From Polyangiaceae bacterium (GTDB taxonomy: Bacteria > Myxococcota_A > Polyangia > Polyangiales > Polyangiaceae), in contig JAHBVY010000004.1 of the NCBI GenBank assembly GCA_019637265.1, positions 62,001 to 126,000 of the forward strand: a DNA stretch of 64,000 nucleotides, written 5' to 3'. The notes below the pieces were generated by a model, which saw only the letters and a list, made by a program, of their open reading frames with translations, searched no databases and was not told the origin of the DNA. Made by a program: the position numbers and the translations under genes. This document shows, one piece after another, positions 1 through 64,000 of this stretch. How positions within the stretch are numbered: position 1 is the first letter of the stretch; the number at the start of each line of letters is the position of its first letter.

Positions 1-1
1 C

Positions 2-3103
<3,102 letters not shown>

Positions 3104-3144
3104 CGGCACCCGCACCGTCAAACGGCACCCGCTCGATCTCACGC

Positions 3145-3170
3145 GTAGGGGCGGGTTTCAAACCCGCCCA
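3145..3170. repeat. REP-like palindrome (GTAGGGGCGGG family), copy 1
   Basis: GGGCGGGTTT and AAACCCGCCC arms meet around a single C, preceded by GTAGG. It sits between the convergent 3' ends of the radical SAM gene and the RDD gene. A longer, fully symmetric copy is at 6206-6234. It may also act as a transcription terminator-like hairpin. Confidence 0.75.
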
Positions 3171-3181
3171 CACCGGTGATT

Positions 3182-3625
3182 TCACGCGGGCGGCGTCAGG
3201 CGCACCACGCGGGTCCCCGCGACCAGATCGTGGAGGCAGCGCCGATCGGCGCGGTAGATGAATAGGCAGTCGATCAGACGGGTGACGGCGAGCACCAGGG
3301 CGAGCGCCAGGAAGATCCAGGTGCGGAGGAGCACGCCACGCACGAAGCCCACCGGGGCGCCGTCCAGCTGCTCGATGCGGATCTGCTGGCGCCACTTACC
3401 CACCGTTTGGCCACGGCGACAGATCAGCACCCACTGCACGATGGAGAACGGCAAACCGCACAGCACCAGCACCCCCTGGAGCTGAATCGGCGACTGCGGG
3501 CGGAAACCGGTGAGCTCCACCCAGGCCGTGAGACACACCAGGGTGGTGCCGAGCAAGAGCAGGCCATCGGTGATCGCCGCGGCCAGGCGCTGATCACGAT
3601 CCGCCAGGGGAAGCTGGTCGCTCAC
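3182..3625 (-). CDS. RDD-family membrane protein
   Basis: A 147-residue protein with an RDD-family look: an N-terminal Arg/Asp pair near the first helix (DRDQRLAAAITDGLLLLG), a second helix around GVLVLCGLPFSIVQWVLI, the conserved QTVGKWRQQIRIEQLDG segment, and a third hydrophobic stretch (LLRTWIFLALALVLAVTRL) ending in a short basic tail. RDD proteins are small inner-membrane proteins, some linked to Na+/H+ antiport, most uncharacterised. I chose the GTG at 3625: it gives VSDQLPLADRD directly before the domain and overlaps the stop of the upstream lipoprotein gene (GTGA), which suggests translational coupling. The longer open frame upstream is out of frame with the real upstream gene. Confidence 0.8.
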   Translation of the reverse strand: MSDQLPLADRDQRLAAAITDGLLLLGTTLVCLTAWVELTGFRPQSPIQLQGVLVLCGLPFSIVQWVLICRRGQTVGKWRQQIRIEQLDGAPVGFVRGVLLRTWIFLALALVLAVTRLIDCLFIYRADRRCLHDLVAGTRVVRLTPPA

Positions 3626-4134
3626 GGGATGAGCCCCGGGAGCGACGGCAGCCCCGGGATGTTCTTCAGGCTGTTCAAGCCAGCCGCGGTGAGCTCCGCC
3701 TGCGTCACGCTGCCGTTCAGCGTGAACGGCACCTCCACGTTGAGGCGCTCCCCACCGACGGTGACCGCCCCGGTGATCTGGTAAGGGACGCTGGCGCGCC
3801 CCACCAGCTGGGCCATCGCGGTCACGCTCTCCCACGGGATGGTCACCCGCAAGGTGATGGGCGAGGTCGCCTTGGCGCGCAGCGTGACGACACCGGGCGC
3901 CGACGTCACCTCACGCAGCGCGACGTTGTTGTTGAAGGTGCCCGTCGCCCGCACCGAGCGCACGCTGAGGTCGAAGCCGTTCGGGTTGTAGCCGTCGAAG
4001 TCGATGCTCAGCGTCACCCCCGAGGGGCCAATGGCCTCCAGCTTGCCCTGCTTGGGGGTGAGGGTGGGAGGCTGCGGCTTGCTACAGCCCACCAGCGCCC
4101 ACATCACCCCCATCACTCCGACCCAGCGGGTCAC
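3622..4134 (-). CDS. LEA type 2 / WHy-domain lipoprotein
   Basis: A 170-residue predicted lipoprotein. From the GTG at 4134 the signal peptide reads MTRWVGVMGVMWALVG then Cys17 (lipobox LVGC). The mature part fits the late-embryogenesis-abundant group 2 (WHy) fold: a beta-rich domain with the typical phrase SGVTLSIDFDGYNPNGFDL, in which the asparagine-proline-asparagine stretch is characteristic, followed by an IPWESVTAMAQ segment. WHy-domain proteins are associated with stress tolerance; the bacterial role is unclear. A GTG further upstream in the same frame is possible, but it would put an Arg in the middle of the signal helix. The gene overlaps the RDD gene downstream by 4 nt. Confidence 0.75.
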   Translation of the reverse strand: MTRWVGVMGVMWALVGCSKPQPPTLTPKQGKLEAIGPSGVTLSIDFDGYNPNGFDLSVRSVRATGTFNNNVALREVTSAPGVVTLRAKATSPITLRVTIPWESVTAMAQLVGRASVPYQITGAVTVGGERLNVEVPFTLNGSVTQAELTAAGLNSLKNIPGLPSLPGLIP

Positions 4135-4231
4135 CTGTAAAAGCCACGCAAACACCGGCGCAGCATAACATGCCCCCGCACGCGCGCTGCTCGCCGCACC
4201 AACCCCGCGAGGGTACGTACCGCTCCTGCGC

Positions 4232-4302
4232 CCCACGCTCGAGCCGCGCGCCCACGCTCGAGCCGCGCACCCGCGCTCCACACGCCCACGCTCAAGCCGC
4301 GC
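4232..4302. repeat. Three copies of an 18-bp repeat at the recN 3' end
   Basis: CCCACGCTCGAGCCGCGC occurs at 4232-4249 and 4251-4268, and with one change at 4285-4302. The third copy overlaps the recN stop codon (4292), so part of the array is coding and the rest lies in the gap before the lipoprotein gene. Confidence 0.8.
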
Positions 4303-6106
4303 GCTTCGAGGTGCGACGCCGCGCGCCACGCGCACGCGCCGCGCGCCGCACACCACCCGCTGGCGCTTCACGCACCTTGCGCGCCTCCACGAGCAGCCGC
4401 TCGGCGTGCGCCAGGGCGCTGTCCGTCACCTCCGCGCCGCCGAGCATCCGCGCGAGCTCCTCACGGCGCTCCGCCTCACTCAACCGCACCACCCGCGTCT
4501 GCGCGCGCCCGCCGCGCGTCACTTTTTCTACACGGAAATGACTATCCGCGTACGCGGCCACCTGCGGCAGGTGCGTGATGCACAGCACCTGCGAGCCCTC
4601 CCCACCGCGCGCCGCGCCGAGCAGCCGGCGCCCGATGGCGTCCGCCACCTTGCCCCCCACCCCGGCGTCCACCTCGTCGAACACGTAAGTGGAGACGCCG
4701 CTCCGCCCTCGCGACACCGCCGAGAGCGCCAGCAGCACCCGTGACAGCTCCCCGCCGCTCGCCACCTCACTGAGCGGCCCCGGTGGCTCCCCCGGGTTGG
4801 CGCTCACGAGCAACTCCACGCGATCCAACCCCGCGGCGTGGAGCCGCTCCGGCGTGAGCTCCTCCACTTGGATGCGGATCTGCGCGTGCGGCATGTGCAG
4901 CGACGCGAGCTCCCGCGTCACCGCGCGGCCCAGCTCCGCGGCGCCCTCCACCCGGCGCTGGTGCAGCTCCCGCGCGACACCGAGCGCCTGCTCCAGCGCA
5001 GCCTCCCGCTCCACGTCGAGCGCCGCCACGCGCTCCTCCGCTCCTTGCCAGCGCCCCACCTCCTGCGACAGCCGCTCGCGCGCGGCGATCAAGTCCTCAC
5101 CGTGCTTGCGCCGCAGCGTCGCCAGCTGGTGACGCCGCTCCTCCAACGCAGCGAGTGACTCCCCGCTCGCTTCCCGCGCCAAGAGCCGCTCCACCTGAGA
5201 GAGCGCGGCCTCACACGCGAGCCGCGCGCTCTCCAGCGGCTCAGCCACCGCGCTCAGCTCCGCCTCCCCCACGGCGCGCAGCTGCCGCTCCAGCGCGTGC
5301 AGCTTGGACGTGACTGCGTCCTCCCCCAACGACAGCTCGTGCTCCACCTGCTGCAAGCGCTCCGTCACGATCTGCGCCGAGTGGAGGCGCCGCAGCGCCG
5401 CCGAGAGCTCCTCCCACTCCCCCTCGCGTGGATCCACCGCGGTGAGCTCCTCCAGCTGATGCTGCCAATACGCTCCCAGCGCAGGGTCCTTACCCAACAC
5501 CGCGCGCGCCTCTGCCAGCTCACGCTCCACGCGACGAAGCTCCGCGTAGCGCTGCCGGTACTCCGCCAGCAGCGCGCCGAAGCTCAGCCCCCCGCGCGAC
5601 TTCGCCACCGAGCCGACCCCGCGATCCGTCAGGTGCTCGTCCAATAGCTCCAGATGCCGCCCGAGCCGCGCCAATGAGTGCTGCTCATGCTGACTGCAAA
5701 TGTCCACCAGGCACTCACCCACCGCCGCGAGCTGCGCCTGAGGCACCAGCGCGCCCTGCACCGCCGCGCGCGACCGCCCCCCGCGCGAGAGCACCCGCGA
5801 CAACACCAGCTCAGCCCCGCCGTCCCCCGCCGCCGACGGCGCCACCCCGAGCCGCGCCAAGGCCTCCTCCGCCGTGGAGCCCGGGGGCACGATGAACTGC
5901 GCCTCCACCACGCCCTGCTCCGCCCCGGCCCGCAGCGAGAGCGGCCGACTCCGCGCGCCGCGTGAGCCACGCAGCGACCCCAACGCCCCCACGATGATGG
6001 ATTTCCCCGCGCCCGTCTCCCCGGTGAGGACGTTGAGCCCCTGGGTGAGCTCGAGCGCCAGCTGGTCGATGACCGCCAGCCCACGGATCTGAAGGTACGC
6101 GAGCAT
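4292..6106 (-). CDS. recN: DNA repair protein RecN
   Basis: A 604-residue SMC-like ATPase that acts in double-strand break repair. Walker A is GETGAGKS at residues 29-36 after the standard opening MLAYLQIRGLAVIDQLALEL. Two long helical coiled-coil regions (about 160-390) flank a central hinge-like part. The C-terminal lobe holds the ABC signature (SEVASGGELSRVLLALS), Walker B with its glutamate (VFDEVDAGVGG) and the switch region (CITHLPQVAAYAD). Length is close to the usual 550 residues with a basic Arg-rich C-terminal tail added. The start is an ATG with no competing start upstream. No SOS box could be recognised by eye in the gap upstream. Confidence 0.95.
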   Translation of the reverse strand: MLAYLQIRGLAVIDQLALELTQGLNVLTGETGAGKSIIVGALGSLRGSRGARSRPLSLRAGAEQGVVEAQFIVPPGSTAEEALARLGVAPSAAGDGGAELVLSRVLSRGGRSRAAVQGALVPQAQLAAVGECLVDICSQHEQHSLARLGRHLELLDEHLTDRGVGSVAKSRGGLSFGALLAEYRQRYAELRRVERELAEARAVLGKDPALGAYWQHQLEELTAVDPREGEWEELSAALRRLHSAQIVTERLQQVEHELSLGEDAVTSKLHALERQLRAVGEAELSAVAEPLESARLACEAALSQVERLLAREASGESLAALEERRHQLATLRRKHGEDLIAARERLSQEVGRWQGAEERVAALDVEREAALEQALGVARELHQRRVEGAAELGRAVTRELASLHMPHAQIRIQVEELTPERLHAAGLDRVELLVSANPGEPPGPLSEVASGGELSRVLLALSAVSRGRSGVSTYVFDEVDAGVGGKVADAIGRRLLGAARGGEGSQVLCITHLPQVAAYADSHFRVEKVTRGGRAQTRVVRLSEAERREELARMLGGAEVTDSALAHAERLLVEARKVREAPAGGVRRAARARGARRRTSKRAA

Positions 6107-6205
6107 GGCGCGGGTATAGCGCCGCGCGCCTCGCCGAGTATGACAGACAATGTCCTACAGCGATCGTCCAGCGCAACCCAGCTCGCTCCGACGCGACCAT
6201 CGCTC

Positions 6206-6234
6206 GTAGGGGCGGGTTTCAAACCCGCCCCTAC
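6206..6234. repeat. REP-like palindrome (GTAGGGGCGGG family), copy 2
   Basis: A perfect interrupted palindrome with 14-bp arms: GTAGGGGCGGGTTT, one central C, then the reverse complement of the arm. It shares its core with the copy at 3145-3170. Confidence 0.85.
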
Positions 6235-6260
6235 ACCCAGCGCCGCTACAGTCAGCGCTG

Positions 6261-6292
6261 CCGTGAGCCGGGACCAACCCCCCCAAAAAAAG
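6261..6292 (-). repeat. Left half of an inverted repeat pair flanking the BI-1 family gene
   Basis: The bases GCCGTGAGCCGGGACCAACC run into a C-run and an A-run. The reverse complement of 7351-7383 gives nearly the same sequence (GCCGTGAAGCGGGACCAACC, C-run, A-run). The two halves are about 1.1 kb apart and enclose the BI-1 family gene. Confidence 0.6.
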
Positions 6293-6323
6293 AACCGGCC
6301 CGCGAACAGCTCGCGGACCGGCT
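6285..6323 (-). terminator. Rho-independent terminator of the BI-1 family gene
   Basis: On the minus strand a GC-rich stem (AGCCGGTCCGCGAG pairing with CGCGGGCCGGTT) is followed directly by CTTTTTTT (6291-6285). It lies about 118 nt beyond the stop codon of the gene at 6441-7136, which is transcribed toward it. Confidence 0.85.
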
Positions 6324-6358
6324 ATCAGCGCCCAGGAGGCCCAGCCCCCTGGGCTCTC

Positions 6359-6399
6359 GTCAGCTAAACTGACGCTCGCTCTCCATCAGGGATACTGAC
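6359..6399. repeat. Two TCAG-N5-CTGA palindromes (sites 1 and 2)
   Basis: GTCAG-ctaaa-CTGAC at 6359-6373 and ATCAG-ggata-CTGAC at 6385-6399. They lie 42-68 nt past the stop of the BI-1 family gene. They belong to a recurrent intergenic motif described in the findings. Confidence 0.75.
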
Positions 6400-6440
6400 C
6401 GCCACACATTGCTGTGCGGAAATCAGCGCCCCGACCACGA

Positions 6441-7136
6441 CTAGTCGCGCGAGGCGATGAAGATGCGGAGCACGTACCAGAACATCAGGGCCACGCTGGA
6501 GAACAGCTGGAGCGCCGCGCCCACGTAGCGGTTCGACGGGAAGTGATGCAGCACGTTGGAGGTGTCGTACAGGATGGCGGCGCCAGCGAAGCCAACCATC
6601 GCCACACTGAAGAAGGTGCCCAGGTGGATACCGAAGAGCACCGCCGCCACCACCAGCAGCATCGCCACGATGCCACCCCACAAGAGGAAGCTGCGCAGGA
6701 ACGAGAAGTCCTTCCGCGTGATGAAGGCGACCGCGGTGAGCCCCGCGAAGCCGAGCAGGGTGACCCCCGCCGCGCTGGCGATGATGCCGTCAGCGTAGCT
6801 GTTCGCGATGGCGAGCAGCGGCACGAACAGGATGCCCTGCGCCGCGATGTAGAGCGCGAGGCCAAAGTATTGGCCTGCCATGTTCTCCACGCGGTGCGCG
6901 AAGTGGCTCGCCACCCAGCTCGCGACCATGAAGCCGCCCAGCACCAAGAGCCAGCTGGTCCCGCCGATCACCTGCAAGATGACGTAGGCCAGGCCGCTCT
7001 TGAACAGCGCCACCTCGAACAGGGTGAACGCCACGATGGCGCCCAACAGGTGCGCGTAGGTGCGCACGATGAACTGCGCGCGCTCCTCCACGAGGGACGC
7101 GCGCTGCGCGGGGATGATGTGACTGAACTGACTCAT
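6441..7136 (-). CDS. Bax inhibitor-1 family membrane protein
   Basis: A 231-residue protein with about seven hydrophobic helices, fitting the Bax inhibitor-1 / TMBIM / YccA family (UPF0005). Family landmarks are visible: the first helices after RTYAHLLGAIVAFTLFEVALF, the loop SWVASHFAHRVENM, the helix pair GIILFVPLLAIAN-like at about 105-120, FLLWGGIVAMLLVVAAVLFG, and the C-terminal segment AILYDTSNVLHHFPSNRYVGAALQLF, where the aspartate is a conserved family residue. Bacterial members (BsYetJ, YccA) are pH-dependent calcium-leak channels or modulators of FtsH; which applies here is not known. The gene is isolated, with its own terminator (6285-6323). A 9-bp stem-loop lies in its leader region (7265-7287). 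Confidence 0.9.
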   Translation of the reverse strand: MSQFSHIIPAQRASLVEERAQFIVRTYAHLLGAIVAFTLFEVALFKSGLAYVILQVIGGTSWLLVLGGFMVASWVASHFAHRVENMAGQYFGLALYIAAQGILFVPLLAIANSYADGIIASAAGVTLLGFAGLTAVAFITRKDFSFLRSFLLWGGIVAMLLVVAAVLFGIHLGTFFSVAMVGFAGAAILYDTSNVLHHFPSNRYVGAALQLFSSVALMFWYVLRIFIASRD

Positions 7137-7350
7137 GGGTTCCCTCTCCTTGGAGCGCTGACGCGTCCTCTGAACCGCTTTGAAAGCCGAAGCCAGAGGA
7201 CTCCGGGAAGGTAGCTTCTACCGGGGTAAACTCAACCCGCGGCGCCTCCTGAGCATTCCGCGGCGCCTGCTGGCCCCACCAGCAGGCTCCAGAACGTACG
7301 AGGGAGCAACCTAAGCACCCCACCCCTCCCTGTAAAGACGGTGGATTCCG

Positions 7351-7383
7351 CTTATTTTTTGGGGGTTGGTCCCGCTTCACGGC
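7351..7383 (+). repeat. Right half of the inverted repeat pair flanking the BI-1 family gene
   Basis: CTTATTTTTTGGGGGTTGG followed by TCCCGCTTCACGGC. Its reverse complement matches 6261-6292 over the 14-base core CGGGACCAACCCCC and on both flanks. Confidence 0.6.
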
Positions 7384-7476
7384 GGCACGCGTCGCCACAG
7401 TCACCGGGTGTCAGCGCACTGTGCCGGCGTGCGGTGACTCGAGCATCGACTGGCCGATGGCCTTGGGGTGCGGTGC

Positions 7477-7496
7477 AGGCAAACCCCCAAAACCCT
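7477..7496 (-). repeat. T-run/G5 dispersed repeat, reverse copy
   Basis: On the minus strand the sequence is AGGGTTTTGGGGGTTTGCCT. The same core is found on the plus strand at 18213-18236 and 43875-43898. Confidence 0.7.
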
Positions 7497-7607
7497 CTCC
7501 CCCTGTGCGCAGCTCGTTCGACCCCAGCGTCGTCCACGAGGCGCGGGGAGACGAGCAGCGCTCACGCGATCAGCGCTCGACACCCCTCAGCGCGAAGTGC
7601 GAGCCAC

Positions 7608-8141
7608 TCAACGCGGAGCGCCGAACACTTGCACCCAGTAGTGGCGATAGGTGGTGCCCGGGCCGTTGCTGTACCCAACGCCGATCTCGGTGAAGCTGGG
7701 GTTCATGATGTTTCGACAGTGACCCGGACTATTCATCCACTGGCTCACGGAGCCGGCGGGGGTGCTGCTGCCAGCCGCGATGTTCTCACCCCAGGTCCGC
7801 CACTCGTACCCCGTGGCGTTGATGCGCTCGCTGGGGCTCCGGCCATCCTGACTGTCGTGGCTGAAGTAGTTGTTCTCGGCCATGTCCTCGGCGTGCGCGC
7901 GCGCCGCCGTGCGGAGCTGCACGTTCATCGCCAGCGCCGGCGCCGAGCCATACTGCTGCCCGCCACAGTCGGCGCCCGCCGCGCGGTGCTCGTTCACCAG
8001 CCTGACGATCTCACACTCGAAGGCCTCGGTCTCGGTGTTGCAAGCGGCGCCGACACCAGGACCACCCGAGCCCTTGCCATCGGAGCTGCTGCAAGCCGAA
8101 CCCACGAGCGCCAAGGCGATGAGCAATGAGCGAGAATTCAT
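7608..8141 (-). CDS. CAP-domain (SCP/PR1-like) lipoprotein
   Basis: A 177-residue secreted lipoprotein: signal peptide MNSRSLLIALALVGSA, then Cys17. The mature part is a CAP domain (Pfam CAP, PF00188): the opening VRLVNEHRAAG, the motif LRTAARAHAEDMAENNYFSH with the conserved HAEDM histidine, the GENIAAG signature, and the closing HCRNIMNPSFTEIGVGY with the second histidine. These residues form the conserved cleft of bacterial CAP proteins such as YkwD. The molecular function is unknown; a role in the envelope or outside the cell fits the signal. I chose the ATG at 8141 because the longer frame adds a non-signal Arg-rich lead. Confidence 0.9.
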   Translation of the reverse strand: MNSRSLLIALALVGSACSSSDGKGSGGPGVGAACNTETEAFECEIVRLVNEHRAAGADCGGQQYGSAPALAMNVQLRTAARAHAEDMAENNYFSHDSQDGRSPSERINATGYEWRTWGENIAAGSSTPAGSVSQWMNSPGHCRNIMNPSFTEIGVGYSNGPGTTYRHYWVQVFGAPR

Positions 8142-8315
8142 CCGCTCACTATAGCGAGCCGCTCTTTCCACGACTAGCAGGCGCAAGGTAGAGGGCGAGG
8201 GCCCCCAAGCACGTGGGGTAGTCCCCACACCGTACCAATCGCCCTTCTCCCCCGCTGCAGCGCGCGTCATCACGCTGGGTGCGCTGCTCGCTGCGCCCTC
8301 GCGCCACACCGAGAC

Positions 8316-8346
8316 CAAAAATGCGAAAGGCGGCCGTAGCCGCCTC
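8316..8346 (-). terminator. Terminator of the RRM gene
   Basis: On the minus strand GGCGGCTACGGCCGCC forms a 6-bp GC stem and is followed by TTTCGCATTTTT. It lies about 25-50 nt past the stop codon of the RRM gene (8369). Confidence 0.7.
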
Positions 8347-8368
8347 TCGCGTGGGTTGGGTGTCTACC

Positions 8369-8824
8369 TCACCAGTCGCGGCCGCCGCCCTCGTCGCGAC
8401 CACGACCACCACGGCCACCGCGACCGCCGCCACGGCCACCGCCGCGGCCACCACCGCCGCCGCCGCCGTAACCGCCGCCGCCGCCACCACCGTAGCCGCC
8501 GCCGCCGCCACCACCGCCACGGCCGCCGCGCGCGCCGCCGAAGCCGCCGCCACCGAAGCCACCACCACCGCGAGGCGCACGCTCACGCGCCTCGTTGACG
8601 GCCACAGTGCGCCCGTCGAGCTCGGTGTCGTTCATCTCTTGGATCGCTTGATCGCCACACGCGTCGTCCACGAACGTCACGAAGCCGAAGCCCCGTGAAC
8701 GACCCGTCTCACGATCACTGACAACCACCGCCTCTTGGACCTCACCGAAGCGCTCGAACGCGCTTCGCAAACTCGCCTCGTCCGTGGACCAGGACAGACC
8801 GCCAACAAATAGTTTCTTTGCCAT
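8369..8824 (-). CDS. Glycine-rich RRM RNA-binding protein
   Basis: A 151-residue protein made of one RNA recognition motif (residues 1-80) and a Gly/Arg-rich tail. RNP2 is LFVGGL at residues 5-10 and RNP1 is RGFGFVTF at about 44-51, both intact. The tail (about 90-151) is almost only Gly, Arg, Tyr and Asp, with RGG boxes and GGYGGGGGGG stretches, and ends in RDW. Such short RRM proteins are known from cyanobacteria (Rbp, cold-induced) and other bacteria, where they act as RNA chaperones. Here the leader is strongly structured (8865-8911) and a terminator follows, so the gene is a single unit. The long open frames on the plus strand over the Gly repeats are shadows. Confidence 0.93.
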   Translation of the reverse strand: MAKKLFVGGLSWSTDEASLRSAFERFGEVQEAVVVSDRETGRSRGFGFVTFVDDACGDQAIQEMNDTELDGRTVAVNEARERAPRGGGGFGGGGFGGARGGRGGGGGGGGYGGGGGGGYGGGGGGGRGGGRGGGRGGRGGRGRDEGGGRDW

Positions 8825-8864
8825 CACTCTCTTCGATCTTGCGGAGCGCGAATCGCCCCGCATT

Positions 8865-8911
8865 CCCCTGGCACAAGCGCCAGGGGTACCCCTCATGTCT
8901 CGGGGTACCCG
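8865..8911 (-). promoter_or_regulatory. Structured leader / twin palindromes upstream of the RRM gene
   Basis: An 8-bp perfect stem (CCCCTGGC / GCCAGGGG, loop of 6) spans 8865-8886. Two palindromes follow with the same core, AGGGGTACCCCT at 8882-8893 and CGGGGTACCCG at 8901-8911; the GGGGTACCC cores are 19 nt apart. The first palindrome overlaps the stem, so alternative folds or an operator pair are possible. It lies 41-88 nt upstream of the start codon. Confidence 0.55.
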
Positions 8912-9278
8912 AGCTTCCTTCACCGCCGCGGTTGCCGCGTCAAGTAACCAAAAGGCAGACCCTGGGTGGCGACCGGAGAGGGACCCACGTGAGGCTCCTC
9001 ACCCCCACGGATCGCGCACGAAACGCCCCTTTCAGCGATCATCCATGGCTGAACGGATGGCAGGGGCGGGGTAGCGAGCCCCCACACTTCGCGTCTAGAC
9101 GCAGTGCGCCATCGCTCGGTCTGCGCGCGCAGTCGGCGCCGCGGCGGTCACTTGGAAGCGAACGGTCGCCGCGCTGGGCAGCGTGACTCCGGCTGCCTTC
9201 GAGCGCGCTCGGCGCCGTCTGCTGCCGCGGCGGGGGCGCGACGGAGGGCACCGTCAGGCTCGCAGACCTTACCCCACC
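8912..9278. other. Intergenic region without recognised gene
   Basis: This is the distal part of the gap between the RRM gene and the DOMON-like gene. I see GC-rich sequence with small imperfect dyads only and no supported gene, terminator or repeat family. Confidence 0.5.
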
Positions 9279-9803
9279 TCACAGCGTGATCGCTTCGCCG
9301 AACGCCGCGAGCTGGTGAAAATCAGGGCGCTCACCGCCCGTGGGGTGAGCCATCGCGTAACGCCGATGAGCGCCGGCGCCCCACACCGCGCAGGCGCTGA
9401 GGCGCCACGGTGGCGCCGGGAGCAAGCCGCCAGCGAGCCGCGCGGCGCCCCGCCAGCGCGCGCCTCCTGGGGAGGGCGCGAGCACCTGGTAGTCGCACTC
9501 TATATCCGTGCGGATACGCTGACGCCAGGTCTCGAGCTCGAGCAGCCAGTGGTGCCCAGCAGGGCTCAGCTCGAGCTCCAGGTAGCGCCCAGAGCGACCC
9601 AAGATGAACAGCTCGAACACGCTGTGCTGCCACAGCTCCGCGGTGCTGCCCGCCGGCCCCGGCGGCGCTGGGTCATCCCAGCATGGCGCCTCCACCGTGA
9701 CCAGTAGACAGTCAGCTTCACGAATGAGCGTGCACTGGGAGCGCTCCGCCACCGGGAGCAGCTCCCCACGGAAGTCATACTGGACGCTCAGCTCGAGGCT
9801 CAT
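9279..9803 (-). CDS. DOMON-like domain protein
   Basis: A 174-residue protein without signal peptide. The order of segments, with a WDD motif after the first strands (APCWDDPAPP), then GSTAELWQHSVFELFIL, a strand pair ending in ELELSPAGHHWLLE, and the C-terminal phrase AHPTGGERPDFHQLAAFGEAITL, matches the bacterial DOMON-like group related to family 9 carbohydrate-binding modules. The usual length is about 180-200 residues. No enzymatic role is established; ligand binding is the expected function. It follows the histidine kinase gene by 65 nt on the same strand and may be co-transcribed, although a TCAG-like palindrome variant (GTCAC-tctag-CTTAC, 9807-9821) lies in the gap. Confidence 0.65.
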   Translation of the reverse strand: MSLELSVQYDFRGELLPVAERSQCTLIREADCLLVTVEAPCWDDPAPPGPAGSTAELWQHSVFELFILGRSGRYLELELSPAGHHWLLELETWRQRIRTDIECDYQVLAPSPGGARWRGAARLAGGLLPAPPWRLSACAVWGAGAHRRYAMAHPTGGERPDFHQLAAFGEAITL

Positions 9804-9868
9804 TATGTCACTCTAGCTTACTATATGCCTTGGGGCCTGGTTCTTCGGGGAGCCTGGCGAGGCGCCCA

Positions 9869-11440
9869 TCACTCGCGCCTGGGCGCGCCCGAATCAGGCG
9901 TCTCCTCACGCGCCGCCGGCAGGCTGACGATGAAGCGCGTGCCGCCTTCAAAGGCCTCGTCGAGCTCAATCTGGCCGCCGGCGCCCTCCACCAAGCCGCG
10001 GCACACCGAGAGCCCGAGCCCGGTGCCCTTGCCCACCTCCTTCGTCGTCACGAACGGTTCGAATAGCTGACCTCTCACCGCGCTCGCGACGCCGGGCCCA
10101 TCGTCCTCCACGCTCAAGATGACCCGACGCGACGCCTCGCTGACGGCTCGCGCGCTCGCGCGCTCGGCTTCACTCGGAGCCTCACGCGGAGGCGCGCTCG
10201 AGGGCTTCCCTGCGCGCTCCTGCGGCGCGGCGTGGGCGCGGATCACCACGTGACCCCCGGGGCCACACGCGTCCGCTGCGTTCATCACCAGGTTCAGCAG
10301 CACCTGCATCAGGTGCTGACTCCCGAGCCGAACCCGGGGCAGCCCCGGCTCGAGGTCCAGCTCGAGCGTCACCTCGCGCAGCGCGCGCTGAGGCCGCAAG
10401 AGGGCGGCGGTGTCGCGCGCCGCCACCTCCACCTCACCCGGTGTGTCCGAGGCGCTGACCGCTCCGGGGCGCGCGAACTGCAACAAGTCGTTCAAAATCC
10501 GGTGGATGCGCTCCGTCTCCTTGCGCATCCGCTCCAGGAAATCGCGCTCTTCTTCTGGTGTGAGCCCCCCCTCCAGGAGCAGATCTTGGAGCCCCATCAG
10601 CGCGGCGATGGGGTTGCCGATCTCGTGCGCCAACCCCGCCGCGAGCCGCCCCACGCTCGCCAAGCGCTCGCTCTGCACCAGGCTGGCTTGTGCCTCCTCG
10701 AGCTCCCGCGTGGCGCGCTCCACCTCATCCACCTGACGGCGCAGCGCCTCTTCCTCCGCCAAGAGGTGCTCCGTCATGCGGCGCAAGGACACGCCGAGCC
10801 GGGTGAGCTCACGCGCGCCGCCAGTCGGCAGCTCCAAGCGCCGCGCGCCGGTGACCACGCGCTCCGCGGCGCCGGAGAGCGCCTCCAAGGGGCGCACGAT
10901 GGACCGCGTGAGCGCGAAGTAGGCCATCACCAACAGGCCCAGCGCGATCACCGCGGTGTACAGCGCGAACAGGCGGGAGAGCGTCCCCGCGCGCGCGGAG
11001 TCGTCGTCGATGCGCGCCACCGCCGCCACCGCGCCCCCCGGGTGCGGCACCGCCACCACGATGGCCGGGCCATGCGCGCTCACCGCGCGCGACACCTGCT
11101 CCCGCGCTGGATCGAGGCGCGACGGCAGCTGGTCGACCGCGACCGGCTCACCCACCCGCGCCAAGGCCGCGCCCGAGGCGTCATACACCCCGATCGCCTC
11201 GAGGCCGCTCGCCCCGATCTCCGCCCGCAAGAGCTCCATCAGCTCAGCTGACGATCGCTGCGCCCGCGCCTCGGCGACATGACCCGCCACGGCGCGCGCC
11301 AGGCTGCGCGCGCTGCCGTAGCGCACCTCTTGGAGCGTGACCCGGGTGTAGGTGGAGACCGCGAAGTAGAGCGGCAGCAGCCCGATCACGAGCAGCGCGC
11401 CGATCAACAACAGCAGCTGAACCCGTAGGCCTGGCCTCAC
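9869..11440 (-). CDS. NtrB-type transmembrane sensor histidine kinase
   Basis: A 523-residue kinase from a GTG start. Two membrane helices (about 7-29 and 153-177) enclose a periplasmic sensor domain of about 120 residues. A HAMP-like segment follows (178-235), then a short coiled coil, the HisKA domain with the phospho-acceptor His272 in AAGLAHEIGNPIAAL, and the ATPase domain with N-box (VLLNLVMNAADA), G1 (VEDDGPGV), F-box (FEPFVTTKEVGKGTGLGL) and the final G2 glycines. The HEIGNP version of the H-box is typical of NtrB/AtoS-like kinases that pair with sigma54 activators. An Ala/Pro/Ser-rich insert (about 405-435) splits the ATPase domain. No response regulator is adjacent, so it is an orphan kinase. 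Confidence 0.93.
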   Translation of the reverse strand: MRPGLRVQLLLLIGALLVIGLLPLYFAVSTYTRVTLQEVRYGSARSLARAVAGHVAEARAQRSSAELMELLRAEIGASGLEAIGVYDASGAALARVGEPVAVDQLPSRLDPAREQVSRAVSAHGPAIVVAVPHPGGAVAAVARIDDDSARAGTLSRLFALYTAVIALGLLVMAYFALTRSIVRPLEALSGAAERVVTGARRLELPTGGARELTRLGVSLRRMTEHLLAEEEALRRQVDEVERATRELEEAQASLVQSERLASVGRLAAGLAHEIGNPIAALMGLQDLLLEGGLTPEEERDFLERMRKETERIHRILNDLLQFARPGAVSASDTPGEVEVAARDTAALLRPQRALREVTLELDLEPGLPRVRLGSQHLMQVLLNLVMNAADACGPGGHVVIRAHAAPQERAGKPSSAPPREAPSEAERASARAVSEASRRVILSVEDDGPGVASAVRGQLFEPFVTTKEVGKGTGLGLSVCRGLVEGAGGQIELDEAFEGGTRFIVSLPAAREETPDSGAPRRE

Positions 11441-11544
11441 CCGAGCTCTTCAGCGCCGAACGCTGCCCCACGCTGCGCGCCGCGGCGACCGCTGTCGCCG
11501 CGCGCCACGTCGCGATTCTGGCGCGCTCTCATCGCGCCCGCGCC

Positions 11545-12048
11545 TCAACCGTTGAACTGACTCTTCACGTCGTCGCTGTTCATCACGACGAGCGCCCAGA
11601 TGCCGAGGGGCAGACCGAACCAGCAGCAAGGGCTGATGCACGGGATCATCGCCAGGATCACCGACACCAGCGAGAACACGAAGGACTCGCCTTTGCGGTA
11701 CTTCATGAGGCCGAAGATGATGACGCCGCCGACGCACATCGCCACGATGTTGAAGATGATGCCGACGAAGCCGCTCATCAGCCCAGCGACGTCCGTACCC
11801 CCAGCGACACCCAGCCCTGCGCCCAGCAGGTTGAGGAGCAGGCTGATCAGCTGGAAGGCCATGCCGATGCCCATCGAGATCATCAGCAGCAGCCCGGGTA
11901 AGCTGAGCTTCTCCAAGTGACTCCCGCCGCCTCCGGACGGGCTGCCCGGCCCCCCGATGAACGGGCTGCCCATCCCGGGACCTGGCATGCCTGGACCGGG
12001 CGGGTTCCCGTAGGGTGGAATATTTCCGTACGGATTATTAGGCTGCAT
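11545..12048 (-). CDS. Small membrane protein with Pro/Gly-rich N-terminus
   Basis: A 167-residue protein of unknown function. Residues 1-44 are low-complexity (repeated Pro, Gly, Asn, Met; for example GNPPGPGMPGPGMG). Three to four hydrophobic helices follow (about 50-75, 85-115 and 124-158). The C-terminus, GIWALVVMNSDDVKSQFNG, resembles the last segment of DUF4190-like proteins common in Myxococcota and Planctomycetota. It stands 104 nt upstream of the histidine kinase gene on the same strand. The cytoplasmic Pro/Gly tail could be an interaction segment; this is inference. Confidence 0.75.
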   Translation of the reverse strand: MQPNNPYGNIPPYGNPPGPGMPGPGMGSPFIGGPGSPSGGGGSHLEKLSLPGLLLMISMGIGMAFQLISLLLNLLGAGLGVAGGTDVAGLMSGFVGIIFNIVAMCVGGVIIFGLMKYRKGESFVFSLVSVILAMIPCISPCCWFGLPLGIWALVVMNSDDVKSQFNG

Positions 12049-12210
12049 CGCCGCAGGGTAACTCGGCCGCCGCCGCGAGCCAACCAGATAAGGCCACCCG
12101 GCTGAAGACGGCTGTCCAGCGCCTCCCCATCGTCACAGGGTGCCTTGCTTTGCCGCAGCGCCTTGCCAAACCCCCTGCCCCCCTCCTATTGCGGCGCCGC
12201 TCATGGAGGA

Positions 12211-12927
12211 CTAGTCAGATAGGCTGATCCGGCGCCCCTTGCGCACGATGATCTCCGAGCCATCGGCCAGGAAGGCAGTGCTGGGCGCGCCGGATAGGGC
12301 CTCCGCGAACTCAGGGCCATAGAGCGCCGTGACGTCGGCCTTCAGCGACGCCTGCTTCGCGCGCCACACGCGCCAGCGCGGGTGCTCTACCTGGTACTCC
12401 ACGGTGCCGCCGTCCTTCTGCTTCGCGTAGCCCCAGTAGTGCTCGGTGATGAAGGTCTCCTCGCTGTCGTCGGGCGTGACCTGCGGCTCCCCCTCATACT
12501 CGAGCGTCAGGCCCTCCCAGGTGTCGCCGTGCTGCCACTCGTAGGTCACCTCGCCCGGCGTGAGGCGGTGACGCATCGGGCGCGCTTCGTAGTTCTCGCC
12601 GTACAGCTCGCGCGCCACCCAAGCGATGGCTCCGCGCGGAACCAACTCCTTCACGAACACCACCCCGCGGCGCCACTCGCCCTCCTGCTTGCACCGCACG
12701 TAGAATCGTAAGTTGACCTCATCGAAATCGCGGTGGAATGGCACAGGGATCCCGAGCACCCGGGTGTCCAAGAAGCGAAAGCCAACCACACTGACGAATA
12801 GCCGCCCCGCGTGGCGATCCAGCTCGCAGCCGTGAGGCACCCGCGCGCTGAGCGCCGCCTCGTCGATTTCGTAGTTCAGCATGGCCAGGTGCTCCCACCG
12901 CGCCGTCAAGAACCGCCCTTCCGTCAT
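12211..12927 (-). CDS. DUF2071 (YqjF-like) family protein
   Basis: A 238-residue protein from the ATG at 12927 (a start at 12975 would add 16 residues). It fits DUF2071: the opening TARWEHLAMLNYEIDEAALSARVPHG, a VSVVGFRFLDTRVLGIPVPFHRDFDEVNLRFYV core, the RGVVFVKELVP segment, and the C-terminal EHYWGYAKQKDGGTVEYQVEHPRW motif. The family is conserved and its biochemical role is unknown. The stop codon overlaps a TCAG-N5-CTGA palindrome (12214-12228). The gene is divergent from the ThrE-type exporter; the shorter start leaves room for a promoter. Confidence 0.85.
   Translation of the reverse strand: MTEGRFLTARWEHLAMLNYEIDEAALSARVPHGCELDRHAGRLFVSVVGFRFLDTRVLGIPVPFHRDFDEVNLRFYVRCKQEGEWRRGVVFVKELVPRGAIAWVARELYGENYEARPMRHRLTPGEVTYEWQHGDTWEGLTLEYEGEPQVTPDDSEETFITEHYWGYAKQKDGGTVEYQVEHPRWRVWRAKQASLKADVTALYGPEFAEALSGAPSTAFLADGSEIIVRKGRRISLSD
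12214..12228. repeat. TCAG-N5-CTGA palindrome (site 3)
   Basis: GTCAG-atagg-CTGAT. It overlaps the last sense codons of the DUF2071 gene, whose stop is at 12211-12213. Confidence 0.7.
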
Positions 12928-12984
12928 CCGACCCTCACTTGGCTGTGCCGCATCCCAATCGTGCCTCGAGCCCATCCTCGAGAG

Positions 12985-14607
12985 ATGGGCGTGACGCTAA
13001 CACGTGGCTTCAGGTCGAGACATTTCACCTGGACTGGCGCCGGCGCCTGCCACCGCCGCACCGGTCAGACGCTCGTTCGAGCTCCAGCGCCGGGTGACGA
13101 CCGAGCACCCCGTCTCGACGCCGTGGCAGGCGGTGCTAGCCACGAGCCCGTGGACCAGCCCCGCCGCGGCACCCAGCTCGACGAAACCCAGCTCGACGAA
13201 CCGGGCTCCGAGGAGAGCTCGCTCGACCCCGGCGAGCCGACGCGCGCGCTCGCGCCCGACATCGACGAGCCCCACATCGACGAATCCGACGCCGAGGCGC
13301 GCCCGAGCCTCAGCCTGAAGCTGCCGAGCCAGATCACCTGGGCGGAGCTGAGTGAGCTGAAGAACTCACTCCCGCCCAGCGCGCTCGTCGACACCGACGC
13401 CACCTACCTGCAAGACGCCAACGCGTTCTTGCTGCGCCTCGGGCGGCTCCTTCACGTGCAAGGCACCGACACCCTGCGCTTGGAGGAGGCCCTCGCCGCG
13501 TGCGCGGCGCGCCTCGGGGTGGAGGTGCAGGTGTTCTCGACGCCCACCTCCTTGTTCGTCGCGGTCGGCGACGAGCGCGTGGCGCAAACACACCTGGTGC
13601 GGGTGGCGCCGGGCGAGGTGAACCTCGCGAAGCTGGCCGATCTGAACCAGCTGATCGACGGCATCGCGCGCGGCGAGGTCTCGCTGGGCGACGCCTTCGA
13701 GCGCCTCGAGCGCGTGGCCTCCGCGCCGCCGCACTACCCGGCTTGGCTCATGCCGTTGGCGTTCGGGATCAGCGCTGCCGCGGCCGCTTGCTTCCTCCGC
13801 GGGCGCCTGCCCGACGTGGTGCTCTCGGGCGCGATCGGGCTCCTGCTGGGCTGCATCTCGCTCTGGATGGCGCGCGACCCTTCACGGAGCCGCGTGTTCC
13901 CCGCCGTCGCGGGCGCGATCGCCGGTGGCTTGGCGAGCTGGGCCAGCCGCTTCTTCCCAGTGTCCGACGGTGTCACCACGCTGGCCTCGTTGATCGTCCT
14001 GCTGCCTGGCTTGTCGCTCACGGTGGCGATGAGCGAGCTGGCAACCCAGCACCTGATGAGCGGCACCGCGCGCTTCGCCGGCGCGGTGGTCAGCCTGCTC
14101 CAGCTCGCGCTCGGCGTCGCGCTGAGCCGCGAGCTGATCGCGCGGCTCTTCCCTCAGGCGCACCCACCGCTCGCCATGCCGCCGCTGCCCGCCTGGACCG
14201 AGGCGGTCGCCCTCGGCCTCGCCCCCGTGGCGTTCGCCGTCCTGTTCCGCGCGAGGAAGCGCGACATCCCGTGGATCATCGGCACCGGGGTGCTCGGCTT
14301 CTCCGGCGCGCGCCTGGGCGCCTCGTGGCTCGGGCCCGAGCTCGGCGTGCTGGTCGGCGCCTTCGTCGTCGCGCTGGTGTCGAACCTGCTCGCGCGGCGG
14401 CTCCGGCGCCCCGCCAGCGTGACCTTGGTGCCCGGCCTGGTGCTGCTGGTGCCAGGGAGCATCGGCTTCCGGAGCCTCAGCTCGTTCATCGAGCGCGACG
14501 TGATGAGCGGCACGGAGGGGATCTTCCGGATGTTCCTGGTGGCCACCAGCCTGGTTGGCGGCCTGCTGCTCGCCAACGCCGTGCTCCCACCGCGCAGCCA
14601 ACTGTGA
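12985..14607 (+). CDS. ThrE-type threonine/serine exporter family protein
   Basis: A membrane protein combining ThrE (DUF1212) and ThrE_2 (DUF3815) domains. The conserved cytoplasmic start is DANAFLLRLGRLLHVQGTDTLRLEEALAACA, followed by FSTPTSLFVAVGD and about ten hydrophobic helices from roughly residue 250 (PAWLMPLAFGISAAAAACF) to the end, including LVPGLVLLVPGSIGFRSLSS in the second domain. The family exports small amino acids in Corynebacterium; the substrate here is inferred. The N-terminal 130 residues are acidic and low-complexity (LDETQLDEPGSEESSLD). The start is uncertain: the ATG at 12985 lies close to the divergent gene, and a GTG at 13123 would also keep the whole domain. Confidence 0.8.
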   Translation: MGVTLTRGFRSRHFTWTGAGACHRRTGQTLVRAPAPGDDRAPRLDAVAGGASHEPVDQPRRGTQLDETQLDEPGSEESSLDPGEPTRALAPDIDEPHIDESDAEARPSLSLKLPSQITWAELSELKNSLPPSALVDTDATYLQDANAFLLRLGRLLHVQGTDTLRLEEALAACAARLGVEVQVFSTPTSLFVAVGDERVAQTHLVRVAPGEVNLAKLADLNQLIDGIARGEVSLGDAFERLERVASAPPHYPAWLMPLAFGISAAAAACFLRGRLPDVVLSGAIGLLLGCISLWMARDPSRSRVFPAVAGAIAGGLASWASRFFPVSDGVTTLASLIVLLPGLSLTVAMSELATQHLMSGTARFAGAVVSLLQLALGVALSRELIARLFPQAHPPLAMPPLPAWTEAVALGLAPVAFAVLFRARKRDIPWIIGTGVLGFSGARLGASWLGPELGVLVGAFVVALVSNLLARRLRRPASVTLVPGLVLLVPGSIGFRSLSSFIERDVMSGTEGIFRMFLVATSLVGGLLLANAVLPPRSQL

Positions 14608-14703
14608 GCACTGAGCCGCCGAGCGCAGCGCGCTCCTAGCGGCAGAGCCAGACGTCAGTAGGGCATACCAAGCGGAGCCTTTGCCAGTGCTTCATGGTGA
14701 CGG

Positions 14704-15498
14704 CTAACCTTCGTCCACCTCCAAGAACCGCTCGAGCGGCACCACGCGGTAACCCTGCGCGTCGATGGCGTCGAGCAGCTGGGGCAACACCTCGGGCGCG
14801 ATGGGCTCGAAGTCGTCGCGCTCGGCGGCGTCGTGGAGCAGCAAGATGGCGCCCGGCTCGAGCCCACGGATCAGCCGCTGAGCGGCCTCCTCCACCGTGG
14901 TGCGGCGGAGCCCATCGCGCCCCTTCGCGCTCCAGGCGACCAGCGTCACCTGAGCGCGCTGAGCGCCAGCGGCGACGCGCGGCGACACGTAGCCGATCGG
15001 TGGCCGAAAGAGCGACACCCGTTGCCCCGTGGCGGCCTCCACCTCACGCTGAGCGCGCGCGATGTCCTCCGTGATGCGCGCTGGGGACCGCAGCGCGTAG
15101 AGCCGATCGTGGTGATAGCTGTGGAGCCCCACGGCGTGACCGGCGTCGACGATCGCGCGCGCCACCTCGGGGTGCGCCGCCACCTTGTTTCCCACAAGGA
15201 AAAACGTAGCGGGCACCGAGCGCGCCTTCAGCACCTCCAGCACGCGCCGCGTGTGCTCCGGGTGCGGCCCATCGTCAAACGTCAGGGCCACTTCCTTGGC
15301 TTCGGTGTCCCCGCGCCAGAGCACGTCGCCGAACACCTCGAGCTGAGGTAAAACCACCCCCAGCCCAATCCACAGGGTGTACGCGAGGAACGCCGCCAGC
15401 GCGTAGGGGAGCGGGATGGGCTCACCGAACAGCGAGCGCAGCATCAGCGCGATGCCCCCCAGGGTCATCACCCACAGGGCGATGCGCGCAGGCGGCAC
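14704..15498 (-). CDS. Polysaccharide deacetylase (NodB domain), membrane-anchored
   Basis: A 264-residue protein from a GTG start. Two hydrophobic segments at the N-terminus (residues 5-50) anchor it, and the NodB homology domain faces the periplasm. All five catalytic motifs are visible: TFDDGPHPE (catalytic and metal Asp), HSYHHDRL (metal histidines), RPPIGYVSP, a SAKGRDGLRR segment in the position of motif 4, and LLLHD (catalytic His). These enzymes remove acetyl groups from N-acetylglucosamine in peptidoglycan or capsule polymers; the substrate here is not known. The gene starts 6 nt after the stop of the membrane protein gene upstream (15505-16032), so the two form an operon. Confidence 0.9.
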   Translation of the reverse strand: MPPARIALWVMTLGGIALMLRSLFGEPIPLPYALAAFLAYTLWIGLGVVLPQLEVFGDVLWRGDTEAKEVALTFDDGPHPEHTRRVLEVLKARSVPATFFLVGNKVAAHPEVARAIVDAGHAVGLHSYHHDRLYALRSPARITEDIARAQREVEAATGQRVSLFRPPIGYVSPRVAAGAQRAQVTLVAWSAKGRDGLRRTTVEEAAQRLIRGLEPGAILLLHDAAERDDFEPIAPEVLPQLLDAIDAQGYRVVPLERFLEVDEG

Positions 15499-15504
15499 CG
15501 GCCC

Positions 15505-16032
15505 TCAGCGCCGCCCGCGGCGACGCTCAGCGGCCGTCGAGAGCTCCTCGCCTTCGTCAGCCAAGCTGCCTTCAACCGAGCCAGCCTGAGCCAGGCCCGG
15601 CGCCACGCGCTGCTTGGCGGCCTCGCGCTGCGCTTCCTTCGAGCCCTCACCGAGGTTGTCCATCTCGTAGAGCAGCGCGAGCACCGTCCCCACGATAGGC
15701 AGTGAAGCTGCCGGCAGCTCACCGACGCGCCCCGCGCCAGCCGAGAGCGCGCTCAGGTCGACGTCCACCGCGGCCCATTTCCTGACGGCAAAAATCGCCA
15801 AGCTCGCGAGCCCCAGGGAGACCACCGCCTTGATGGCGTTCTCCACCCCCGCGCCGCGCACCCAAATCCCCTTGCCCGCCACCAGCGCGGTGAGCACCCC
15901 GGTGAGGGCCGCGAACGCGTAAGCGTAGGGCGCCGTCCAGCTCGTCACCCCCAACCCGAAGATCAGCCCGGCGGCCACCGCGCCGCCCACCAGGACCCCC
16001 TTGACGATCCCCAATAGCAGCCGCGCGATCAT
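15505..16032 (-). CDS. Hypothetical membrane protein, co-transcribed with the deacetylase
   Basis: A 175-residue protein with three or four hydrophobic helices: residues 5-30 (LLGIVKGVLVGGAVAAGLIFGLG), 34-53, a helix around 70-83 (VSLGLASLAIFAVRKWA) and a weaker one near 105-125. The C-terminal 50 residues are charged and end in ERRRGRR. I do not recognise a family. Its 6-nt spacing to the polysaccharide deacetylase gene suggests a shared role in the envelope. Confidence 0.75.
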   Translation of the reverse strand: MIARLLLGIVKGVLVGGAVAAGLIFGLGVTSWTAPYAYAFAALTGVLTALVAGKGIWVRGAGVENAIKAVVSLGLASLAIFAVRKWAAVDVDLSALSAGAGRVGELPAASLPIVGTVLALLYEMDNLGEGSKEAQREAAKQRVAPGLAQAGSVEGSLADEGEELSTAAERRRGRR

Positions 16033-16349
16033 AGGAGGCGGCTAGCCTTGGACCGCGACCGCTCCGAGTCAACCCCACCCGGGAATTCCCCTTCGAACGC
16101 GACCACGCCACCTGCGGGCCGCGCGATGACAGCCGCGCGACAACAGCCGCACGATGACAGCCGCACTCCATGTGGCCCTGCTGCCGTCGACCCGCGCGCC
16201 GCCTGAACCTTTTCACGGCGCCGCGCCTGACGCAGGCTACGGGCCCGCCGCGCCACCGCGCACCTGGGTCGCACCGAGCGCATCGCCGTTCGCCCTCGAG
16301 CGCAGCCACTCGAACCGCCGCAACTGCTCAATCTGACTGACCAAGCCCC
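16033..16349. other. Divergent intergenic region with a 14-bp tandem repeat
   Basis: The gap separates the minus-strand membrane protein gene from the plus-strand MBOAT gene. It contains a three-unit tandem repeat (16121-16162). No gene or clear promoter could be picked out. Confidence 0.55.
16121..16162. repeat. Three 14-bp tandem repeats
   Basis: GCGCGATGACAGCC, GCGCGACAACAGCC and GCACGATGACAGCC follow each other without gaps. Confidence 0.85.
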
Positions 16350-18209
16350 GTGCTGTTCAACACCCTCGACTACGCCGTCTTCTTCAGCTTCGTCTTCGTG
16401 GTCTCTTGGGTGCTCACGGCGCGGCGCTACGCGCTGCTGCTGCCCTGGTTCGCCTTCGCCGGGTACGCCCTGAGCCTCCCGCGCACGGTCTCGAGCGTCG
16501 GCCTCCCCCTCGTCGCGCTGGCGCTCAGCCTGGGGCTCAGCCGGCGCCAACGGGAAGGTGAGCTGCCCACGGCGCGCGCGGCCGCCGTCAGCGTGCTCAT
16601 CAACTTCAGCGGCCTGGCGCTGCTCACCTCCCGCGCAGGGGGCCTGGACCCGCTCTCCACCGGGCTCGGCTGGCTGAAGGTGCCGCTGCCTCACGAGCAC
16701 CTGGGCGCGCTCGCGAGCAACCTCCTATTCGGCGCGGTCGGCGCCACGCTGCTCTTCCTCTTGGTGCGCGCCAGGAAGCTCCGGCTCATCTTCATCCTGC
16801 TCGCGAGCTACGTCTTCTACGCCCACTGGGATTGGCGCTTCTTACCGCTCATCTTCGGCTCCTCCACCATCGACTGGTGGCTGGGTAACACCATCGCGCG
16901 CGAGAGCGACCCCAAGAAGAAGAAGCGCTGGCTCATCCTCACCGCCGTCGTGAACCTCGGCGTGCTCGGGCTGTTCAAGTATTTCAACTTCGGCGTCGAC
17001 ACCGCGCGCGCGCTGCTCGAGTCGCTCGGCATGCACCCGCCGGATTTGGCGCTGCGCATCGCGCTGCCCGTCGGCATCAGCTTCTTCACCTTCGAGTCGA
17101 TGAGCTACGTCATCGACGTTTACCGTGGGGATATCAAGCCGCAGAAGAGCTACGTCGAGTACCTGAGCTTCGTGGCCTTCTTCCCGCACCTGGTGGCCGG
17201 CCCCATCGTGCGCCCGCGCGATCTGTTGCCGCAGCTCGCGGGGCCCGCGCGCTGGAGCTCCAAGGAGGCCTCCGAGGGGCTGTTCTTGATCGCGCTCGGC
17301 CTCGCGAAGAAGGTCTGTATAGGTGACTACCTGGCCCTCAACCTGGTGGACCGTGTGTTCGACGCGCCCACCCAGTATTCGAGCCTCGAGTGTTACGCCG
17401 CGGTGCTCGGCTACGCGGTGCAAATCTACTGTGATTTCTCGGGCTACACGGACATCGCCATCGGCTCGGCGCTGCTGCTCGGCGTGCGCTTCCCGCTGAA
17501 CTTCGACTCCCCCTACAAAGCAGCGGACATCCAGGACTTCTGGCGGCGCTGGCACATCTCCCTCTCCACCTGGCTCCGGGACTACCTCTACATCCCGCTC
17601 GGCGGGAACCGCCGCGGCGAGGTGCGCACCTACATCAACCTCGCGCTCACCATGCTGCTCGGCGGGCTGTGGCACGGCGCCGCGTGGACCTTTGTGGTGT
17701 GGGGTGGCCTCCACGGCGCTGCCCTCGCCGTGCATCGTGGCCTCACCCGGAGCCCGCTGGCCCGCGCCGCCACGGAGCGCGCGCGCGAGGCCCACAAGAG
17801 CTACACCTGGGACGCCGCCAGCGGAAAGAGCGTGGCGCGCCTCCCCGGGCCAGGCTTCACGCCGCCACGGAGCGCCCTCCGCACCGCGCTCGGCGTGTTC
17901 ATCACCTTCCACTTCGTGTGCGCCTGCTGGATCTTTTTCCGCGCGGAGAGTTTCCAGTCAGCCTGGCTGATGTTCGCTCAGTTAGGCCAATTGACTACCT
18001 TCCACCCCAACCTGCACCCCGCGGTGCTCGGCGTGCTCGGCTTGGGCCTCGTGAGCCACTACGTGCCAGAAGCGCTGTTCGTGCGCGCCCGCGAGACCTT
18101 CAAGCGCGCCCCCGCCTTCACCCAAGCGGTGGTGCTGCTCTGGGTGCTGCTCTGGGTCCGCGAGATGGTGAGCGCGGACGCGGTGCCGTTCGTGTACTTC
18201 CAGTTCTGA
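16350..18209 (+). CDS. MBOAT family O-acyltransferase (AlgI/DltB-like)
   Basis: A 619-residue polytopic membrane enzyme from a GTG start. MBOAT landmarks: RKLRLIFILLASYVFYAHWDWRFLPLI, the PVGISFFTFESMSYVIDVYRG segment, FFPHLVAGPIVRPRDLLPQL, DFSGYTDIAIGSALLLGVRFPLNF, the FWRRWHISLSTWLRDYLYIPLGG signature and the catalytic His442 in GLWHGAAWTFVVWGGLHG. Relatives O-acetylate alginate, peptidoglycan or other envelope polymers. No alginate genes are nearby. It differs from the common form in its N-terminus: the usual opening (LFNTLDYAVFFSFVFVVSWVL) is separated from the RKLRLIFILLASYVFYA segment by about 100 extra, largely hydrophobic residues. Confidence 0.92.
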   Translation: MLFNTLDYAVFFSFVFVVSWVLTARRYALLLPWFAFAGYALSLPRTVSSVGLPLVALALSLGLSRRQREGELPTARAAAVSVLINFSGLALLTSRAGGLDPLSTGLGWLKVPLPHEHLGALASNLLFGAVGATLLFLLVRARKLRLIFILLASYVFYAHWDWRFLPLIFGSSTIDWWLGNTIARESDPKKKKRWLILTAVVNLGVLGLFKYFNFGVDTARALLESLGMHPPDLALRIALPVGISFFTFESMSYVIDVYRGDIKPQKSYVEYLSFVAFFPHLVAGPIVRPRDLLPQLAGPARWSSKEASEGLFLIALGLAKKVCIGDYLALNLVDRVFDAPTQYSSLECYAAVLGYAVQIYCDFSGYTDIAIGSALLLGVRFPLNFDSPYKAADIQDFWRRWHISLSTWLRDYLYIPLGGNRRGEVRTYINLALTMLLGGLWHGAAWTFVVWGGLHGAALAVHRGLTRSPLARAATERAREAHKSYTWDAASGKSVARLPGPGFTPPRSALRTALGVFITFHFVCACWIFFRAESFQSAWLMFAQLGQLTTFHPNLHPAVLGVLGLGLVSHYVPEALFVRARETFKRAPAFTQAVVLLWVLLWVREMVSADAVPFVYFQF

Positions 18210-18212
18210 GCA

Positions 18213-18278
18213 GGGTTTTTGGGGGTTTGCCTAGCCGGCGCCGCGCGCGGTGGGCACGGCGCTCTTCGTAGTGCTGCG
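18213..18278 (+). repeat. T-run/G5 dispersed repeat with downstream conserved part
   Basis: The core GGGTTTTTGGGGGTTTGCC continues as TAGCCG, then GCGCGCGGTGGGCA, GGCGC and GTGCTG. The copy at 43875-43942 matches along the same length with few changes. It lies directly after the MBOAT stop. A degenerate inverted G5 element follows at 18374-18387. Confidence 0.75.
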
Positions 18279-18501
18279 GCTCGCTCGGGGGACTCGGGGG
18301 GGCACCTGGTGTACCTGCTCGAGGCACCGAACGGCGCCCTCTGCGAGCGCCGCGCGCTGACGCCCAGCGTGAGCCAACCCCCAAACCTACACGCATCGCG
18401 TGCGCCGACTCGGCCTGCACGTCCATCACGAGCGAAGCGGTGGAGCGGCGCTCGTTCGTTGCCGAGCGGCGCGGCCTCGGGAGATGGTGTACCGTCAGCG
18501 C

Positions 18502-18897
18502 ATGAGTGAGGAGCCAGCGCCTGAGGCTTTGCCCGCCGAGCGCAAGCGGCGCAAGCGGCGGCGGAAGCAACGCGCCGAAGCGGAGGCGCCTGCGCTCCGC
18601 CCCGAGCTCGACGCGGAGGGTCACGAGCGGCCTCGCTTCCTCCTGAGCTTCCCTCAGGACGCGGAGCTCGAGCCGGCGATCGCCGCGTTCGAGGCGGGCA
18701 ACTACGCGGCGGTGCGCGAGCTCACCCCGAAGCTGCTGGAGAGTGAGTCGGAGGCGGTGCGGCGCGCCGCAGCCGAGCTCAGGCGCCGCATCGAGCCGGA
18801 CCCGCTGATGAAGTACCTGCTGCTCGCGGTCGCGCTCTTGGTGGCCGCGCTCCTCTTCTACGCCTACGGCACCCACGGCGCCCATGTGCACCGCTGA
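18502..18897 (+). CDS. Hypothetical protein with C-terminal membrane anchor
   Basis: A 131-residue protein of unknown function. It has a strongly basic stretch (RKRRKRRRKQR) near residues 14-24, an acidic helical middle (FEAGNYAAVRELTPKLLESESEAVRRAAAELRRR, like a single degenerate TPR-type helix pair) and one C-terminal membrane helix (MKYLLLAVALLVAALLFYAYG). This is the layout of a tail-anchored protein. The ATG at 18502 is preferred over an in-frame ATG 18 bases upstream. The next gene overlaps its last 14 nt. Confidence 0.7.
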   Translation: MSEEPAPEALPAERKRRKRRRKQRAEAEAPALRPELDAEGHERPRFLLSFPQDAELEPAIAAFEAGNYAAVRELTPKLLESESEAVRRAAAELRRRIEPDPLMKYLLLAVALLVAALLFYAYGTHGAHVHR

Positions 18898-19498
18898 GCC
18901 GAGGGGCGCGCCGCTTGGTTGGCGGCTCGCGCCGCTGCTCTTGGTGGGGTGCGGGAGCCAGGCGGCGGCGCCCGAGGCGCCACCCAGCGAAGTAGCGGTG
19001 CGCTCCGAGGTGAGCGCCTACCTGCCGCTGCCGCATGACTTCGTCTACAGCTACGACACCTACAGCGAAGGGCAGCTGGTCGGCGCCCTGTGGATGCACG
19101 TGAGCCACCCGCGCCCTGGACGCGTCGACTTGAAGATGGGTAGCCGCATCGTGCACCTCTCCATCGAGCCCGAGGGAGTGCGCGATCTGCGCCGCGGCTG
19201 GGTGCTCAAGGCGCCGCTCCGCGCCGGCGCGCGGTTCCAAGGGGCGTCAGGTGAGGTGACTATCACGCGCGTCGACGTCGCGGTGGAGACGGCGGCCGGC
19301 AGCTTCAAGGGCTGCTTGGAGACGGAGGAGAACACCGCGAAGGGCGAGGCGCTGAGCCGCGTGACCACGCTGTTCTGCCCTGAGGTCGGCATCGTGCGGC
19401 TCGACATCGTGGCCACCACCGAGCGCGAGCTGGTGGAGGAGCGCGCGGTGCTGAAGAGCTACGCCAAGCGCGTCGACATCAACGCGCTCGATGAGTGA
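18884..19498 (+). CDS. Hypothetical lipoprotein
   Basis: A 204-residue predicted lipoprotein: signal MCTAEPRGAPLGWRLAPLLLVG with a Cys after LLVG (Cys23). The mature part is beta-rich (YSYDTYSEGQLVGALWMHVSHP; GEVTITRVDVAVETAAGSFKGCLETEE) and contains two conserved-looking Cys residues. The repeated short strands resemble lipoproteins of the DUF3108 type, but I cannot assign a family. The start overlaps the preceding tail-anchored protein gene by 14 nt, so the two are probably translated in a coupled way. Confidence 0.7.
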   Translation: MCTAEPRGAPLGWRLAPLLLVGCGSQAAAPEAPPSEVAVRSEVSAYLPLPHDFVYSYDTYSEGQLVGALWMHVSHPRPGRVDLKMGSRIVHLSIEPEGVRDLRRGWVLKAPLRAGARFQGASGEVTITRVDVAVETAAGSFKGCLETEENTAKGEALSRVTTLFCPEVGIVRLDIVATTERELVEERAVLKSYAKRVDINALDE

Positions 19499-19655
19499 CG
19501 CGCGGCGCCGGGCCACGCTGACTGCTCCACCCCCTGCGCGCCGCTCGTCTGTCAGATGTGCTGACGAAGTGACGCACAGCGCCGGGCTACGCTGGCCCCC
19601 CGATCATCTGTTAGGCGTGCTTACGAATGACACGCCGCACCGGACTACGCTGGCT
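19495..19655 (+). repeat. Three imperfect tandem units at a convergent gene junction
   Basis: A 29-bp element beginning GTGACGCGCGGCGCCGGG and ending ACGCTGACT recurs at about 19569 and 19627 with changes (GTGACGCACAGCGCCGGG..., ATGACACGCCGCACCGG...). Each of the two internal gaps ends with a GTCAG-N5-CTGAC-type palindrome (19551-19565, and a degenerate GTTAG-gcgtg-CTTAC at 19610-19624). The array lies between the 3' ends of the lipoprotein gene and the MBL-like gene and runs a few bases into the latter. Confidence 0.7.
19551..19565. repeat. TCAG-N5-CTGA palindrome (site 4)
   Basis: GTCAG-atgtg-CTGAC, in the space between two convergent genes, 80 nt from one stop and 52 nt from the other. 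Confidence 0.75.
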
Positions 19656-20685
19656 GTCCGGTGAGAGCCAAGCGGCCGCAGTGGATGCCGCCGAGGGTCA
19701 CCGTGGGGCTGAGCCCCGGGGCGATGGGTGAGGCAGTGAGCTCGCTCGCTGGCAGCAGCTGCACGAAGGCGGGCGCGTGCGGCGCGCGGCTCACCAGGCT
19801 GCGCTCGAGCACCATGGAAGCGTGCTGGTCGGCGCCACACGAGAGCACCGAAGCGCTCGGCGCCACATCGAGCCCCCGCTGGCGACAGGCCCGCGCCAGG
19901 CCGCGTAGCTGACTATCCAGCGGGCTCCAGCTGTCGGTCGTCACGCCATTCGCGCTCACCCCCCACACCCCGCTCGCGGTGCTGAGGATCAGCGTCTGAT
20001 GACCGCGGGTGCGGCCCGGCGTGCGGATCAGGTAAACCCCATCGCCGAGCATCACGTCCCCCGCCGTGAGCTGGACGCGATCGCGCGGCACCCCGGCGGC
20101 GCCCTGCGGCACCTGCCAGGCGCGTGCCGCTGGGTGCACCTGGGTGGTGTCCTCCCACTCGCTCTCCGGCGCCAGTAGAGTTGCCTCGCGGAATTCATCG
20201 ACAGCCTGTCTGACGTCCTCCAGCTCCAGGTGATTGAACGCCAGGTAGTCGATCGACCCCGGGGACAGCCCCAGCCCCTGGAGCTGCTCACCGAGCGGCT
20301 CGAAGCGCCGCTCCAAGGTGCGCCGCATGAGCGCAGCGCCCGCTGCCTGTCGCTGGAAGAAGGGCGCGCGGCTAGGCGCAGTAGGGTCACTCGGGTTGAA
20401 GAGCAGCGTCTTCGGCTGGCCGCGCTGCAAGAACTGCACGAGCACGCAGCGCCGCGTGAGGAGCACGTGCGGCAGCGAAGCGCCCACGGCGCCGAGCGCC
20501 TCCGCCCTGGGGTACAGCAAGGTGAACAGCGGCAGCGTGCGCACCGCGATCACCCGCGGGCCGCTCGTGATCGCCTCGCCGAGCTGCGAAGCTGAGGCTT
20601 GCACGGCTCGGAGCCGCGCCAGGTGCCCCTGCACCTGCCAAGCGGCCTCCAGGGTGGTGAGTGGGGTGAGCCCGGCGCCTCGCAT
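19645..20685 (-). CDS. Metallo-beta-lactamase-like protein with degenerate metal site
   Basis: A 346-residue protein that reads like a metallo-beta-lactamase fold: SPGSIDYLAFNHLELEDVRQ sits where HxHxDH is expected, TAGDVMLGDGVYLIRTPGRTRGHQTLIL where the TPGHTPGH strand-loop is expected, and GVWGVSANGVTTDSW where the later metal aspartate strand lies. Most metal ligands are altered: HxHxDH is NHLELED and TPGHTPGH is TPGRTRGH, so an ordinary two-zinc site seems absent. I chose the ATG at 20685; an in-frame TTG at 20745 is possible. The function is unknown; it may be a binding protein or a changed hydrolase. There is no signal peptide. Confidence 0.6.
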   Translation of the reverse strand: MRGAGLTPLTTLEAAWQVQGHLARLRAVQASASQLGEAITSGPRVIAVRTLPLFTLLYPRAEALGAVGASLPHVLLTRRCVLVQFLQRGQPKTLLFNPSDPTAPSRAPFFQRQAAGAALMRRTLERRFEPLGEQLQGLGLSPGSIDYLAFNHLELEDVRQAVDEFREATLLAPESEWEDTTQVHPAARAWQVPQGAAGVPRDRVQLTAGDVMLGDGVYLIRTPGRTRGHQTLILSTASGVWGVSANGVTTDSWSPLDSQLRGLARACRQRGLDVAPSASVLSCGADQHASMVLERSLVSRAPHAPAFVQLLPASELTASPIAPGLSPTVTLGGIHCGRLALTGQPA

Positions 20686-20787
20686 CGCCGTCAGGCTAGC
20701 ACGGTGCGCCGGTGGCTCGGTGCTCCCGTCAGGTTCACCTACCAATGGGTCACCCTCGACGACGCGCTCACCTCAGCGTCGCGAGCG

Positions 20788-21228
20788 TCAAGGTGACTCG
20801 GGCTTGGGCTCCAGCTCGAGCTCGACGTCCACCGTGCGCACACCGCAATCATCCACCTCGTGCGCGAGCGACTGGCGCAGCGAGTTGAAGCCGGTCGCCG
20901 TCACCGCCACGTCGGCGGGCCCATCGGTCCACAGCGCGCACGAGAGCGCCACGACGCGCTCCGCTTCCACCACCGTCTCGCAGCGCACGGCCTCGAGCGC
21001 CTGACCCGGCTCAGCCAGCGCGAACACCTCACGCCCCGCGGAGAAGGTGACATCGAGCTGGGTGTCGCTCGGTAGCTCACCGTCTTGAGCGGACAAACTG
21101 AGCGCGAACGCGGCGCGCGGCGCGGGGCACTCATTGGGCTCCGGGGGCTCACTCGAGCACCCCAGCGCCACGCAGAGCACGACGCACGGCACGCTCCCCC
21201 AACCCCCAGCCCTGAGCGCGCGTGACAC
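20788..21228 (-). CDS. Hypothetical lipoprotein
   Basis: A 146-residue predicted lipoprotein from a GTG start, with a signal helix (SVPCVVLCVALG) and a Cys after VALG (Cys24). The mature part is a small beta-sandwich-like domain with three further cysteines (NECPAPRAAF, RCETVVEAERVVALSC, VDDCGVRTVDV) and an acidic end. No family is recognised. It is followed on the same strand by the MBL-like gene about 100 nt away. Confidence 0.7.
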   Translation of the reverse strand: MSRALRAGGWGSVPCVVLCVALGCSSEPPEPNECPAPRAAFALSLSAQDGELPSDTQLDVTFSAGREVFALAEPGQALEAVRCETVVEAERVVALSCALWTDGPADVAVTATGFNSLRQSLAHEVDDCGVRTVDVELELEPKPESP

Positions 21229-21371
21229 GGCGGGGGCATACGGCGCGCGCGGGCGCCACGCAACTGAACAAAAGCACCAAGGGCCGACCCCTCGCGGAGC
21301 CGACCCTCGATGTGACCCTCAGGGAGCCAAACGGTGAGCCCGCCTGACCCTCGAAGGCACCTCAGCGCGAC

Positions 21372-23003
<1,632 letters not shown>

Positions 23004-23294
23004 TCACTTCTCGATGACGCCGAGGATGTCATCCTCGCGCAAAATCAGGTGCTCTTCCCCGTCGAGCTTCACCTCGGTGCCGGCGTACTTGCCGAACAGC
23101 ACGATGTCGCCCTTCTTCACGTCGAGCGCGCGCACGGTGCCATCTTCCTGGACCTTGCCATTGCCGACGGCGATGACCTTGCCCTCGATCGGCTTCTCCT
23201 TCGCGCTGTCCGGGATGATGATCCCGCCCTTGGTCTTCTCCTCTTCCTGCACGCGCTTCACGATCACGCGGTCTTGCAGCGGTCGGATATTCAT
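23004..23294 (-). CDS. groES: 10-kDa co-chaperonin GroES
   Basis: A 96-residue co-chaperonin with the full family pattern: [21 protein letters not shown], the mobile loop [66 protein letters not shown]. It caps the GroEL ring. I chose the ATG at 23294 by homology; the longer open frame upstream is the untranslated leader. It forms an operon with groEL. Confidence 0.98.
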
Positions 23295-23404
23295 GATGGT
23301 TCTCTCCTGTGCTTGGCTGACCCTGAGGGCCGCTTGCTCGGGTTTCGCGAGCTGCGAACCCACCAACTGAAGGCCCCGCGACCCACTAGGGCGCGAGGCG
23401 GGTG

Positions 23405-23431
23405 TTAGCAGCCACCGGCGGCGACTGCTAA
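23405..23431 (-). promoter_or_regulatory. CIRCE-like (HrcA-type) operator of groESL
   Basis: TTAGCAGCC, a spacer of exactly nine bases, then GACTGCTAA. The canonical CIRCE is TTAGCACTC-N9-GAGTGCTAA, so the outer TTAGCA/TGCTAA and the N9 spacing are kept and the inner bases differ. It begins 9 nt downstream of the -10 element of the promoter at 23441-23468, where CIRCE is normally found. The same arms recur at 32697-32723. Confidence 0.8.
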
Positions 23432-23440
23432 CGGCGCGGG

Positions 23441-23468
23441 AACGTAGCCACCTGTTTCATGGAGTCAA
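23441..23468 (-). promoter_or_regulatory. Sigma70-type promoter of groESL
   Basis: On the minus strand TTGACT (23468-23463), a 16-nt spacer and TACGTT (23446-23441). The expected start point falls just before or in the CIRCE-like operator, leaving a leader of roughly 140 nt to groES. Confidence 0.65.
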
Positions 23469-23499
23469 CCGGCGCCCCCAAGTTTTGTTGTCCACAGGC

Positions 23500-23523
23500 T
23501 AACTCATTGATTTCATTGAGTTA
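23500..23523. promoter_or_regulatory. Palindrome upstream of the groESL promoter
   Basis: TAACTCA and TGAGTTA form perfect 7-bp arms around ten bases (ttgatttcat). It lies about 30 bp upstream of the -35 element in a short AT-rich island and could bind an activator or repressor. Confidence 0.5.
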
Positions 23524-23576
23524 TTCTGAGTGTTGGGCTCGGGGGTTTGGCATCGCGCTGGATGACGCGCTGCGTC

Positions 23577-23602
23577 GTAGGGCAGGCCCCCGTGCCTGCC
23601 CT
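23577..23602. repeat. REP-like palindrome (GTAGGGCAGG family), copy 3
   Basis: GTAGGGCAGGC, a short GC loop, then GCCTGCCCT. It shares the GTAGGG-GG layout with the copies at 3145, 6206 and 46549, although the arm sequence differs. Confidence 0.6.
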
Positions 23603-23620
23603 CTGGCAGCGACTTAGTCA

Positions 23621-23636
23621 GCGGTGCCGTCCAACC
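23621..23636 (+). repeat. GCGGTGCCGTCCAACC dispersed repeat
   Basis: One of five copies in the window; others at 28236-28254 (inverted), 28315-28333, 34816-34834 and 47033-47053. All lie between genes. Confidence 0.75.
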
Positions 23637-23795
23637 GGCTCTTCAACCCTTGCTCAGCATCGAGGTGCTCTCCAAGACCGCACGGATCCTCCAGTAAGGT
23701 CGGGGACCGTGGTCGCAGTGCGCCCCGACGCATGAACAACGCGTTCAGAGACGTTCATGGCGCATCAGGAGGGAGTGAACCCCCCCCCTCCTCCC

Positions 23796-24389
23796 TCACT
23801 GGACGCGGATCAACGCGAAGGGGCGTGAGGTGCCGTTCAAGGTGCCGCGCCCCACGATGTCGCCGCGGCTGTTCACGTCGACCGCGCTCGTGAGCACCCA
23901 GCCCGAGCCCGCTGGCAAGTAGTCGTTCAAGTCGCTGATCACCCCGTCGCGCCACAGCACGGCGCGGTTCGCGAGCCCCGCGATCTGCTCCACCTGCCCC
24001 ACGACCCAGCCCTGATCCGTGATGGCGACGCAGGTGCCACCCACCTCGTGATAGCCCTCGTCACAGTCGCAATGGTCGCCATGGGGGTCACCATGCGGCC
24101 CGCAGGGGTTCGTCGCGACCACGCAGGTGCCGCCCACCTCTTCGTAGCCGGGGTCACAGTCACAGTGGTCGCCATGGCTGTGCCCATGGGCACCACAGGG
24201 GTCGTCGGTGGCGACGCAGCTGCCGTCCACCTCCTCGAAGCCAGCGACGCACTGACAACTGCCGCCCTGGCGCTCTTGGTTCTCCCCGCACGCGGCCGCC
24301 TTGGGCTCTTCGTCATCGCTCCCGCAGCCCACGACCAGCGCCAACCCAACCCACCAGGGCGCCCAATTCTTCATCCGCAACAGGCTCAT
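23796..24389 (-). CDS. His-rich EGF-like lipoprotein with HAF-like tail
   Basis: A 197-residue predicted lipoprotein: signal MSLLRMKNWAPWWVGLALVVG, then Cys22. Three tandem Cys-rich EGF-like units with a 31-residue period follow (residues 34-58, 65-89, 96-120). The last two carry histidine clusters: HGHSHGDHCDCD (H68/H70/H72/H75) and HGDPHGDHCDCD (H99/H103/H106), which look able to bind zinc or a similar metal. The C-terminal 70 residues (AVLWRDGVISDLNDYLPAGSGW...AVDVNSRGDIVG) resemble a single HAF extracellular repeat. The start at 24389 has a good ribosome site (AAGGAGAATCGG). An element shared with the COG0523 region lies 58 nt upstream (24447-24461). A periplasmic metal-binding role is inferred. 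Confidence 0.75.
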   Translation of the reverse strand: MSLLRMKNWAPWWVGLALVVGCGSDDEEPKAAACGENQERQGGSCQCVAGFEEVDGSCVATDDPCGAHGHSHGDHCDCDPGYEEVGGTCVVATNPCGPHGDPHGDHCDCDEGYHEVGGTCVAITDQGWVVGQVEQIAGLANRAVLWRDGVISDLNDYLPAGSGWVLTSAVDVNSRGDIVGRGTLNGTSRPFALIRVQ

Positions 24390-24446
24390 CCGATTCTCCT
24401 TCAGCTCGAGGCACCCCCCGACACGCAAGGGCCTCTTGTCTCAAAC

Positions 24447-24461
24447 GCAATTACGTTGCAA
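24447..24461 (-). promoter_or_regulatory. Candidate metal-responsive operator (TTGCA-N5-ATTGC), copy 1
   Basis: On the minus strand TTGCA-acgta-ATTGC, preceded by CTTT. The same TTGCA-N5-ATTGC layout is at 25221-25235, and the 9-mer CTTTTGCAA is common to both regions. It lies 58 nt upstream of the His-rich lipoprotein start. Confidence 0.5.
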
Positions 24462-24542
24462 AAGAAATCCGGCTGTACCTCAGCGCGCGAGCCCACGAAA
24501 ACGCCGGTCGTAGGGCCCGCGTTCAGGTGCGCCCCGCGCAGC

Positions 24543-25208
24543 TCAACCCACGGTGCTGAGCGTCCACACGAGCCGCACCACGCCCGTGTTCTCGATGGGC
24601 GGTGACCGATGCACCGCGCCTCGGCTGTCCGGGTGCAGCGCGCCCTTCATCAAGAGCACGTCGCCAGCGGCGGCGCGGCGCACCCAGCTCGCGTCGCGAA
24701 CCGCGCGAGCGTTCGCCTGGGTGGGGCAGGCCGTGGGGTGCTCCAACGCCTCGCGACGCACCGCCTCCTCGGGCAGCCACTCCGTGCCCGGGCCCACGTA
24801 GGTCGAGAGCAGGCGGTAGCGCACATAATCACAGTGAAACTTGCGACACTGATCGCCGCGGATGGCGGCGAGCTGCGCGCGCACCATCCCGGGCCCAGCG
24901 TGCTCCGTGAACCGGCGGAGCAAGCGCCGCAGGTCCCGCTCGAGCCACGCGCGCACCGGCTCCTCCAAGCCACTCGTCAGAGACCTATACCACCCCTCAT
25001 CGCCCCATAGCTCCAGCGCCTCACCCGTGCGATCCAGCGTGGGTGCGCTGGGCGCCCAAGCAGCGAGCTGGCGCGCCGCTCCCGGAGGCAACGCGCGCCG
25101 CCAACAAACCAAGTCGACGTGAGGCTCACGGATCGCGGCGAGCCCCGCCGCCGTCACCCCCACGCGCCACGACCCACTTGGTGCACCCAATCCGCTCGGC
25201 TGGTTCAT
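24543..25208 (-). CDS. DUF1826 family protein
   Basis: A 221-residue cytoplasmic protein with the DUF1826 landmarks: [30 protein letters not shown] in the middle, and [12 protein letters not shown]...[23 protein letters not shown] at the end. The FHxD and VHRSPP histidines look like the iron ligands of a 2-oxoglutarate dioxygenase-like double-stranded beta helix, but the activity is not established. In Proteobacteria the family is often found beside COG0523 GTPases in zinc-starvation (Zur) regulons. Here it is divergent from such a GTPase and shares its 93-bp promoter region, which supports the same role. Confidence 0.85.
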
Positions 25209-25220
25209 CCCTCCATTTTA

Positions 25221-25244
25221 TTGCACTTGTATTGCTTTTGCAAT
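25221..25244. promoter_or_regulatory. Candidate metal-responsive operator in the DUF1826/COG0523 divergent promoter
   Basis: TTGCA-cttgt-ATTGC at 25221-25235 overlaps a palindrome ATTGC-tttt-GCAAT at 25231-25244. The surrounding 50 bases are the most AT-rich of this part of the window. It lies 13 nt from the DUF1826 start and 58-81 nt from the GTPase start, so one bound repressor could control both. Zur is the expected regulator from gene content; the motif itself is not a textbook Zur box. Confidence 0.5.
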
Positions 25245-25301
25245 TTGATTACATCTGCTCCCGCGTCGAGGCGCGGCGCGCAGCCGCGAGCCCTCCGCGC
25301 G

Positions 25302-26558
25302 ATGAAGGCGATGAACACGAACCTGGAGCGACCCCCCATGCCCCCCCTCCCCGTCACCGTCCTGAGCGGCTTCCTAGGCGCCGGGAAGACGACCTTACTG
25401 AACCACGTCCTCGCCAACCGTGAAGGCCGCCGCGTGGCGGTCATCGTCAACGACATGAGCGAGGTGAACATCGACGGCGAGCTCGTGAAGCGCGGTGACG
25501 CGGCGCTCGGGCGCACCGAAGAGCGGCTGGTCGAGATGACCAACGGCTGCATCTGCTGCACGCTGCGAGAAGATCTGCTGGTGGAGGTGACGCGCCTCGC
25601 CGCCGAGGGACGCTTCGATCACCTGCTGATCGAGTCGACGGGCGTCGGCGAGCCCATGCCCATCGCCGCCACCTTCTCCTTCCGCGATGAAGCAGGGCAC
25701 AGCCTGTCCGACGTCGCGGCGCTGGACACCCTGGTGACGGTGGTGGACGCCGAACGCTTCCTCGACGACTACCACTCGGCCGACGACCTGAGCGATCGCG
25801 AGCTCGCGGTGGGCCCCGAGGATGAGCGCTCGCTCGGCGACTTGCTCGCGGAGCAGGTCGAGTTCGCGAACGTGCTGGTGCTCTCGAAGGTAGACCGCGT
25901 CACTGACGAGCACGTCGCGCGGCTCGAGGGGGTGCTGCGTCATCTGAACCCCAGCGCGCGCGTGGTCCGCGCGAGTCACGGCGCGGTGCCGCTCGACGCG
26001 GTGCTGGGCACCCAGCTGTTCGATCCGGAGCGCGCCGCGGAGTACGCGGGGTGGGCGAAGGAGCTGGCAGGTGAGCACACCCCGGAGACCGAAGCCTTCG
26101 GCATCATCAGCTTCGTTTACCGAGTGCGCCGCCCGTTCCATCCTGAGCGCCTCCACGCGCTGTTCGCGCGCAGCTGGCCGGGAGTGCTGCGCGCCAAGGG
26201 CTTCTTCTGGTTGGCGAGCCGGATGGACGGCGTCGGCTCCTGGTCCATCGCAGGGCGCTCACGTCAGGTGGGCTGCGCTGGCATGTGGTGGGCCGCCGCG
26301 CCCCAGGAGCTGTGGCCGGAGGACACCGAAGCGCGCGCGGAGATCGACGCGCGCTGGCAGGCGCCGTTCGGCGATCGGCGCCAAGAGCTGGTCATCATCG
26401 GCTCGAAGATGGACGAAGGCGGGCTCTGCGCGGCGCTGGATGTCTGCCTCCTCACCGACGCCGAGCTGATGGAGGGTGAGCAGGCTTGGCAGCGCTACCC
26501 CGATCCGTTCCCGCCCTGGAGCGCCGAAGAGGACGAGCTGACTCAAGAGGCGAGTTAG
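25302..26558 (+). CDS. COG0523 family GTPase (CobW/ZigA-like metallochaperone)
   Basis: A 418-residue G3E GTPase from the ATG at 25302 (other ATGs at 25311 and 25338 are possible). Walker A is GFLGAGKTT (residues 23-31), the metal-binding CxCC motif is C83-I-C85-C86 in [12 protein letters not shown], and the G4-type motif is LSKVDR. The C-terminal CobW_C domain starts at about 262 ([23 protein letters not shown]). Such GTPases deliver zinc or other metals to target enzymes when the metal is scarce. The neighbouring DUF1826 gene and the His-rich lipoprotein point to zinc rather than cobalt. There are no cobalamin synthesis genes in the window. Confidence 0.9.
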
Positions 26559-26608
26559 CCTGTAATACTGACGATATGCCCGCGGCGCTCCTCGTCGTCT
26601 GGCGTGAG

Positions 26609-26640
26609 GAGGCTCGAGGTCTGATGAAGGCTCGAGCCTC
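26609..26640. terminator. Stem-loop between convergent COG0523 and ompA-like genes
   Basis: GAGGCTCGAG and CTCGAGCCTC form a perfect 10-bp stem with a 12-nt loop, 50 nt past the GTPase stop and overlapping the stop codon of the OmpA-family gene (26639-26641). No T-run follows on either strand, so a role as a transcript-end structure is likely but unproven. Confidence 0.5.
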
Positions 26641-27895
26641 ACCACAGCCAGCCGAGGGACACCTCGAGGTAGGGGGCGGCGTCGAACAGGTCTTCCATCA
26701 GGTCGTCGAGGCCCGCTTGGTAAACGTCCGCGTCGAACGCCGGTAGGTTGCTGTTGAACCTGGAGCGCCCCAGCTCCCCGCGCTCACCCTGCACGCCGAG
26801 CAGCGCCGCGATGCGGAAGCGGCCGCTCGAGCGGTACCCGTAGCCCACGCCCAGGAAGCCGCCGAGCGAGGTGGCGGTGGCCTCATAGTCAGCTTGAATG
26901 CCTGGTGTGTCGGACTCCCCCTCGATGCCGTACGAGCTGAACATCGCGCCCACGTCGAAGACGATGCTGTGCCGCTCCATCGGCCAGAAGCGCAGGCGCC
27001 CCGGCACGGTGAAGTTCACCGCGGTGCCGTCCACCTGCACGAAGCCCCGCTCGGTCTCGAAGGTGCTGACGCCCACGGAGAGCCCAGCGGACACCTCGAG
27101 CCAACAGGTCAGCTCGGCCGCGAAGGCGGCGCCGGCCACCGCGTTCGGCCCCAAGAGGTTGACGTGCAAGCCCAAGCGCTGTGGGCATTTCCCCGAGGAA
27201 TCATCCACCTCAGCCACGGCGGGGCGCGCTGAAGGCTCCTGAGCCACGCCCAGCTCCTCCACCTCCTCGTCTCGCGGCGCCTCCTGCTCCGCCTCACGCG
27301 CGAGCGCTGCGGCGCCGGCGGTCACCGTGAACACCGCGCGGCGGTTCTTCTGCCAGGCCTCCTGACAAGGCGCCGGGTCCGCGGGGGCGCGGTTGTGACA
27401 CTCCGGCGGCTCCGGCATCGCCGGGCGGCTCTCACCGTAGCCCACCGAGGTGAGGCGACGCTCGTCGATGCCCTCCTCCACGAGCCGCTTCTTGAGGCTG
27501 GCCGCGCGACGCTTCGACAGCTCTCGATTGTAGATCTCGCTGCCGCGTGAGTCCGTGTGGCCCTCCACTTGGAGGTGCACGTCAGGGTGACGTTGCAAGT
27601 AGGCGACCAGCTGCTTCAGCACCTCGGTGGTGCCAGCGTCATTGCGCAGCTCCGCGCTGTCGTACTCGAACTCGATGTCACCGCGGTAATCGAGGCGACC
27701 GTCAGCGTACTGAATCACAGGGCGCCAGCGCGCCTCGCCCCCCTCCAGCTTCACTGAGCCGCTCGCCTCCACGCCCCCGGTGCGCGCCCCCGCGCTACCA
27801 CGAGCGCTAGCGCTCCCGCGCGCCACACACCCCAGCGCGCTCACCGAAACCAAAGCCAACGCCACACAGCCCTCCCAGCTTTTCACGAGCCTCAT
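26639..27895 (-). CDS. OmpA-family lipoprotein with C-terminal barrel-like domain
   Basis: A 418-residue predicted lipoprotein: signal then Cys23 in SALGC, starting at the ATG at 27895 with a strong ribosome site (GGAGGTGAG). An OmpA/MotB peptidoglycan-binding domain lies at about residues 70-195 (IEFEYDSAELR, VEGHTDSRGSEIYNRELSKRR, SVGYGESRP, NRRAVFTV). After an acidic Glu/Ala/Pro linker (205-235) there is a Gly-rich beta domain of about 180 residues ending in an aromatic residue (VSLGWLW), like an outer-membrane barrel. The order, with the peptidoglycan-binding domain first and the barrel-like domain last, is reversed compared with classical OmpA. Two paired cysteines (CHNRAPADPAPC) sit in a loop of the OmpA domain. 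Confidence 0.85.
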   Translation of the reverse strand: MRLVKSWEGCVALALVSVSALGCVARGSASARGSAGARTGGVEASGSVKLEGGEARWRPVIQYADGRLDYRGDIEFEYDSAELRNDAGTTEVLKQLVAYLQRHPDVHLQVEGHTDSRGSEIYNRELSKRRAASLKKRLVEEGIDERRLTSVGYGESRPAMPEPPECHNRAPADPAPCQEAWQKNRRAVFTVTAGAAALAREAEQEAPRDEEVEELGVAQEPSARPAVAEVDDSSGKCPQRLGLHVNLLGPNAVAGAAFAAELTCWLEVSAGLSVGVSTFETERGFVQVDGTAVNFTVPGRLRFWPMERHSIVFDVGAMFSSYGIEGESDTPGIQADYEATATSLGGFLGVGYGYRSSGRFRIAALLGVQGERGELGRSRFNSNLPAFDADVYQAGLDDLMEDLFDAAPYLEVSLGWLW

Positions 27896-28235
27896 GCTCA
27901 CCTCCACAAGGCGCCTCACGCGGCGCTTCACCTATTTATTACTACGTTGAAACACATCTTCAGGCGCGATCCGTGTGCCCACCACGCGCCTCATCACGCT
28001 CAGCGAACGGCACCACCCAGCGCCCAGCCCACGTAGCCAGGTGCCTGAACGACTGATCACGATGCGTGACTCGAGCCGCCTCCAGCGATGCCGAAGCGCA
28101 CACAAAGCATGCAACGTGCCACCCCCCCCAAGAAATCAAGGGTTTCGTGCACGTGAGCACCGAGAGAGCCCCCGGCAATATCCCCACCGAAAAGCAGCGC
28201 TCGAGTCAGCTCACGAAGCAGGTTGGAGGGTTCAG

Positions 28236-28333
28236 GGGGTTGGACGGCACCGCGTCGGTAAGTTCACACGAGACCGCACCGCTCGACGGCGCTCGAGCTC
28301 CCTGAGCCTCACTGCGCGGTGCCGTCCAACCCC
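28236..28333. repeat. 98-bp unit bounded by perfect 19-bp inverted repeats
   Basis: GGGGTTGGACGGCACCGCG at 28236-28254 and its exact reverse complement at 28315-28333 enclose 60 bp. The arm is the same sequence as the single GCGGTGCCGTCCAACC repeats elsewhere. The layout is that of a small non-autonomous element or of a hairpin-forming unit. Confidence 0.85.
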
Positions 28334-28469
28334 AAGAAAACCCGCGTTCAGCCTACGGAAACGGAGCGCACAGCGGGAACCAAGCGCAGGGGAGACGGAG
28401 CGCTACGGAAACCCTGCGCAGCGGAGAACCCAGCGGCGATGAAGCCAAGAGTCGGTGGATGTCGTCATG

Positions 28470-28525
28470 TTGCGCACCTTGTGCGCAAGGCCGCGATCGA
28501 TCGACTTGGCTGAGCGATCGATCGC
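28470..28525. promoter_or_regulatory. Palindromes upstream of the first Ser/Thr kinase
   Basis: TTGCGCA-N5-TGCGCAA at 28470-28488 is a perfect interrupted palindrome. GCGATCGATCG at 28493-28503 and the 12-bp palindrome GCGATCGATCGC at 28514-28525 follow. They lie 136-191 nt upstream of the kinase start. A related TGCGCAAA-C-TTTGCGCA palindrome is at 46666-46682. Confidence 0.5.
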
Positions 28526-28660
28526 GATCAGGCGTCAGGGCTTGCAGCAGGTTGGCAGGGGCGGTTACGGTGCGAGATCGCGCGCTCGCGTCTCTAGCCA
28601 GCTCGGTACTCGCGTTCGCAGTTCGAGAGGGTTGGGAGGCGGTGCGCAGGGAGGCGACGT

Positions 28661-30646
28661 ATGCAGCTCCAAGCCGGAAGTCAGCTCGCTCAGTACACCT
28701 TGCTCGAGCCCCTTGGTCGGGGAGGTCAGGCCACCGTGTGGCGTGTGCGCGATCCGCAGCAACCGGGCGCCGAGCTGGCGGTGAAGCTGGTGCCGCTGGT
28801 CGGGCGCACGCACACCCAGATCGAGCGCGTGAGACGCGAGGCGGACCAGCTACGTCAGCTGAGCCACCCCTCCATCGTGCAGGTGCACGGGACACCCATC
28901 GAGGATCCGCAGCGCCAGTGGCTTGGGGTGGTGATGAGCTACGTGGACGGTAAGTCGCTCGAGACGGCGATACGTCAGGGCGGGCTCTCCGCGCGGCATC
29001 GCTGGCTCGTGCTGCGTCACCTGACGGCGGCGCTGGCTCACGTGCATGAGCGGGGGCTCATTCACCGCGACGTGAAGCCGGACAACGTGATGTTGGTGCG
29101 CGACTTCTGGGAGCACCCAGAGGACGCTCGGCAGCTCAAGCTCGTGGATTTCGGCATCTCGGTGTCCACCACTGGGCAGCAGCCCCCACTGACTCAGGCG
29201 GGCTATGTCTCGGGCACCCCGCCCTACATGGCGCCCGAGCGGCTGAACCCGCACCACTTCCGCGAGCCCGCTGGGCCACGCCAGGACTTGTTCGCGCTGG
29301 GTGTGCTCGCGTGGCAGTTGTTCGAGCAAGGGCCTCACCCAACGGGGCTCCGCAGCAACGCGGGGCTACTCGACTTCGAGCGCGTCTATCGGGAGGCGTC
29401 CCGCATGACGTGGCCACCCGCCACGGGGAACGTGGAGCTGGATGAGCTGCTCAGGGCCACCTTGCCCATCCACGCTAGCGAGCGGGCGCGCGACGCGGGC
29501 GCGTTGCTCACCCTGGTGGATGCGTTGGTACAGCGCGTGGGCGTCGTCACCGCCCCGCTCGACCCGTACGACGGCCTGCCCACTGAGATCTCGCTCCCGC
29601 CCACCACGGAGGACATCCCGCTCCAAGCGTCACCACCTCAGTACCACGCGCCACGCGCAGCACCTCGGGCAACCCCGCACGTCGCCACCCAGGATCCCGC
29701 CACGTGGTCAGTCCCCACCACTAATACTGGGGTCGCGGTCCCCACGCTCCCCACGCAGCTCCCTACGGCCCACGCAGCACCTCCTACCGCAGGACCTTGG
29801 GTGGGGCCTCAGCACCCAGCGATTCCACTGACTCAGTCGGCGGCCGCTCACACGGCGCCTTCAGCGCCTCATGGCGCGCGGCGGATGAACTGGGGCGCGA
29901 TCGGCGGCATCACCTTCGGGTTGGGCGCCTTGTTGCTGCTTGGCGCGGTCTTGCTTGGCGGCGGTACGTGGGTCCTGACGAACCAGCCTGCTGGAGCGAG
30001 CATCCCTCCACTCGCGAGCACTGGCGCACCGTCCCCGGCGCTCGGCGGGGATCCACCTCCACAGCAGCCTGCGCCTCAGGCTGCGCCTGCGCCTCAGGCT
30101 ACGCCTGCGCCGCAAACGAAACCAGAGCCCGACTCCGTGCCCAGCGGCTGCGACCCAGAGGCGCCGTGTGTTTGGGCGACACCCAAGCGCACCTGCTGTC
30201 CCTCCGGCTTTGATTGCGGCGGTCCCTGCGGAGGAGCCATTCCAGCTAGCGAGCGCTTCCTGCTTCGCTACGGCGGTGGGGGGGACGGCAAGGTGACGCT
30301 CGAGCGCTCAGTGGTCGGTGGCCGGGTGTGCACCAGTATCCCGGGCAGCAAGGGACGCATGTGCTTCCCGGTCACCGAAGGCGACATCACCCTCAAGACG
30401 CGGCATCCCATCACGGGTGGTGATCTCGCCCGTGGTATCGACGTGCAGGTATACGACGCGAGAGGGAGGCTCATCGCGAGCGTAAACTACCGTCAGCCCT
30501 TCACCCGTGGCGTGACGTGCAAGGGAATCCTCGTAAAAGGCTTCACCGGCGACCCTCGCGTAAAATTAGTCAGTCTATTTGTAGATCCGGAAGGTCAAGC
30601 ACCCCGACGCTGTGAAGGAAGGCAGCTCAGCTTCGGCCAAGACTAG
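28661..30646 (+). CDS. Transmembrane Ser/Thr protein kinase (PknB-like), copy 1
   Basis: A 661-residue Hanks-type kinase. The kinase domain (about 12-290) has all catalytic parts: the Gly-rich loop GRGGQATVWR, the lysine in LAVKLV, HRDVKPDN, DFGIS and the activation-end motif GTPPYMAPE. A 15-residue insert lies between HRDVKPDN and DFG. A Pro/Thr/Ala-rich linker (about 300-410) leads to one membrane helix (about 412-440), then a Pro/Gln/Ala-rich stalk and a C-terminal extracytoplasmic domain of about 165 residues opening with a Cys-rich knot (SGCDPEAPCVWATPKRTCCPSGFDCGGPC). The ribosome site is GGGAGG. The second kinase follows closely and is a paralogue over the whole length. Confidence 0.95.
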   Translation: MQLQAGSQLAQYTLLEPLGRGGQATVWRVRDPQQPGAELAVKLVPLVGRTHTQIERVRREADQLRQLSHPSIVQVHGTPIEDPQRQWLGVVMSYVDGKSLETAIRQGGLSARHRWLVLRHLTAALAHVHERGLIHRDVKPDNVMLVRDFWEHPEDARQLKLVDFGISVSTTGQQPPLTQAGYVSGTPPYMAPERLNPHHFREPAGPRQDLFALGVLAWQLFEQGPHPTGLRSNAGLLDFERVYREASRMTWPPATGNVELDELLRATLPIHASERARDAGALLTLVDALVQRVGVVTAPLDPYDGLPTEISLPPTTEDIPLQASPPQYHAPRAAPRATPHVATQDPATWSVPTTNTGVAVPTLPTQLPTAHAAPPTAGPWVGPQHPAIPLTQSAAAHTAPSAPHGARRMNWGAIGGITFGLGALLLLGAVLLGGGTWVLTNQPAGASIPPLASTGAPSPALGGDPPPQQPAPQAAPAPQATPAPQTKPEPDSVPSGCDPEAPCVWATPKRTCCPSGFDCGGPCGGAIPASERFLLRYGGGGDGKVTLERSVVGGRVCTSIPGSKGRMCFPVTEGDITLKTRHPITGGDLARGIDVQVYDARGRLIASVNYRQPFTRGVTCKGILVKGFTGDPRVKLVSLFVDPEGQAPRRCEGRQLSFGQD

Positions 30647-30666
30647 CTCCGCGTGCCCAGCACACC

Positions 30667-30722
30667 GTTAGCCCAACGTACTTACCTCAGCCCGCGGCAT
30701 ATCGTCAGCCAAACGTATTTAG
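30667..30722 (+). promoter_or_regulatory. Direct repeat between the two kinase genes
   Basis: GTTAGCCCAACGTACTTAC (30667-30685) and GTCAGCCAAACGTATTTAG (30704-30722) match at 14 of 19 positions and are 37 nt apart. They lie 21-76 nt upstream of the second kinase start and may be binding sites of a regulator or processing signals. Confidence 0.45.
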
Positions 30723-30742
30723 TCGAATCACAGCGCACACCG

Positions 30743-32668
30743 ATGCAAGCCGGAACTCAGCTCGATCGCTACCGACTGCTCGAGCCCCTGGGGAGAGGGG
30801 GTCAAGCTGCGGTGTGGCGCGCGCGCGATCTGTTGGCGCCGGGCGGCATCGTCGCGCTGAAGCTGGTGCACTTGGTTGGGCGCAGCCCCACGCAGGTCGA
30901 GCGGGTGCGGCAGGAGGCGCGCCAGCTGCAGCAGCTCCATCACCCGTCCATCGTGCAGGCGCACCGGCAGTTCGAGGAGCCGGAGCTGCTCGGTGTGGTG
31001 ATGAGCTACATCGACGGTCAGTCACTCGACGCGGCGATTCGCAAAGGCGGGCTCTCTCCGGAGCACCGTTGGTGGGTGCTCCGTCACCTGACGGCGGCGC
31101 TCGCCTACGTGCACGAGCGGGGCGTCGTGCACCGCGACGTGAAGCCGGACAACGTGGTGCTGACCCGCGACTTCTGGGAGCACCCTGAAGATCCAAGCCA
31201 ACTGAAGCTGGTGGATTTCGGCATCGCGGCGCCGCTCTCGGGGAAGAAGCGGCTCACCCAAGAAGGCTGCACCCCCGGGACGGCGCCCTACATCGCGCCG
31301 GAGGTGGTGACGCTCTCCCACTTCGCTTCCCACCCGGGGCCACCGCAAGATCTGTTCGCGCTCGGGGTGCTCGCGTGGCAGCTGTTCGATCACCCAGACC
31401 ACCCCACGGGCCTCGCCATGAGCGCGAACCTGTTCAGCTTCGCCGCAGCCTACCGCGAAGCGGACCGCGCCCACTGGCCACCAGCCACGGGCGACGCGGC
31501 GCTGGATGACCTGCTCCGCGCCACGCTCCCCTTGCACCCCGACGCGCGCGCACAGAACGCCGGCGAGCTGCTCACGCTGGTGGACGCGCTGATCGTGCAG
31601 CGCGCCTCGATGGTCAGCGGTGACACCATCGTGAGCTATGGGTCGATTGGTCAGTCAGGTATGCTGCCCGATACTGACCCGACCCACCCCACGACCAGCA
31701 CCGGCGTGGAGCTGCCCACCACAGCGGATGACCCAACGCCGCCAGGACAGCCACCACCCCCTGCATCGTCAGCACGACCACCCCCTCAGCCTCAAGCAAG
31801 CGGACGGAGGGGGACTTGGTATCTCGAAGGCCTCCCCGATCTCACCCCCTTCGCCCTACCGACCATCAACACCAGCGAGGCTCCCCCCGCCACGCACAGC
31901 AGTCCAGCATACTCGCCGCCGCCAGCCTACGACGCGCAGCGCTCTCATGGGTCACCCTACACACCGGCAGCTCGTCTGACATCACCTCACGGCGCGATGC
32001 AAGGAGCGCCGGGGCAAAGACGCTCAAGCTCGGTCGGTGGCTTCATCGCAATGCTCGGCGCTTTGGTCCTCAGCGTTGCCGTCATCATCACTGGTGCATG
32101 GCTACTCTACGAGCGAGCTTCCAAAGACCCTTTGTCCTCGAACCCCGCGACCCCAACACTGGCACGCCACCCTGAGACGCCACCAGCAACATGGCTCCCA
32201 TCGGGATGCAACGGCCCACTCTGCAGCAGCAAGGAGTGCTGCATGTCCGGCTTCAGCTGCAACGGCCGCTGCTACGAATACCTCGGCCCCAATGAGAGCT
32301 TCTTGCTCCGCTACAGTGGTATCGATCCGTTGCTTGATCACAGAGGAGGTGTGGTGTGCTTTGTCGTCTCGGGCACTTCGCGACACACCTGCGTCGCTGT
32401 CACTGACGGCGGGCACCCCCAACCGCGCCTAGCCGTGACCGGGGGTGATCTCGCCCGCGGAATTGATGTGCACGTGTACAACGCGAACGGGAAGCTCCTC
32501 GCGAGCCATTGGAAGTATCGCCGGGACTTCCAACGCGGGGTGATGTGCGAGGGGTTCTGGGTAACATTCACCGACCCCGCCGTGAATGTAGTCAGTTTCT
32601 GGGTCGATCCGCCAGACCAAGCACGCCAACGCTGCGAGGGCTCTCAGCTCGTCGTTAGCCAAGAGTAG
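30743..32668 (+). CDS. Transmembrane Ser/Thr protein kinase (PknB-like), copy 2
   Basis: A 641-residue paralogue of the kinase just upstream, starting at the ATG at 30743 by alignment (MQAGTQLDRYRLLEPLGRGGQ against MQAGSQLAQY in copy 1). HRDVKPDN, DFGIA and GTAPYIAPE are intact. The 290-residue kinase domain is strongly conserved between copies; the Pro/Ser/Thr-rich linker is not. One membrane helix lies at about 438-463. The extracytoplasmic part again opens with a Cys knot (SGCNGPLCSSKECCMSGFSCNGRC) and keeps ESFLLRYSG and the VTGGDLARGIDVHVYNANGKLLAS core. The pair looks like a tandem duplication that kept the sensor fold and changed the linker. No clear ribosome site precedes the ATG. Confidence 0.93.
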   Translation: MQAGTQLDRYRLLEPLGRGGQAAVWRARDLLAPGGIVALKLVHLVGRSPTQVERVRQEARQLQQLHHPSIVQAHRQFEEPELLGVVMSYIDGQSLDAAIRKGGLSPEHRWWVLRHLTAALAYVHERGVVHRDVKPDNVVLTRDFWEHPEDPSQLKLVDFGIAAPLSGKKRLTQEGCTPGTAPYIAPEVVTLSHFASHPGPPQDLFALGVLAWQLFDHPDHPTGLAMSANLFSFAAAYREADRAHWPPATGDAALDDLLRATLPLHPDARAQNAGELLTLVDALIVQRASMVSGDTIVSYGSIGQSGMLPDTDPTHPTTSTGVELPTTADDPTPPGQPPPPASSARPPPQPQASGRRGTWYLEGLPDLTPFALPTINTSEAPPATHSSPAYSPPPAYDAQRSHGSPYTPAARLTSPHGAMQGAPGQRRSSSVGGFIAMLGALVLSVAVIITGAWLLYERASKDPLSSNPATPTLARHPETPPATWLPSGCNGPLCSSKECCMSGFSCNGRCYEYLGPNESFLLRYSGIDPLLDHRGGVVCFVVSGTSRHTCVAVTDGGHPQPRLAVTGGDLARGIDVHVYNANGKLLASHWKYRRDFQRGVMCEGFWVTFTDPAVNVVSFWVDPPDQARQRCEGSQLVVSQE

Positions 32669-32696
32669 CTCCGGCACGCAACTCACTTCCCGCGCT

Positions 32697-32723
32697 TTAG
32701 CAGCCGGCTCACCCGACTGCTAA
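32697..32723 (+). promoter_or_regulatory. Second CIRCE-like operator, upstream of the 32906 gene pair
   Basis: TTAGCAGCC-ggctcaccc-GACTGCTAA: the two arms are identical to those of the groESL operator (23405-23431) and the spacer is again nine bases but of different sequence. The arms extend by two bases on each side (CT...AG). TTCCCGCGC stands just before the arm here and also between the -10 and the arm at groES. It lies 28 nt past the kinase stop and 183 nt before the next start codon. Confidence 0.7.
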
Positions 32724-32905
32724 AGAACCGCGCGGGGGCCGTGAGGGTTTGTTGGCCGGGGCCGTCTACCTCCCACACACTCTATTCAAGGATACCCAGG
32801 CTTCGTGCCGCCACCTCGTGGGCTGGCCGTGTGCTCCGCAGCACGCGGTTCGGCGCGTCACCTCGAGGTCCTCGGCACGCCGGGGATCGCCGAGAGGAGA
32901 ACACC

Positions 32906-33517
32906 ATGACTGACCACGAGCACTCCCCAACCATCGAGCTCGGTGCGGACGTGGGCGGCTTCTTCCAAGAGGCCGTCGGCGAACGCGCCCGGCGCGGAGG
33001 CTATGAGGCCTCCGACGCCACCGTGACTTACGTCGGCGCGCTGCTCGCCGACTACGCTCGGCCGGACAGCTTGAGCCAGGAGGCGCTGAGCCGCCCCGTC
33101 ACCCTGCTCCTCAGCGAGGCGCAGCAGTGCCAGGGGCTCGAGCGCTTCGAGCGCCTGCGCGGCCTGGGGGACGCCGTGCTCTACATCTCGAGCTTCTTCT
33201 CGGAGCACATCGAGCGGCGCGGGGTGGAGCTTGGCTACGTGCGTCGCGTGGGCGCCACCGCCTATCACACCGCCGCCGCGATGATGGGGCGCGACCACAC
33301 GGGGCCCGACGTGTTCAGCGAGCTCGGCAGCAAGTTCGATATGTTCGCGGCGCTGCTCGCGGAGGTAGCGGAGTCACTGCGCGCGGCGCAGAGCATCACC
33401 TCCACGGACGTGCTCAAGCTGTATGAGCGTTGGACGCGCACTCGCTCGGCGCCGCTCGCCGAGGCGCTGGCGCGCGCTGGCCTCACGCCGATCACGGGGA
33501 GCGCCACCGTCCACTGA
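32906..33517 (+). CDS. Conserved hypothetical protein behind a CIRCE-like operator
   Basis: A 203-residue, mostly helical, soluble protein with no signal peptide and no family that I can name. Visible features are an acidic N-terminus (MTDHEHSPTIELGADVGGFFQEAVGERARR), a helix-rich core (SRPVTLLLSEAQQCQGLERFERLRGLGDAVLYISSFFSEHIERRGVELGYVRRVGATAYHTAAAMM) and a C-terminal amphipathic helix. The ATG is preceded by GAGAGGAG. The next gene starts 13 nt after its stop, so they form a two-gene unit. The operator at 32697-32723 suggests control together with groESL and hence a role in protein quality control or stress; this is inference from regulation only. Confidence 0.8.
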   Translation: MTDHEHSPTIELGADVGGFFQEAVGERARRGGYEASDATVTYVGALLADYARPDSLSQEALSRPVTLLLSEAQQCQGLERFERLRGLGDAVLYISSFFSEHIERRGVELGYVRRVGATAYHTAAAMMGRDHTGPDVFSELGSKFDMFAALLAEVAESLRAAQSITSTDVLKLYERWTRTRSAPLAEALARAGLTPITGSATVH

Positions 33518-33530
33518 CATCGAGGCACGC

Positions 33531-34130
33531 ATGAGCCGCACCGCTCGAGCCCTACGCCGCGCCGCCTCCGACGTTCAGGCGCGGCTCGCGGGCTACTACC
33601 AGCTCGAGCCGGGCGTCCCCGTGGCAGACTACGTTTTGCCCACCGCGCCCGGCTCGCGCGAGACGCTGCTCGTTCGTCAGGTTGGCGATCATTTGGAGCT
33701 GCGGCTGCTGCTCCCCAAAGACGTGAGCCTCGGCCCTGAGCTCCACCGCGCGCAGCCGACCGATGGCTTCCTTCAGTTGGTGGAGGGGGTGAGCCACTTC
33801 ATGCTGGTGGTGGAGCGCGCGCGGCGCGGGCTCCCCACCACGCAGCTGGAGCTGGAGCTTCAAGCGGAGGTGGACAAGTTCGCGCTGCTCGGCGGCGAGC
33901 TCCCGCCCCACGCCGGGCGCCACATTCACCAGCGGCTGTATGAGCAGGTCAGCTTCCTACACCACGCGGGCAGCGAGCAAGGCGCGCGCTATCGCCTGGC
34001 CAATGGACTCGCCGCGCGCTTCGTCCACCGCCTGATCGGCCGTCGCCCCGCCCTGAAGCGTCGAGCGCTTCAGCGCTTCCACGGCGCAGGCCAAGCGGAG
34101 AAGCTGTGGCTCGTAGCGCGCGGCACTTGA
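33531..34130 (+). CDS. Conserved hypothetical protein, second gene of the pair
   Basis: A 199-residue soluble protein of unknown function. It is helix-rich and charged, with LEPGVPVADYVLPTAPGSRETLLVRQ, a strand pair (VGDHLELRLLLPKDV) and FLQLVEGVSHFMLVVERARRGLPTTQLELELQAEVDKFALL followed by a basic C-terminal third rich in Arg and His (HIHQRLYEQ, GRRPALKRRALQRFH). No enzyme motif is visible. It follows the 32906 gene by 13 nt and should be read from the same transcript. Confidence 0.75.
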   Translation: MSRTARALRRAASDVQARLAGYYQLEPGVPVADYVLPTAPGSRETLLVRQVGDHLELRLLLPKDVSLGPELHRAQPTDGFLQLVEGVSHFMLVVERARRGLPTTQLELELQAEVDKFALLGGELPPHAGRHIHQRLYEQVSFLHHAGSEQGARYRLANGLAARFVHRLIGRRPALKRRALQRFHGAGQAEKLWLVARGT

Positions 34131-34154
34131 AGGACTGGGCCAGGAGCGGCCACC

Positions 34155-34796
34155 ATGGGTGAGATGACTCATCGTACGGTGCTTCACGCCATGGTCGTGG
34201 CGCTCTCGGTCGCCGCCTGTAGCAACGCGGAGGAGGCGGCGCCTGGGCGCGACGCGGGGAGCGAGGCGGGGCTGACCGAGGCGGGCGTGTGCAACGCTCG
34301 CGAGACTCAGCACCCGAGCTTTGGTCAAGAGCACGTGCCGCGTTGCTCCCAGGTGAGCTACGAGACGAGCCCGCCCACCTCCGGGAACCACTACGGCAAC
34401 TGGCCAGAGTACCGCGTGTACGAGCGGCCGTTACCGCACGGATTCATGGTGCACGCGCTGGAGCACGGCGCGGTGGTGCTCTCCTACAACTGCCCGGAGG
34501 GGTGCGCCGAAGAGGTGGCCGCCGCCGAGCGCTGGATCGCGGAGGAGCTGCCGGGGGACGTGTTCTGCGCCTCGCAAGGCATGCCACGCCAGCGCGTGAT
34601 CTTGACGCCCGACCCCAAGCTCGAGAGCCGCTGGGCCGCCGCCGCCTGGACCTGGTCGCTCACGGCGGACTGCTTCGATGAAGGCGCTTTCATGGCCTTC
34701 TATCAGGCGCACTATGACCGTGCGCCGGAGCAAATCTGCTCTGATGGCATCCCGATCAGCGTGGACGCAGGGATCCCGGAGGACTGCGGGGAGTAG
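34155..34796 (+). CDS. DUF3105 lipoprotein
   Basis: A 213-residue predicted lipoprotein (signal around MTHRTVLHAMVVALSVAA, then Cys). The mature part matches DUF3105: SYETSPPTSGNHYGNW, then HGFMVHALEHGAVVLSYNC with its conserved HxxEHG, and a later segment ILTPDPKLESRWAAAAWTWSLTADCFD. It carries eight or more cysteines, which suggests disulfides outside the cytoplasm. The family has no established function. An ATG at 34164 would give a cleaner signal peptide. It is 24 nt downstream of the unknown gene pair and could belong to the same transcript. Confidence 0.85.
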   Translation: MGEMTHRTVLHAMVVALSVAACSNAEEAAPGRDAGSEAGLTEAGVCNARETQHPSFGQEHVPRCSQVSYETSPPTSGNHYGNWPEYRVYERPLPHGFMVHALEHGAVVLSYNCPEGCAEEVAAAERWIAEELPGDVFCASQGMPRQRVILTPDPKLESRWAAAAWTWSLTADCFDEGAFMAFYQAHYDRAPEQICSDGIPISVDAGIPEDCGE

Positions 34797-34815
34797 CCAG
34801 GCGCGCAGCACTCAG

Positions 34816-34834
34816 CGCGGTGCCGTCTAACCCC
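34816..34834 (+). repeat. GCGGTGCCGTCCAACC dispersed repeat (one change)
   Basis: CGCGGTGCCGTCTAACCCC. A small stem ATATCC-ttgc-GGATAT follows at 34851-34866. Confidence 0.7.
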
Positions 34835-34932
34835 CTGCCCCCACTCGCTCATATCCTTGCGGATATTAATAGACTGGGAGGAGTGCCCCGCTGCTACGAA
34901 GGTCACGATCTGTTCGCTGGGCAAACCAGTGA

Positions 34933-34947
34933 GTCAGATAAACTAAC
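34933..34947. repeat. TCAG-N5-CTGA palindrome variant (site 5)
   Basis: GTCAG-ataaa-CTAAC, one base from the full palindrome. It lies 7 nt past the stop of the MaoC-type gene, at a convergent junction. Confidence 0.55.
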
Positions 34948-34953
34948 GGCTCC

Positions 34954-36018
34954 TCAGCGCCGCTTGGGCATCAGCACCCAGGTGTCGAGATCGAGCACCA
35001 CGTGTGGGGCGTAGCGCTCCTTGCCCTCGTGCGCTTCTTTCACGGGGAGCTCGCTGATGCGGCCGTCCACGTTCTTGCCGGCGATGAGCCTGAGCCGCAG
35101 GGCGCCCACGTCGTCACGCCCCAGCTCGGCCTTCTCCAGCACCTCCGTGAAGGCGTAGAGCGTATCCCCCGCGAACATCGGGCTCACGTGCGCGCCGGCG
35201 TTGAAGGCGAGCAACCCGAGCGCCCGCTCGAGGCCATTGAAGCTCAGCGCGCGCGCCACGCTGATCACGTGCCCGCCGTACATCAGCCGCCGCCCGAAGC
35301 GCGTGGCCTTCGCGCCGTGGCCGTCGAAGTGCACCTTGGCGGTGTTTTGGTAGAGGCGCGTCGCGAGCGCGTGCTCCGACTCCTCGATGGTCATGCCGTC
35401 CACGTGGTCGATGCGCTCGCCCGGCTCGTAGTCCTCGAAGTAGCTCCCGCCGCTCACCCAAGGCTCGTACTTCGCGAGGCTCAGCTCGCTCGGTACCACG
35501 AGATCGGCCGGCGCGACGCTCGCCGGCAGCTCGGGCTTGTCCGCCGCGCCGGTGGGCGTGCTTTCGTCACGCTTATTGACCATCACCCAGCGCGTGTACT
35601 CGAGCACCCGCTCACCCCGCTGGTTGGTGCCCGTCGTCTTCACCCACACGACGCCGTTCTTACCGCTCGCGTTCTCCTTCTTCCCCAGCACCACGGACTC
35701 CGCGGCGAGCGTGTCCCCCGGGTACACCGGGCGCAGGAAGCGGAGCCCCGCGTAGCCTAGGTTCGCCACAGCGTTCAGCGAGACGTCGTTCACCGTCTTA
35801 CCGAATACCATATGGAAAACCAGTAGATCGTTCACCGTCTCGCGCTGGTAGCCCAGGCTCCGCGCGAGCTCCGCCGAGCAGTGGAGCGGGTAGCGGTCCC
35901 CAGTCAAGGCGATGTACAGCGCCTGATCACCCTCCGTGACGGTGCGCGGCACCGCGTGCACCAGGCGCGCGCCGGGCGTGAAATCCTCAAAGAAATTGCC
36001 AGGGCTGGTCTTGGTCAT
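34954..36018 (-). CDS. Tandem MaoC-type hydratase, probably mesaconyl-CoA hydratase
   Basis: A 354-residue protein with two hot-dog MaoC-like halves (about 10-165 and 195-350). The opening NFFEDFTPGARLVHAVPRTVTEGDQALYIALTGDRYPLH, the motif SLNAVANLGYAGLRFLRPVYPGDTL and the second-half GKERYAPHVVLDLD ending agree with mesaconyl-CoA hydratase (Mch) of the ethylmalonyl-CoA pathway, which is also about 340 residues. The assignment to mesaconyl-CoA rather than another enoyl-CoA is from memory of family sequences. An acyl-CoA dehydrogenase gene lies two genes upstream on the same strand, which fits acyl-CoA metabolism. Confidence 0.75.
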   Translation of the reverse strand: MTKTSPGNFFEDFTPGARLVHAVPRTVTEGDQALYIALTGDRYPLHCSAELARSLGYQRETVNDLLVFHMVFGKTVNDVSLNAVANLGYAGLRFLRPVYPGDTLAAESVVLGKKENASGKNGVVWVKTTGTNQRGERVLEYTRWVMVNKRDESTPTGAADKPELPASVAPADLVVPSELSLAKYEPWVSGGSYFEDYEPGERIDHVDGMTIEESEHALATRLYQNTAKVHFDGHGAKATRFGRRLMYGGHVISVARALSFNGLERALGLLAFNAGAHVSPMFAGDTLYAFTEVLEKAELGRDDVGALRLRLIAGKNVDGRISELPVKEAHEGKERYAPHVVLDLDTWVLMPKRR

Positions 36019-36072
36019 GGTCCGTTCGATGGGGGTTGGAGTGAGGACGCGCGGGTCGTGGTGGACCGCTCG

Positions 36073-36564
36073 TCAGGGGCACAGCACCACAGGGGCAGCA
36101 GCCGAGCAGCCGGTGGGCTCGCAGGTCACGTCCACCCTCACCTCGCAGTCGGCGGCCCCATCGTGATTCAAGTCAGCCTTCGCGACCACCTGGCCAGCGT
36201 TGTCCGAGGTGCGGAGCCACTGGTAGGAGAAATACTGCGGCAGCTGCAGCGGGGAGGGGTTGCACTTGAAGGCGGGCTGGTCCCAATCGGAAGCCACGCT
36301 GACGTACTTCCCGAGCGGGGGCGTGGGCGGCACCGGCGTCGTGGTGGGCGGCAAACCCTCGGTGGAGCAGGCGATCACCGCCGTCGCGAGCTGCCGCGTG
36401 TACGTCAGCGCCTCTGCCTGCTTGGCGCGGCTCAGGTAGGCCCTGAACCCCGACACCGCGATCGAGGACAGCACGATCAAGATCATCACCAGCACGCCCG
36501 CGCCGATCAGCACCGGCACGAGCCAGCTGTTCTTCTTCGCGACCTGCTCACCGCCTTCGGTCAT
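36073..36564 (-). CDS. Pilin-like protein
   Basis: A 163-residue protein with a pilin-type N-terminal helix (VLIGAGVLVMILIVLSSIAVSGFRAYLSRAKQAEALTYTRQ), in which FRAYLSRAKQAEA matches the helix of type IV major pilins and pseudopilins, followed by a small beta domain with four cysteines. The usual prepilin peptidase site (Gly before Phe-Thr-Leu/Glu) is not present: 14 residues (MTEGGEQVAKKNSW) precede the helix. It may be an uncleaved membrane-anchored relative. It lies between the acyl-CoA dehydrogenase and MaoC genes, 39 and 54 nt from them, and all three run in the same direction, an unusual setting for a pilin. Confidence 0.75.
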   Translation of the reverse strand: MTEGGEQVAKKNSWLVPVLIGAGVLVMILIVLSSIAVSGFRAYLSRAKQAEALTYTRQLATAVIACSTEGLPPTTTPVPPTPPLGKYVSVASDWDQPAFKCNPSPLQLPQYFSYQWLRTSDNAGQVVAKADLNHDGAADCEVRVDVTCEPTGCSAAAPVVLCP

Positions 36565-36603
36565 GGGCGGATGCTGCTCGCACCGCGGCGCAGCCGCAAG
36601 GGC

Positions 36604-37773
36604 CTACAGGCCCATCAATTTCGCGAGGTAGTAGCGCATCGTCTCGGTGCTGCCGCCACCGATGCGGATGAGGCGTGAGTCGCGGTAGGCGCGCGCGATG
36701 GGCAGCTCTTCCACGTAGCCCCAACCGCCGTGAAACTGGAGGCAGGTGTCCATCACCTCGGTCACCAGGTCGCCCGCGGCGACCTTCGCCATGCTGATCC
36801 CCTTCACCGTCTCCATGCTGATGGCGCTCTTGTTCACGTAGCGCTCGGTGTTGAACGCGTCGACCACCTTGTAGACGAAGGCCTTGCACATCTCCGTCTT
36901 GGTGATGAGGTCCACGAAGCGGTGCTGCCACAGCTCACGCTTGATGAGCGGCTTGCCGAACACGCGGCGGGTCTCACCGTACTGGCGGCTCTGCTCGATG
37001 ACTATTTCACACGCGGCCACGGCGTTCACCGCGCCGATCAACCGCTCGCTCTGGAAGTTCTGCATCAGGTACATGAAGCCCATGCCCTCGTCCCCCAAGC
37101 GGTAGCGCTGCGGCACGCGCACCTCATCCAGGAACAGCTCCGCGGTGTCGGAGGCGTGGTGACCGAGCTTCTTCAGCTTGCGCGCCACCTGGAAGCCAGG
37201 GAGGTTCGTCGGCACCAACACGAAGCTGCAGCCATGCGCGCCGGCGTCGGGATCCGTCTTCACCAACATGGTGATGAAGTCAGCTCGACTGCCGTTCGTG
37301 ATGAAGGTCTTCTGACCGCTGATCAGGTAGTCGCCGCCGTCCTTCTTCGCGACGGTGCGGATGGCGGCGACGTCGCTGCCAGCGTCCGGCTCGGAGACGC
37401 CAATCGCCGCGATTTTCTCGCCGCGGAGCGCCGGGCGTAGGAACTCGTCGATCTGCTCCTGGGTGCCGATCTCACTGATCACCGGGGTGGCCATGTCGCC
37501 CTGCACCAAGAGCGACAAAGAGACGCCGCTGGTCTGGCAGCGCGGCAGCTCCTCCGCCTTGGCGACGCTGAACCAGTAGTCGCCGCCGGCGCCGCCGTGC
37601 TCCTCCGGGTAGTGCGCGCCGTGCAGCCCCAGCTCGGCGCTGCGCGTGAAAATCTCACGTGGGAACTCGCAAGCCTCCTCCCACTCGGTGGCGAACGGCG
37701 CCACCTCCTTCTCGGCGAACTGCCGCACGGTCTGACGGAAGGCTCGGTGCTCGTCGGTGTATGGATCCCACAT
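36604..37773 (-). CDS. Acyl-CoA dehydrogenase
   Basis: A 389-residue flavoenzyme of the acyl-CoA dehydrogenase family. Landmarks: the N-terminal helical domain starting MWDPYTDEHRAFRQTVRQFAEKEV; the FAD/substrate motif IGVSEPDAGSDVAAIRT; KTFITNGSRADF; the middle beta domain; the catalytic Glu in GYVEELPIARAYRDSRLIRIGGGSTETMRYYLAKLMGL at the end. The length is normal. The preferred acyl chain cannot be told from the sequence. It heads a possible operon with the pilin-like and MaoC genes. Confidence 0.95.
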   Translation of the reverse strand: MWDPYTDEHRAFRQTVRQFAEKEVAPFATEWEEACEFPREIFTRSAELGLHGAHYPEEHGGAGGDYWFSVAKAEELPRCQTSGVSLSLLVQGDMATPVISEIGTQEQIDEFLRPALRGEKIAAIGVSEPDAGSDVAAIRTVAKKDGGDYLISGQKTFITNGSRADFITMLVKTDPDAGAHGCSFVLVPTNLPGFQVARKLKKLGHHASDTAELFLDEVRVPQRYRLGDEGMGFMYLMQNFQSERLIGAVNAVAACEIVIEQSRQYGETRRVFGKPLIKRELWQHRFVDLITKTEMCKAFVYKVVDAFNTERYVNKSAISMETVKGISMAKVAAGDLVTEVMDTCLQFHGGWGYVEELPIARAYRDSRLIRIGGGSTETMRYYLAKLMGL

Positions 37774-37918
37774 GGCTCACTCCTTAGCTCACGAATGATT
37801 CGTACACGAACTAATCCGGGGCGCAATGGGTGAAGCCATGGCAGCATCGGCTCTGGCGCGCGCGGGAGGCACCTTTTTACGCGCCGCCGGGGGGCGAGCT
37901 TCAAGTAGGCTGTGAGCC

Positions 37919-38371
37919 ATGGCACCCCGCTTGGTTGAACGCGGCGCTCGAGGCGTGAGCCTGCTGATGGGGCTCGGCTCTGTGACGCTGGGCTCCCTGA
38001 TGCTCAGTGCCTGCGGCGGCCCCGGGGAGGCGGAGGACCCGCGCTCCATCTTGGGGGACGACTTGCACGGGCCGCCCGACTCCGAGCCAGAGCCGGACCC
38101 GCTGGATCGCGACGCGACCCGCACCGAGTGCCGCGCCGCCGCCCAGCGCATGGCCGAGCTGGGCATCGCGTCCATCGCGCACGGAACGGGGGACCTCGAA
38201 GAGAAGGTGCGCGCCTTGATCCAGGACCCCGAGATACAAGCCACCATCAACCAGACGACCGAGCGCTGCCTCGCGGCGCGTGTGGGAGCCCGCGAGGCGC
38301 GCTGCTACGCCGAGATCCCCATCAGCCCCAACGCCGAAGCGGCGATGGAGCGCTGCGCCGAGCTCCAGTGA
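37919..38371 (+). CDS. Hypothetical lipoprotein
   Basis: A 150-residue predicted lipoprotein: a long signal with Cys after LMLSA (MGLGSVTLGSLMLSAC). The mature part has an acidic Pro/Glu linker and a helical domain with four cysteines (TRTECRAAAQRM, QTTERCLAARV, EARCYAEIP, MERCAELQ). No family is recognised. It is convergent with the FHA-domain gene downstream. Confidence 0.7.
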   Translation: MAPRLVERGARGVSLLMGLGSVTLGSLMLSACGGPGEAEDPRSILGDDLHGPPDSEPEPDPLDRDATRTECRAAAQRMAELGIASIAHGTGDLEEKVRALIQDPEIQATINQTTERCLAARVGAREARCYAEIPISPNAEAAMERCAELQ

Positions 38372-38386
38372 GGCGCCGAGCGCATC

Positions 38387-38401
38387 GTCAATCAAACTGA
38401 C
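38387..38401. repeat. TCAG-N5-CTGA palindrome variant (site 6)
   Basis: GTCAA-tcaaa-CTGAC, one base from the palindrome. It covers the stop codon of the FHA-domain gene and lies 15 nt past the stop of the convergent lipoprotein gene. Confidence 0.55.
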
Positions 38402-39461
38402 CTAACCCGTCACGCACCAGGCGCTCGAGCTCACGCAGGTTCTCGTCGAAGCGGGCGCGCGAGACGCGCGTGATCCAGCCGGAGCCCAGGGTGCCTGGGC
38501 TCATCCCCGCGCGCGCCTCGAAGACGCGCACCAGCTCGGGCAGCTCCGCGAGGCGCTCACGGAGCGGCGGCAAGCGGACGTGAGCGCCCGCGAGGCGACA
38601 GTAGAGGTCATCAGAGAAGCTGCCTTGATTCACCAAAGGGCGCAGGTCCGTGTCCGTCGCGGCGACGAGGCGCGCCGTGAGCGGCCGCGGCTCACCGCCG
38701 CCGAGCGGCGCGTAGCGTTGCTCACGGAGCGCGCGAGCCAGCGCGCTCTGCGCCTCCGGGGGCAGCTTCTCGACGCCGCTCAGGTACACCACGCCTCCTT
38801 CGTCCAGCGCGCCCGGCGCTGCCTCCGTTGCCGCGCGGAAAGCACCCACGGCGTGCCCGAACAAGCGAGACATCACCGCGCGGGCCGACCCGGCGCAGGC
38901 GACCTCTAGAAACGGGGCGGGCGCGAACAGCGCCCGGGTGAGGCAGCGCTTCCCAACCCCCCGCTCCCCCGAGAGGAGCACTGGAGCGCGGCCCACCGCC
39001 AAGCGGCTGAGCACCGAGATGGCCTCGCGCAGCGCTTGGGAGCGGACCACCAGCTCAGGCGGCAGGGTCGGCAGCTCCTCCGCTGGGAGCGAGGCGTCCT
39101 CGAGCGGCGTCGCGACCAGCTCGTCATCCCCCACGCGGAGCGTGGTTCCGTACGGAACCAAGCCGCGATCGAGGCGCACCGAGGAGCCCTGAACGGCGAG
39201 CCACGTCCCGCGCTCCGAGCCCAGATCCCCCACCAGCACGCCGCCTTCCTCCGCGCGGAGCTCGACGTGGAACGGCGCCACCCCCGGCTCTTTCAGCTGC
39301 AAATCCACCCCGCGGCTGTGACCCACGCACACCACGGACGAGAGCCGTGGCGACGCCGCGCGCCCCGCGCTGGGCCCCCGCTGGACCTCCACGCAGAGCC
39401 GCCGCACCTCTCGCGGCCCCAGCCGCTGAGGCCCCAATCGCTCCGAGAGCTGGCTCGTCAT
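38388..39461 (-). CDS. FHA-domain protein fused to a degenerate sigma54-activator AAA+ domain
   Basis: A 357-residue protein. Residues about 20-115 form an FHA phosphothreonine-binding domain (VCVGHSRGVDLQLKEPGVAPFHVELRAEEGGVLVGDLGSERGTWL). Residues about 140-350 resemble the central domain of NtrC-like activators (LLSGERGVGKRCLTRALF as Walker A; DDLYCRLAGAHVRLPPLRERLAELP). The key activator parts are altered: GAFTGA reads GAFRAA and the Walker B LDEI reads YLSGVEK without the acidic pair. The C-terminal helix-turn-helix is absent. The domain therefore probably cannot remodel sigma54 polymerase. FHA-sigma54 activators are common in Myxococcota; this looks like a decayed or repurposed member, for example a phospho-dependent decoy. 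Confidence 0.85.
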   Translation of the reverse strand: MTSQLSERLGPQRLGPREVRRLCVEVQRGPSAGRAASPRLSSVVCVGHSRGVDLQLKEPGVAPFHVELRAEEGGVLVGDLGSERGTWLAVQGSSVRLDRGLVPYGTTLRVGDDELVATPLEDASLPAEELPTLPPELVVRSQALREAISVLSRLAVGRAPVLLSGERGVGKRCLTRALFAPAPFLEVACAGSARAVMSRLFGHAVGAFRAATEAAPGALDEGGVVYLSGVEKLPPEAQSALARALREQRYAPLGGGEPRPLTARLVAATDTDLRPLVNQGSFSDDLYCRLAGAHVRLPPLRERLAELPELVRVFEARAGMSPGTLGSGWITRVSRARFDENLRELERLVRDGLGQFD

Positions 39462-39497
39462 CCGCACGCCTCACCGCACCGTGCACGACAGCACGGA

Positions 39498-40871
39498 CTA
39501 AAACTGCGCGCGCTCGATCACCGCGCGCCGAAGCTCCGCCTCGCTCGCGCCCTCGAGCCCTTGGCTCAAGCGATCGGCCGGCACCTCACCGCGCGAAGTG
39601 AGTGACACGATGGGCGCGAGGTACTGCACCTCGCTTTGCCCCGCGGCGTCGGGCACCGCGCGGCGGCTCAGCCCGGAGGCGGCGATGTCGAGCAGCCGCT
39701 CCGCCAGCGCCCGCGCCGGGCGACCACCGATGGACCCGTGGATGCCGACCCGCACCAGCTCCGGCTGCGCGATAGTCAGCTCAGCGAGCGAGTAGCCATG
39801 GCTCAGCTCCGTGGCCTCCGTGAGCGCCTGGTCGTCGTACAAAATCCCGGTAAAAAGCGCCTGAATCGCCAAGGTGAGCGGCAGCGGCACCGAATCACAA
39901 CAACGCACCTCCAAGGTGCGCTTGAGCCGCGCGTCGGGGAACAGGGTGTTCACGTGGAGCGCCCAGTCATCGAAGGTGGCCTGGTGCCCCTGATAGCCGC
40001 TCTTCATGAAGTCGCGGAAGGTTTGCCCCGTGTTGTGCACGATGGCGCCGTCACGCTTGAAGAAGAACATGCCGGCGTCCAGCGCCCACTCGGCGTAGTC
40101 GAGGTAGCGCGGGGCCTTCGCGTCGGCGAGCTGCGCGATGAGGCCCGAGCGCGAAGGATCCATCTCGAGCCACACGGCGCCGCGCTCGCTCACCTTCCCG
40201 GAGAGCCGGCCTTCGTAGAACGGCGAGTTGGCGAACAGCGCGTTCACCAGCGGGCTCAGGCGGAGGCACAGCTGGAGCTTGCGGAGCGCGTCCCCCTCAT
40301 CACTGTAGTCGAAGTTGGCCTGCACCGTCGCGGTGCGCCGCATCATGTCCACGCCGCGAGCGCCGCGCGTGGGCAGGTACTCCCGCATGATCGCGTAGCG
40401 CTCCTTCGGCACCCAGGGGAGCTCGCTCTGGCGCGCGAACGGGTGAAACCCAACCCCCAACCAAGCCACGTTCATCTGCTCCGAGACGTGCGCGAGCTCA
40501 GCCAGGTGCGCCTCAAATTCCGCGCGGATTTGATGCACGTCGGCGAAGGGTGAGCCCGAGAGCTCGAGCTGCGCGCCGGGCTCCAACGTGACGGAGCGGA
40601 GCCCTTGGGTCAGGCCGATGACCGGGCCGCCCGGCACCTCGCGGTACTCGGCGTAGCCATGCGCCGCGACGCTCTCCAGCACGCGCAGCACGCCGCGCTC
40701 CCCGTCGTACATGAGCGGCGCGCCGGTGTCGCGGTCCACCCCGAAGCGCTCTGCCTCCGCCCCCACGCGCCACTTCTCCCGAGGCACCTCCGCCTCGTGG
40801 AACACGCGCAACAACTCGTCAACGGAACGGACCGGTGTTGGGGCCGCGAGACCCGCTGGGGCTGTCGCCAT
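39498..40871 (-). CDS. gshA: Glutamate-cysteine ligase (plant/proteobacterial GshA type)
   Basis: A 457-residue enzyme expected to make gamma-glutamylcysteine, the first step of glutathione synthesis. The sequence has the plant-type signatures: KWRVGAEAERFGVD, GLTQGLRSVTLEPGAQLELSGSP, LGVGFHPFARQSELPWVPKERYAIMREYLP, MMRRTATVQANFDYSDEGD, FDDWALHVNTLFPDARLKRTLEVRCCDSVPLPL. The length fits the class. No glutathione synthetase (gshB) is in the window, so either the product is used as such or gshB is elsewhere. The homocysteine-methyltransferase-like gene lies 60 nt upstream on the same strand. Confidence 0.9.
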   Translation of the reverse strand: MATAPAGLAAPTPVRSVDELLRVFHEAEVPREKWRVGAEAERFGVDRDTGAPLMYDGERGVLRVLESVAAHGYAEYREVPGGPVIGLTQGLRSVTLEPGAQLELSGSPFADVHQIRAEFEAHLAELAHVSEQMNVAWLGVGFHPFARQSELPWVPKERYAIMREYLPTRGARGVDMMRRTATVQANFDYSDEGDALRKLQLCLRLSPLVNALFANSPFYEGRLSGKVSERGAVWLEMDPSRSGLIAQLADAKAPRYLDYAEWALDAGMFFFKRDGAIVHNTGQTFRDFMKSGYQGHQATFDDWALHVNTLFPDARLKRTLEVRCCDSVPLPLTLAIQALFTGILYDDQALTEATELSHGYSLAELTIAQPELVRVGIHGSIGGRPARALAERLLDIAASGLSRRAVPDAAGQSEVQYLAPIVSLTSRGEVPADRLSQGLEGASEAELRRAVIERAQF

Positions 40872-40931
40872 CCTGCTCTAAGACTCTCTCGCGAAAAGGG
40901 GGACCGACGTGACGCCGCTGCTCGGTGCTGG

Positions 40932-41783
40932 CTACGCCCGCGGGGAAGAGCCGGAAGGATGGTGAGCGGCCAACGCCTCCGCAAGGGCCATGGTGTCAGA
41001 ATGTGTGGCCCCCATCACCCCACCGGCGCCCGCCGCCCAAAGCGCCGCGACCTGCTCCGCGGGTGGCCGCGCCACCGACTCGAGCTGGGGCTCCCCCACG
41101 ATCCACACCGGGAGCCCTGCTCGGCCGCACTGCGCGAGCAGCCGTGGGCGCGCTTCCGCCGGGACTCCGCGCACCAGCAAGAGCTCACAACCCGCCTGCA
41201 CGAGCCGCTCGGCGTGCAACGCGAGCTCACTCATCAGCGAAAGGCTGTTCGGCGCCGCCAAGCAAGCGCCCTCCAGCCAGCCGGCGACAGCCACGGGCCG
41301 CCCCGCGCCGGCCGCCGCCTCTTGTGCCAGCTCCACGCTGACCCCGGTGAGGAGCGCCGCGCGGTGCTCCATCCCCACCCGCCCGAGCGCCCAAGAGGTG
41401 GTCTCCGCCGTGGCCGCGCACAGCACGTCCACCCCGCTCGCCACCTCCGCCGCGTAGTGCGCCGCGAGCACCGCGGGCGCCTCCCGCACCAAGCGCCCGA
41501 CCGCGCCCGCGTGAGCCGCCGCTCGATCAGCCCAATCGACCTGATCCAATGCGTCAGATCCACTGGCCTTCGCCGCGCTCCAGGCAGCGACACCACGGTG
41601 AGACGGAGCGCCCGACGCACTTCGAGGAGGCGCACCCTGCGCCGGAGCGCCCAGCGCGCCCGACGCCCACAAGCTCGCGCTGGGATCCGCGCTCAAGAAG
41701 AGCGGACGCCCTGAGGGCACCGCGAGCCGCGCCTGGAGCCCCGGAGACACCGGGCTCACGCCCCAAAGCGCGACGCGCGTCAT
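40932..41783 (-). CDS. Homocysteine S-methyltransferase-like protein lacking the zinc cysteines
   Basis: A 283-residue barrel-type protein. HYAAEVASGVDVLCAATAETT, GVSVELAQEAAAGAGRPVAVAGWLEG and LVQAGCELLLVRG correspond to strands of homocysteine S-methyltransferases, with the usual spacing. The zinc-binding GGCC near the end is missing: AAGAGGVMGATHSDTMALAEAL stands in its place. The first strand and its Cys are also not seen. So methyl transfer of the classical kind is unlikely. It may be a changed enzyme or a decayed gene. Two TCAG-N5-CTGA palindromes lie 34 and 70 nt upstream of the start. Confidence 0.6.
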   Translation of the reverse strand: MTRVALWGVSPVSPGLQARLAVPSGRPLFLSADPSASLWASGALGAPAQGAPPRSASGAPSHRGVAAWSAAKASGSDALDQVDWADRAAAHAGAVGRLVREAPAVLAAHYAAEVASGVDVLCAATAETTSWALGRVGMEHRAALLTGVSVELAQEAAAGAGRPVAVAGWLEGACLAAPNSLSLMSELALHAERLVQAGCELLLVRGVPAEARPRLLAQCGRAGLPVWIVGEPQLESVARPPAEQVAALWAAGAGGVMGATHSDTMALAEALAAHHPSGSSPRA

Positions 41784-41816
41784 CTACCGCTCACCTAGCT
41801 GCGCGCCGATCAGGAC

Positions 41817-41867
41817 ATCAGATACGCTGACCAGCACGCGCACGGCCGAAACGTCAGTCATTCTGAC
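41817..41867. repeat. Two TCAG-N5-CTGA palindromes (sites 7 and 8)
   Basis: ATCAG-atacg-CTGAC at 41817-41831 and GTCAG-tcatt-CTGAC at 41853-41867, 36 nt apart. They lie 19-69 nt past the stop of the ACE-like gene and upstream of the methyltransferase-like gene. Confidence 0.75.
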
Positions 41868-41885
41868 CGCCCGCCGCCCCGGCGC

Positions 41886-43811
41886 TCACCAGCCACACTG
41901 CTGGCCCTGGTTCTTCTCTTTGAGCCAGGTCATGAGCGGCGCGTAGTAGTCGATGATGGCGGTCGCATCCATCTTCGTCTCGCCGCTGATGGCGGCCAGC
42001 GCCTCCGGCCAGGGCTTGCTCGCGCCGAGCTTCAGCATCGCCATCATCTTCTCGCCGGCGGCCTTGTTACCGTAGATCGAGCACTGATGGAGCGGCCCTT
42101 GGTGGCCAGCGGTGCGGCACAGCGCGCGCAGGAACTGATACTGAAGGATGCGCGCGATGTAATAGCGAATATAAGGCACGTTACCAGGGATATGGTACTT
42201 CGCGCCCGGGTCGAACTCCGCTTCGCCGCGCGGTGAGGGCGGCACCAAGCCCTGGAACTCACGGCGCAGCTTCCACCAGTGCTCGTTGTACTTCTCCGGG
42301 GGCACCTTGCCGCTGAAGACATCCCAACGCCACTGGTCAATCATCTTGCCGAAGGGCAAGAAGGCGATGCCCTCGAGCGCGCGCGACATCAAGAGGTTGA
42401 TGTCCGCCTCGGGGCTCGTCTGCACGGCGTCGATCAGCCCCACCTCCTTCAGGTAGGCCGGCGTCACGCTGAGCGCGAGGGTGTCTCCAATGCCCTCATG
42501 GAAACCATCGTTCGCGCCCTGCTGAAACAGCGTGGGCTGATCGTGGTAGTACATGAAGTAGTAATTGTGCCCCAGCTCATGGTGGATGGTGACGAGGTCC
42601 TCGTAGTCCACCTTGATGCACATCTTGATGCGAAGGTCCCCGCTCATGCCAACGTCCCACGCGCTGGCGTGACACACCACGTCGCGGTCGGCCGGCTTCA
42701 AGAACAGGCTGCGCTCCCAGAAGGTCTGCGGGAGCGGCTTCATCCCGAGGCTAGTGAAGAAGCCCTCGGCGAGCTTCACCATCTGGATGTGATCGTAACC
42801 CTTCTTGACCATCTGCTTGGTCAGATCGGGCTGACCTTTGCCGGGGAAGGGCTCGACCTCCTTATAGAGGTTGGTCCACTCCTGCGCCCACATATTGCCG
42901 AGCACGTGGGCCGGCATCGGCCCCGTGGCGGGCACCTTGTCCGCGCCGTAGCGCGCGCTCAGGCGACTCCGCATGTAGCAGTGGAGCTGCTCATACAGCG
43001 GCTTCACTTGCACGAAGAGCCGATCCATCTCAGCCACGAACTCTTCACTTGGCAGGTCATAACGACCTTTCCAAATCTGCCCCAAGTCCTCGAAGCCGAG
43101 CTCGCGGGAGCCCGCGTTGGCCAGCTCCACGAAGCGTTGATACATGGGGCGCATGGGCCGCGCGATGCTGTGCCAGCCCTCCCAAGCCTCCTTCAAAAGA
43201 TCGTAATCGCGGCTCTCCGCGATGATCTTGGAGAGCTCCATCAGCGAGCGACAACCGTCGTCATTCGCCTTGTTCTTCCCTGCGGGGAGCGCGTGGCCTT
43301 TCAGCTTGGGCGAGCAGTAGCTGCCTTTGCCATAGAGGCCATCCATCTTACTCGCGAGGCTCGCCAGCTCACTCCGCTTCTCCGCGTCATCCGGCGCGGG
43401 GAGCCCCGCGGAGTAGCGCAACAGGTACAGCTGACGCGCCAAATCCTCGGGCAGGTCCAGCCCCTCGAAGCGCCGCGCCTCCTTGATGCGCCGCGCGGAA
43501 TACTCCATCACCTGCTCATTGGCGCGCGCCTCGAGGATCTCGGTATCGTGAGTGATGTAAGTGTTCTTCACCCACATCACGCGCTCCGTCTCGCCAATCA
43601 GCTCACGCAGCTCGCGGTCCACCGCCTTGAAGAAGGCCCGCGCGTCCTCCACGGTGGCGCCGCCCGTGTCCTCGAGGATCTGGTCGTTCAGCTCAGCGGA
43701 CACCGGCGGCGGCGGGCTCTCCGCAGGCAGCGCCGGGGCGCACGCGAAACCAGGGAGCAACATCGCCAGGGCCATGCCCCAGCGCCGCGAAGAGCGAGAT
43801 CGAGACGCCAT
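41886..43811 (-). CDS. Peptidyl-dipeptidase A (M2 family, ACE homologue), lipoprotein
   Basis: A 641-residue zinc peptidase related to angiotensin-converting enzyme. The zinc site is HELGH at residues 411-415 with the third ligand Glu439 in HEGIGD. Other family phrases are RYYIARILQYQFLRALC, GNMWAQEWTNLY and the C-terminal half that closes over the cleft. The N-terminus from the ATG at 43811 is a signal with Cys after PGFA (LLPGFACAP), so the enzyme is probably lipid-anchored. Enzymes of this family cut dipeptides from C-termini of peptides. Bacterial M2 members are known from Xanthomonas and others. The biological substrate is not known. The first in-frame start (43874) would add residues before the signal. 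Confidence 0.93.
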   Translation of the reverse strand: MASRSRSSRRWGMALAMLLPGFACAPALPAESPPPPVSAELNDQILEDTGGATVEDARAFFKAVDRELRELIGETERVMWVKNTYITHDTEILEARANEQVMEYSARRIKEARRFEGLDLPEDLARQLYLLRYSAGLPAPDDAEKRSELASLASKMDGLYGKGSYCSPKLKGHALPAGKNKANDDGCRSLMELSKIIAESRDYDLLKEAWEGWHSIARPMRPMYQRFVELANAGSRELGFEDLGQIWKGRYDLPSEEFVAEMDRLFVQVKPLYEQLHCYMRSRLSARYGADKVPATGPMPAHVLGNMWAQEWTNLYKEVEPFPGKGQPDLTKQMVKKGYDHIQMVKLAEGFFTSLGMKPLPQTFWERSLFLKPADRDVVCHASAWDVGMSGDLRIKMCIKVDYEDLVTIHHELGHNYYFMYYHDQPTLFQQGANDGFHEGIGDTLALSVTPAYLKEVGLIDAVQTSPEADINLLMSRALEGIAFLPFGKMIDQWRWDVFSGKVPPEKYNEHWWKLRREFQGLVPPSPRGEAEFDPGAKYHIPGNVPYIRYYIARILQYQFLRALCRTAGHQGPLHQCSIYGNKAAGEKMMAMLKLGASKPWPEALAAISGETKMDATAIIDYYAPLMTWLKEKNQGQQCGW

Positions 43812-43874
43812 GCGCCGCGGGGTTAGCGGCGCCACGCCGCAGAAGCAACCCCAGCGCTCTAGCCCGTTCTCCAA

Positions 43875-43942
43875 GGGGTTTTGGGGGTTTGCCTAGCCGT
43901 CACTGCGCGCGGTGGGCAAGGCGCCTCCCGTGGTGCTGTGGG
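43875..43942 (+). repeat. T-run/G5 dispersed repeat with downstream conserved part, copy 2
   Basis: GGGGTTTTGGGGGTTTGCC continues TAGCCG, GCGCGCGGTGGGCA, GGCGC and GTGCTG, matching 18213-18278. It lies between the ACE-like and the MerR genes. Confidence 0.75.
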
Positions 43943-43958
43943 GTGGCCACGAGGAGGC

Positions 43959-43989
43959 TTGACCCTGTAGTTAGGTGCAGGCTTATGCT
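43959..43989 (+). promoter_or_regulatory. MerR-type promoter with 19-bp spacer
   Basis: TTGACC (43959-43964), a spacer of exactly 19 bp, then TATGCT (43984-43989). The spacer holds an imperfect dyad CCTGTA...TGCAGG. A 19-20-bp spacer is the hallmark of promoters twisted open by MerR-family activators. The expected start point is at about 43996, which is the GTG start codon of the merR-like gene. Confidence 0.75.
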
Positions 43990-43995
43990 GATGGC

Positions 43996-44421
43996 GTGCG
44001 CACCAGTGAGCTCGCGACCCAAGCCGGCGTGAACATCGAGACCCTCCGCTACTATGAACGGCGTGGGCTCCTGCCTCCACCCGAGCGTGAGAAGAACGGC
44101 TACCGCCGGTACACCAGCGCGGCGCTCGATCGCATCCGCTTCATCAAGCGGGCGCAGGGCCTCGGCTTCAGCCTGGAGGAGATCGAGGAGCTGATGCAGC
44201 TGGGCCCCGCGAAGGGGCGGCAGCGGCAGCGGGTGAGGCGCCTGGCGGAGCAGAAGCTCACCACCATCGAGTCGAAGATCGACGAGCTGGAGAACATGCG
44301 CGCGGCGCTCCGTCGCTTGGTCGCGAGCTGTGAGCACGGCGCCGCCGAGGCCGTGTGCCCCATCATCGAGGCGCTCACCGGGCAAACGGCGCACGCCGAG
44401 GGCTGCGCTGGCCGTAAGTGA
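43996..44421 (+). CDS. MerR-family transcriptional regulator, metal-sensor type
   Basis: A 141-residue regulator starting at the GTG at 43996 (a GTG at 43975 would overlap the promoter's -10). The winged helix-turn-helix is VRTSELATQAGVNIETLRYYERRGLLPPPEREKNGYRRYT; the long dimer helix is RRLAEQKLTTIESKIDELENMRAALRRLV. The metal-loop cysteines C112 and C121, nine apart as in mercuric MerR (C117/C126), are kept, and a further C137 lies in the tail. The first cysteine of divalent-metal sensors (MerR C82) is missing. The predicted mRNA is leaderless. There is no adjacent transporter or reductase, so the regulated genes other than itself are elsewhere. Confidence 0.88.
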   Translation: MRTSELATQAGVNIETLRYYERRGLLPPPEREKNGYRRYTSAALDRIRFIKRAQGLGFSLEEIEELMQLGPAKGRQRQRVRRLAEQKLTTIESKIDELENMRAALRRLVASCEHGAAEAVCPIIEALTGQTAHAEGCAGRK

Positions 44422-44448
44422 GCCTGACTGATCACTTGCCGGTGGACG

Positions 44449-44463
44449 GTCTGCGAATCTGAC
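44449..44463. repeat. TCAG-N5-CTGA palindrome variant (site 9)
   Basis: GTCTG-cgaat-CTGAC, one base from the full palindrome, in the 102-nt space between two convergent genes. Confidence 0.5.
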
Positions 44464-44523
44464 TGACTACTCGGGGGTCATCACGGCCTACGCTATGAAG
44501 CGCGATCGATTAGGCAGCATCGA

Positions 44524-46512
44524 TCACCACTTGCGGTAGGGGACCTGATAGCCCGGGGCGCGGTGGGTGTGCGCCTCGAAGAAGCTCCGCAGCAGGGCGT
44601 GCGCCTCTTCGGACTCGGGGCCCTCACCATAGATGTTCTGGAGCTCGCCAGGATCTTTGCTCAGGTCGAAGAGCTCGATGGCCTTGGAGCGGGTGTCGTA
44701 GATGATCTTCTTCGGCCCCGGCAGCAGCATCGCCTGCATCAGGCGCGCCTCGGCCACGATGGGGCGCGTGAGCTTGGGATCCTCACCGCGCAGGAATGGA
44801 ACGAGGCTCTGACCAAAGAAGCTGCTCGGCGTGTCCACCCCGTAGAGATCCAAGAGGGTGGGCCCCAAGTCCATCAGGCTCACCGGCTCGCTCACTTCCC
44901 GCGCGGGAACTCCCGGCACCTCGATGAACAGCGGGACGCGCAGCAGCTCTTCGTACAGCGTTTTCCCGTGGAACGTGGTGTCGTGCTCCCCAAAGGCCTC
45001 GCCATGGTCGGAGAACACCACGTAGCTGGTGCGCCCGGTGAGGCCGAGCTGCTCCACCTGCTTTCTTAGCTTGCCGAGCTCGCCGTCCACCTTGCCCAGG
45101 CTGGCGATGTAGCCCTCGTAGGGCGTCGCCTTCTTGCCGGCCGCGTTGTAGGGCGAGTGAGCGTCGAGCAGGTGGGTGAAGATGAAGAGCGGCTTGTCGT
45201 CCGCCTGCTTCAGGCGCGCGCTCAGCTTGGGCATGATGGTGACGCTCTTGGGGTAGCCCTTGCCGGTGCGAAGCTCGTTCTCCTCCTGGATGCCGCGGAC
45301 GATAGCGAAGCGCTCGAGGATCCAACCCGTGGGCTCGAAGCTCACGGTGCTCACGCCGGCGTCCCGGAGCAGCTCGGGGAAGCGCGGCGTGTCGTCGTGG
45401 TGGGGGAAGACCTCGAGCTTTCGCTCCGGGTGACTCACCCAGTAGAGCTGGGAGTAGCTCTTCCCGCTGAAGATCGCGGAGAAGGTGGTGGCGGTGCTGC
45501 TGCCCGGGGCGCGCGCCTCACGGAAGCTGACCGAGCGCTCCTTCATCGCGAACAGGTTGGGCAGATCAGCGCGGTGCTTGTCGCCCTCGAAGAGATCCCA
45601 ACGCAGGGAGTCGACGCCGATCATCAGCACGATGGGATCCTCGCTCGTGAGCCGCGGCGTGGAGGCGGGCACCGGGGGGAGCCCGCTGCGGTCGCGATAC
45701 CACTCGGTGGGGTCGGCGCCGGGCTGGGGCGCGGCCTCCATGCGCAGCTCCGCGATGCTGCGCAGCAGCACGGCGGAGGGTTGGCGCGCGAGGGCGACGA
45801 GCAGCTCGTTCGTGGGGGGCGCGAGCACGGAGCCCAGGGCGAACAGCGCGAGGACGGCGAGGGCCGCGTAGCGAACGACGCGGAGGCGCGAGCCCTCGAG
45901 CGGTGCGCCGAGCTTGGCTGGGAGCCTCCAATCGAAGAGGGCCTGGGCGACGGTCAGGCTCGCGAACAATGTTCCGAGCAGCTGGAGGCCGTCGTAGTCG
46001 TCACCCAAGATGACGAGTGAGGTGGGGACGATGGCGAGGCCGATGAGGAGCGGCGCCAGGCGCCAATAGCCGCGCGCGGCGTAGCGCGCCACGGCGAGCC
46101 CCAGGGTGAGCGCGAGGGCGGGCGCGGCGGCGAGCAGCCACAGCGCGACGGAGGGCGGGAGCACCGAGAGCCGCGAGGCGGGGCCGCTGAGATCATCCGC
46201 CAAGAGCAGGGCACAGACAGGCAGGGTGACGATGAAGCCCAGCAGCACCACGTAAGGTTGCCTGACTCCTTTGAGCCAGCGGAGCCACAGCGCTTGGACG
46301 GCGCCTGAGCACAGCGCCAGCGCGAGGAGCTGGCCGAGCACCAAGGTGATGGCGAGCCCCCAGACCTTCGGCTCGGTCTTGCCGCGCAGGCGCGCGAGGA
46401 GCAGGCCCACGTGGATCGACGCGACGAGCCCGAAACCCAACAGGTGGGCGGTGAGGGGGTGGAGCCTGGCTCCGGCGACTGTTGCGAGGGGGCGAGGCGG
46501 ATCCTCGGGCAT
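44524..46512 (-). CDS. Membrane-bound sulfatase / LTA-synthase-like alkaline phosphatase superfamily protein
   Basis: A 662-residue protein from the ATG at 46512. The N-terminal 240 residues hold about six to seven membrane helices. The C-terminal domain is of the alkaline phosphatase superfamily: LMIGVDSLRWDLF (metal Asp), GSSTATTFSAIFSG (nucleophile Ser/Thr region), FTHLLDAHSPYN (metal Asp/His), VVFSDHGEAFGEH (metal Asp/His) and LMDLGPTLLDLYG. The Cys/Ser-x-Pro-x-Arg motif of true arylsulfatases is not present, so phosphoglycerol or phosphoethanolamine transfer, or another hydrolysis, is possible. The architecture is common in Myxococcota. It is isolated and faces the MerR gene. Confidence 0.88.
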   Translation of the reverse strand: MPEDPPRPLATVAGARLHPLTAHLLGFGLVASIHVGLLLARLRGKTEPKVWGLAITLVLGQLLALALCSGAVQALWLRWLKGVRQPYVVLLGFIVTLPVCALLLADDLSGPASRLSVLPPSVALWLLAAAPALALTLGLAVARYAARGYWRLAPLLIGLAIVPTSLVILGDDYDGLQLLGTLFASLTVAQALFDWRLPAKLGAPLEGSRLRVVRYAALAVLALFALGSVLAPPTNELLVALARQPSAVLLRSIAELRMEAAPQPGADPTEWYRDRSGLPPVPASTPRLTSEDPIVLMIGVDSLRWDLFEGDKHRADLPNLFAMKERSVSFREARAPGSSTATTFSAIFSGKSYSQLYWVSHPERKLEVFPHHDDTPRFPELLRDAGVSTVSFEPTGWILERFAIVRGIQEENELRTGKGYPKSVTIMPKLSARLKQADDKPLFIFTHLLDAHSPYNAAGKKATPYEGYIASLGKVDGELGKLRKQVEQLGLTGRTSYVVFSDHGEAFGEHDTTFHGKTLYEELLRVPLFIEVPGVPAREVSEPVSLMDLGPTLLDLYGVDTPSSFFGQSLVPFLRGEDPKLTRPIVAEARLMQAMLLPGPKKIIYDTRSKAIELFDLSKDPGELQNIYGEGPESEEAHALLRSFFEAHTHRAPGYQVPYRKW

Positions 46513-46548
46513 CGTGCTTCTCAAGAGGGCAGGTCAGGGCGTCGCTGC

Positions 46549-46572
46549 GGGTGGCCACGAGGGCCACCCTAC
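46549..46572. repeat. REP-like palindrome (GTAGGGTGGCC family), copy 4
   Basis: On the minus strand GTAGGGTGGCC, a short loop, then GGCCACCC. It shares the GTAGGG-GG start with the three other copies. Confidence 0.6.
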
Positions 46573-46721
46573 GGGCTTCGTGCAGTGAGGGCGCTTGCCG
46601 CGCACGGCCATCGCCCCTCGAAAGCGACCTGCCGCTTACCACCTGCGTGCCAGGAGTGAGTCACATGCGCAAACTTTGCGCAAACTCAGGGCCCTCAGAG
46701 GGCCCAGCGCGGCAAGATTTT

Positions 46722-46817
46722 CTAGCGAGCGCCTACCCAGCGCGCGACCACCCAGGCGATCAGGTCCACCCCCAGCGACGCCAGACGGGAGGCGACGGCC
46801 GCACCCACCGCGGGCAC
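46722..46817 (-). CDS. Possible tiny hydrophobic peptide (31 residues)
   Basis: From a GTG at 46817 the frame encodes a peptide with an amphipathic/hydrophobic core, AVASRLASLGVDLIAWVVARW, ending GAR. A GC-rich stem lies just after its stop (46689-46705). There is no strong ribosome site and the frame upstream closes soon, so it may be chance or a relic. The size and helix recall small membrane-active toxins, but nothing else supports this. Confidence 0.2.
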   Translation of the reverse strand: MPAVGAAVASRLASLGVDLIAWVVARWVGAR

Positions 46818-47032
46818 GGCGGCTGACGGAGGAGGTGCTGATGCGCGTCCGGCGACTCGACGCCGAGCTCAGTAAGAGCCAGGGTGAAGTCCGTACGGTC
46901 GAGGGTGTGCTCTCCACCGGTGCGCCCGCGTGGCGACCGAGAGCACCCGAGAGCGCGCGCCGGCCAGCCCGAGGCGCCTGATCACCTGCGGGCGCGACTG
47001 GAGCACGAGGAGCGGCCGTCAGGCTACTCGCG

Positions 47033-47053
47033 CCGCGGTGCCGTCCAACCCCC
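47033..47053 (+). repeat. GCGGTGCCGTCCAACC dispersed repeat
   Basis: CCGCGGTGCCGTCCAACC followed by CCC, six bases before the TCAG-N5-CTGA palindrome at 47059. Confidence 0.75.
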
Positions 47054-47058
47054 GAACC

Positions 47059-47073
47059 ATCAGCTACCCTGAT
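47059..47073. repeat. TCAG-N5-CTGA palindrome (site 10)
   Basis: ATCAG-ctacc-CTGAT, 66 nt past the stop of the last gene of the Bat-type operon. Confidence 0.75.
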
Positions 47074-47138
47074 GGAATCCTTGGCGCATCGTCAGCGTGT
47101 CATCCCAGACCTTCGCATGCGCCGCGAGCGTGGCACCG

Positions 47139-49964
47139 CTACCGCGCGGCGGCGCGGCGACGTGGGAGGAAGCGGCGGTCGAATAGGCGCACGCGGCGCA
47201 CCAGCAGATCGAGCAGGAACACCACCAGCGCCGCGTAGATGAAATAGCGCCACATCGCCTCGAAGCTGCGGATCGTCTCGCCCCCAGCGTCGAACAGGAC
47301 GGCGGGCTCTGGATCGACCACGCCGCCGCCGGCCAGCGCCGCGCGCTCGAGGCGCTCGATGTCGGGCTCGAAGCTCGCGTACTCACGCGGGTAGGGGTTC
47401 GATACGTGGCCATAGCTCACGCCCACGCGCTCGAGCTCGCCGTCCGTGCCCTCTTGTGAGTGCTCCGCTTGCAAGCGGAAGGAGCCGTAGTCGTGGAGCT
47501 CGAAGCTCGCTTCGTAGCGCCCGGGCGCCGTCTGACTGAGCGGCACCTCACGGCGCTGCCCGCCCGGCTCCGGGCCAATGACGAACAGCTTCGAGCTGAG
47601 CTGGTTCTCGAAGCGCTCATCGGCGGTGAACGCGTCCACCACGGCGCGCACCACCCCTCCCCGAACCTCCGTTTTCATGTCCAGCTCGCGGCGGTGCTTC
47701 TTACGCATGTGCTCCCGCACCAGCTGGCCCCAGAACTGCGGGTAGCCGCGCCAACGCAGCCAATCCGAAGCCCACAGGTTCTTGACGTCGCTGGTCCACG
47801 CCAGCGTCCACCCGAGCCCCAAGCGCGAGCGCGCGAGGATCGGCTCCCCCACGTCGCTCGCGAGGATCTCCTGCGCCGGCGGCGCCTTCATCTGCGTGGC
47901 CACGTAGCCGTGGAGCAGCGGCGCCGAGGCGATGGACAGCCCACGCAAGAAGTCAGCATTACCGACTTGTTGCACCGGGAACCACTCCTCCACCGCGGCC
48001 TGCCGCGAGATCATCTCGGTCTCCCGCGTGAAGATCTTGGGCAGCGCGCTGGGGTCCGGCACCGCGTGGTAACGCCCGCCGCCCAAGTCCGCGATGGTCC
48101 GGAGCAGCTCGCCGTCAGCGCCGTCGCCGAGGCCCACCGTGGTGACGGTCATGTTCTCCGCGACCATCGCCTGCACCAGGTCGCGGATGCCTGAGTGGGG
48201 CGCCTGACCATCCGTCAGCAAGATGACGTGCTTCTTGCGCGCCTGGGTGGAGGCCATGTCCTGATACGCCTGATCGAGCGCGGAGAAGATCTCCGTGCCG
48301 CCGCCCGGCTGGATACGCAGGATGTCGTTCTGGATGCGGCTCCGGTAGCGCGCCGGCTGCATCTTCACGTAGCGCACCGGCTCAGTGTCGAAGGCGATGA
48401 TCTCGATCAAGTCATCGCCTTGCAGCGTGCTCACGGTGGCCTTGCACGCCGCCTTCGCCATCTCGAGCGGCAGCCCCGCCATGCTCCCGGAGCGATCGAT
48501 CACCAGCGCGAGCGCCACGCCGGGCGTGTCCTTCCGGCGCTGCACGTCCATGCGCACCGGGAGGATGCGCTCCAGCGTGGTGTGCCCCCAGCCCCCGAGC
48601 CCGAAGCCGCGCTCACCCCCCGCCATCAAGAAGCCGCCGCCCAAGTCGCGCACGTAGCGCTCCACCAGGTCTTGAGAAGAGAGGCTGACTTGCTCCTTCG
48701 GGACGTCGCTCAGGATGAAGAAGGCGTAGCGCTCGAGCTCCTTGAGCGAGCCGGGGAAGGCGCTGGGCGAGCGCACGTCCACCTCGAACTGCTGTGAGCT
48801 GAGCGCGCTGGTGAGGTAGCTGGCGCGCGCCGGCTGACCCTCGATGTAGAGCACCGCGGGGCGCCCCGGGACGTCCAGCGTGATGCTGTAGCTGTTGTTC
48901 TGCTTGAACTCGTCGTGCTCGATTTGATCGAGGCGGAGCGCGTACGTCACCTCCCCGCCGACGCGCACCACGCTCTTGAATTTCACTTCATTGGGGCCAG
49001 GCTGGAGCTCGAGATCGCGCACGCCGTCGAGGCCGTTCAGGGTTTCCCCTTGGTAAAGCCGCGCGCGCGCCTTGGAGGCGCGGCTCGAGTAGATGTGCGC
49101 CGTCAGGTTGAAGGTCTGGCCTATCTCCACCTTCTCGGGCGCCTTCAGCTCCGTCAGCGCCACTTCACCCGGCGCCGGGCGACGGTAAGGGATACTGAAG
49201 AGCTTCACGCCGAAGCTCTTGGCGCGGTTCGCCTCCGCCAGGAGGTCGCCCTCCGTCTCCACCCCGTCAGTCACCAGGACCACCCGCTTCAGGTAGCCCG
49301 GCGGCAGCACGCTGTAGGCGAGCTGAATCGCGGACTGCGCGTCGGTGCCCGCGCCCGGCCTATCGACGCCTAGGTCCGCGCTGGGCTTGGGCGCGCCCGA
49401 AGCGTCACCACTCGAAGCGCCCTCCGCCGTGTGGCGCAGTGCGGCCACCTCCGGCACCGTCAGGCGCCCCTCCGGCCCCTCCAGCGGCACCAGCCGCGGG
49501 CGCTTCGCGAAGGTCACGAGGCGCACCACGCCATCCTCCGGGCGCTCTTGGATGGCGTCTTGCAGCGCTTTACGGGCGTCCTCCAGCGCGGCGTCCGGCA
49601 CCGAGTCGCTGACGTCCACCACGAACACCGTCGCCACCTGGCTCACCTCGGTGCTCTTCGCGAGCTTCGCGAGCGCCAGCGCGAGCAGCGCGATGAACGT
49701 CACCCTGAGCAGCACCGCCAGGATGCGTTGCTGCCATGGTAAGTCTGCCAGACTACGCCCGATGACGAACAGCACCAGCGGCGCGAGCAAGACGAGCCCC
49801 AGGGTGCGCGGCTCCAAGAGCTCGAACTGCTCACCCTCGCGCTCGAACTTGAACGTGGGCTCCGGCGCCTGGAGCACGAAGCGGCTGTAGGCGTAGAAGA
49901 GCCCCACCCCGACCAGCACGATGAACAGCCCCCACAGCAGGCGACGGAGCGTCACAGCCCTCAT
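47139..49964 (-). CDS. Large VWA / glutamine-amidotransferase-like membrane protein (Bat-type operon)
   Basis: A 941-residue protein with three N-terminal membrane helices (about 8-27, 53-70, 80-100) and one near the C-terminus (905-925). A first VWA-like domain follows (VFVVDVSDSVPDAALEDARKAL, about 110-275), then a beta domain, a region like a class-I glutamine amidotransferase without the catalytic residues (about 375-460, AGGERGFGLGGWG), and a second VWA with an intact MIDAS (LVIDRSGSMAGLPLEMAKAA, about 490-650). This order is that of the COG5426-type proteins found at the end of MoxR-DUF58-VWA operons. Its role is unknown; a metal-dependent protein interaction at the membrane is expected. 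Confidence 0.88.
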   Translation of the reverse strand: MRAVTLRRLLWGLFIVLVGVGLFYAYSRFVLQAPEPTFKFEREGEQFELLEPRTLGLVLLAPLVLFVIGRSLADLPWQQRILAVLLRVTFIALLALALAKLAKSTEVSQVATVFVVDVSDSVPDAALEDARKALQDAIQERPEDGVVRLVTFAKRPRLVPLEGPEGRLTVPEVAALRHTAEGASSGDASGAPKPSADLGVDRPGAGTDAQSAIQLAYSVLPPGYLKRVVLVTDGVETEGDLLAEANRAKSFGVKLFSIPYRRPAPGEVALTELKAPEKVEIGQTFNLTAHIYSSRASKARARLYQGETLNGLDGVRDLELQPGPNEVKFKSVVRVGGEVTYALRLDQIEHDEFKQNNSYSITLDVPGRPAVLYIEGQPARASYLTSALSSQQFEVDVRSPSAFPGSLKELERYAFFILSDVPKEQVSLSSQDLVERYVRDLGGGFLMAGGERGFGLGGWGHTTLERILPVRMDVQRRKDTPGVALALVIDRSGSMAGLPLEMAKAACKATVSTLQGDDLIEIIAFDTEPVRYVKMQPARYRSRIQNDILRIQPGGGTEIFSALDQAYQDMASTQARKKHVILLTDGQAPHSGIRDLVQAMVAENMTVTTVGLGDGADGELLRTIADLGGGRYHAVPDPSALPKIFTRETEMISRQAAVEEWFPVQQVGNADFLRGLSIASAPLLHGYVATQMKAPPAQEILASDVGEPILARSRLGLGWTLAWTSDVKNLWASDWLRWRGYPQFWGQLVREHMRKKHRRELDMKTEVRGGVVRAVVDAFTADERFENQLSSKLFVIGPEPGGQRREVPLSQTAPGRYEASFELHDYGSFRLQAEHSQEGTDGELERVGVSYGHVSNPYPREYASFEPDIERLERAALAGGGVVDPEPAVLFDAGGETIRSFEAMWRYFIYAALVVFLLDLLVRRVRLFDRRFLPRRRAAAR

Positions 49965-49977
49965 ACCGTCAGCCTCC
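49957..49977. repeat. 21-bp direct repeat at the start of the large VWA gene
   Basis: The sequence GCCCTCATACCGTCAGCCTC plus C is repeated exactly at 50040-50060. On the minus strand each copy reads GGAGGCTGACGGTATGAGGG, a ribosome site plus ATG overlapping TGA. This copy carries the start codon of the downstream gene (49964). Confidence 0.9.
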
Positions 49978-50039
49978 CGCCACGTAGAGCGCGCCTCGAT
50001 GCGCCGCCTCGGCGCCGTGCCTCGAAAGCCGCGCGGTGC

Positions 50040-50060
50040 GCCCTCATACCGTCAGCCTCC
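50040..50060. repeat. 21-bp direct repeat at the end of the 629-residue VWA gene
   Basis: Second copy of the 49957-49977 repeat, 83 nt away. Here it carries the last codons and the TGA (50044-50046) of the upstream gene. Confidence 0.9.
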
Positions 50061-51933
50061 GATGGTAAGTCACCCACTCCACCAGGGAGGCGAGCACCAC
50101 CGCGATGAGCAGGTAGATCCACAGCTCGCGCCGCACCCCCGCGTTGAACCCGCTCACCGCCGTCGCGCGCTTGTCCCCCACCTCGAAGGTGGGCGACGGC
50201 GTGATGCGGCTCTCCGCGAGGTCCACCAGGTTGGCGGCGAACTCGCTCGTCTGCTCCTGCTCCTCACCCGCGACGCGCAGCGTGTAGAAGCCCGCTTGGT
50301 CCCCCTGGAACACCGCCTGACCCTGCTTCACGGGCACCGTGCGCCGCACGCCGTCCGGCCCCTCGAGCTCCGCCGAGGAGGCGCCGCTCGGCGCGGGGAT
50401 GTGCCACACCTCCCCGGTGCGGAACGATGAGATGTAGCCCGTGTCCTCCGCGACGAAGTAGTCGATGGTGTTCAGGATGAAGAGCGGCCACGCGACGCGC
50501 ATCACGAAGTCGCTCTGACGCGGATCGAACCCCAGCGCCATGAAGCGTCGCCCTTGGCGCCGCCCCTCCACCAGGATGGGTCCCTGGAAGCTGGCGCCCA
50601 CCGCCTTGTCACCGCGCTCCGGGCGGAAGCTGTTGCCCACCGCCACCTGCACATCGCCCAGCTCGGTGAAGCGCAGCGCCGGGTGCTTGCGCTCCCAGGT
50701 GTCGAAGCCGAAGTCCTTGAGCGGCTTGCCGCGCGGCACCGGCGCCGTCTCCGTGTCCGGTGGGTTCAGGTACAGCGCGGCGCCGCCTCCCTCGGCCAGC
50801 GGCGGCGCCACGCGATCGAACACGGTCACGTCGAAGCGCCCGCTCGGTGGGTACGCCGCCTCGGTCACCTCGGTCACCTCGAGGTACTCGTCGAGCAGCA
50901 GCGCGGCCTCCAAGTAGGTGTTGCCGTCGGTCACCAAGAGCACCCGCGAGCGGCGCCGCTCCGGCATCAACGCGTAGGCGTGATCATCCGCTGGTAAGTC
51001 GTCCGGCGTGCCGTCACCAAGCTTGATCACCGCCTCCAAGGTGCGGCTCGCCCCCGCGAGATCTTTGTAGAACCGCGGCAAGCGCTCGTTGGGCCCCAGC
51101 GACAAACGCGAGACGTCCACCACCTGCTCGTCGCCGATCAAGGTGAGCTCCACCTCGGTCGGCTCCTCGTTGGTGTTCGAGACCTCCAGCATCACTTCAT
51201 AGCGCGACTTGTCGAGCGGGTAGCGCCGCACGGAGAACTGCGTGATGGCGACGTTCTTGTTGCGCGAGCCGACGGGCACGTAGCGCAGCTCGATGTCACC
51301 GAGCACGTCCTTCAGGCTCTCTTGATCCAGGTCACCGAAGGCGCCGTCGCTCACCACCACCAGCTCCGCCTTGGGGAGCCCGCGCAAGCTGTCCGCCGCG
51401 AAGCGCAGGCCGCGGCGAATGTCAGCCCGGGTGTCCGTCGCCCGCAGCTCCTTCAGCGCCAACGTCAGGTCCTGCGCCTCACCCGTCATGCCGGTGAGCG
51501 GCCGCACCCCAGAGTCCATGCTCGCGATCAGCATGCGATCGGTCGCGCCCAGGCCGCGCACCATCGCGGCCACTTGGTCACGTGCGCTGTCTAGCCGGGT
51601 GGGCGAGCCGTCCGTCGCCTTCATCGAGGCGCTGGTGTCCACCAACACGAGCACGTTGCGCCCCTGCACCAAATTCTGGCTGAGCCGAGGATCCCCCAGC
51701 GCCAAGATGAGCACCCCGAGCAGCAGCAGCTGAAACAGGAGGGAGAGCAGCCGCCGGAGCCGCGAGAGCCAACTCTCCGCTTCTTTGTCGCGGAGCACCC
51801 GCTCCCAGATGTGGCTGAACGGCACCGCGATCGGGCGCCGCCGCAGCTTCAAGATGTAGAACACCACCGTCAGCGCGCCAAGCGCGGCGGCGATGGTGAC
51901 CAAGGTGGCGAAGGGGAGCCCCGCGAAGGCCAT
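50044..51933 (-). CDS. BatA-like VWA membrane protein
   Basis: A 629-residue protein with the BatA opening: a first helix (LVTIAAALGALTVVFYILKLRRRPIAVPFSHIWERVLRDKEAESW), a second helix (FQLLLLGVLILALG) and a VWA domain with the MIDAS DTSASMKATDG and a later DGAFGD. A beta-rich middle part and a C-terminal membrane helix (ELWIYLLIAVVLASLVEWVTYHRR) complete it. Bat proteins are linked to oxygen or stress tolerance and to MoxR chaperones; the true target is unknown. Its start codon overlaps the stop codon of the DUF58 gene by one base. Confidence 0.9.
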   Translation of the reverse strand: MAFAGLPFATLVTIAAALGALTVVFYILKLRRRPIAVPFSHIWERVLRDKEAESWLSRLRRLLSLLFQLLLLGVLILALGDPRLSQNLVQGRNVLVLVDTSASMKATDGSPTRLDSARDQVAAMVRGLGATDRMLIASMDSGVRPLTGMTGEAQDLTLALKELRATDTRADIRRGLRFAADSLRGLPKAELVVVSDGAFGDLDQESLKDVLGDIELRYVPVGSRNKNVAITQFSVRRYPLDKSRYEVMLEVSNTNEEPTEVELTLIGDEQVVDVSRLSLGPNERLPRFYKDLAGASRTLEAVIKLGDGTPDDLPADDHAYALMPERRRSRVLLVTDGNTYLEAALLLDEYLEVTEVTEAAYPPSGRFDVTVFDRVAPPLAEGGGAALYLNPPDTETAPVPRGKPLKDFGFDTWERKHPALRFTELGDVQVAVGNSFRPERGDKAVGASFQGPILVEGRRQGRRFMALGFDPRQSDFVMRVAWPLFILNTIDYFVAEDTGYISSFRTGEVWHIPAPSGASSAELEGPDGVRRTVPVKQGQAVFQGDQAGFYTLRVAGEEQEQTSEFAANLVDLAESRITPSPTFEVGDKRATAVSGFNAGVRRELWIYLLIAVVLASLVEWVTYHRRLTV

Positions 51934-52925
51934 CAGCGAAGGAACCCTCCGCGGCGGAACACCTTCAAGATCAGCTCATCGAACGGCACGTTGATATCCG
52001 CCGGGAAATAAGGCACCTGGCGTGAGGCGCAGAAGCGCTCCACGCTCTCCTGGTACTCACGCCAGGCGAGCTGCATGCGCTCGAGCACCGCGGGGGTGAT
52101 GGTCACCTCACGTTCGTCCCCCGTCTCACAGTCGTAGATGCGCACGTCGCCGTTCAGCTCCGGGCGCGCCTCCGCGGGGTCCACGATGTGGAGCACGAAG
52201 GGCTCGAACTTCGCGTAACGCAGCACGTTGATGCCGCGCTCGAAGCCCGCGTGGTCGTAGAGATCACTGATGAGCACCGCCAGGCCGCGCCGCTTGTGCT
52301 GCGCCACGAAGGTGCGCATCCCCTCCCCCAAGTCGGTGACGCCGGTGGGGGAGAGCTCCCGCAGGAAGTTGAACACGCGGAAGATGCGGCCCTTGCCGCG
52401 CGTCGTGGGCATCCGCGCCACCACCTGATCGCTCATCCCCACCACCGTCACTCGGTCCAGGTTCGCGAGGCCCACGTAGGCGAGCGCCGCCGCCAGGCGC
52501 CGGGCGTAGTCGAACTTCGCCGATGACGCGCCGCGCGCAGAGCCACCGGACACGAACCCCATCGAGCTGGAGCAGTCCACGATGAAGTAGATGCTGAGGT
52601 CCTCCTCCTCCTCGTACAGGCGCACCAACAGGCGCCCGAAGCGTTGGTAAGCGTTCCAGTCTACCGCGCGGAAATCATCCCCCGGCACGTAGTCGCGGTG
52701 ATCCGCGAACTCCACGCCGCTGCCCTTCTTCTTGGTGCGCCGCTCGGCTCGCAGGCGCCCGGCGAACACCTTGCGGCTCACCAGGGCGAGCGTCTCCAGC
52801 TTGCGCTGAAACTCGTCGTCGAACAGGTCTCCCTGCTTCGTCGGCGACGCGCCCACGCCGCGCGCCGGCGCGCCGCGACGAGAAGCGGAAGGCAAGCCGC
52901 GCCAGATGCGATCGAAGAGCCCCAT
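51933..52925 (-). CDS. DUF58 domain protein
   Basis: A 330-residue cytoplasmic protein. The DUF58 signature GSGVEFADHRDYVPGDDFRAVDWNAYQRFGRLLVRLYEEEED is complete, followed by a VWA-like region (FIVDCSSSMG, then TDLGEGMRTFVAQHKRRGLAVLISDLYD). DUF58 proteins are always found with MoxR ATPases and are thought to be their partners. The gene is 17 nt after the MoxR gene and overlaps the BatA-like gene by one base, so the order moxR-DUF58-batA is typical. Confidence 0.93.
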   Translation of the reverse strand: MGLFDRIWRGLPSASRRGAPARGVGASPTKQGDLFDDEFQRKLETLALVSRKVFAGRLRAERRTKKKGSGVEFADHRDYVPGDDFRAVDWNAYQRFGRLLVRLYEEEEDLSIYFIVDCSSSMGFVSGGSARGASSAKFDYARRLAAALAYVGLANLDRVTVVGMSDQVVARMPTTRGKGRIFRVFNFLRELSPTGVTDLGEGMRTFVAQHKRRGLAVLISDLYDHAGFERGINVLRYAKFEPFVLHIVDPAEARPELNGDVRIYDCETGDEREVTITPAVLERMQLAWREYQESVERFCASRQVPYFPADINVPFDELILKVFRRGGFLR

Positions 52926-52942
52926 ACGCGCCGAGCGCGCCC

Positions 52943-53941
<999 letters not shown>

Positions 53942-53966
53942 ACACGCTCCGAATCATCACGCCGCC

Positions 53967-55958
53967 TCAGTCGCGGGGGCGGATCAGCTGAAAGTAGCGA
54001 CGCACGTAGAAGCGATACCCCGGCGGGATGTCGTCCTTGTTCATCACGTCCTCAGCCACCGTCTGGTAGTCGGTATACACCTGCTTGTAGCCGCGGCCGA
54101 CGAAGCCTCGCTGCGCCGCCCCTTGGATCACCTGGCTGGAGGCCTTGCCCTCACCGGTGTCGGCGGCCACCGCCGTCACGTCGCGCGTCCGCCCGGCGAT
54201 CTCGTTCTTCTCCCCCTTGAGGTTCGGGTCGTGGCCCGTGCCCCAGCTGTCGCCGCCCTGGCCCGAGCCCTGGCCGGGTCGTTCGCCACCCTGACCCGAG
54301 CCCTGACCTGGGATCGGGATCGGCTGCCCACCCGGGCCGATCGCGACCCCACCAGGCTGCGAGCCCGAGCCTTGCCCACCGCCCTGCTTACCTGACTGTC
54401 CGGCCCCCTGACCTTGACCCTGGCCCGGCTGTTGTCCCTGACCACGCTGGCCGCGCTGACCCGGTTGGCCGTCGCCCTGCTCACCCTGGCCCTCCTTACC
54501 CTGTTGGCCGCGCTGACCCTGCCCCGGTTGCCCCTCGCCCGCCTGCCCACCGCGCGCGCGCTGACCGAAGCGCATCAAGCGCCGCGTCTGCTCGGCGCCG
54601 CCCTGACCCTGCTGACGCAGCAGCTCGCGCATCTCTTGGAGGCGCTTCTTCAGCTGCTCCTTCTGCTCGTCGGTCATCTCCTGCTTGGCCATGCGGTTGA
54701 TGTCCTCCGCCGCGGCCTCCAGGTCCTTCGCGCTGAGCCCCGCCTCCTTCAACAAGTCTTCCGCCGCCTTCGCCAGCTCGCGATCGAGCCGTGACAGCTG
54801 GCGCTGCGCGCGATCCGCGCGGTCCCGCTCGCGATCGAGCCGTTCCAGCTCGCGCTCCTTCTTCTTCAAGAGGCTCTTCTCTTGCGGCGTGAGCCCCGCC
54901 TCTTCCTTCTTCTTGAGCAGCCGGCGGCGCTCCTCCTCCACCTTCTTCTGCGCCTCCGCGGCGGCCTTGGCGCGGCTCGCGTTCGCCTCGGCCGCCTTCT
55001 TCAGTGAGTCGCGCAGCTTCGAGAGCTCCTCCTTGCTGAGCGGCTTCTGCTTGTCGCGCAGGCGCTCCGCGAGCTTCTTCAGCGCCTCCTCCGCGTCCGC
55101 CAGCTTCTTCTCGGCGAGCGGCTTGGCCACGGGCTTCGTGAGGTCGCTCTTCTCGAGCTCCTTCGCCAGCGCCTTCAGCCCCTCATCGCGCGCCTCTTTG
55201 TCGGCCTCGGCGCCGCGCATCAGCTCACGCTCGAGGGCCTCCATGCGCCGGAACACCTCACGCCGATCCAGGCGCTGAGCCGCGATGTCCTCCACCAGCT
55301 GGTTGAACTTGCTGACCGCGGCTTGCACCTCCGGGTCCTGGTTCTCCTGGCGCAGCTCCTCGGCGAGCTGACGGAACAGCTCGATGTCGTCAGGTGTCAC
55401 GACCAATGCGTCGATCTGCGGTGGGAGCGCCGGGCGCAGGCGCTCGGTGCGCACCTCGAGCAGCCCCACCAAGATCAGGCACAGCGCGAGCAGCGGCACG
55501 AGCCAGGCCTCCGCGGGGAGCCGAAGCGGCGCCGCCTCCCGCGGGGACAGCCGCGGAGCCACCTCCCAAGCATCCGCGATCGCCGCCTCCATGAACGGCG
55601 TCCGCTCCTCAGCCGGGCGCGCGCTGAACTCCAGCGCCGTGGCCACTCGATCGTGCAGCTGATGATGCTGGTCGAGGCGCAGCGCGCCCGCGTAGCGCGG
55701 CCCACGCTCGAACCACGCCATCAGCGTCGCCACCACGAGCACCGCGAGCGGTACCACCGCCCCCATCAGCACGTAAGCCTGCGTCTCGAGCGCCGGGCGC
55801 CACACCTTGATCCAGGTGAGCGCGAGCAGCGCGTAGCCGAGCGGCAACGGCGCGAAGCGAGCCGCGCGACTCAGCGTGCGCCCCAAGCGCAGCCGCCAGG
55901 CGGTGGAACGCGCGGCGGCCGCGAGGCGACGAACGGCAGCAGAGGCTTCTTCGGACAC
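53967..55958 (-). CDS. Membrane protein with long coiled coil and Gln/Gly-rich tail, first gene of the Bat-type operon
   Basis: A 663-residue protein of unknown function. Two helices lie near the N-terminus (about 36-82) and one at about 150-170, separated by RLDQHHQLHDRVATALEF, a phrase shared with DUF4175-like proteins. A very long charged coiled coil (about 190-470; Glu/Lys/Arg/Ala) follows, then a low-complexity Gln/Gly/Ser segment (about 475-585) and a conserved-looking end (AAQRGFVGRGYKQVYTDYQTVAEDVMNKDDIPPGYRFYVRRYFQLIRPRD). Proteins with this layout head many MoxR-DUF58-VWA operons in Myxococcota and Planctomycetota. The coiled coil may bridge the envelope. The DNA for the Gln/Gly part is repetitive. 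Confidence 0.85.
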   Translation of the reverse strand: MSEEASAAVRRLAAAARSTAWRLRLGRTLSRAARFAPLPLGYALLALTWIKVWRPALETQAYVLMGAVVPLAVLVVATLMAWFERGPRYAGALRLDQHHQLHDRVATALEFSARPAEERTPFMEAAIADAWEVAPRLSPREAAPLRLPAEAWLVPLLALCLILVGLLEVRTERLRPALPPQIDALVVTPDDIELFRQLAEELRQENQDPEVQAAVSKFNQLVEDIAAQRLDRREVFRRMEALERELMRGAEADKEARDEGLKALAKELEKSDLTKPVAKPLAEKKLADAEEALKKLAERLRDKQKPLSKEELSKLRDSLKKAAEANASRAKAAAEAQKKVEEERRRLLKKKEEAGLTPQEKSLLKKKERELERLDRERDRADRAQRQLSRLDRELAKAAEDLLKEAGLSAKDLEAAAEDINRMAKQEMTDEQKEQLKKRLQEMRELLRQQGQGGAEQTRRLMRFGQRARGGQAGEGQPGQGQRGQQGKEGQGEQGDGQPGQRGQRGQGQQPGQGQGQGAGQSGKQGGGQGSGSQPGGVAIGPGGQPIPIPGQGSGQGGERPGQGSGQGGDSWGTGHDPNLKGEKNEIAGRTRDVTAVAADTGEGKASSQVIQGAAQRGFVGRGYKQVYTDYQTVAEDVMNKDDIPPGYRFYVRRYFQLIRPRD

Positions 55959-56423
55959 AGCGGGTGAGGGGGGGTTTGGGGGTTGGGCGCGTCCACCGAC
56001 GCCTGACGCGGCTAACGCTCGAGCCGCGAGCGCTCTGCCCGGGGCGCACAGCCTAGCTCAGCCGCGAGCGCGGCACAGGCGCGGCCACACCGCCACGCCG
56101 CCACCAGCGCCCCGGGCGAGGCTCGGCGCCCGATCGGAGCAAACGTAAAAACTCCTATTGTTTCCACTAGTTACAACTCACACCGGGGTCGACCGCTGAA
56201 CCGACCGCGCCCCAGCAGCGAAGCCAACCTTCCAGGCCCCCAAGCCGGGAGTCACCGAGCGCGCCGCGCGGCGTGTCGTTTCCAAGTCACTTCGAGTCAC
56301 CCCGTGGAGGACACAGCAAAGCTCCCCTCACTTGGCCGCGCTCACCTTTTCGTCGCCGGATGAGCGTGCGACAACGCTCCTCCAACCCCCCGATCCCGCT
56401 CCGCTCGATCCTGAAGTCTCCCC
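55959..56423. other. Divergent promoter region of the Bat-type operon and the subtilase gene
   Basis: No gene is supported in 465 bp. A G-run/T element (GGGGGGGTTTGGGGGTTGG, 55971-55990) belongs to the T-run/G5 family. A short AT-rich island at 56147-56182 (TAAAAACTCCTATTGTTTCC) is the only promoter-like stretch and may serve one or both genes. The rest is GC-rich. Confidence 0.5.
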
Positions 56424-59400
56424 ATGAAGCGCCGCCCCCTCACCTGCCTCGCCCTCCTCGGCACCGCCGTGGCGACCCTGCCCGCTTGCTCCACCCCGGC
56501 AGGCGACGCGCCCACTGCTTCCGCGCGGCAGGCGCTGCCTGGTCAGGCCGAGCTGCCCGGCCTGCCCGAGCTGCCCGCGCCCAGCCCCGAGCAGCGCTCG
56601 CTGTTGCCCGGCCTCTACCCCGACTCGGGGGCGCGGGTGCAGGTGTACCTGGTGCTCACCGCGCGGGCGCCCGCCGAGATGATCCCGCGTGGCGTCGACG
56701 TGCGCAGCTCCGTCACGGCGCGCAGTCGCTTCGCCACCCAGCTTCGTCAGGTGCGCGAACAACAGGCGCGGGTGCGCGCCTACGTGGAGTCGCTCGGCGG
56801 TGAGCACGTCGCGAGCATCGAGAAGGTGGGCAACGCGCTGCACTTCTTCGTGCAGGCTGACCAAGTGCGCCACTTAGGGCGCCTGGCTGACGTAGACCGG
56901 GTGGAGCCGGTGCCGCGCTTCGAGCGCAGCCTGGGCGCGGGCGTCCCCGCCGTGGGGGCGCCGGGGCTGTGGGAGCGCACGCTGCCGATCGACGGCGAGG
57001 GGATCCACATCGGCGTCATGGACTCCGGGGTGGACTACCTCCACGCCGCCTTCGGTGGTCCGGGCACCAGCGAGGCGTTCAACGCCAATGACGGCGCCGT
57101 CATCGAGCCGGGCAGCTTCCCCACCGCCAAGGTGGTGGGCGGCTGGGATTTCGCGGGTGACGCGTACAACGGGCTGAACCGCCCCACCCCCGATCCCGAT
57201 CCGCTGGACTGCGCTCGTCAGGTGGGCGGACGCATCGCGGGGGGCCACGGGACCCACGTCGCGGGCATCGCCGCGGGCCAAGGCGTGCTGATGGACGGCA
57301 GCACCTTCACAGGCCCCTACACCCAGAGCCTGGACCCAGCCGCCTTCGAGGTTTACCCGGGCGTCGCCCCCAAGGCCCTGCTCCACGCCATCCGCATCTT
57401 CGGCTGCGATGGCTCCACCTCGCTCACCGCGAATGCGTACGACTACGCCATCGACCCAGACGGCGACGACGACCCGAGCGACCGCCTGGACGTGCTGAAC
57501 GCCTCCTTGGGCAGCGACTTCGGCCTCGGCCTCGGCTTCCAAGCCACCCTGGTGGAGAACCTCACCCGCGCGGGCACCCTGTTCGTCGCCGCCGCGGGCA
57601 ACGCCGGCAGCTCCTTCTTCATCACGGGGCAACCCGCCGCCTACCCGAGCGCGCTCAGCGTCGCCGCCACCAGCGAGGCGCCGCTCCCCACCTTGATCGT
57701 CACTGAGCCCGAGAGCGCCGCGGGCAACTACCACGCCGTGAGCGGCGGCATCTCCGCGCCCATCCCCACGGACACGGCGATCCGCGGGAACCTGGTGGTG
57801 ACGAGCCCCAGCAATGGCTGCGCGGAGCTGAGCAACGCGGCGGCGCTGGCGGGGCAAATCGCGGTGGTGGATCGCGGCTCCTGCACCTTCGAAGAGAAGC
57901 TCACGCGCATTGCAGCGGCGGGCGCCGTGGCGGCGGTGATGGTGCAGAACCGAAGCGGTGAGGCGCCCTTCCCAATGGGCGGCGATGGCGCCGTCGCGAT
58001 CCCCGCGGTGATGGTCAGTAGCGATGACGGAGCCCGGCTCAAGTCGGCGCCCGGCGCCGAGGCCGAGCTGATCGCGGTGGCGGGCGTCTCCCAGCTCTCG
58101 CCGTTCAGCTCACGCGGCCCCGAGTCATCCAGCGGCGCGCTCAAGCCGGAGATCGCGGCGCCAGGTGGCAACATCCGCAGCGCGGGGGTCGGCACGGGTC
58201 ACCGCGGCTCGGTGAACTCGGGCACCTCCATGGCCTCGCCCTTGGCAGCGGGCGCCGCGGCCTTGGTGCGCCAAGCGCACCCCACGTGGACGCCCACGGA
58301 GGTGAAGGCCGCGCTGATCAACACCGGCGCGCCGAGCTTCACCTCCGGGTCGCAAGCGACCGTCAGCCAAGTGGGCGGTGGGCGCGTTCAAGTGGATCTC
58401 GCGGTGGACACCCAGGTCACCGCGCAGGCGGAGCCCTCCGAGGGCTCGGGCGTCAGCTTCCCGCCGCTGGTGCTGGCGGAGCCTGGCACCAGCACCCGCA
58501 ACGTGAAGGTGACGAACCGCGGCGGCTCCGCGGTGTCGTTCGAGGTCACCACCGAGCTCACCTACCCGCTGCCCGGCGTGAGCGTGACGCCGAGCCAGAG
58601 CACCGTCAGTATCCCGCCCGGCTCCAGCCAAGAGATCGAGCTGGTGCTGAGCTTCGACCCCAGTCAGCTCACCGAGCTGAAGCCCGATCCCGTCACCCCC
58701 GCGAAGGCGCGCTTCAGCGCGGACGCCGAGTACGGCCGTCACTTCTTGATGGAGGCGGGCGGCTCGCTCGTGCTCACCAGCACCAGCGCCACCCAGCCGA
58801 GCCTGCGCGTGCCGTTCAACGGCGCGGTGCGCCCGGCGAGCGATCGCCGCCTCGCGTTCGAGGCCTGCAGCGCGGGCGACACCGTGAGCCTGATCCCGAG
58901 CGGCCCGACTCAGCTGCGCTCCCCCGTGGTGGGCGTGTTCGAGCTCGGCAGCCTGAGCGAGCCCGAGCTCAACCTCGACCCCGCCTCCGATCTAGTCGTC
59001 ACCGGCGCCGCCACGGATCTAGGTAGCCGCGATTTCTCGGAGGCCTCGGCCTTCATCGCGTTCGGCACCGCCGGCACCTGGACCACGCCCGCGCCCAACA
59101 GCTTCGAGAGCTTCCAGTCGGGCTTCCCCGGCCGCTACATCGTCCGCATCGACACCAACGGGGACCGCGCCTACGACTACGAGGTGGTGGCGCTCGCCGC
59201 CAGCGACGTGCTGCTCAGCTACTCGCTGTCGCGCGCGGGGCAGCGCGGCTCGGGGCGCTTCGTGAACATCGTCCCGGCGGACATCGTCAGTACCCAGGCC
59301 TACTACAATAACGTGCTGGTGCTGCCGGTCTTCTTGCAGGACCTCGGGCTCACGGAGGAGTCGCCGAGCTTCTCCTACCAAGTGCTCTCGGTGAGCGACG

Positions 59401-60149
59401 CCGGCACCCAAGCGGACAGCACCGAGTGGGTGCGCTTCGATCCAGCGAGCCCCAGCATCGATGCGGCGCCTCATGGCCTCGACGGGCGCCCGCTGTTCGT
59501 CGGTGACATGCCCATCCGCGCCAACGTGCAGCGCGATCAGGAGCCGCGCGCGCTGGTGCTGCACTTCGACAACGCGCTCGGCCGGCAAGCGCAGATCGTG
59601 GACCTGCCCCCCCAGGGTGAAGACGAGAGCAACCTCTCCTTGACCCTCGCCGCCGATCCAGCGCCCGAGCTCGTGGGCGATCCAGCGCGGGCGCGCGTCG
59701 ACATCACCCACACGGGGCGCAGCGCCGCCACCCCGCGCAGCACCCGAGTCGAGCTGGACATCGACGGCGGCGCCCTGACCCGCGCGCAGTCATCCCGCGG
59801 CAGCTGCAACCTGGTGGCGCGCACCTGCGACCTGGGCGAGCTCGCCCCCGGCGAGAGCGCGACCATCGACACCGAGGTCACCCCCTACGACATCAGCCAA
59901 GAGGTGAAGCTCACCGCGCGGCTGGTCTCCGATCAGGGCTGCGGCGCCATCGCCGACGACGACCTCGCCACCGTCACCACGGAAGTGCCACAGCCCACGA
60001 GCCAAGCCGCGCCCACCGACATCACCCCCGGCGGTGGCGGCTGCAGCTGCCGCACCACCGGACAGGAGCGCACCGGAGCAGCCGGCGGCCTCACGCTAGG
60101 CCTCGGCCTCTTCGCCTGGCTCGCACGTCGCCGGCGGACCCAGCGCTGA
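56424..60149 (+). CDS. Subtilisin-like surface protease with PA domain and MYXO-CTERM tail
   Basis: A 1241-residue secreted S8 serine protease. Signal MKRRPLTCLALLGTAVATLPA then Cys22 (lipobox-like). A propeptide-like domain (about 70-165) leads to the protease domain with the triad Asp200 (VMDSGVDY), His275 (GHGTHVAGIAAG) and Ser602 (NSGTSMASPLAAG); Asn393 in AAAGNAGSS is the oxyanion residue. A PA domain (about 430-560) is inserted before the serine. Several beta-sandwich domains fill residues 650-1200. The C-terminus has the MYXO-CTERM layout: Cys1207-Ser-Cys1209, a hydrophobic helix (LTLGLGLFAWLA) and RRRR. Such tails are processed by myxosortases and place the protein at the cell surface. 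Confidence 0.93.
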   Translation: MKRRPLTCLALLGTAVATLPACSTPAGDAPTASARQALPGQAELPGLPELPAPSPEQRSLLPGLYPDSGARVQVYLVLTARAPAEMIPRGVDVRSSVTARSRFATQLRQVREQQARVRAYVESLGGEHVASIEKVGNALHFFVQADQVRHLGRLADVDRVEPVPRFERSLGAGVPAVGAPGLWERTLPIDGEGIHIGVMDSGVDYLHAAFGGPGTSEAFNANDGAVIEPGSFPTAKVVGGWDFAGDAYNGLNRPTPDPDPLDCARQVGGRIAGGHGTHVAGIAAGQGVLMDGSTFTGPYTQSLDPAAFEVYPGVAPKALLHAIRIFGCDGSTSLTANAYDYAIDPDGDDDPSDRLDVLNASLGSDFGLGLGFQATLVENLTRAGTLFVAAAGNAGSSFFITGQPAAYPSALSVAATSEAPLPTLIVTEPESAAGNYHAVSGGISAPIPTDTAIRGNLVVTSPSNGCAELSNAAALAGQIAVVDRGSCTFEEKLTRIAAAGAVAAVMVQNRSGEAPFPMGGDGAVAIPAVMVSSDDGARLKSAPGAEAELIAVAGVSQLSPFSSRGPESSSGALKPEIAAPGGNIRSAGVGTGHRGSVNSGTSMASPLAAGAAALVRQAHPTWTPTEVKAALINTGAPSFTSGSQATVSQVGGGRVQVDLAVDTQVTAQAEPSEGSGVSFPPLVLAEPGTSTRNVKVTNRGGSAVSFEVTTELTYPLPGVSVTPSQSTVSIPPGSSQEIELVLSFDPSQLTELKPDPVTPAKARFSADAEYGRHFLMEAGGSLVLTSTSATQPSLRVPFNGAVRPASDRRLAFEACSAGDTVSLIPSGPTQLRSPVVGVFELGSLSEPELNLDPASDLVVTGAATDLGSRDFSEASAFIAFGTAGTWTTPAPNSFESFQSGFPGRYIVRIDTNGDRAYDYEVVALAASDVLLSYSLSRAGQRGSGRFVNIVPADIVSTQAYYNNVLVLPVFLQDLGLTEESPSFSYQVLSVSDAGTQADSTEWVRFDPASPSIDAAPHGLDGRPLFVGDMPIRANVQRDQEPRALVLHFDNALGRQAQIVDLPPQGEDESNLSLTLAADPAPELVGDPARARVDITHTGRSAATPRSTRVELDIDGGALTRAQSSRGSCNLVARTCDLGELAPGESATIDTEVTPYDISQEVKLTARLVSDQGCGAIADDDLATVTTEVPQPTSQAAPTDITPGGGGCSCRTTGQERTGAAGGLTLGLGLFAWLARRRRTQR

Positions 60150-60318
60150 TCACGTCACCGCCTCACCCCATCGAGACGCAGGTTGGGTAGCAGGGGGTTC
60201 GCCCCCACTCCAACGCACCTCGACCCGCGGCGAGCCCACCGCCAGACCACTCGGCGATGAGGTAGGACATGCGCGCACCGAGGCGACGATCGGATCGACC
60301 GTGCGGCGAGGTGTGGGG

Positions 60319-60347
60319 TTGACCAGTGGTTACCGGTGGTCTCGAAT
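60319..60347 (+). promoter_or_regulatory. Candidate promoter of the response-regulator gene
   Basis: TTGACC (60319-60324), 17-bp spacer, TCGAAT (60342-60347). The spacer region contains GACCA...TGGTC arms, and GGTCTCGAA is repeated at 60338-60346 and 60369-60377. Confidence 0.45.
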
Positions 60348-60391
60348 AGCGCCCGAGCGACCCCGAGAGGTCTCGAACCGTGGAGCCCCAC

Positions 60392-61537
60392 ATGACGGAA
60401 CAAGCAGATAAGTTGGTCTTGGTAGCTGACGATGAGCCCGGCATGGTCGCCATGGTCGGTGGCTACCTGAGGAGCCAGGGGTACCAAGTGATCGAGGCGG
60501 AGGACGGCTCACGCGCTTGGGAGCTCGCTCACGAGCGCCTGCCCGATCTCGTGGTGCTCGACGTGATGATGCCCGGCATGAGCGGCTGGGAGGTGTGCCG
60601 CAAGATCAAGGAGGCGGTCAGCCTGCATCACACCGGCGTGATCATGCTCACCGGCATCGGCGAGAACCTGAACGAGATGACCTCGCCGCTCTACGGCGCG
60701 GACGCCTACCTGGACAAGCCGTTCGAGTTCGCCGATCTCGAAGCCAAGGTGCGTGAGACGCTCGCCGCGCGCGACGCCAGCGCCACCAATCACCACGCGG
60801 AAACCAACGCCGCGCCCAAGCGCCCCGCGAAGAAGCGCGCCAAGAAGCCCGCCCCCGGCCAGACGGATCTGTTCAGCGACCTGGACGCCGCAGGCGCTGA
60901 TGAGGCCGCCGCCGAGCCCGGCTCCGCTTCGGCAGCGCTGAGCTCCAGGTCCAGGGCCAACGCGACGAAGAAGCCCGCCGCCAAGAAGGCAGCTAAACAG
61001 ACGAAGTCCGCGAAGGCGAAGCCCGCTGCCCCAGCCAAGCAGGCCGCTGCCAAGAAAGCAGCCAAGCAGACGAAGCCCACCGCAACGGAAGGCGCTCGAG
61101 CGGAGCCCACCCCAGAGGCCAAACCCGCCAAGGCAGCGAAGAAGACCGCCGCCAAGAAGACCGCCAAGCCCACCCAGGCGGCGAAGAAGCCCGCCGCGAA
61201 GAAGGCGGCCGCTAAACCAGCAAAGAAGGCAGCCGCGAAGAAAGCCCCAGCCAAGAAGGCTGCGGCGCCGAAGAAGCCGGCCAAGAAGGCCAAGAAGACC
61301 CCAGCAAAGAAGGCAGCCAAGCCGGCCAAGAAGACCGCTGCCAAGAAGGCTCCGGCGAAGAAGGCCCCGGCGAAGAAGCCGGCCAAGAAGGCCCCAGCGA
61401 AGAAGCCGGCCAAGCCCGCAAAGAAGACCGCCAAACCAGCGAAGAAGCCGGCCAAGAAGGCCCCAGCGAAGAAGGCGCCCGCCAAGGCAGGGAAAAAGGC
61501 CGGGAAAAAGCCCGCAAAGAAGACCGCCAAACGGTGA
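60392..61537 (+). CDS. Response regulator receiver domain with histone-H1-like Lys/Ala/Pro tail
   Basis: A 381-residue fusion from the ATG at 60392. Residues about 8-125 form a CheY-like receiver: acidic pair VADDEPG, phospho-acceptor in LVVLDVMMPGMSGWE, the Thr in IMLTGIGEN and the Lys in AYLDKPFEF. After an acidic/Ala linker (DLFSDLDAAGADEAAAEPGS) the last 180 residues are almost only Lys, Ala, Pro and Thr in PAKK/AAKK repeats, the composition of eukaryotic histone H1 and of bacterial H1-like DNA compactors. The protein therefore joins a phosphorylation switch to a general DNA- or RNA-binding polycation. No histidine kinase is adjacent. A 9-bp stem follows the stop (61544-61563). Confidence 0.92.
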   Translation: MTEQADKLVLVADDEPGMVAMVGGYLRSQGYQVIEAEDGSRAWELAHERLPDLVVLDVMMPGMSGWEVCRKIKEAVSLHHTGVIMLTGIGENLNEMTSPLYGADAYLDKPFEFADLEAKVRETLAARDASATNHHAETNAAPKRPAKKRAKKPAPGQTDLFSDLDAAGADEAAAEPGSASAALSSRSRANATKKPAAKKAAKQTKSAKAKPAAPAKQAAAKKAAKQTKPTATEGARAEPTPEAKPAKAAKKTAAKKTAKPTQAAKKPAAKKAAAKPAKKAAAKKAPAKKAAAPKKPAKKAKKTPAKKAAKPAKKTAAKKAPAKKAPAKKPAKKAPAKKPAKPAKKTAKPAKKPAKKAPAKKAPAKAGKKAGKKPAKKTAKR

Positions 61538-61543
61538 TGGCGT

Positions 61544-61563
61544 GGGCGCGATTCATCGCGCCC
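61544..61563 (+). terminator. Stem-loop after the response-regulator gene
   Basis: GGGCGCGAT-tc-ATCGCGCCC: perfect 9-bp arms, starting 6 nt past the stop. There is no T-run, so it may be a factor-dependent or stabilising 3' structure. Confidence 0.5.
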
Positions 61564-61584
61564 GCTACCTGACGCGCCACCTCA

Positions 61585-61659
61585 GCCGCACGGTGCCTCG
61601 TGTCCAGCGCCTGATACTGGCCACGAGGCGCCTGGCGCGGCGCCGCACGGTGCCTCGTG
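61585..61659 (+). repeat. 18-bp direct repeat
   Basis: GCCGCACGGTGCCTCGTG occurs at 61585-61602 and again at 61642-61659, both followed within ten bases by CAGCGCC. Confidence 0.8.
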
Positions 61660-61830
61660 CATTCAGCGCCACGCCAAACCCAAAACCCATCCCCTGACCG
61701 ACGGGCACTGGCCTCACCACCGCCCGTCTGCTGAACAGCTGAGCGGCTGCATCACGCGGCGCCGTGGGCGGCGCGCGCCGGGGCGCCATGGGTGGCCACG
61801 CGCCGTGGCAAAAAGCGGTACCATCGGGGG

Positions 61831-63234
61831 ATGCGCAGGGCGTTGTGGGTGGTCGCGGCGGTGGTGGGTTGCGGGCTGATCGGGTGTGACAGCGGCCCGG
61901 AGCCAGGTTGGGAGCTCGATCAGCTGCGGCAGGCGCTGCCGCCCGCTGCGAGGCGAGTGCGCGCGGGGGAGATCCGCGACGCCGCCGCGGCGCGGGGGCT
62001 GCACAACGGGATCTTGCTGGCGGGCATCGCCGACATCGAGACGGGGATGTCGCACTGCCACCATGAGCTCACTTGGGCTTGTCAGGGTCCGAACAGCGAT
62101 GACTGCGGCGGCGGGCCGGTGGTGGCAGGCGCGGGCGATGGACCTTGCGAGCTCGAGCAAGGGGGGCTCGGGATGTTCCAGTTCGACGCGGGCACCTACG
62201 CGCAGACCTTGGCGCGCGAGGGCGAGCGCATCCTGAGCATCGCCGGCAACACCGAAGCCGCAGTGGACTTCGTGATCAACATGGTCAGGCGCTCTGTTTA
62301 TGTGCCCGAAGCCACGAACGACGCCGAGGCGATCGCTTGGATGAACCGGGTGCGGCCCTGGAACGAGCTGTGGCACCCCTGGGTGCAGACGGTCACCCAC
62401 TATTACAATGGTTGCATCCCGGGTCGCTGCGGCGTGTACGACTCACGCTACGCGAACTACTCGCGCGGTGGGCGCGATCTCCTGGGGGAAATGGGGGTGG
62501 ACTTCTGGTACGGGCGGGAGCCCGCGTGTCCTCGGGTGCCGGCGGACGGCGCCGTGATCGACGAGACCTCGTTCTGCTTCGCGGCAGGCGGGGACGCGCG
62601 CTACTGGCGCAATGAGACGGCGGGCCATGAAGGACACCTCTTGTGGACGTACGCGACGGACAGCGCGAGCGTCGCGAACTTCGCCAAGTGGACGTTCCAC
62701 TTCGATGAGCCGGGTCGCTACGCGATCGAGGTGTTCACGGACGGAGCCTTCTCGGAGTCGGCGCAGGCGCTGTACGTGGTGAGCGACGACGGTGAGCCGA
62801 CGCTCGCGGTGTCGCTCGACCAAGCGGCGGTGGATGGCTGGCAGGCGCTGGGTGAGTTCGACTTCGCGGGGGTGGGCACGCTGTACGTCGGCGACAACAC
62901 GGGAGAGGGTGGCTCAACGAAGCGCCTGGTGGCGGACGCCGTGCGCCTCACGCGCGCGGAGGAGATCGGCGTAGGTGGGGTGGGTGGCGCCGGGGGCACC
63001 GGCTGGGCTGGTCAGGGTGGCGAACCGTCTGTCGGGGGCACCGGCGGGCTCACGGGTGGCGTCGGAGGCACGGGTGGCAACAACGCGGCGCCGGTCACCC
63101 GCCTGGTGGCGGACGACGGCGGCTGCAGCTGCCAGCTACCGGGTGAGCCCGCGCGGGGCCACAGCAGCGCGCTGGGCTACGGCGCCTTGGCCTTGGCGCT
63201 GTTCGGCTTCGCGCGGCGGCGCCGCGCGCCATAG
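61831..63234 (+). CDS. Lysozyme-like surface lipoprotein with golvesin-type domain and MYXO-CTERM tail
   Basis: A 467-residue protein from the ATG at 61831. Signal MRRALWVVAAVVGCGLIG then Cys19. Residues about 40-225 resemble a lytic-transglycosylase-like domain (LHNGILLAGIADIETGMSHC with the catalytic-type Glu, GLGMFQFDAGTYAQTL). Residues about 250-380 match a golvesin / xanthan-lyase C-terminal-like binding domain (ARYWRNETAGHEGHLLWTYATDSASVANFAKWTFHFDEPGRYAIEVF). A GGxGG-rich linker (about 385-425) leads to the MYXO-CTERM tail: Cys-Ser-Cys, hydrophobic helix, ARRRRAP. It probably binds or cuts peptidoglycan or a matrix polysaccharide at the cell surface. Its last 58 bp overlap the convergent protease gene. 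Confidence 0.85.
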   Translation: MRRALWVVAAVVGCGLIGCDSGPEPGWELDQLRQALPPAARRVRAGEIRDAAAARGLHNGILLAGIADIETGMSHCHHELTWACQGPNSDDCGGGPVVAGAGDGPCELEQGGLGMFQFDAGTYAQTLAREGERILSIAGNTEAAVDFVINMVRRSVYVPEATNDAEAIAWMNRVRPWNELWHPWVQTVTHYYNGCIPGRCGVYDSRYANYSRGGRDLLGEMGVDFWYGREPACPRVPADGAVIDETSFCFAAGGDARYWRNETAGHEGHLLWTYATDSASVANFAKWTFHFDEPGRYAIEVFTDGAFSESAQALYVVSDDGEPTLAVSLDQAAVDGWQALGEFDFAGVGTLYVGDNTGEGGSTKRLVADAVRLTRAEEIGVGGVGGAGGTGWAGQGGEPSVGGTGGLTGGVGGTGGNNAAPVTRLVADDGGCSCQLPGEPARGHSSALGYGALALALFGFARRRRAP

Positions 63235-64000
63235 GCAAATGCACTGACCAAGAGCAGCCAGGCGCCATTTCGGGGCGCGCTCTGAGGGGTGCTGCAGCCA
63301 CAGCCCGAGCCGCCCGCCGGACCCCCATCACCCGCGCCTGGGCCCCCGGCGCCCGCGCCCGCGGTGCCGCCCGCCCCGGCGATACCGCCGGCGCCCGCGC
63401 TGCCACCCGCTCCGCCCGTGCCGCCGCTCCCGGCGCTGTGCGGCACCAGCGCCGCAGCCTCGGCGACCCAGCCCTCTTCGTCCCACACCTGCGCCTTGAT
63501 CCTGAGCGGCGCCTCCCCTTGCTGTACTTCGAGTGGCTCCACGGGACCGAGCTCGCCGTCCCAGGTGCCGTCGTACGCTCGATCCCAACGCACCCTCAGG
63601 TTGGCTGACTGAGTGACGTCATCCGACGCGATGGGGATGACGCGCACCCGCTCCCCTGGCGCCGCGAAGGGTGGCTCCAGCTCGAGCCTCACGGTGGGCG
63701 GCGCGGAGCGCCGGGTGGTGCCGAGCGCCAGCGCCGCGTCGAGCCGCCCGAAGCCGTAACGCTGGTTCGGCACCTCGCCGGTGAGCGCGTCGCTCACCGC
63801 ACCGAGGCGCAGCGCCTCGAGCGCGGCCGCGCCCGATTGACCCGCCTGCACGAGCAGCGCAGCGACGCCCGCGGCGTGCGGCCCAGCGCCGCTGGTGCCA
63901 CCGAACACCATCGACCCCGCGTGCGGCATCACCGCGTAGCCCGGGTAGGTCGGGAAGATGTCGCCCGCGGGCCCCGCGACCCACGGGTTGTCCGGCGTCA
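63177..64000 (-). CDS. Subtilisin-like protease, C-terminal part (gene continues beyond window)
   Basis: The minus-strand frame is open to the window edge, so only the last 274 residues are visible. They begin with TPDNPWVAGPAGDIFPTYPG and contain the catalytic-serine region of an S8 protease (FGGTSGAGPHAAGVAALL), followed by PNQRYGFGRLDAALAL, a short beta domain and a Gly/Ala-rich linker (GAGGIAGAGGTAGAG). The end is a MYXO-CTERM-type tail: Gly-Cys-Gly-Cys, hydrophobic helix (WLLLVSAFAYG), ARRRRAKP and a short extra tail. The serine motif is GTSGAGPHAAG rather than GTSMAxPHVAG. The start and the Asp/His of the triad lie outside. Confidence 0.9.
   Translation of the reverse strand, partial: TPDNPWVAGPAGDIFPTYPGYAVMPHAGSMVFGGTSGAGPHAAGVAALLVQAGQSGAAALEALRLGAVSDALTGEVPNQRYGFGRLDAALALGTTRRSAPPTVRLELEPPFAAPGERVRVIPIASDDVTQSANLRVRWDRAYDGTWDGELGPVEPLEVQQGEAPLRIKAQVWDEEGWVAEAAALVPHSAGSGGTGGAGGSAGAGGIAGAGGTAGAGAGGPGAGDGGPAGGSGCGCSTPQSAPRNGAWLLLVSAFAYGARRRRAKPNSAKAKAP

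Follow-up and report, generated by a model that had tools for sequence, protein, structure and literature searches.

A variant CIRCE element before groESL in a Polyangiaceae bacterium is very probably an HrcA operator with a putative twin before a conserved gene

In the window, the 64,000-nucleotide stretch of a Polyangiaceae genome analysed here, the inverted repeat at 23405-23431 is most likely the HrcA operator of groESL written in a permitted spelling of CIRCE, and the site at 32697 the matching element of a conserved gene, hyp1, the pair now lying separated by about 9.2 kb. We give this reading a probability of about 0.86. It concerns the following features:

21372..22994, - strand: groEL (Cpn60; PF00118, E 1.2e-75).
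23004..23294, - strand: groES (Cpn10; PF00166, E 5e-37).
23405..23431, no strand assigned: putative HrcA-type operator (CIRCE variant) of groESL; coding-strand arms TTAGCAGTC-N9-GGCTGCTAA; at the position of the canonical CIRCE in relatives.
23441..23446, - strand: -10 box TACGTT of groESL; the operator begins 9 nt after it, and the boxes recur in relatives.
23463..23468, - strand: -35 box TTGACT of groESL; TTGAC is kept in 26 of 27 groES upstream regions.
23469..32696, no strand assigned: block of about 9.2 kb between groESL and hyp1, encoding an EGF-like lipoprotein-type protein, DUF1826, CobW and OmpA-family proteins and two Ser/Thr kinases.
32697..32723, no strand assigned: putative second operator of HrcA type, 182 nt upstream of hyp1; TTAGCAGCC-N9-GACTGCTAA on the + strand; a similar repeat stands before hyp1 of a same-genus genome.
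32906..33517, + strand: hyp1, a conserved all-helical protein of 203 aa without annotation; its gene lies divergently beside groESL in most of the relatives covered.
33531..34130, + strand: hyp2, without annotation, next after hyp1; order kept in the same-genus genome.
34155..34796, + strand: gene for a DUF3105 protein, probably the third in an operon with hyp1.

Direct reading of the groESL coding (-) strand gives TTGACT, 16 nt, TACGTT, 9 nt and then TTAGCAGTC-N9-GGCTGCTAA, with the groES ATG at 23294; the promoter and repeat that the first-pass annotation had described at 23405-23468 are exact. It had also seen, correctly, that the inner CACTC/GAGTG is replaced by CAGCC/GACTG and that two sites share the change: the twin at 32697-32723 has identical arms, while its spacer and flanks differ. 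Each site differs from the strict canonical CIRCE, TTAGCACTC-N9-GAGTGCTAA, by 3 mismatches. The outer TTAGCA/TGCTAA is intact in both, half-site positions 7-8 reading GT and GC where the canonical element has CT, and both sites match the broad HrcA consensus TAGCA-N15-TGCTAA exactly. A generic sigma-70 scan with a threshold of 9 of 12 bases did not report the groESL promoter. TTGACN-N16-TANNTT occurs in 23 of 27 groES upstream regions from relatives and this genome, the box spacing is always exactly 16 nt, and in these regions the operator begins 8-16 nt after the -10 box.

Such repeats are rare in this genome. TTAGCA-N15-TGCTAA matches twice in 5.7 Mb, both times in the window; from base composition, 0.027 matches are expected across the genome and 0.0003 in a stretch the size of the window, and the reversed-pattern control gave 0. 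Allowing up to 2 mismatches to TTAGCANNC-N9-GNNTGCTAA brought up no site in this genome beyond the known pair (2 matches; control 3).

The genome has one hrcA, on another contig (NCBIfam equivalog TIGR00331, 266 bits against a cut-off of 197), and its product has an N-terminal extension; the first-pass annotation had made its reading hang on this gene being present, so that objection does not apply. Canonical or hybrid CIRCE elements of relatives sit in the same promoter-proximal place, behind a TTGACN-N16-TANNTT promoter, and not elsewhere upstream of groES, the other place where trouble had been foreseen. A groES gene was found in 35 genomes (4 others had no groES match and were left out), and a CIRCE-like repeat precedes it in 31 of the 31 that have hrcA and in 0 of the 4 that lack it (Fisher one-sided 1.9e-5, kinship ignored). 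Several marks of an HrcA operator in the broad sense are found here: hrcA in the genome, placement at the groESL promoter and, in relatives, a canonical CIRCE in the corresponding place. The proposal that the placement fits HrcA repression of groESL holds up as well, on the presence of hrcA, the place of CIRCE in relatives and the way the operator follows hrcA. On this genomic evidence, 23405-23431 is very probably an HrcA operator, because two sites stand against 0.03 expected, hrcA is present, relatives have CIRCE and the four genomes lacking hrcA have no site.

The second site is best understood from the gene it precedes. Counting relatives and this genome, hyp1 is present in 28 of 39 genomes, and the 21 distinct groES-hyp1 regions of relatives are all divergent and 180-561 nt long. 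At least one CIRCE-like site lies in 20 of these 21; the exception is a genome without hrcA. In 40 further stretches, hyp1 occurs in 36, with groES divergent in 28, on the same strand in 1 and absent from the stretch in 7; of the 28 divergent pairs, 23 have a CIRCE-like site by our criterion and 5 have none. Between the groES-proximal site and hyp1, a second CIRCE-like repeat is found in 12 of the 21 regions (mean 0.485, maximum 3, in 200 dinucleotide shuffles). These second sites are degenerate and by criterion missing from the other 9 regions, and in several close relatives the left half of the second repeat reads TTAGCAGCC or nearly so when taken in the direction of hyp1. In the same-genus genome G001, hyp1 is preceded by TTAGCAGCC-N9-CACTGCTAA, and some 83 nt further on stands a groES-type promoter, TTGACT-N16-TAGGTT; the contig then stops with TTAGC, 5 nt into the groES operator.

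We infer from these arrangements that hyp1 ancestrally faced groESL over a shared intergenic region, and that here each side kept one operator, now about 9.2 kb apart. The two sites would carry the same change because they descend from the groES-side and hyp1-side elements of that divergent promoter region. At each promoter the distance from site to gene is inside the range of relatives. On the simplest reading, the block of other genes was inserted and so parted the two promoters; a transposition or an inversion would leave the same picture. HrcA may also control hyp1, as the conserved repeat suggests. Another separated pair is possibly present in the stretch L308 (G284:C81), where hyp1 lies at 873-1451 on the - strand with a CIRCE-like TTAGCCACC-N9-CGCTGCCAA at 1718 and no groES within the stretch.

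Two further observations concern the block itself. The Ser/Thr protein kinase genes at 28661-30646 and 30743-32668 stand in tandem with the same layout and are probable duplicates. Between the divergent DUF1826 (24543-25208, - strand) and CobW/COG0523 (+ strand) genes lies a palindrome, TTGCACTTGTATTGCTTTTGCAA, at 25221-25243, which resembles a Zur box, making this presumably a zinc-regulated DUF1826/CobW pair.

We surveyed how widely the altered spelling occurs. Within the class we covered 317 genomes. An exact TTAGCANNC-N9-GNNTGCTAA site is present in 64 of them, 65 sites in all, and the reversed pattern matched in 4 of the 317, once each. Positions 7-8 of the 130 half-sites are CT in 107, GT in 16 and GC in 7, with no other of the 16 possible dinucleotides. 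Hybrids, which are common, pair CACTC with CAGTC (13) or with CAGCC (4). Both arms are changed in this genome, at both of its sites, and in the class otherwise only once, in G135, a genome of another family, between hyp1 and groES; near this genome the double-arm variant is uncommon.

Named genomes were also scanned for TTAGCAGYC-N9-GRCTGCTAA; at least 117 stretches matched, 80 of them given as loci, and the matches listed are mostly from Clostridia, Chloroflexi, Patescibacteria and Lysobacteraceae. The 80 listed loci comprise 73 symmetric CAGTC/GACTG sites, 5 mixed ones and 2 CAGCC/GGCTG. In 46 of the 80, the variant is no more than 400 nt upstream of groES (32), groEL (2) or hrcA (12); 30 of the remaining 34 listed loci supplied 32 flanking ORFs, among them 12 for RpoH, 5 for Hsp90 and one each for Hsp70, Hsp20 and an FtsH-type protein. 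Of the 50 variant-bearing genomes covered (56 were intended), at least 5 also have canonical sites and at least 9 have CACTC/CAGTC hybrids, the control matching in 0 of 50; hrcA-type genes are present in 45 of the 50, in 37 above the cut-off. A literature search with the arm sequence returned, among the matches listed, none on HrcA by title.

Two side observations came from these loci. At L140, L151, L157, L179, L181, L208, L209, L214, L215 and similar loci of Lysobacteraceae and neighbours, a CAGTC-type CIRCE is about 15 nt or less from the rpoH start, which suggests that HrcA may control sigma-32 in these bacteria. The groES upstream regions of L066, L086, L088 and L094, some of them paralogues, have asymmetric repeats in which TTAGCCACC or TTAGCCATC stands opposite GAGTGCCA[AG]; chaperonin paralogues perhaps have an operator type of their own.

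These surveys bear on how the altered bases should be explained. The first-pass annotation had favoured a lineage-specific HrcA specificity, in which the recognition surface of this lineage has changed so that CAGYC half-sites are now preferred over CACTC. Such a switch would account for a genome in which both sites are changed and no canonical CIRCE is left, and a few HrcA residues near the helix are indeed odd in this genome and its genus mate, for example GFDFS for GFDLS and RKHG for KKYG. The F of GFDFS, however, is shared by the HrcA of Thermotoga maritima, a match in PDB, and the AT-[ILV]-RN helix segment, where the annotation had advised looking, is conserved in G000 and in 12 HrcA proteins encoded beside CAGTC sites. 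Inspection of local alignments found no shared HrcA change in the recognition-helix segment, so we rejected the switch, to which we would grant only a very small chance. One of the 35 HrcA rows compared, that of G018, was translated out of frame and left aside. The proposal is further undercut by the occurrence of the variant in several phyla and by canonical, hybrid and variant sites standing together in single genomes.

Loss of function fares no better. Three mismatches from the canonical consensus at each site could mean that these HrcA operators are decaying and do little or nothing any more, but both sites have the same arms with perfect outer hexamers, hyp1 of the same-genus genome also has a repeat of this class before it, the arms recur independently in G135 between hyp1 and groES, and hrcA is intact. 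On this evidence decay is highly improbable, as the first-pass annotation had held. We think it just as improbable that the repeat belongs to another regulator with the same TTAGCA half-site: the second sites of relatives are quite divergent, as this would allow, but the groES site and hrcA co-occur perfectly in 35 genomes, the placement is identical to that of CIRCE, and across phyla the site is tied to hrcA, rpoH, htpG and groE.

In Waddlia chondrophila, ChIP-seq together with band shifts yielded the HrcA consensus TAGCA-N15-TGCTAA (PMC4989314), which is reused in PMC8762339. Both sites in the window conform to it without a mismatch; Waddlia, in which binding was tested, belongs to another phylum. 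The groESL site is very probably an ordinary HrcA operator in a tolerated spelling that the consensus published in PMC4989314 already covers. Like the canonical CIRCE at groESL, for which delta-proteobacteria in Table 8 of PMC545781 are an example, the window sites are 9-N9-9 inverted repeats with outer TTAGCA/TGCTAA in a genome with hrcA, and 23405-23431 also lies at the groESL promoter; unlike it, they have GT and GC for CT at positions 7-8. In Myxococcus xanthus, two CIRCE-like repeats precede one operon, groESL1, as in 12 of the 21 regions of relatives here (PMC9040617). According to that source, M. xanthus HrcA binds CIRCE1groESL1 and CIRCEgroEL2 and not CIRCE2groESL1. A CIRCE-like repeat therefore need not bind HrcA, and the second element of groESL1, reportedly unbound, counsels caution for the hyp1 site.

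If 23405-23431 acts as we propose, an HrcA dimer on it, 9 nt past the -10 box, would reach into the region where groESL transcription is expected to start and would block RNA polymerase. HrcA is inactivated by heat and by titration of GroE; groESL transcription would then go up. Binding by HrcA, repression and heat induction at groESL are what this arrangement predicts. For heat shock, loss of HrcA activity with a rise in transcription is in part documented in PMC8762339.

In the phylum, 125 of 282 sampled genomes have a match to the hyp1 profile, but no search pointed to a function for the family. None of 24 members matched Pfam, no NCBIfam model was found, and a sequence search of PDB gave no convincing match. 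The AlphaFold model of hyp1 (mean pLDDT 85.9) had no Foldseek match to PDB at E 0.001 or better, and its best Z in VIA-align, 6.6, is no higher than unrelated helical models would be expected to give. Hyp1 is not among the known chaperones. Tentatively, and at somewhat less than even odds, hyp1 together with hyp2 and the DUF3105 gene may be a so far overlooked component of the chaperonin stress response with its own HrcA-type operator, possibly as a partner of GroE or HrcA.

These results indicate that strict CIRCE searches miss very probable HrcA operators. TTAGCA-N15-TGCTAA should serve in their place, because this class uses CT, GT or GC at positions 7-8 of each half-site and the CAGTC form is found repeatedly, in several phyla. 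What is new here is a reason for there being two sites, namely that the second would serve hyp1. If this is true, second CIRCE elements such as CIRCE2groESL1 of M. xanthus gain a role as operators of a divergent gene. The most interesting by-product of the analysis is the conserved hyp1 gene family itself, tied to groESL through position and operator.

Follow-up and report, generated by a model that had tools for sequence, protein, structure and literature searches.

A CIRCE-type operator ahead of P1-P2, a gene pair that adjoins groESL across Myxococcota

In delta-proteobacteria, the reported targets of the HrcA repressor and its CIRCE operator are only groESL, hrcA-grpE-dnaKJ and rpoH (PMC545781). 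In Myxococcus xanthus, the groEL genes are under HrcA/CIRCE control and a neighbour protein that binds HrcA has been documented (PMC9040617). On co-expression in E. coli, the HrcA of M. xanthus needs GroEL/GroES to be soluble (PMC5406781), and GroE dependence of HrcA has been described (PMC5406781, PMC9040617).

We analyzed a stretch of 64,000 nucleotides from a Polyangiaceae genome (hereafter the window), in which an operator of this type stands ahead of groESL and a second copy stands ahead of two genes that we call P1 and P2. The features of the window are, by position:

21372 to 22994, minus strand: groEL, a 540-aa open reading frame that, used as query, retrieved groEL beside groES in related loci
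23004 to 23294, minus strand: groES (Pfam Cpn10, 5e-37)
23405 to 23431, no strand: groES-side CIRCE-type operator TTAGCAGCC-N9-GACTGCTAA, exact match, starting 9 nt past the groES -10
23432 to 32696, no strand: separating stretch of about 9.3 kb, recognised by comparison with a same-genus contig (L171), in which about 130 bp lie between the groES-side flank and the P1-side operator
23434 to 23442, minus strand: TTCCCGCGC, overlapping the end of the groES -10
23441 to 23468, minus strand: groES promoter as predicted from sequence (-35 TTGACT at 23463-23468, 16-nt spacer, -10 TACGTT at 23441-23446)
32687 to 32695, plus strand: TTCCCGCGC, one base ahead of the P1-side operator
32697 to 32723, no strand: P1-side CIRCE-type operator TTAGCAGCC-N9-GACTGCTAA, exact match
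32906 to 33517, plus strand: P1, 203 aa, all-helical in its model, with orthologues in relatives
33531 to 34130, plus strand: P2, 199 aa, alpha/beta in its model, with orthologues in relatives

The two operators of the window

As the original prediction had it, the arms of nine bases and the spacing of nine are identical at the two sites and the spacers are unrelated, agreeing at only 2 of 9 positions. A pattern search allowing up to three mismatches returned only these two sites in the window, where shuffled sequences give 0.02, and a search of the whole 5.7-Mb genome at up to two mismatches returned the same two and no others. When the arms were compared with those of CIRCE (TTAGCACTC/GAGTGCTAA), 15 of 18 bases were the same and 3 differed, and relatives carry arms graded between the window form and the consensus (TTAGCAGTC/GAGTGCTAA in G036, TTGGCAGTC/GACTGCTAA in L231). 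The genome also harbors one copy of hrcA (C15:141485-142138; PF01628, E=2.3e-41). By its sequence, the element at 32697 and 23405 classifies as a variant of the classical CIRCE of HrcA, as anticipated, short of the exact consensus.

The groES-side operator has the location relative to the groESL promoter and start that is typical of CIRCE, and the TTGAC-N16-TAnnTT layout of its promoter recurs in most relatives, where it stands about 10-14 bp ahead of CIRCE. On the minus strand, TTCCCGCGC lies two bases ahead of the groES-side arm, and its TT is the end of the good -10 TACGTT. The claim that TTCCCGCGC precedes the arm at both sites is thus correct when each gene is read on its own sense strand, and incorrect on any other reading. 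For P1, no sigma-70-like promoter was recognised in the window in a scan confined to that promoter type, and no consensus promoter positioned at the P1-side operators was recognised in relatives. On the sequence, the lack of a recognised P1 promoter is the main anatomical gap of the locus, and it leaves repression from the 32697 site anatomically unsupported.

The repeat at 32697 starts 28 bp past the stop codon of a kinase gene and could form a stem, and it might be nothing more than the transcription terminator of that gene. No T-run follows the stem, however, and the one terminator-like match nearby belongs to another stem, a weak one (32731-32743). In most relatives, moreover, the neighbor across CIRCE is a divergent groES and not a kinase gene. 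The missing T-run and the context in relatives rule out this alternative, which the original prediction had set against itself, and we regard it as highly improbable.

The groES/P1 region in relatives

In the shared groES/P1 region, CIRCE (called at up to 4 mismatches of 18) was present in 49 of the 51 genomes that have hrcA versus 4 of the 11 in which no hrcA was found (Fisher p=2e-5, a value that overstates the evidence because kinship among the genomes is uncorrected). Several genomes have the canonical TTAGCACTC-N9-GAGTGCTAA there. The four CIRCE-bearing genomes without hrcA are assembled in multiple contigs, with a completeness of 77-91% in three of the four, and their hrcA may simply be absent from the assembly. 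Orthologues of the pair keep the operator: 54 of 69 upstream regions of P1 orthologues contain CIRCE within 4 mismatches. Since CIRCE in relatives is common to groES and P1, this by itself is no proof of control of the pair. Evidence independent of the shared CIRCE comes from the second operator on the P1 side, from the split copies in the window organism (G000) and in G029, and from L232.

To find such second operators, the best site in each region was masked and the remainder scanned at up to 5 mismatches. A separate, P1-side CIRCE-like site appeared in 22 of 49 genomes, 92-288 bp ahead of P1, against 0.14 expected from dinucleotide shuffles. By eye, the spacing of the paired operators follows no obvious helical phasing. 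In the same-genus genome (G001), the first bases of contig L171 are GCTAA, which would fit the right arm of a groES-side operator; the contig begins inside this presumed arm, so that only GCTAA is visible, and it holds no groES. Past GCTAA it resembles the groES upstream region of the window (local score 53 versus a maximum of 49 in 500 shuffles), and TTAGCAGCC-N9-CACTGCTAA follows about 130 bp further on, 250 bp ahead of P1. In the window organism, 9,265 bp lie between the operators, a stretch that contains an EGF-like open reading frame, DUF1826, GTPase-like and OmpA-like open reading frames and two tandem protein kinase genes. The kinase genes (28661-32668) have similar C-terminal cysteine-containing domains and are probably a local duplication.

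From the sequence comparison, the account that best fits the window copies is that they are the two operators of a single ancestral groES/P1 region which has since split. The simplest history would begin with one region that held both operators, later separated by an insertion or some other rearrangement; an origin by operator duplication is less needed, because relatives already carry two. The notion that the operator recurs ahead of an unrelated gene is therefore not upheld: in place of a duplicate at an unrelated locus, the comparison with L171 points to a shared region that was split, and the copy at 32697 is most plausibly its P1-side half.

A leftover of this split is also what the 32697 copy would be if CIRCE controlled groESL only and P1-P2 were constitutive neighbors. 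Relatives usually have their strongest CIRCE on the groES side, at the groES promoter, which favors this explanation, as does the lack of a recognised P1 promoter in the window and in relatives. In G028 and G003, P1 was not found beside groES and has no CIRCE, though hrcA is present; G043 has a 5-mismatch site only. However, the separate P1-side sites in 22 of 49 genomes far exceed the number expected. Between the two same-genus genomes, the P1-side operator is unchanged at 17 of 18 arm positions but at just 1 of 9 in the spacer, with flanks diverged as well, which indicates selection on the arms. In G029, a second split, of 2.1 kb, has CIRCE on each half, and in L232, where P1 is without groES in the stretch examined, a 3-mismatch CIRCE nevertheless stands ahead of P1. 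We therefore consider control of groESL alone unlikely, and favor an operator that serves P1-P2.

The association of the pair with groESL was computed from the positions of P1 and P2 orthologues relative to groES. P1 has a divergent groES neighbor within 2.5 kb, typically at 300-600 bp, in 62 of 71 P1-bearing genomes. Sorangium cellulosum, Minicystis rosea and Polyangium are among the carriers, and these also have CIRCE and a divergent groES. At 20 more distant loci, P1 adjoins groESL in 13, of which 12 are divergent and one (L235) is codirectional. CIRCE was found ahead of P1 at several class-level loci and was seen at none of the phylum-level ones. We conclude that P1, often followed by P2, adjoins groESL across Myxococcota, and that the divergent region groEL-groES <- CIRCE ... 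CIRCE -> P1-P2 is widespread in Polyangia. At L235 (7432-10857; genome G100, sampled at phylum level), P1-P2-groES-groEL run in one direction in a single-operon-like arrangement.

In family f10, none of the six genomes has a detectable hrcA. Five of them have P1, with no CIRCE ahead of it, and in four of these five P1 still adjoins groES. Because the pair stays beside groESL in lineages without CIRCE, HrcA is not the sole link between them. The f10 loci concerned are L080, L081, L082, L087 and L091, with groES/P1 divergence kept in 4 of 5 and intergenic regions of 174-247 bp.

When 97 genomes were scanned with a degenerate pattern at zero mismatches, 69 CIRCE-like places were found, 62 of them ahead of groES (37 shared with P1). 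The remainder are the P1 copy of the window, three places ahead of groEL paralogues, two at fmdB-like genes and one that is apparently spurious. As almost all places are at groES, the regulon appears very narrow, with the pair as its main non-chaperonin candidate. In genus g19 (G019, G057), a 2-mismatch CIRCE lies 14 and 66 bp ahead of an fmdB-like zinc-ribbon gene (L268:2056-2082; L269:771-797), which is possibly another non-chaperonin target of HrcA.

In the genus of the window organism, operator and repressor are both shifted. The operator change is CACTC to CAG(C/T)C. In G000 and G001, the HrcA sequence is GQPVSSRTLSRKHGFDFS, and most of the other relatives aligned have GEPVGSRTL..KYGFDLS at that place; GQPVSSRTL thus stands against GEPVGSRTL or a close variant in most others, and the serine of PVSS occurs in this genus only among the aligned HrcA sequences shown. 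The operator change could fit co-evolution with HrcA, which is suggestive only, since CAG-type arms also occur elsewhere with an ordinary HrcA (G007).

The P1 and P2 proteins

P1 starts at the ATG at 32906, with AGGAG ahead, and is followed by P2 after a gap of 13 nt; in many relatives the P1 stop and the P2 start touch or overlap. This agrees with the tight two-gene unit that had been described from the window. Orthologues of P1 were found in 71 of 97 relatives and, in a phylum-wide sample of 284 genomes, in 126; those of P2 were found in 56 of 97 and 68 of 284, nearly always directly after P1. A DUF3105 gene at 34155 was rejected as third member of the operon, for among the loci examined it is present only in this and the same-genus genome. 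Directly behind P2, at 34155-34796, this lipoprotein-like gene keeps its place only in those two genomes among the loci examined.

Neither protein gave a convincing match in Pfam, NCBIfam or PDB sequences, so the pair does stand outside the nameable families. In the open-access papers searched, we found no mention of P1 or P2 and no expression data on them. P1 was modeled as all-helical (pLDDT 87.6) and P2 as alpha/beta (pLDDT 94), and neither model had a Foldseek match at E 0.001 or better. An all-helical shape is common among protein-binding adaptors. In a second structure search, the TPR-like, 14-3-3 and designed-repeat matches of P1 reached Z of about 7 or less, mainly over residues 47-153, and were discarded as uninformative.

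For P2, each of the 50 rows listed by this second search has a fold of the zinc-peptidase type or with HExxH. In the best-scoring row, 172 of 199 residues aligned with a Z of 8.4 and an rmsd of 4.4, in a Z range where common arrangements also score. The invariant residues of P2 are E85, G86, S88, H89, E107 and E109 (E85-G-x-S-H89, E107-x-E109). P2 has no HExxH zinc motif, with the invariant E-G-x-S-H in its place, and was therefore not classed among the gluzincin metallopeptidases; a profile comparison with the M3 peptidases gave no match. Proteins of the gluzincin fold (M1, M2, M3, DUF885, M48) dominate the rows listed for the P2 model, whereas P2 itself has E-G-x-S-H, with E107 and E109 following 18 and 20 residues after H89. 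Structural resemblance and residue spacing, the sole basis of this reading, suggest that the invariant residues may form an HExxH-E site in degenerate form, lacking the catalytic Glu.

Given the groESL linkage, a new protein-quality-control function of the pair, as originally proposed, is a plausible candidate. The pair might instead modulate HrcA or the expression of the chaperonin without being a folding factor, an account of its function that is compatible with the preferred explanation of the operator. The persistent linkage to groESL across the phylum and the helical, adaptor-like shape of P1 speak for such a role. A precedent is the HrcA-binding MXAN_4468 beside groEL2 of Myxococcus xanthus (PMC9040617). 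However, P1 stands beside groES in f10, where neither hrcA nor CIRCE was found, which indicates that HrcA is not the sole target. In addition, neither P1 nor P2 matches a Pfam family, hence no response-regulator domain was seen in them. By this analogy, we consider a modulator credible but rather doubtful.

A proposed chaperonin partner and the described systems

Operators, hrcA, synteny, the second P1-side operator of relatives and the joint absence of CIRCE and hrcA are what we observed here. They make it probable that the site at 32697 is the HrcA operator, a CIRCE variant, of P1-P2, derived from an ancestral divergent groES/P1 region that is split in this genome. The original claim of an HrcA/CIRCE-type operator for the pair therefore stands as to the operator, with hrcA present and CIRCE kept by orthologues, but not as to a recurrence at an unrelated gene. 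We propose that the ancestral region was groEL-groES <- CIRCE ... CIRCE -> P1-P2 and that the split, with about 9.3 kb now between the operators, has left each gene set with its own operator copy. HrcA, which depends on GroEL for folding, would bind both operators and repress groESL and P1-P2 together. Heat or misfolded protein would occupy GroEL, render HrcA inactive and switch both units on, and P1-P2 would then work together with the chaperonin, either as an accessory factor or by modulating GroE or HrcA.

Across the phylum the pair is tied to groESL by its position, and in Polyangia the operator is a further tie; both point to a chaperonin partner that has yet to be studied. We hold the pair to be a strong candidate for a chaperonin-system partner that has so far gone unrecognised. 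Tentatively, P1-P2 may form a hitherto unrecognised Myxococcota chaperonin accessory system, encoded next to groESL and under the same HrcA switch, in which P1 would be an all-helical adaptor and P2 a zinc-peptidase-like protein, rewired and non-catalytic, and the two would engage either GroEL or its substrates; in this genus the operator and the DNA-binding domain of HrcA may have changed together. Natural experiments are at hand in which co-regulation and operator-repressor co-evolution can be tested directly: the lineages that lack hrcA, the two loci that are split, and the operator/repressor pair that has shifted in the genus.

The locus shares with the HrcA/CIRCE regulons of B. subtilis, delta-proteobacteria (PMC545781) and M. 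xanthus (PMC9040617) the 9-9-9 inverted repeat with TTAGC/GCTAA outer arms, the adjoining groESL promoter and an hrcA gene in the genome. It differs in the inner arm bases, CAGCC/GACTG in the window versus CACTC/GAGTG, and in a gene pair that carries its own operator, whereas the targets listed in PMC545781 include no such pair. With MXAN_4468-groEL2 of M. xanthus (PMC9040617), it has in common the physical linkage of a non-chaperone gene to a chaperonin gene that is under CIRCE control. MXAN_4468, however, is annotated as a response regulator (PMC9040617), whereas P1 and P2 match no known family and adjoin groES, mostly in divergent orientation.
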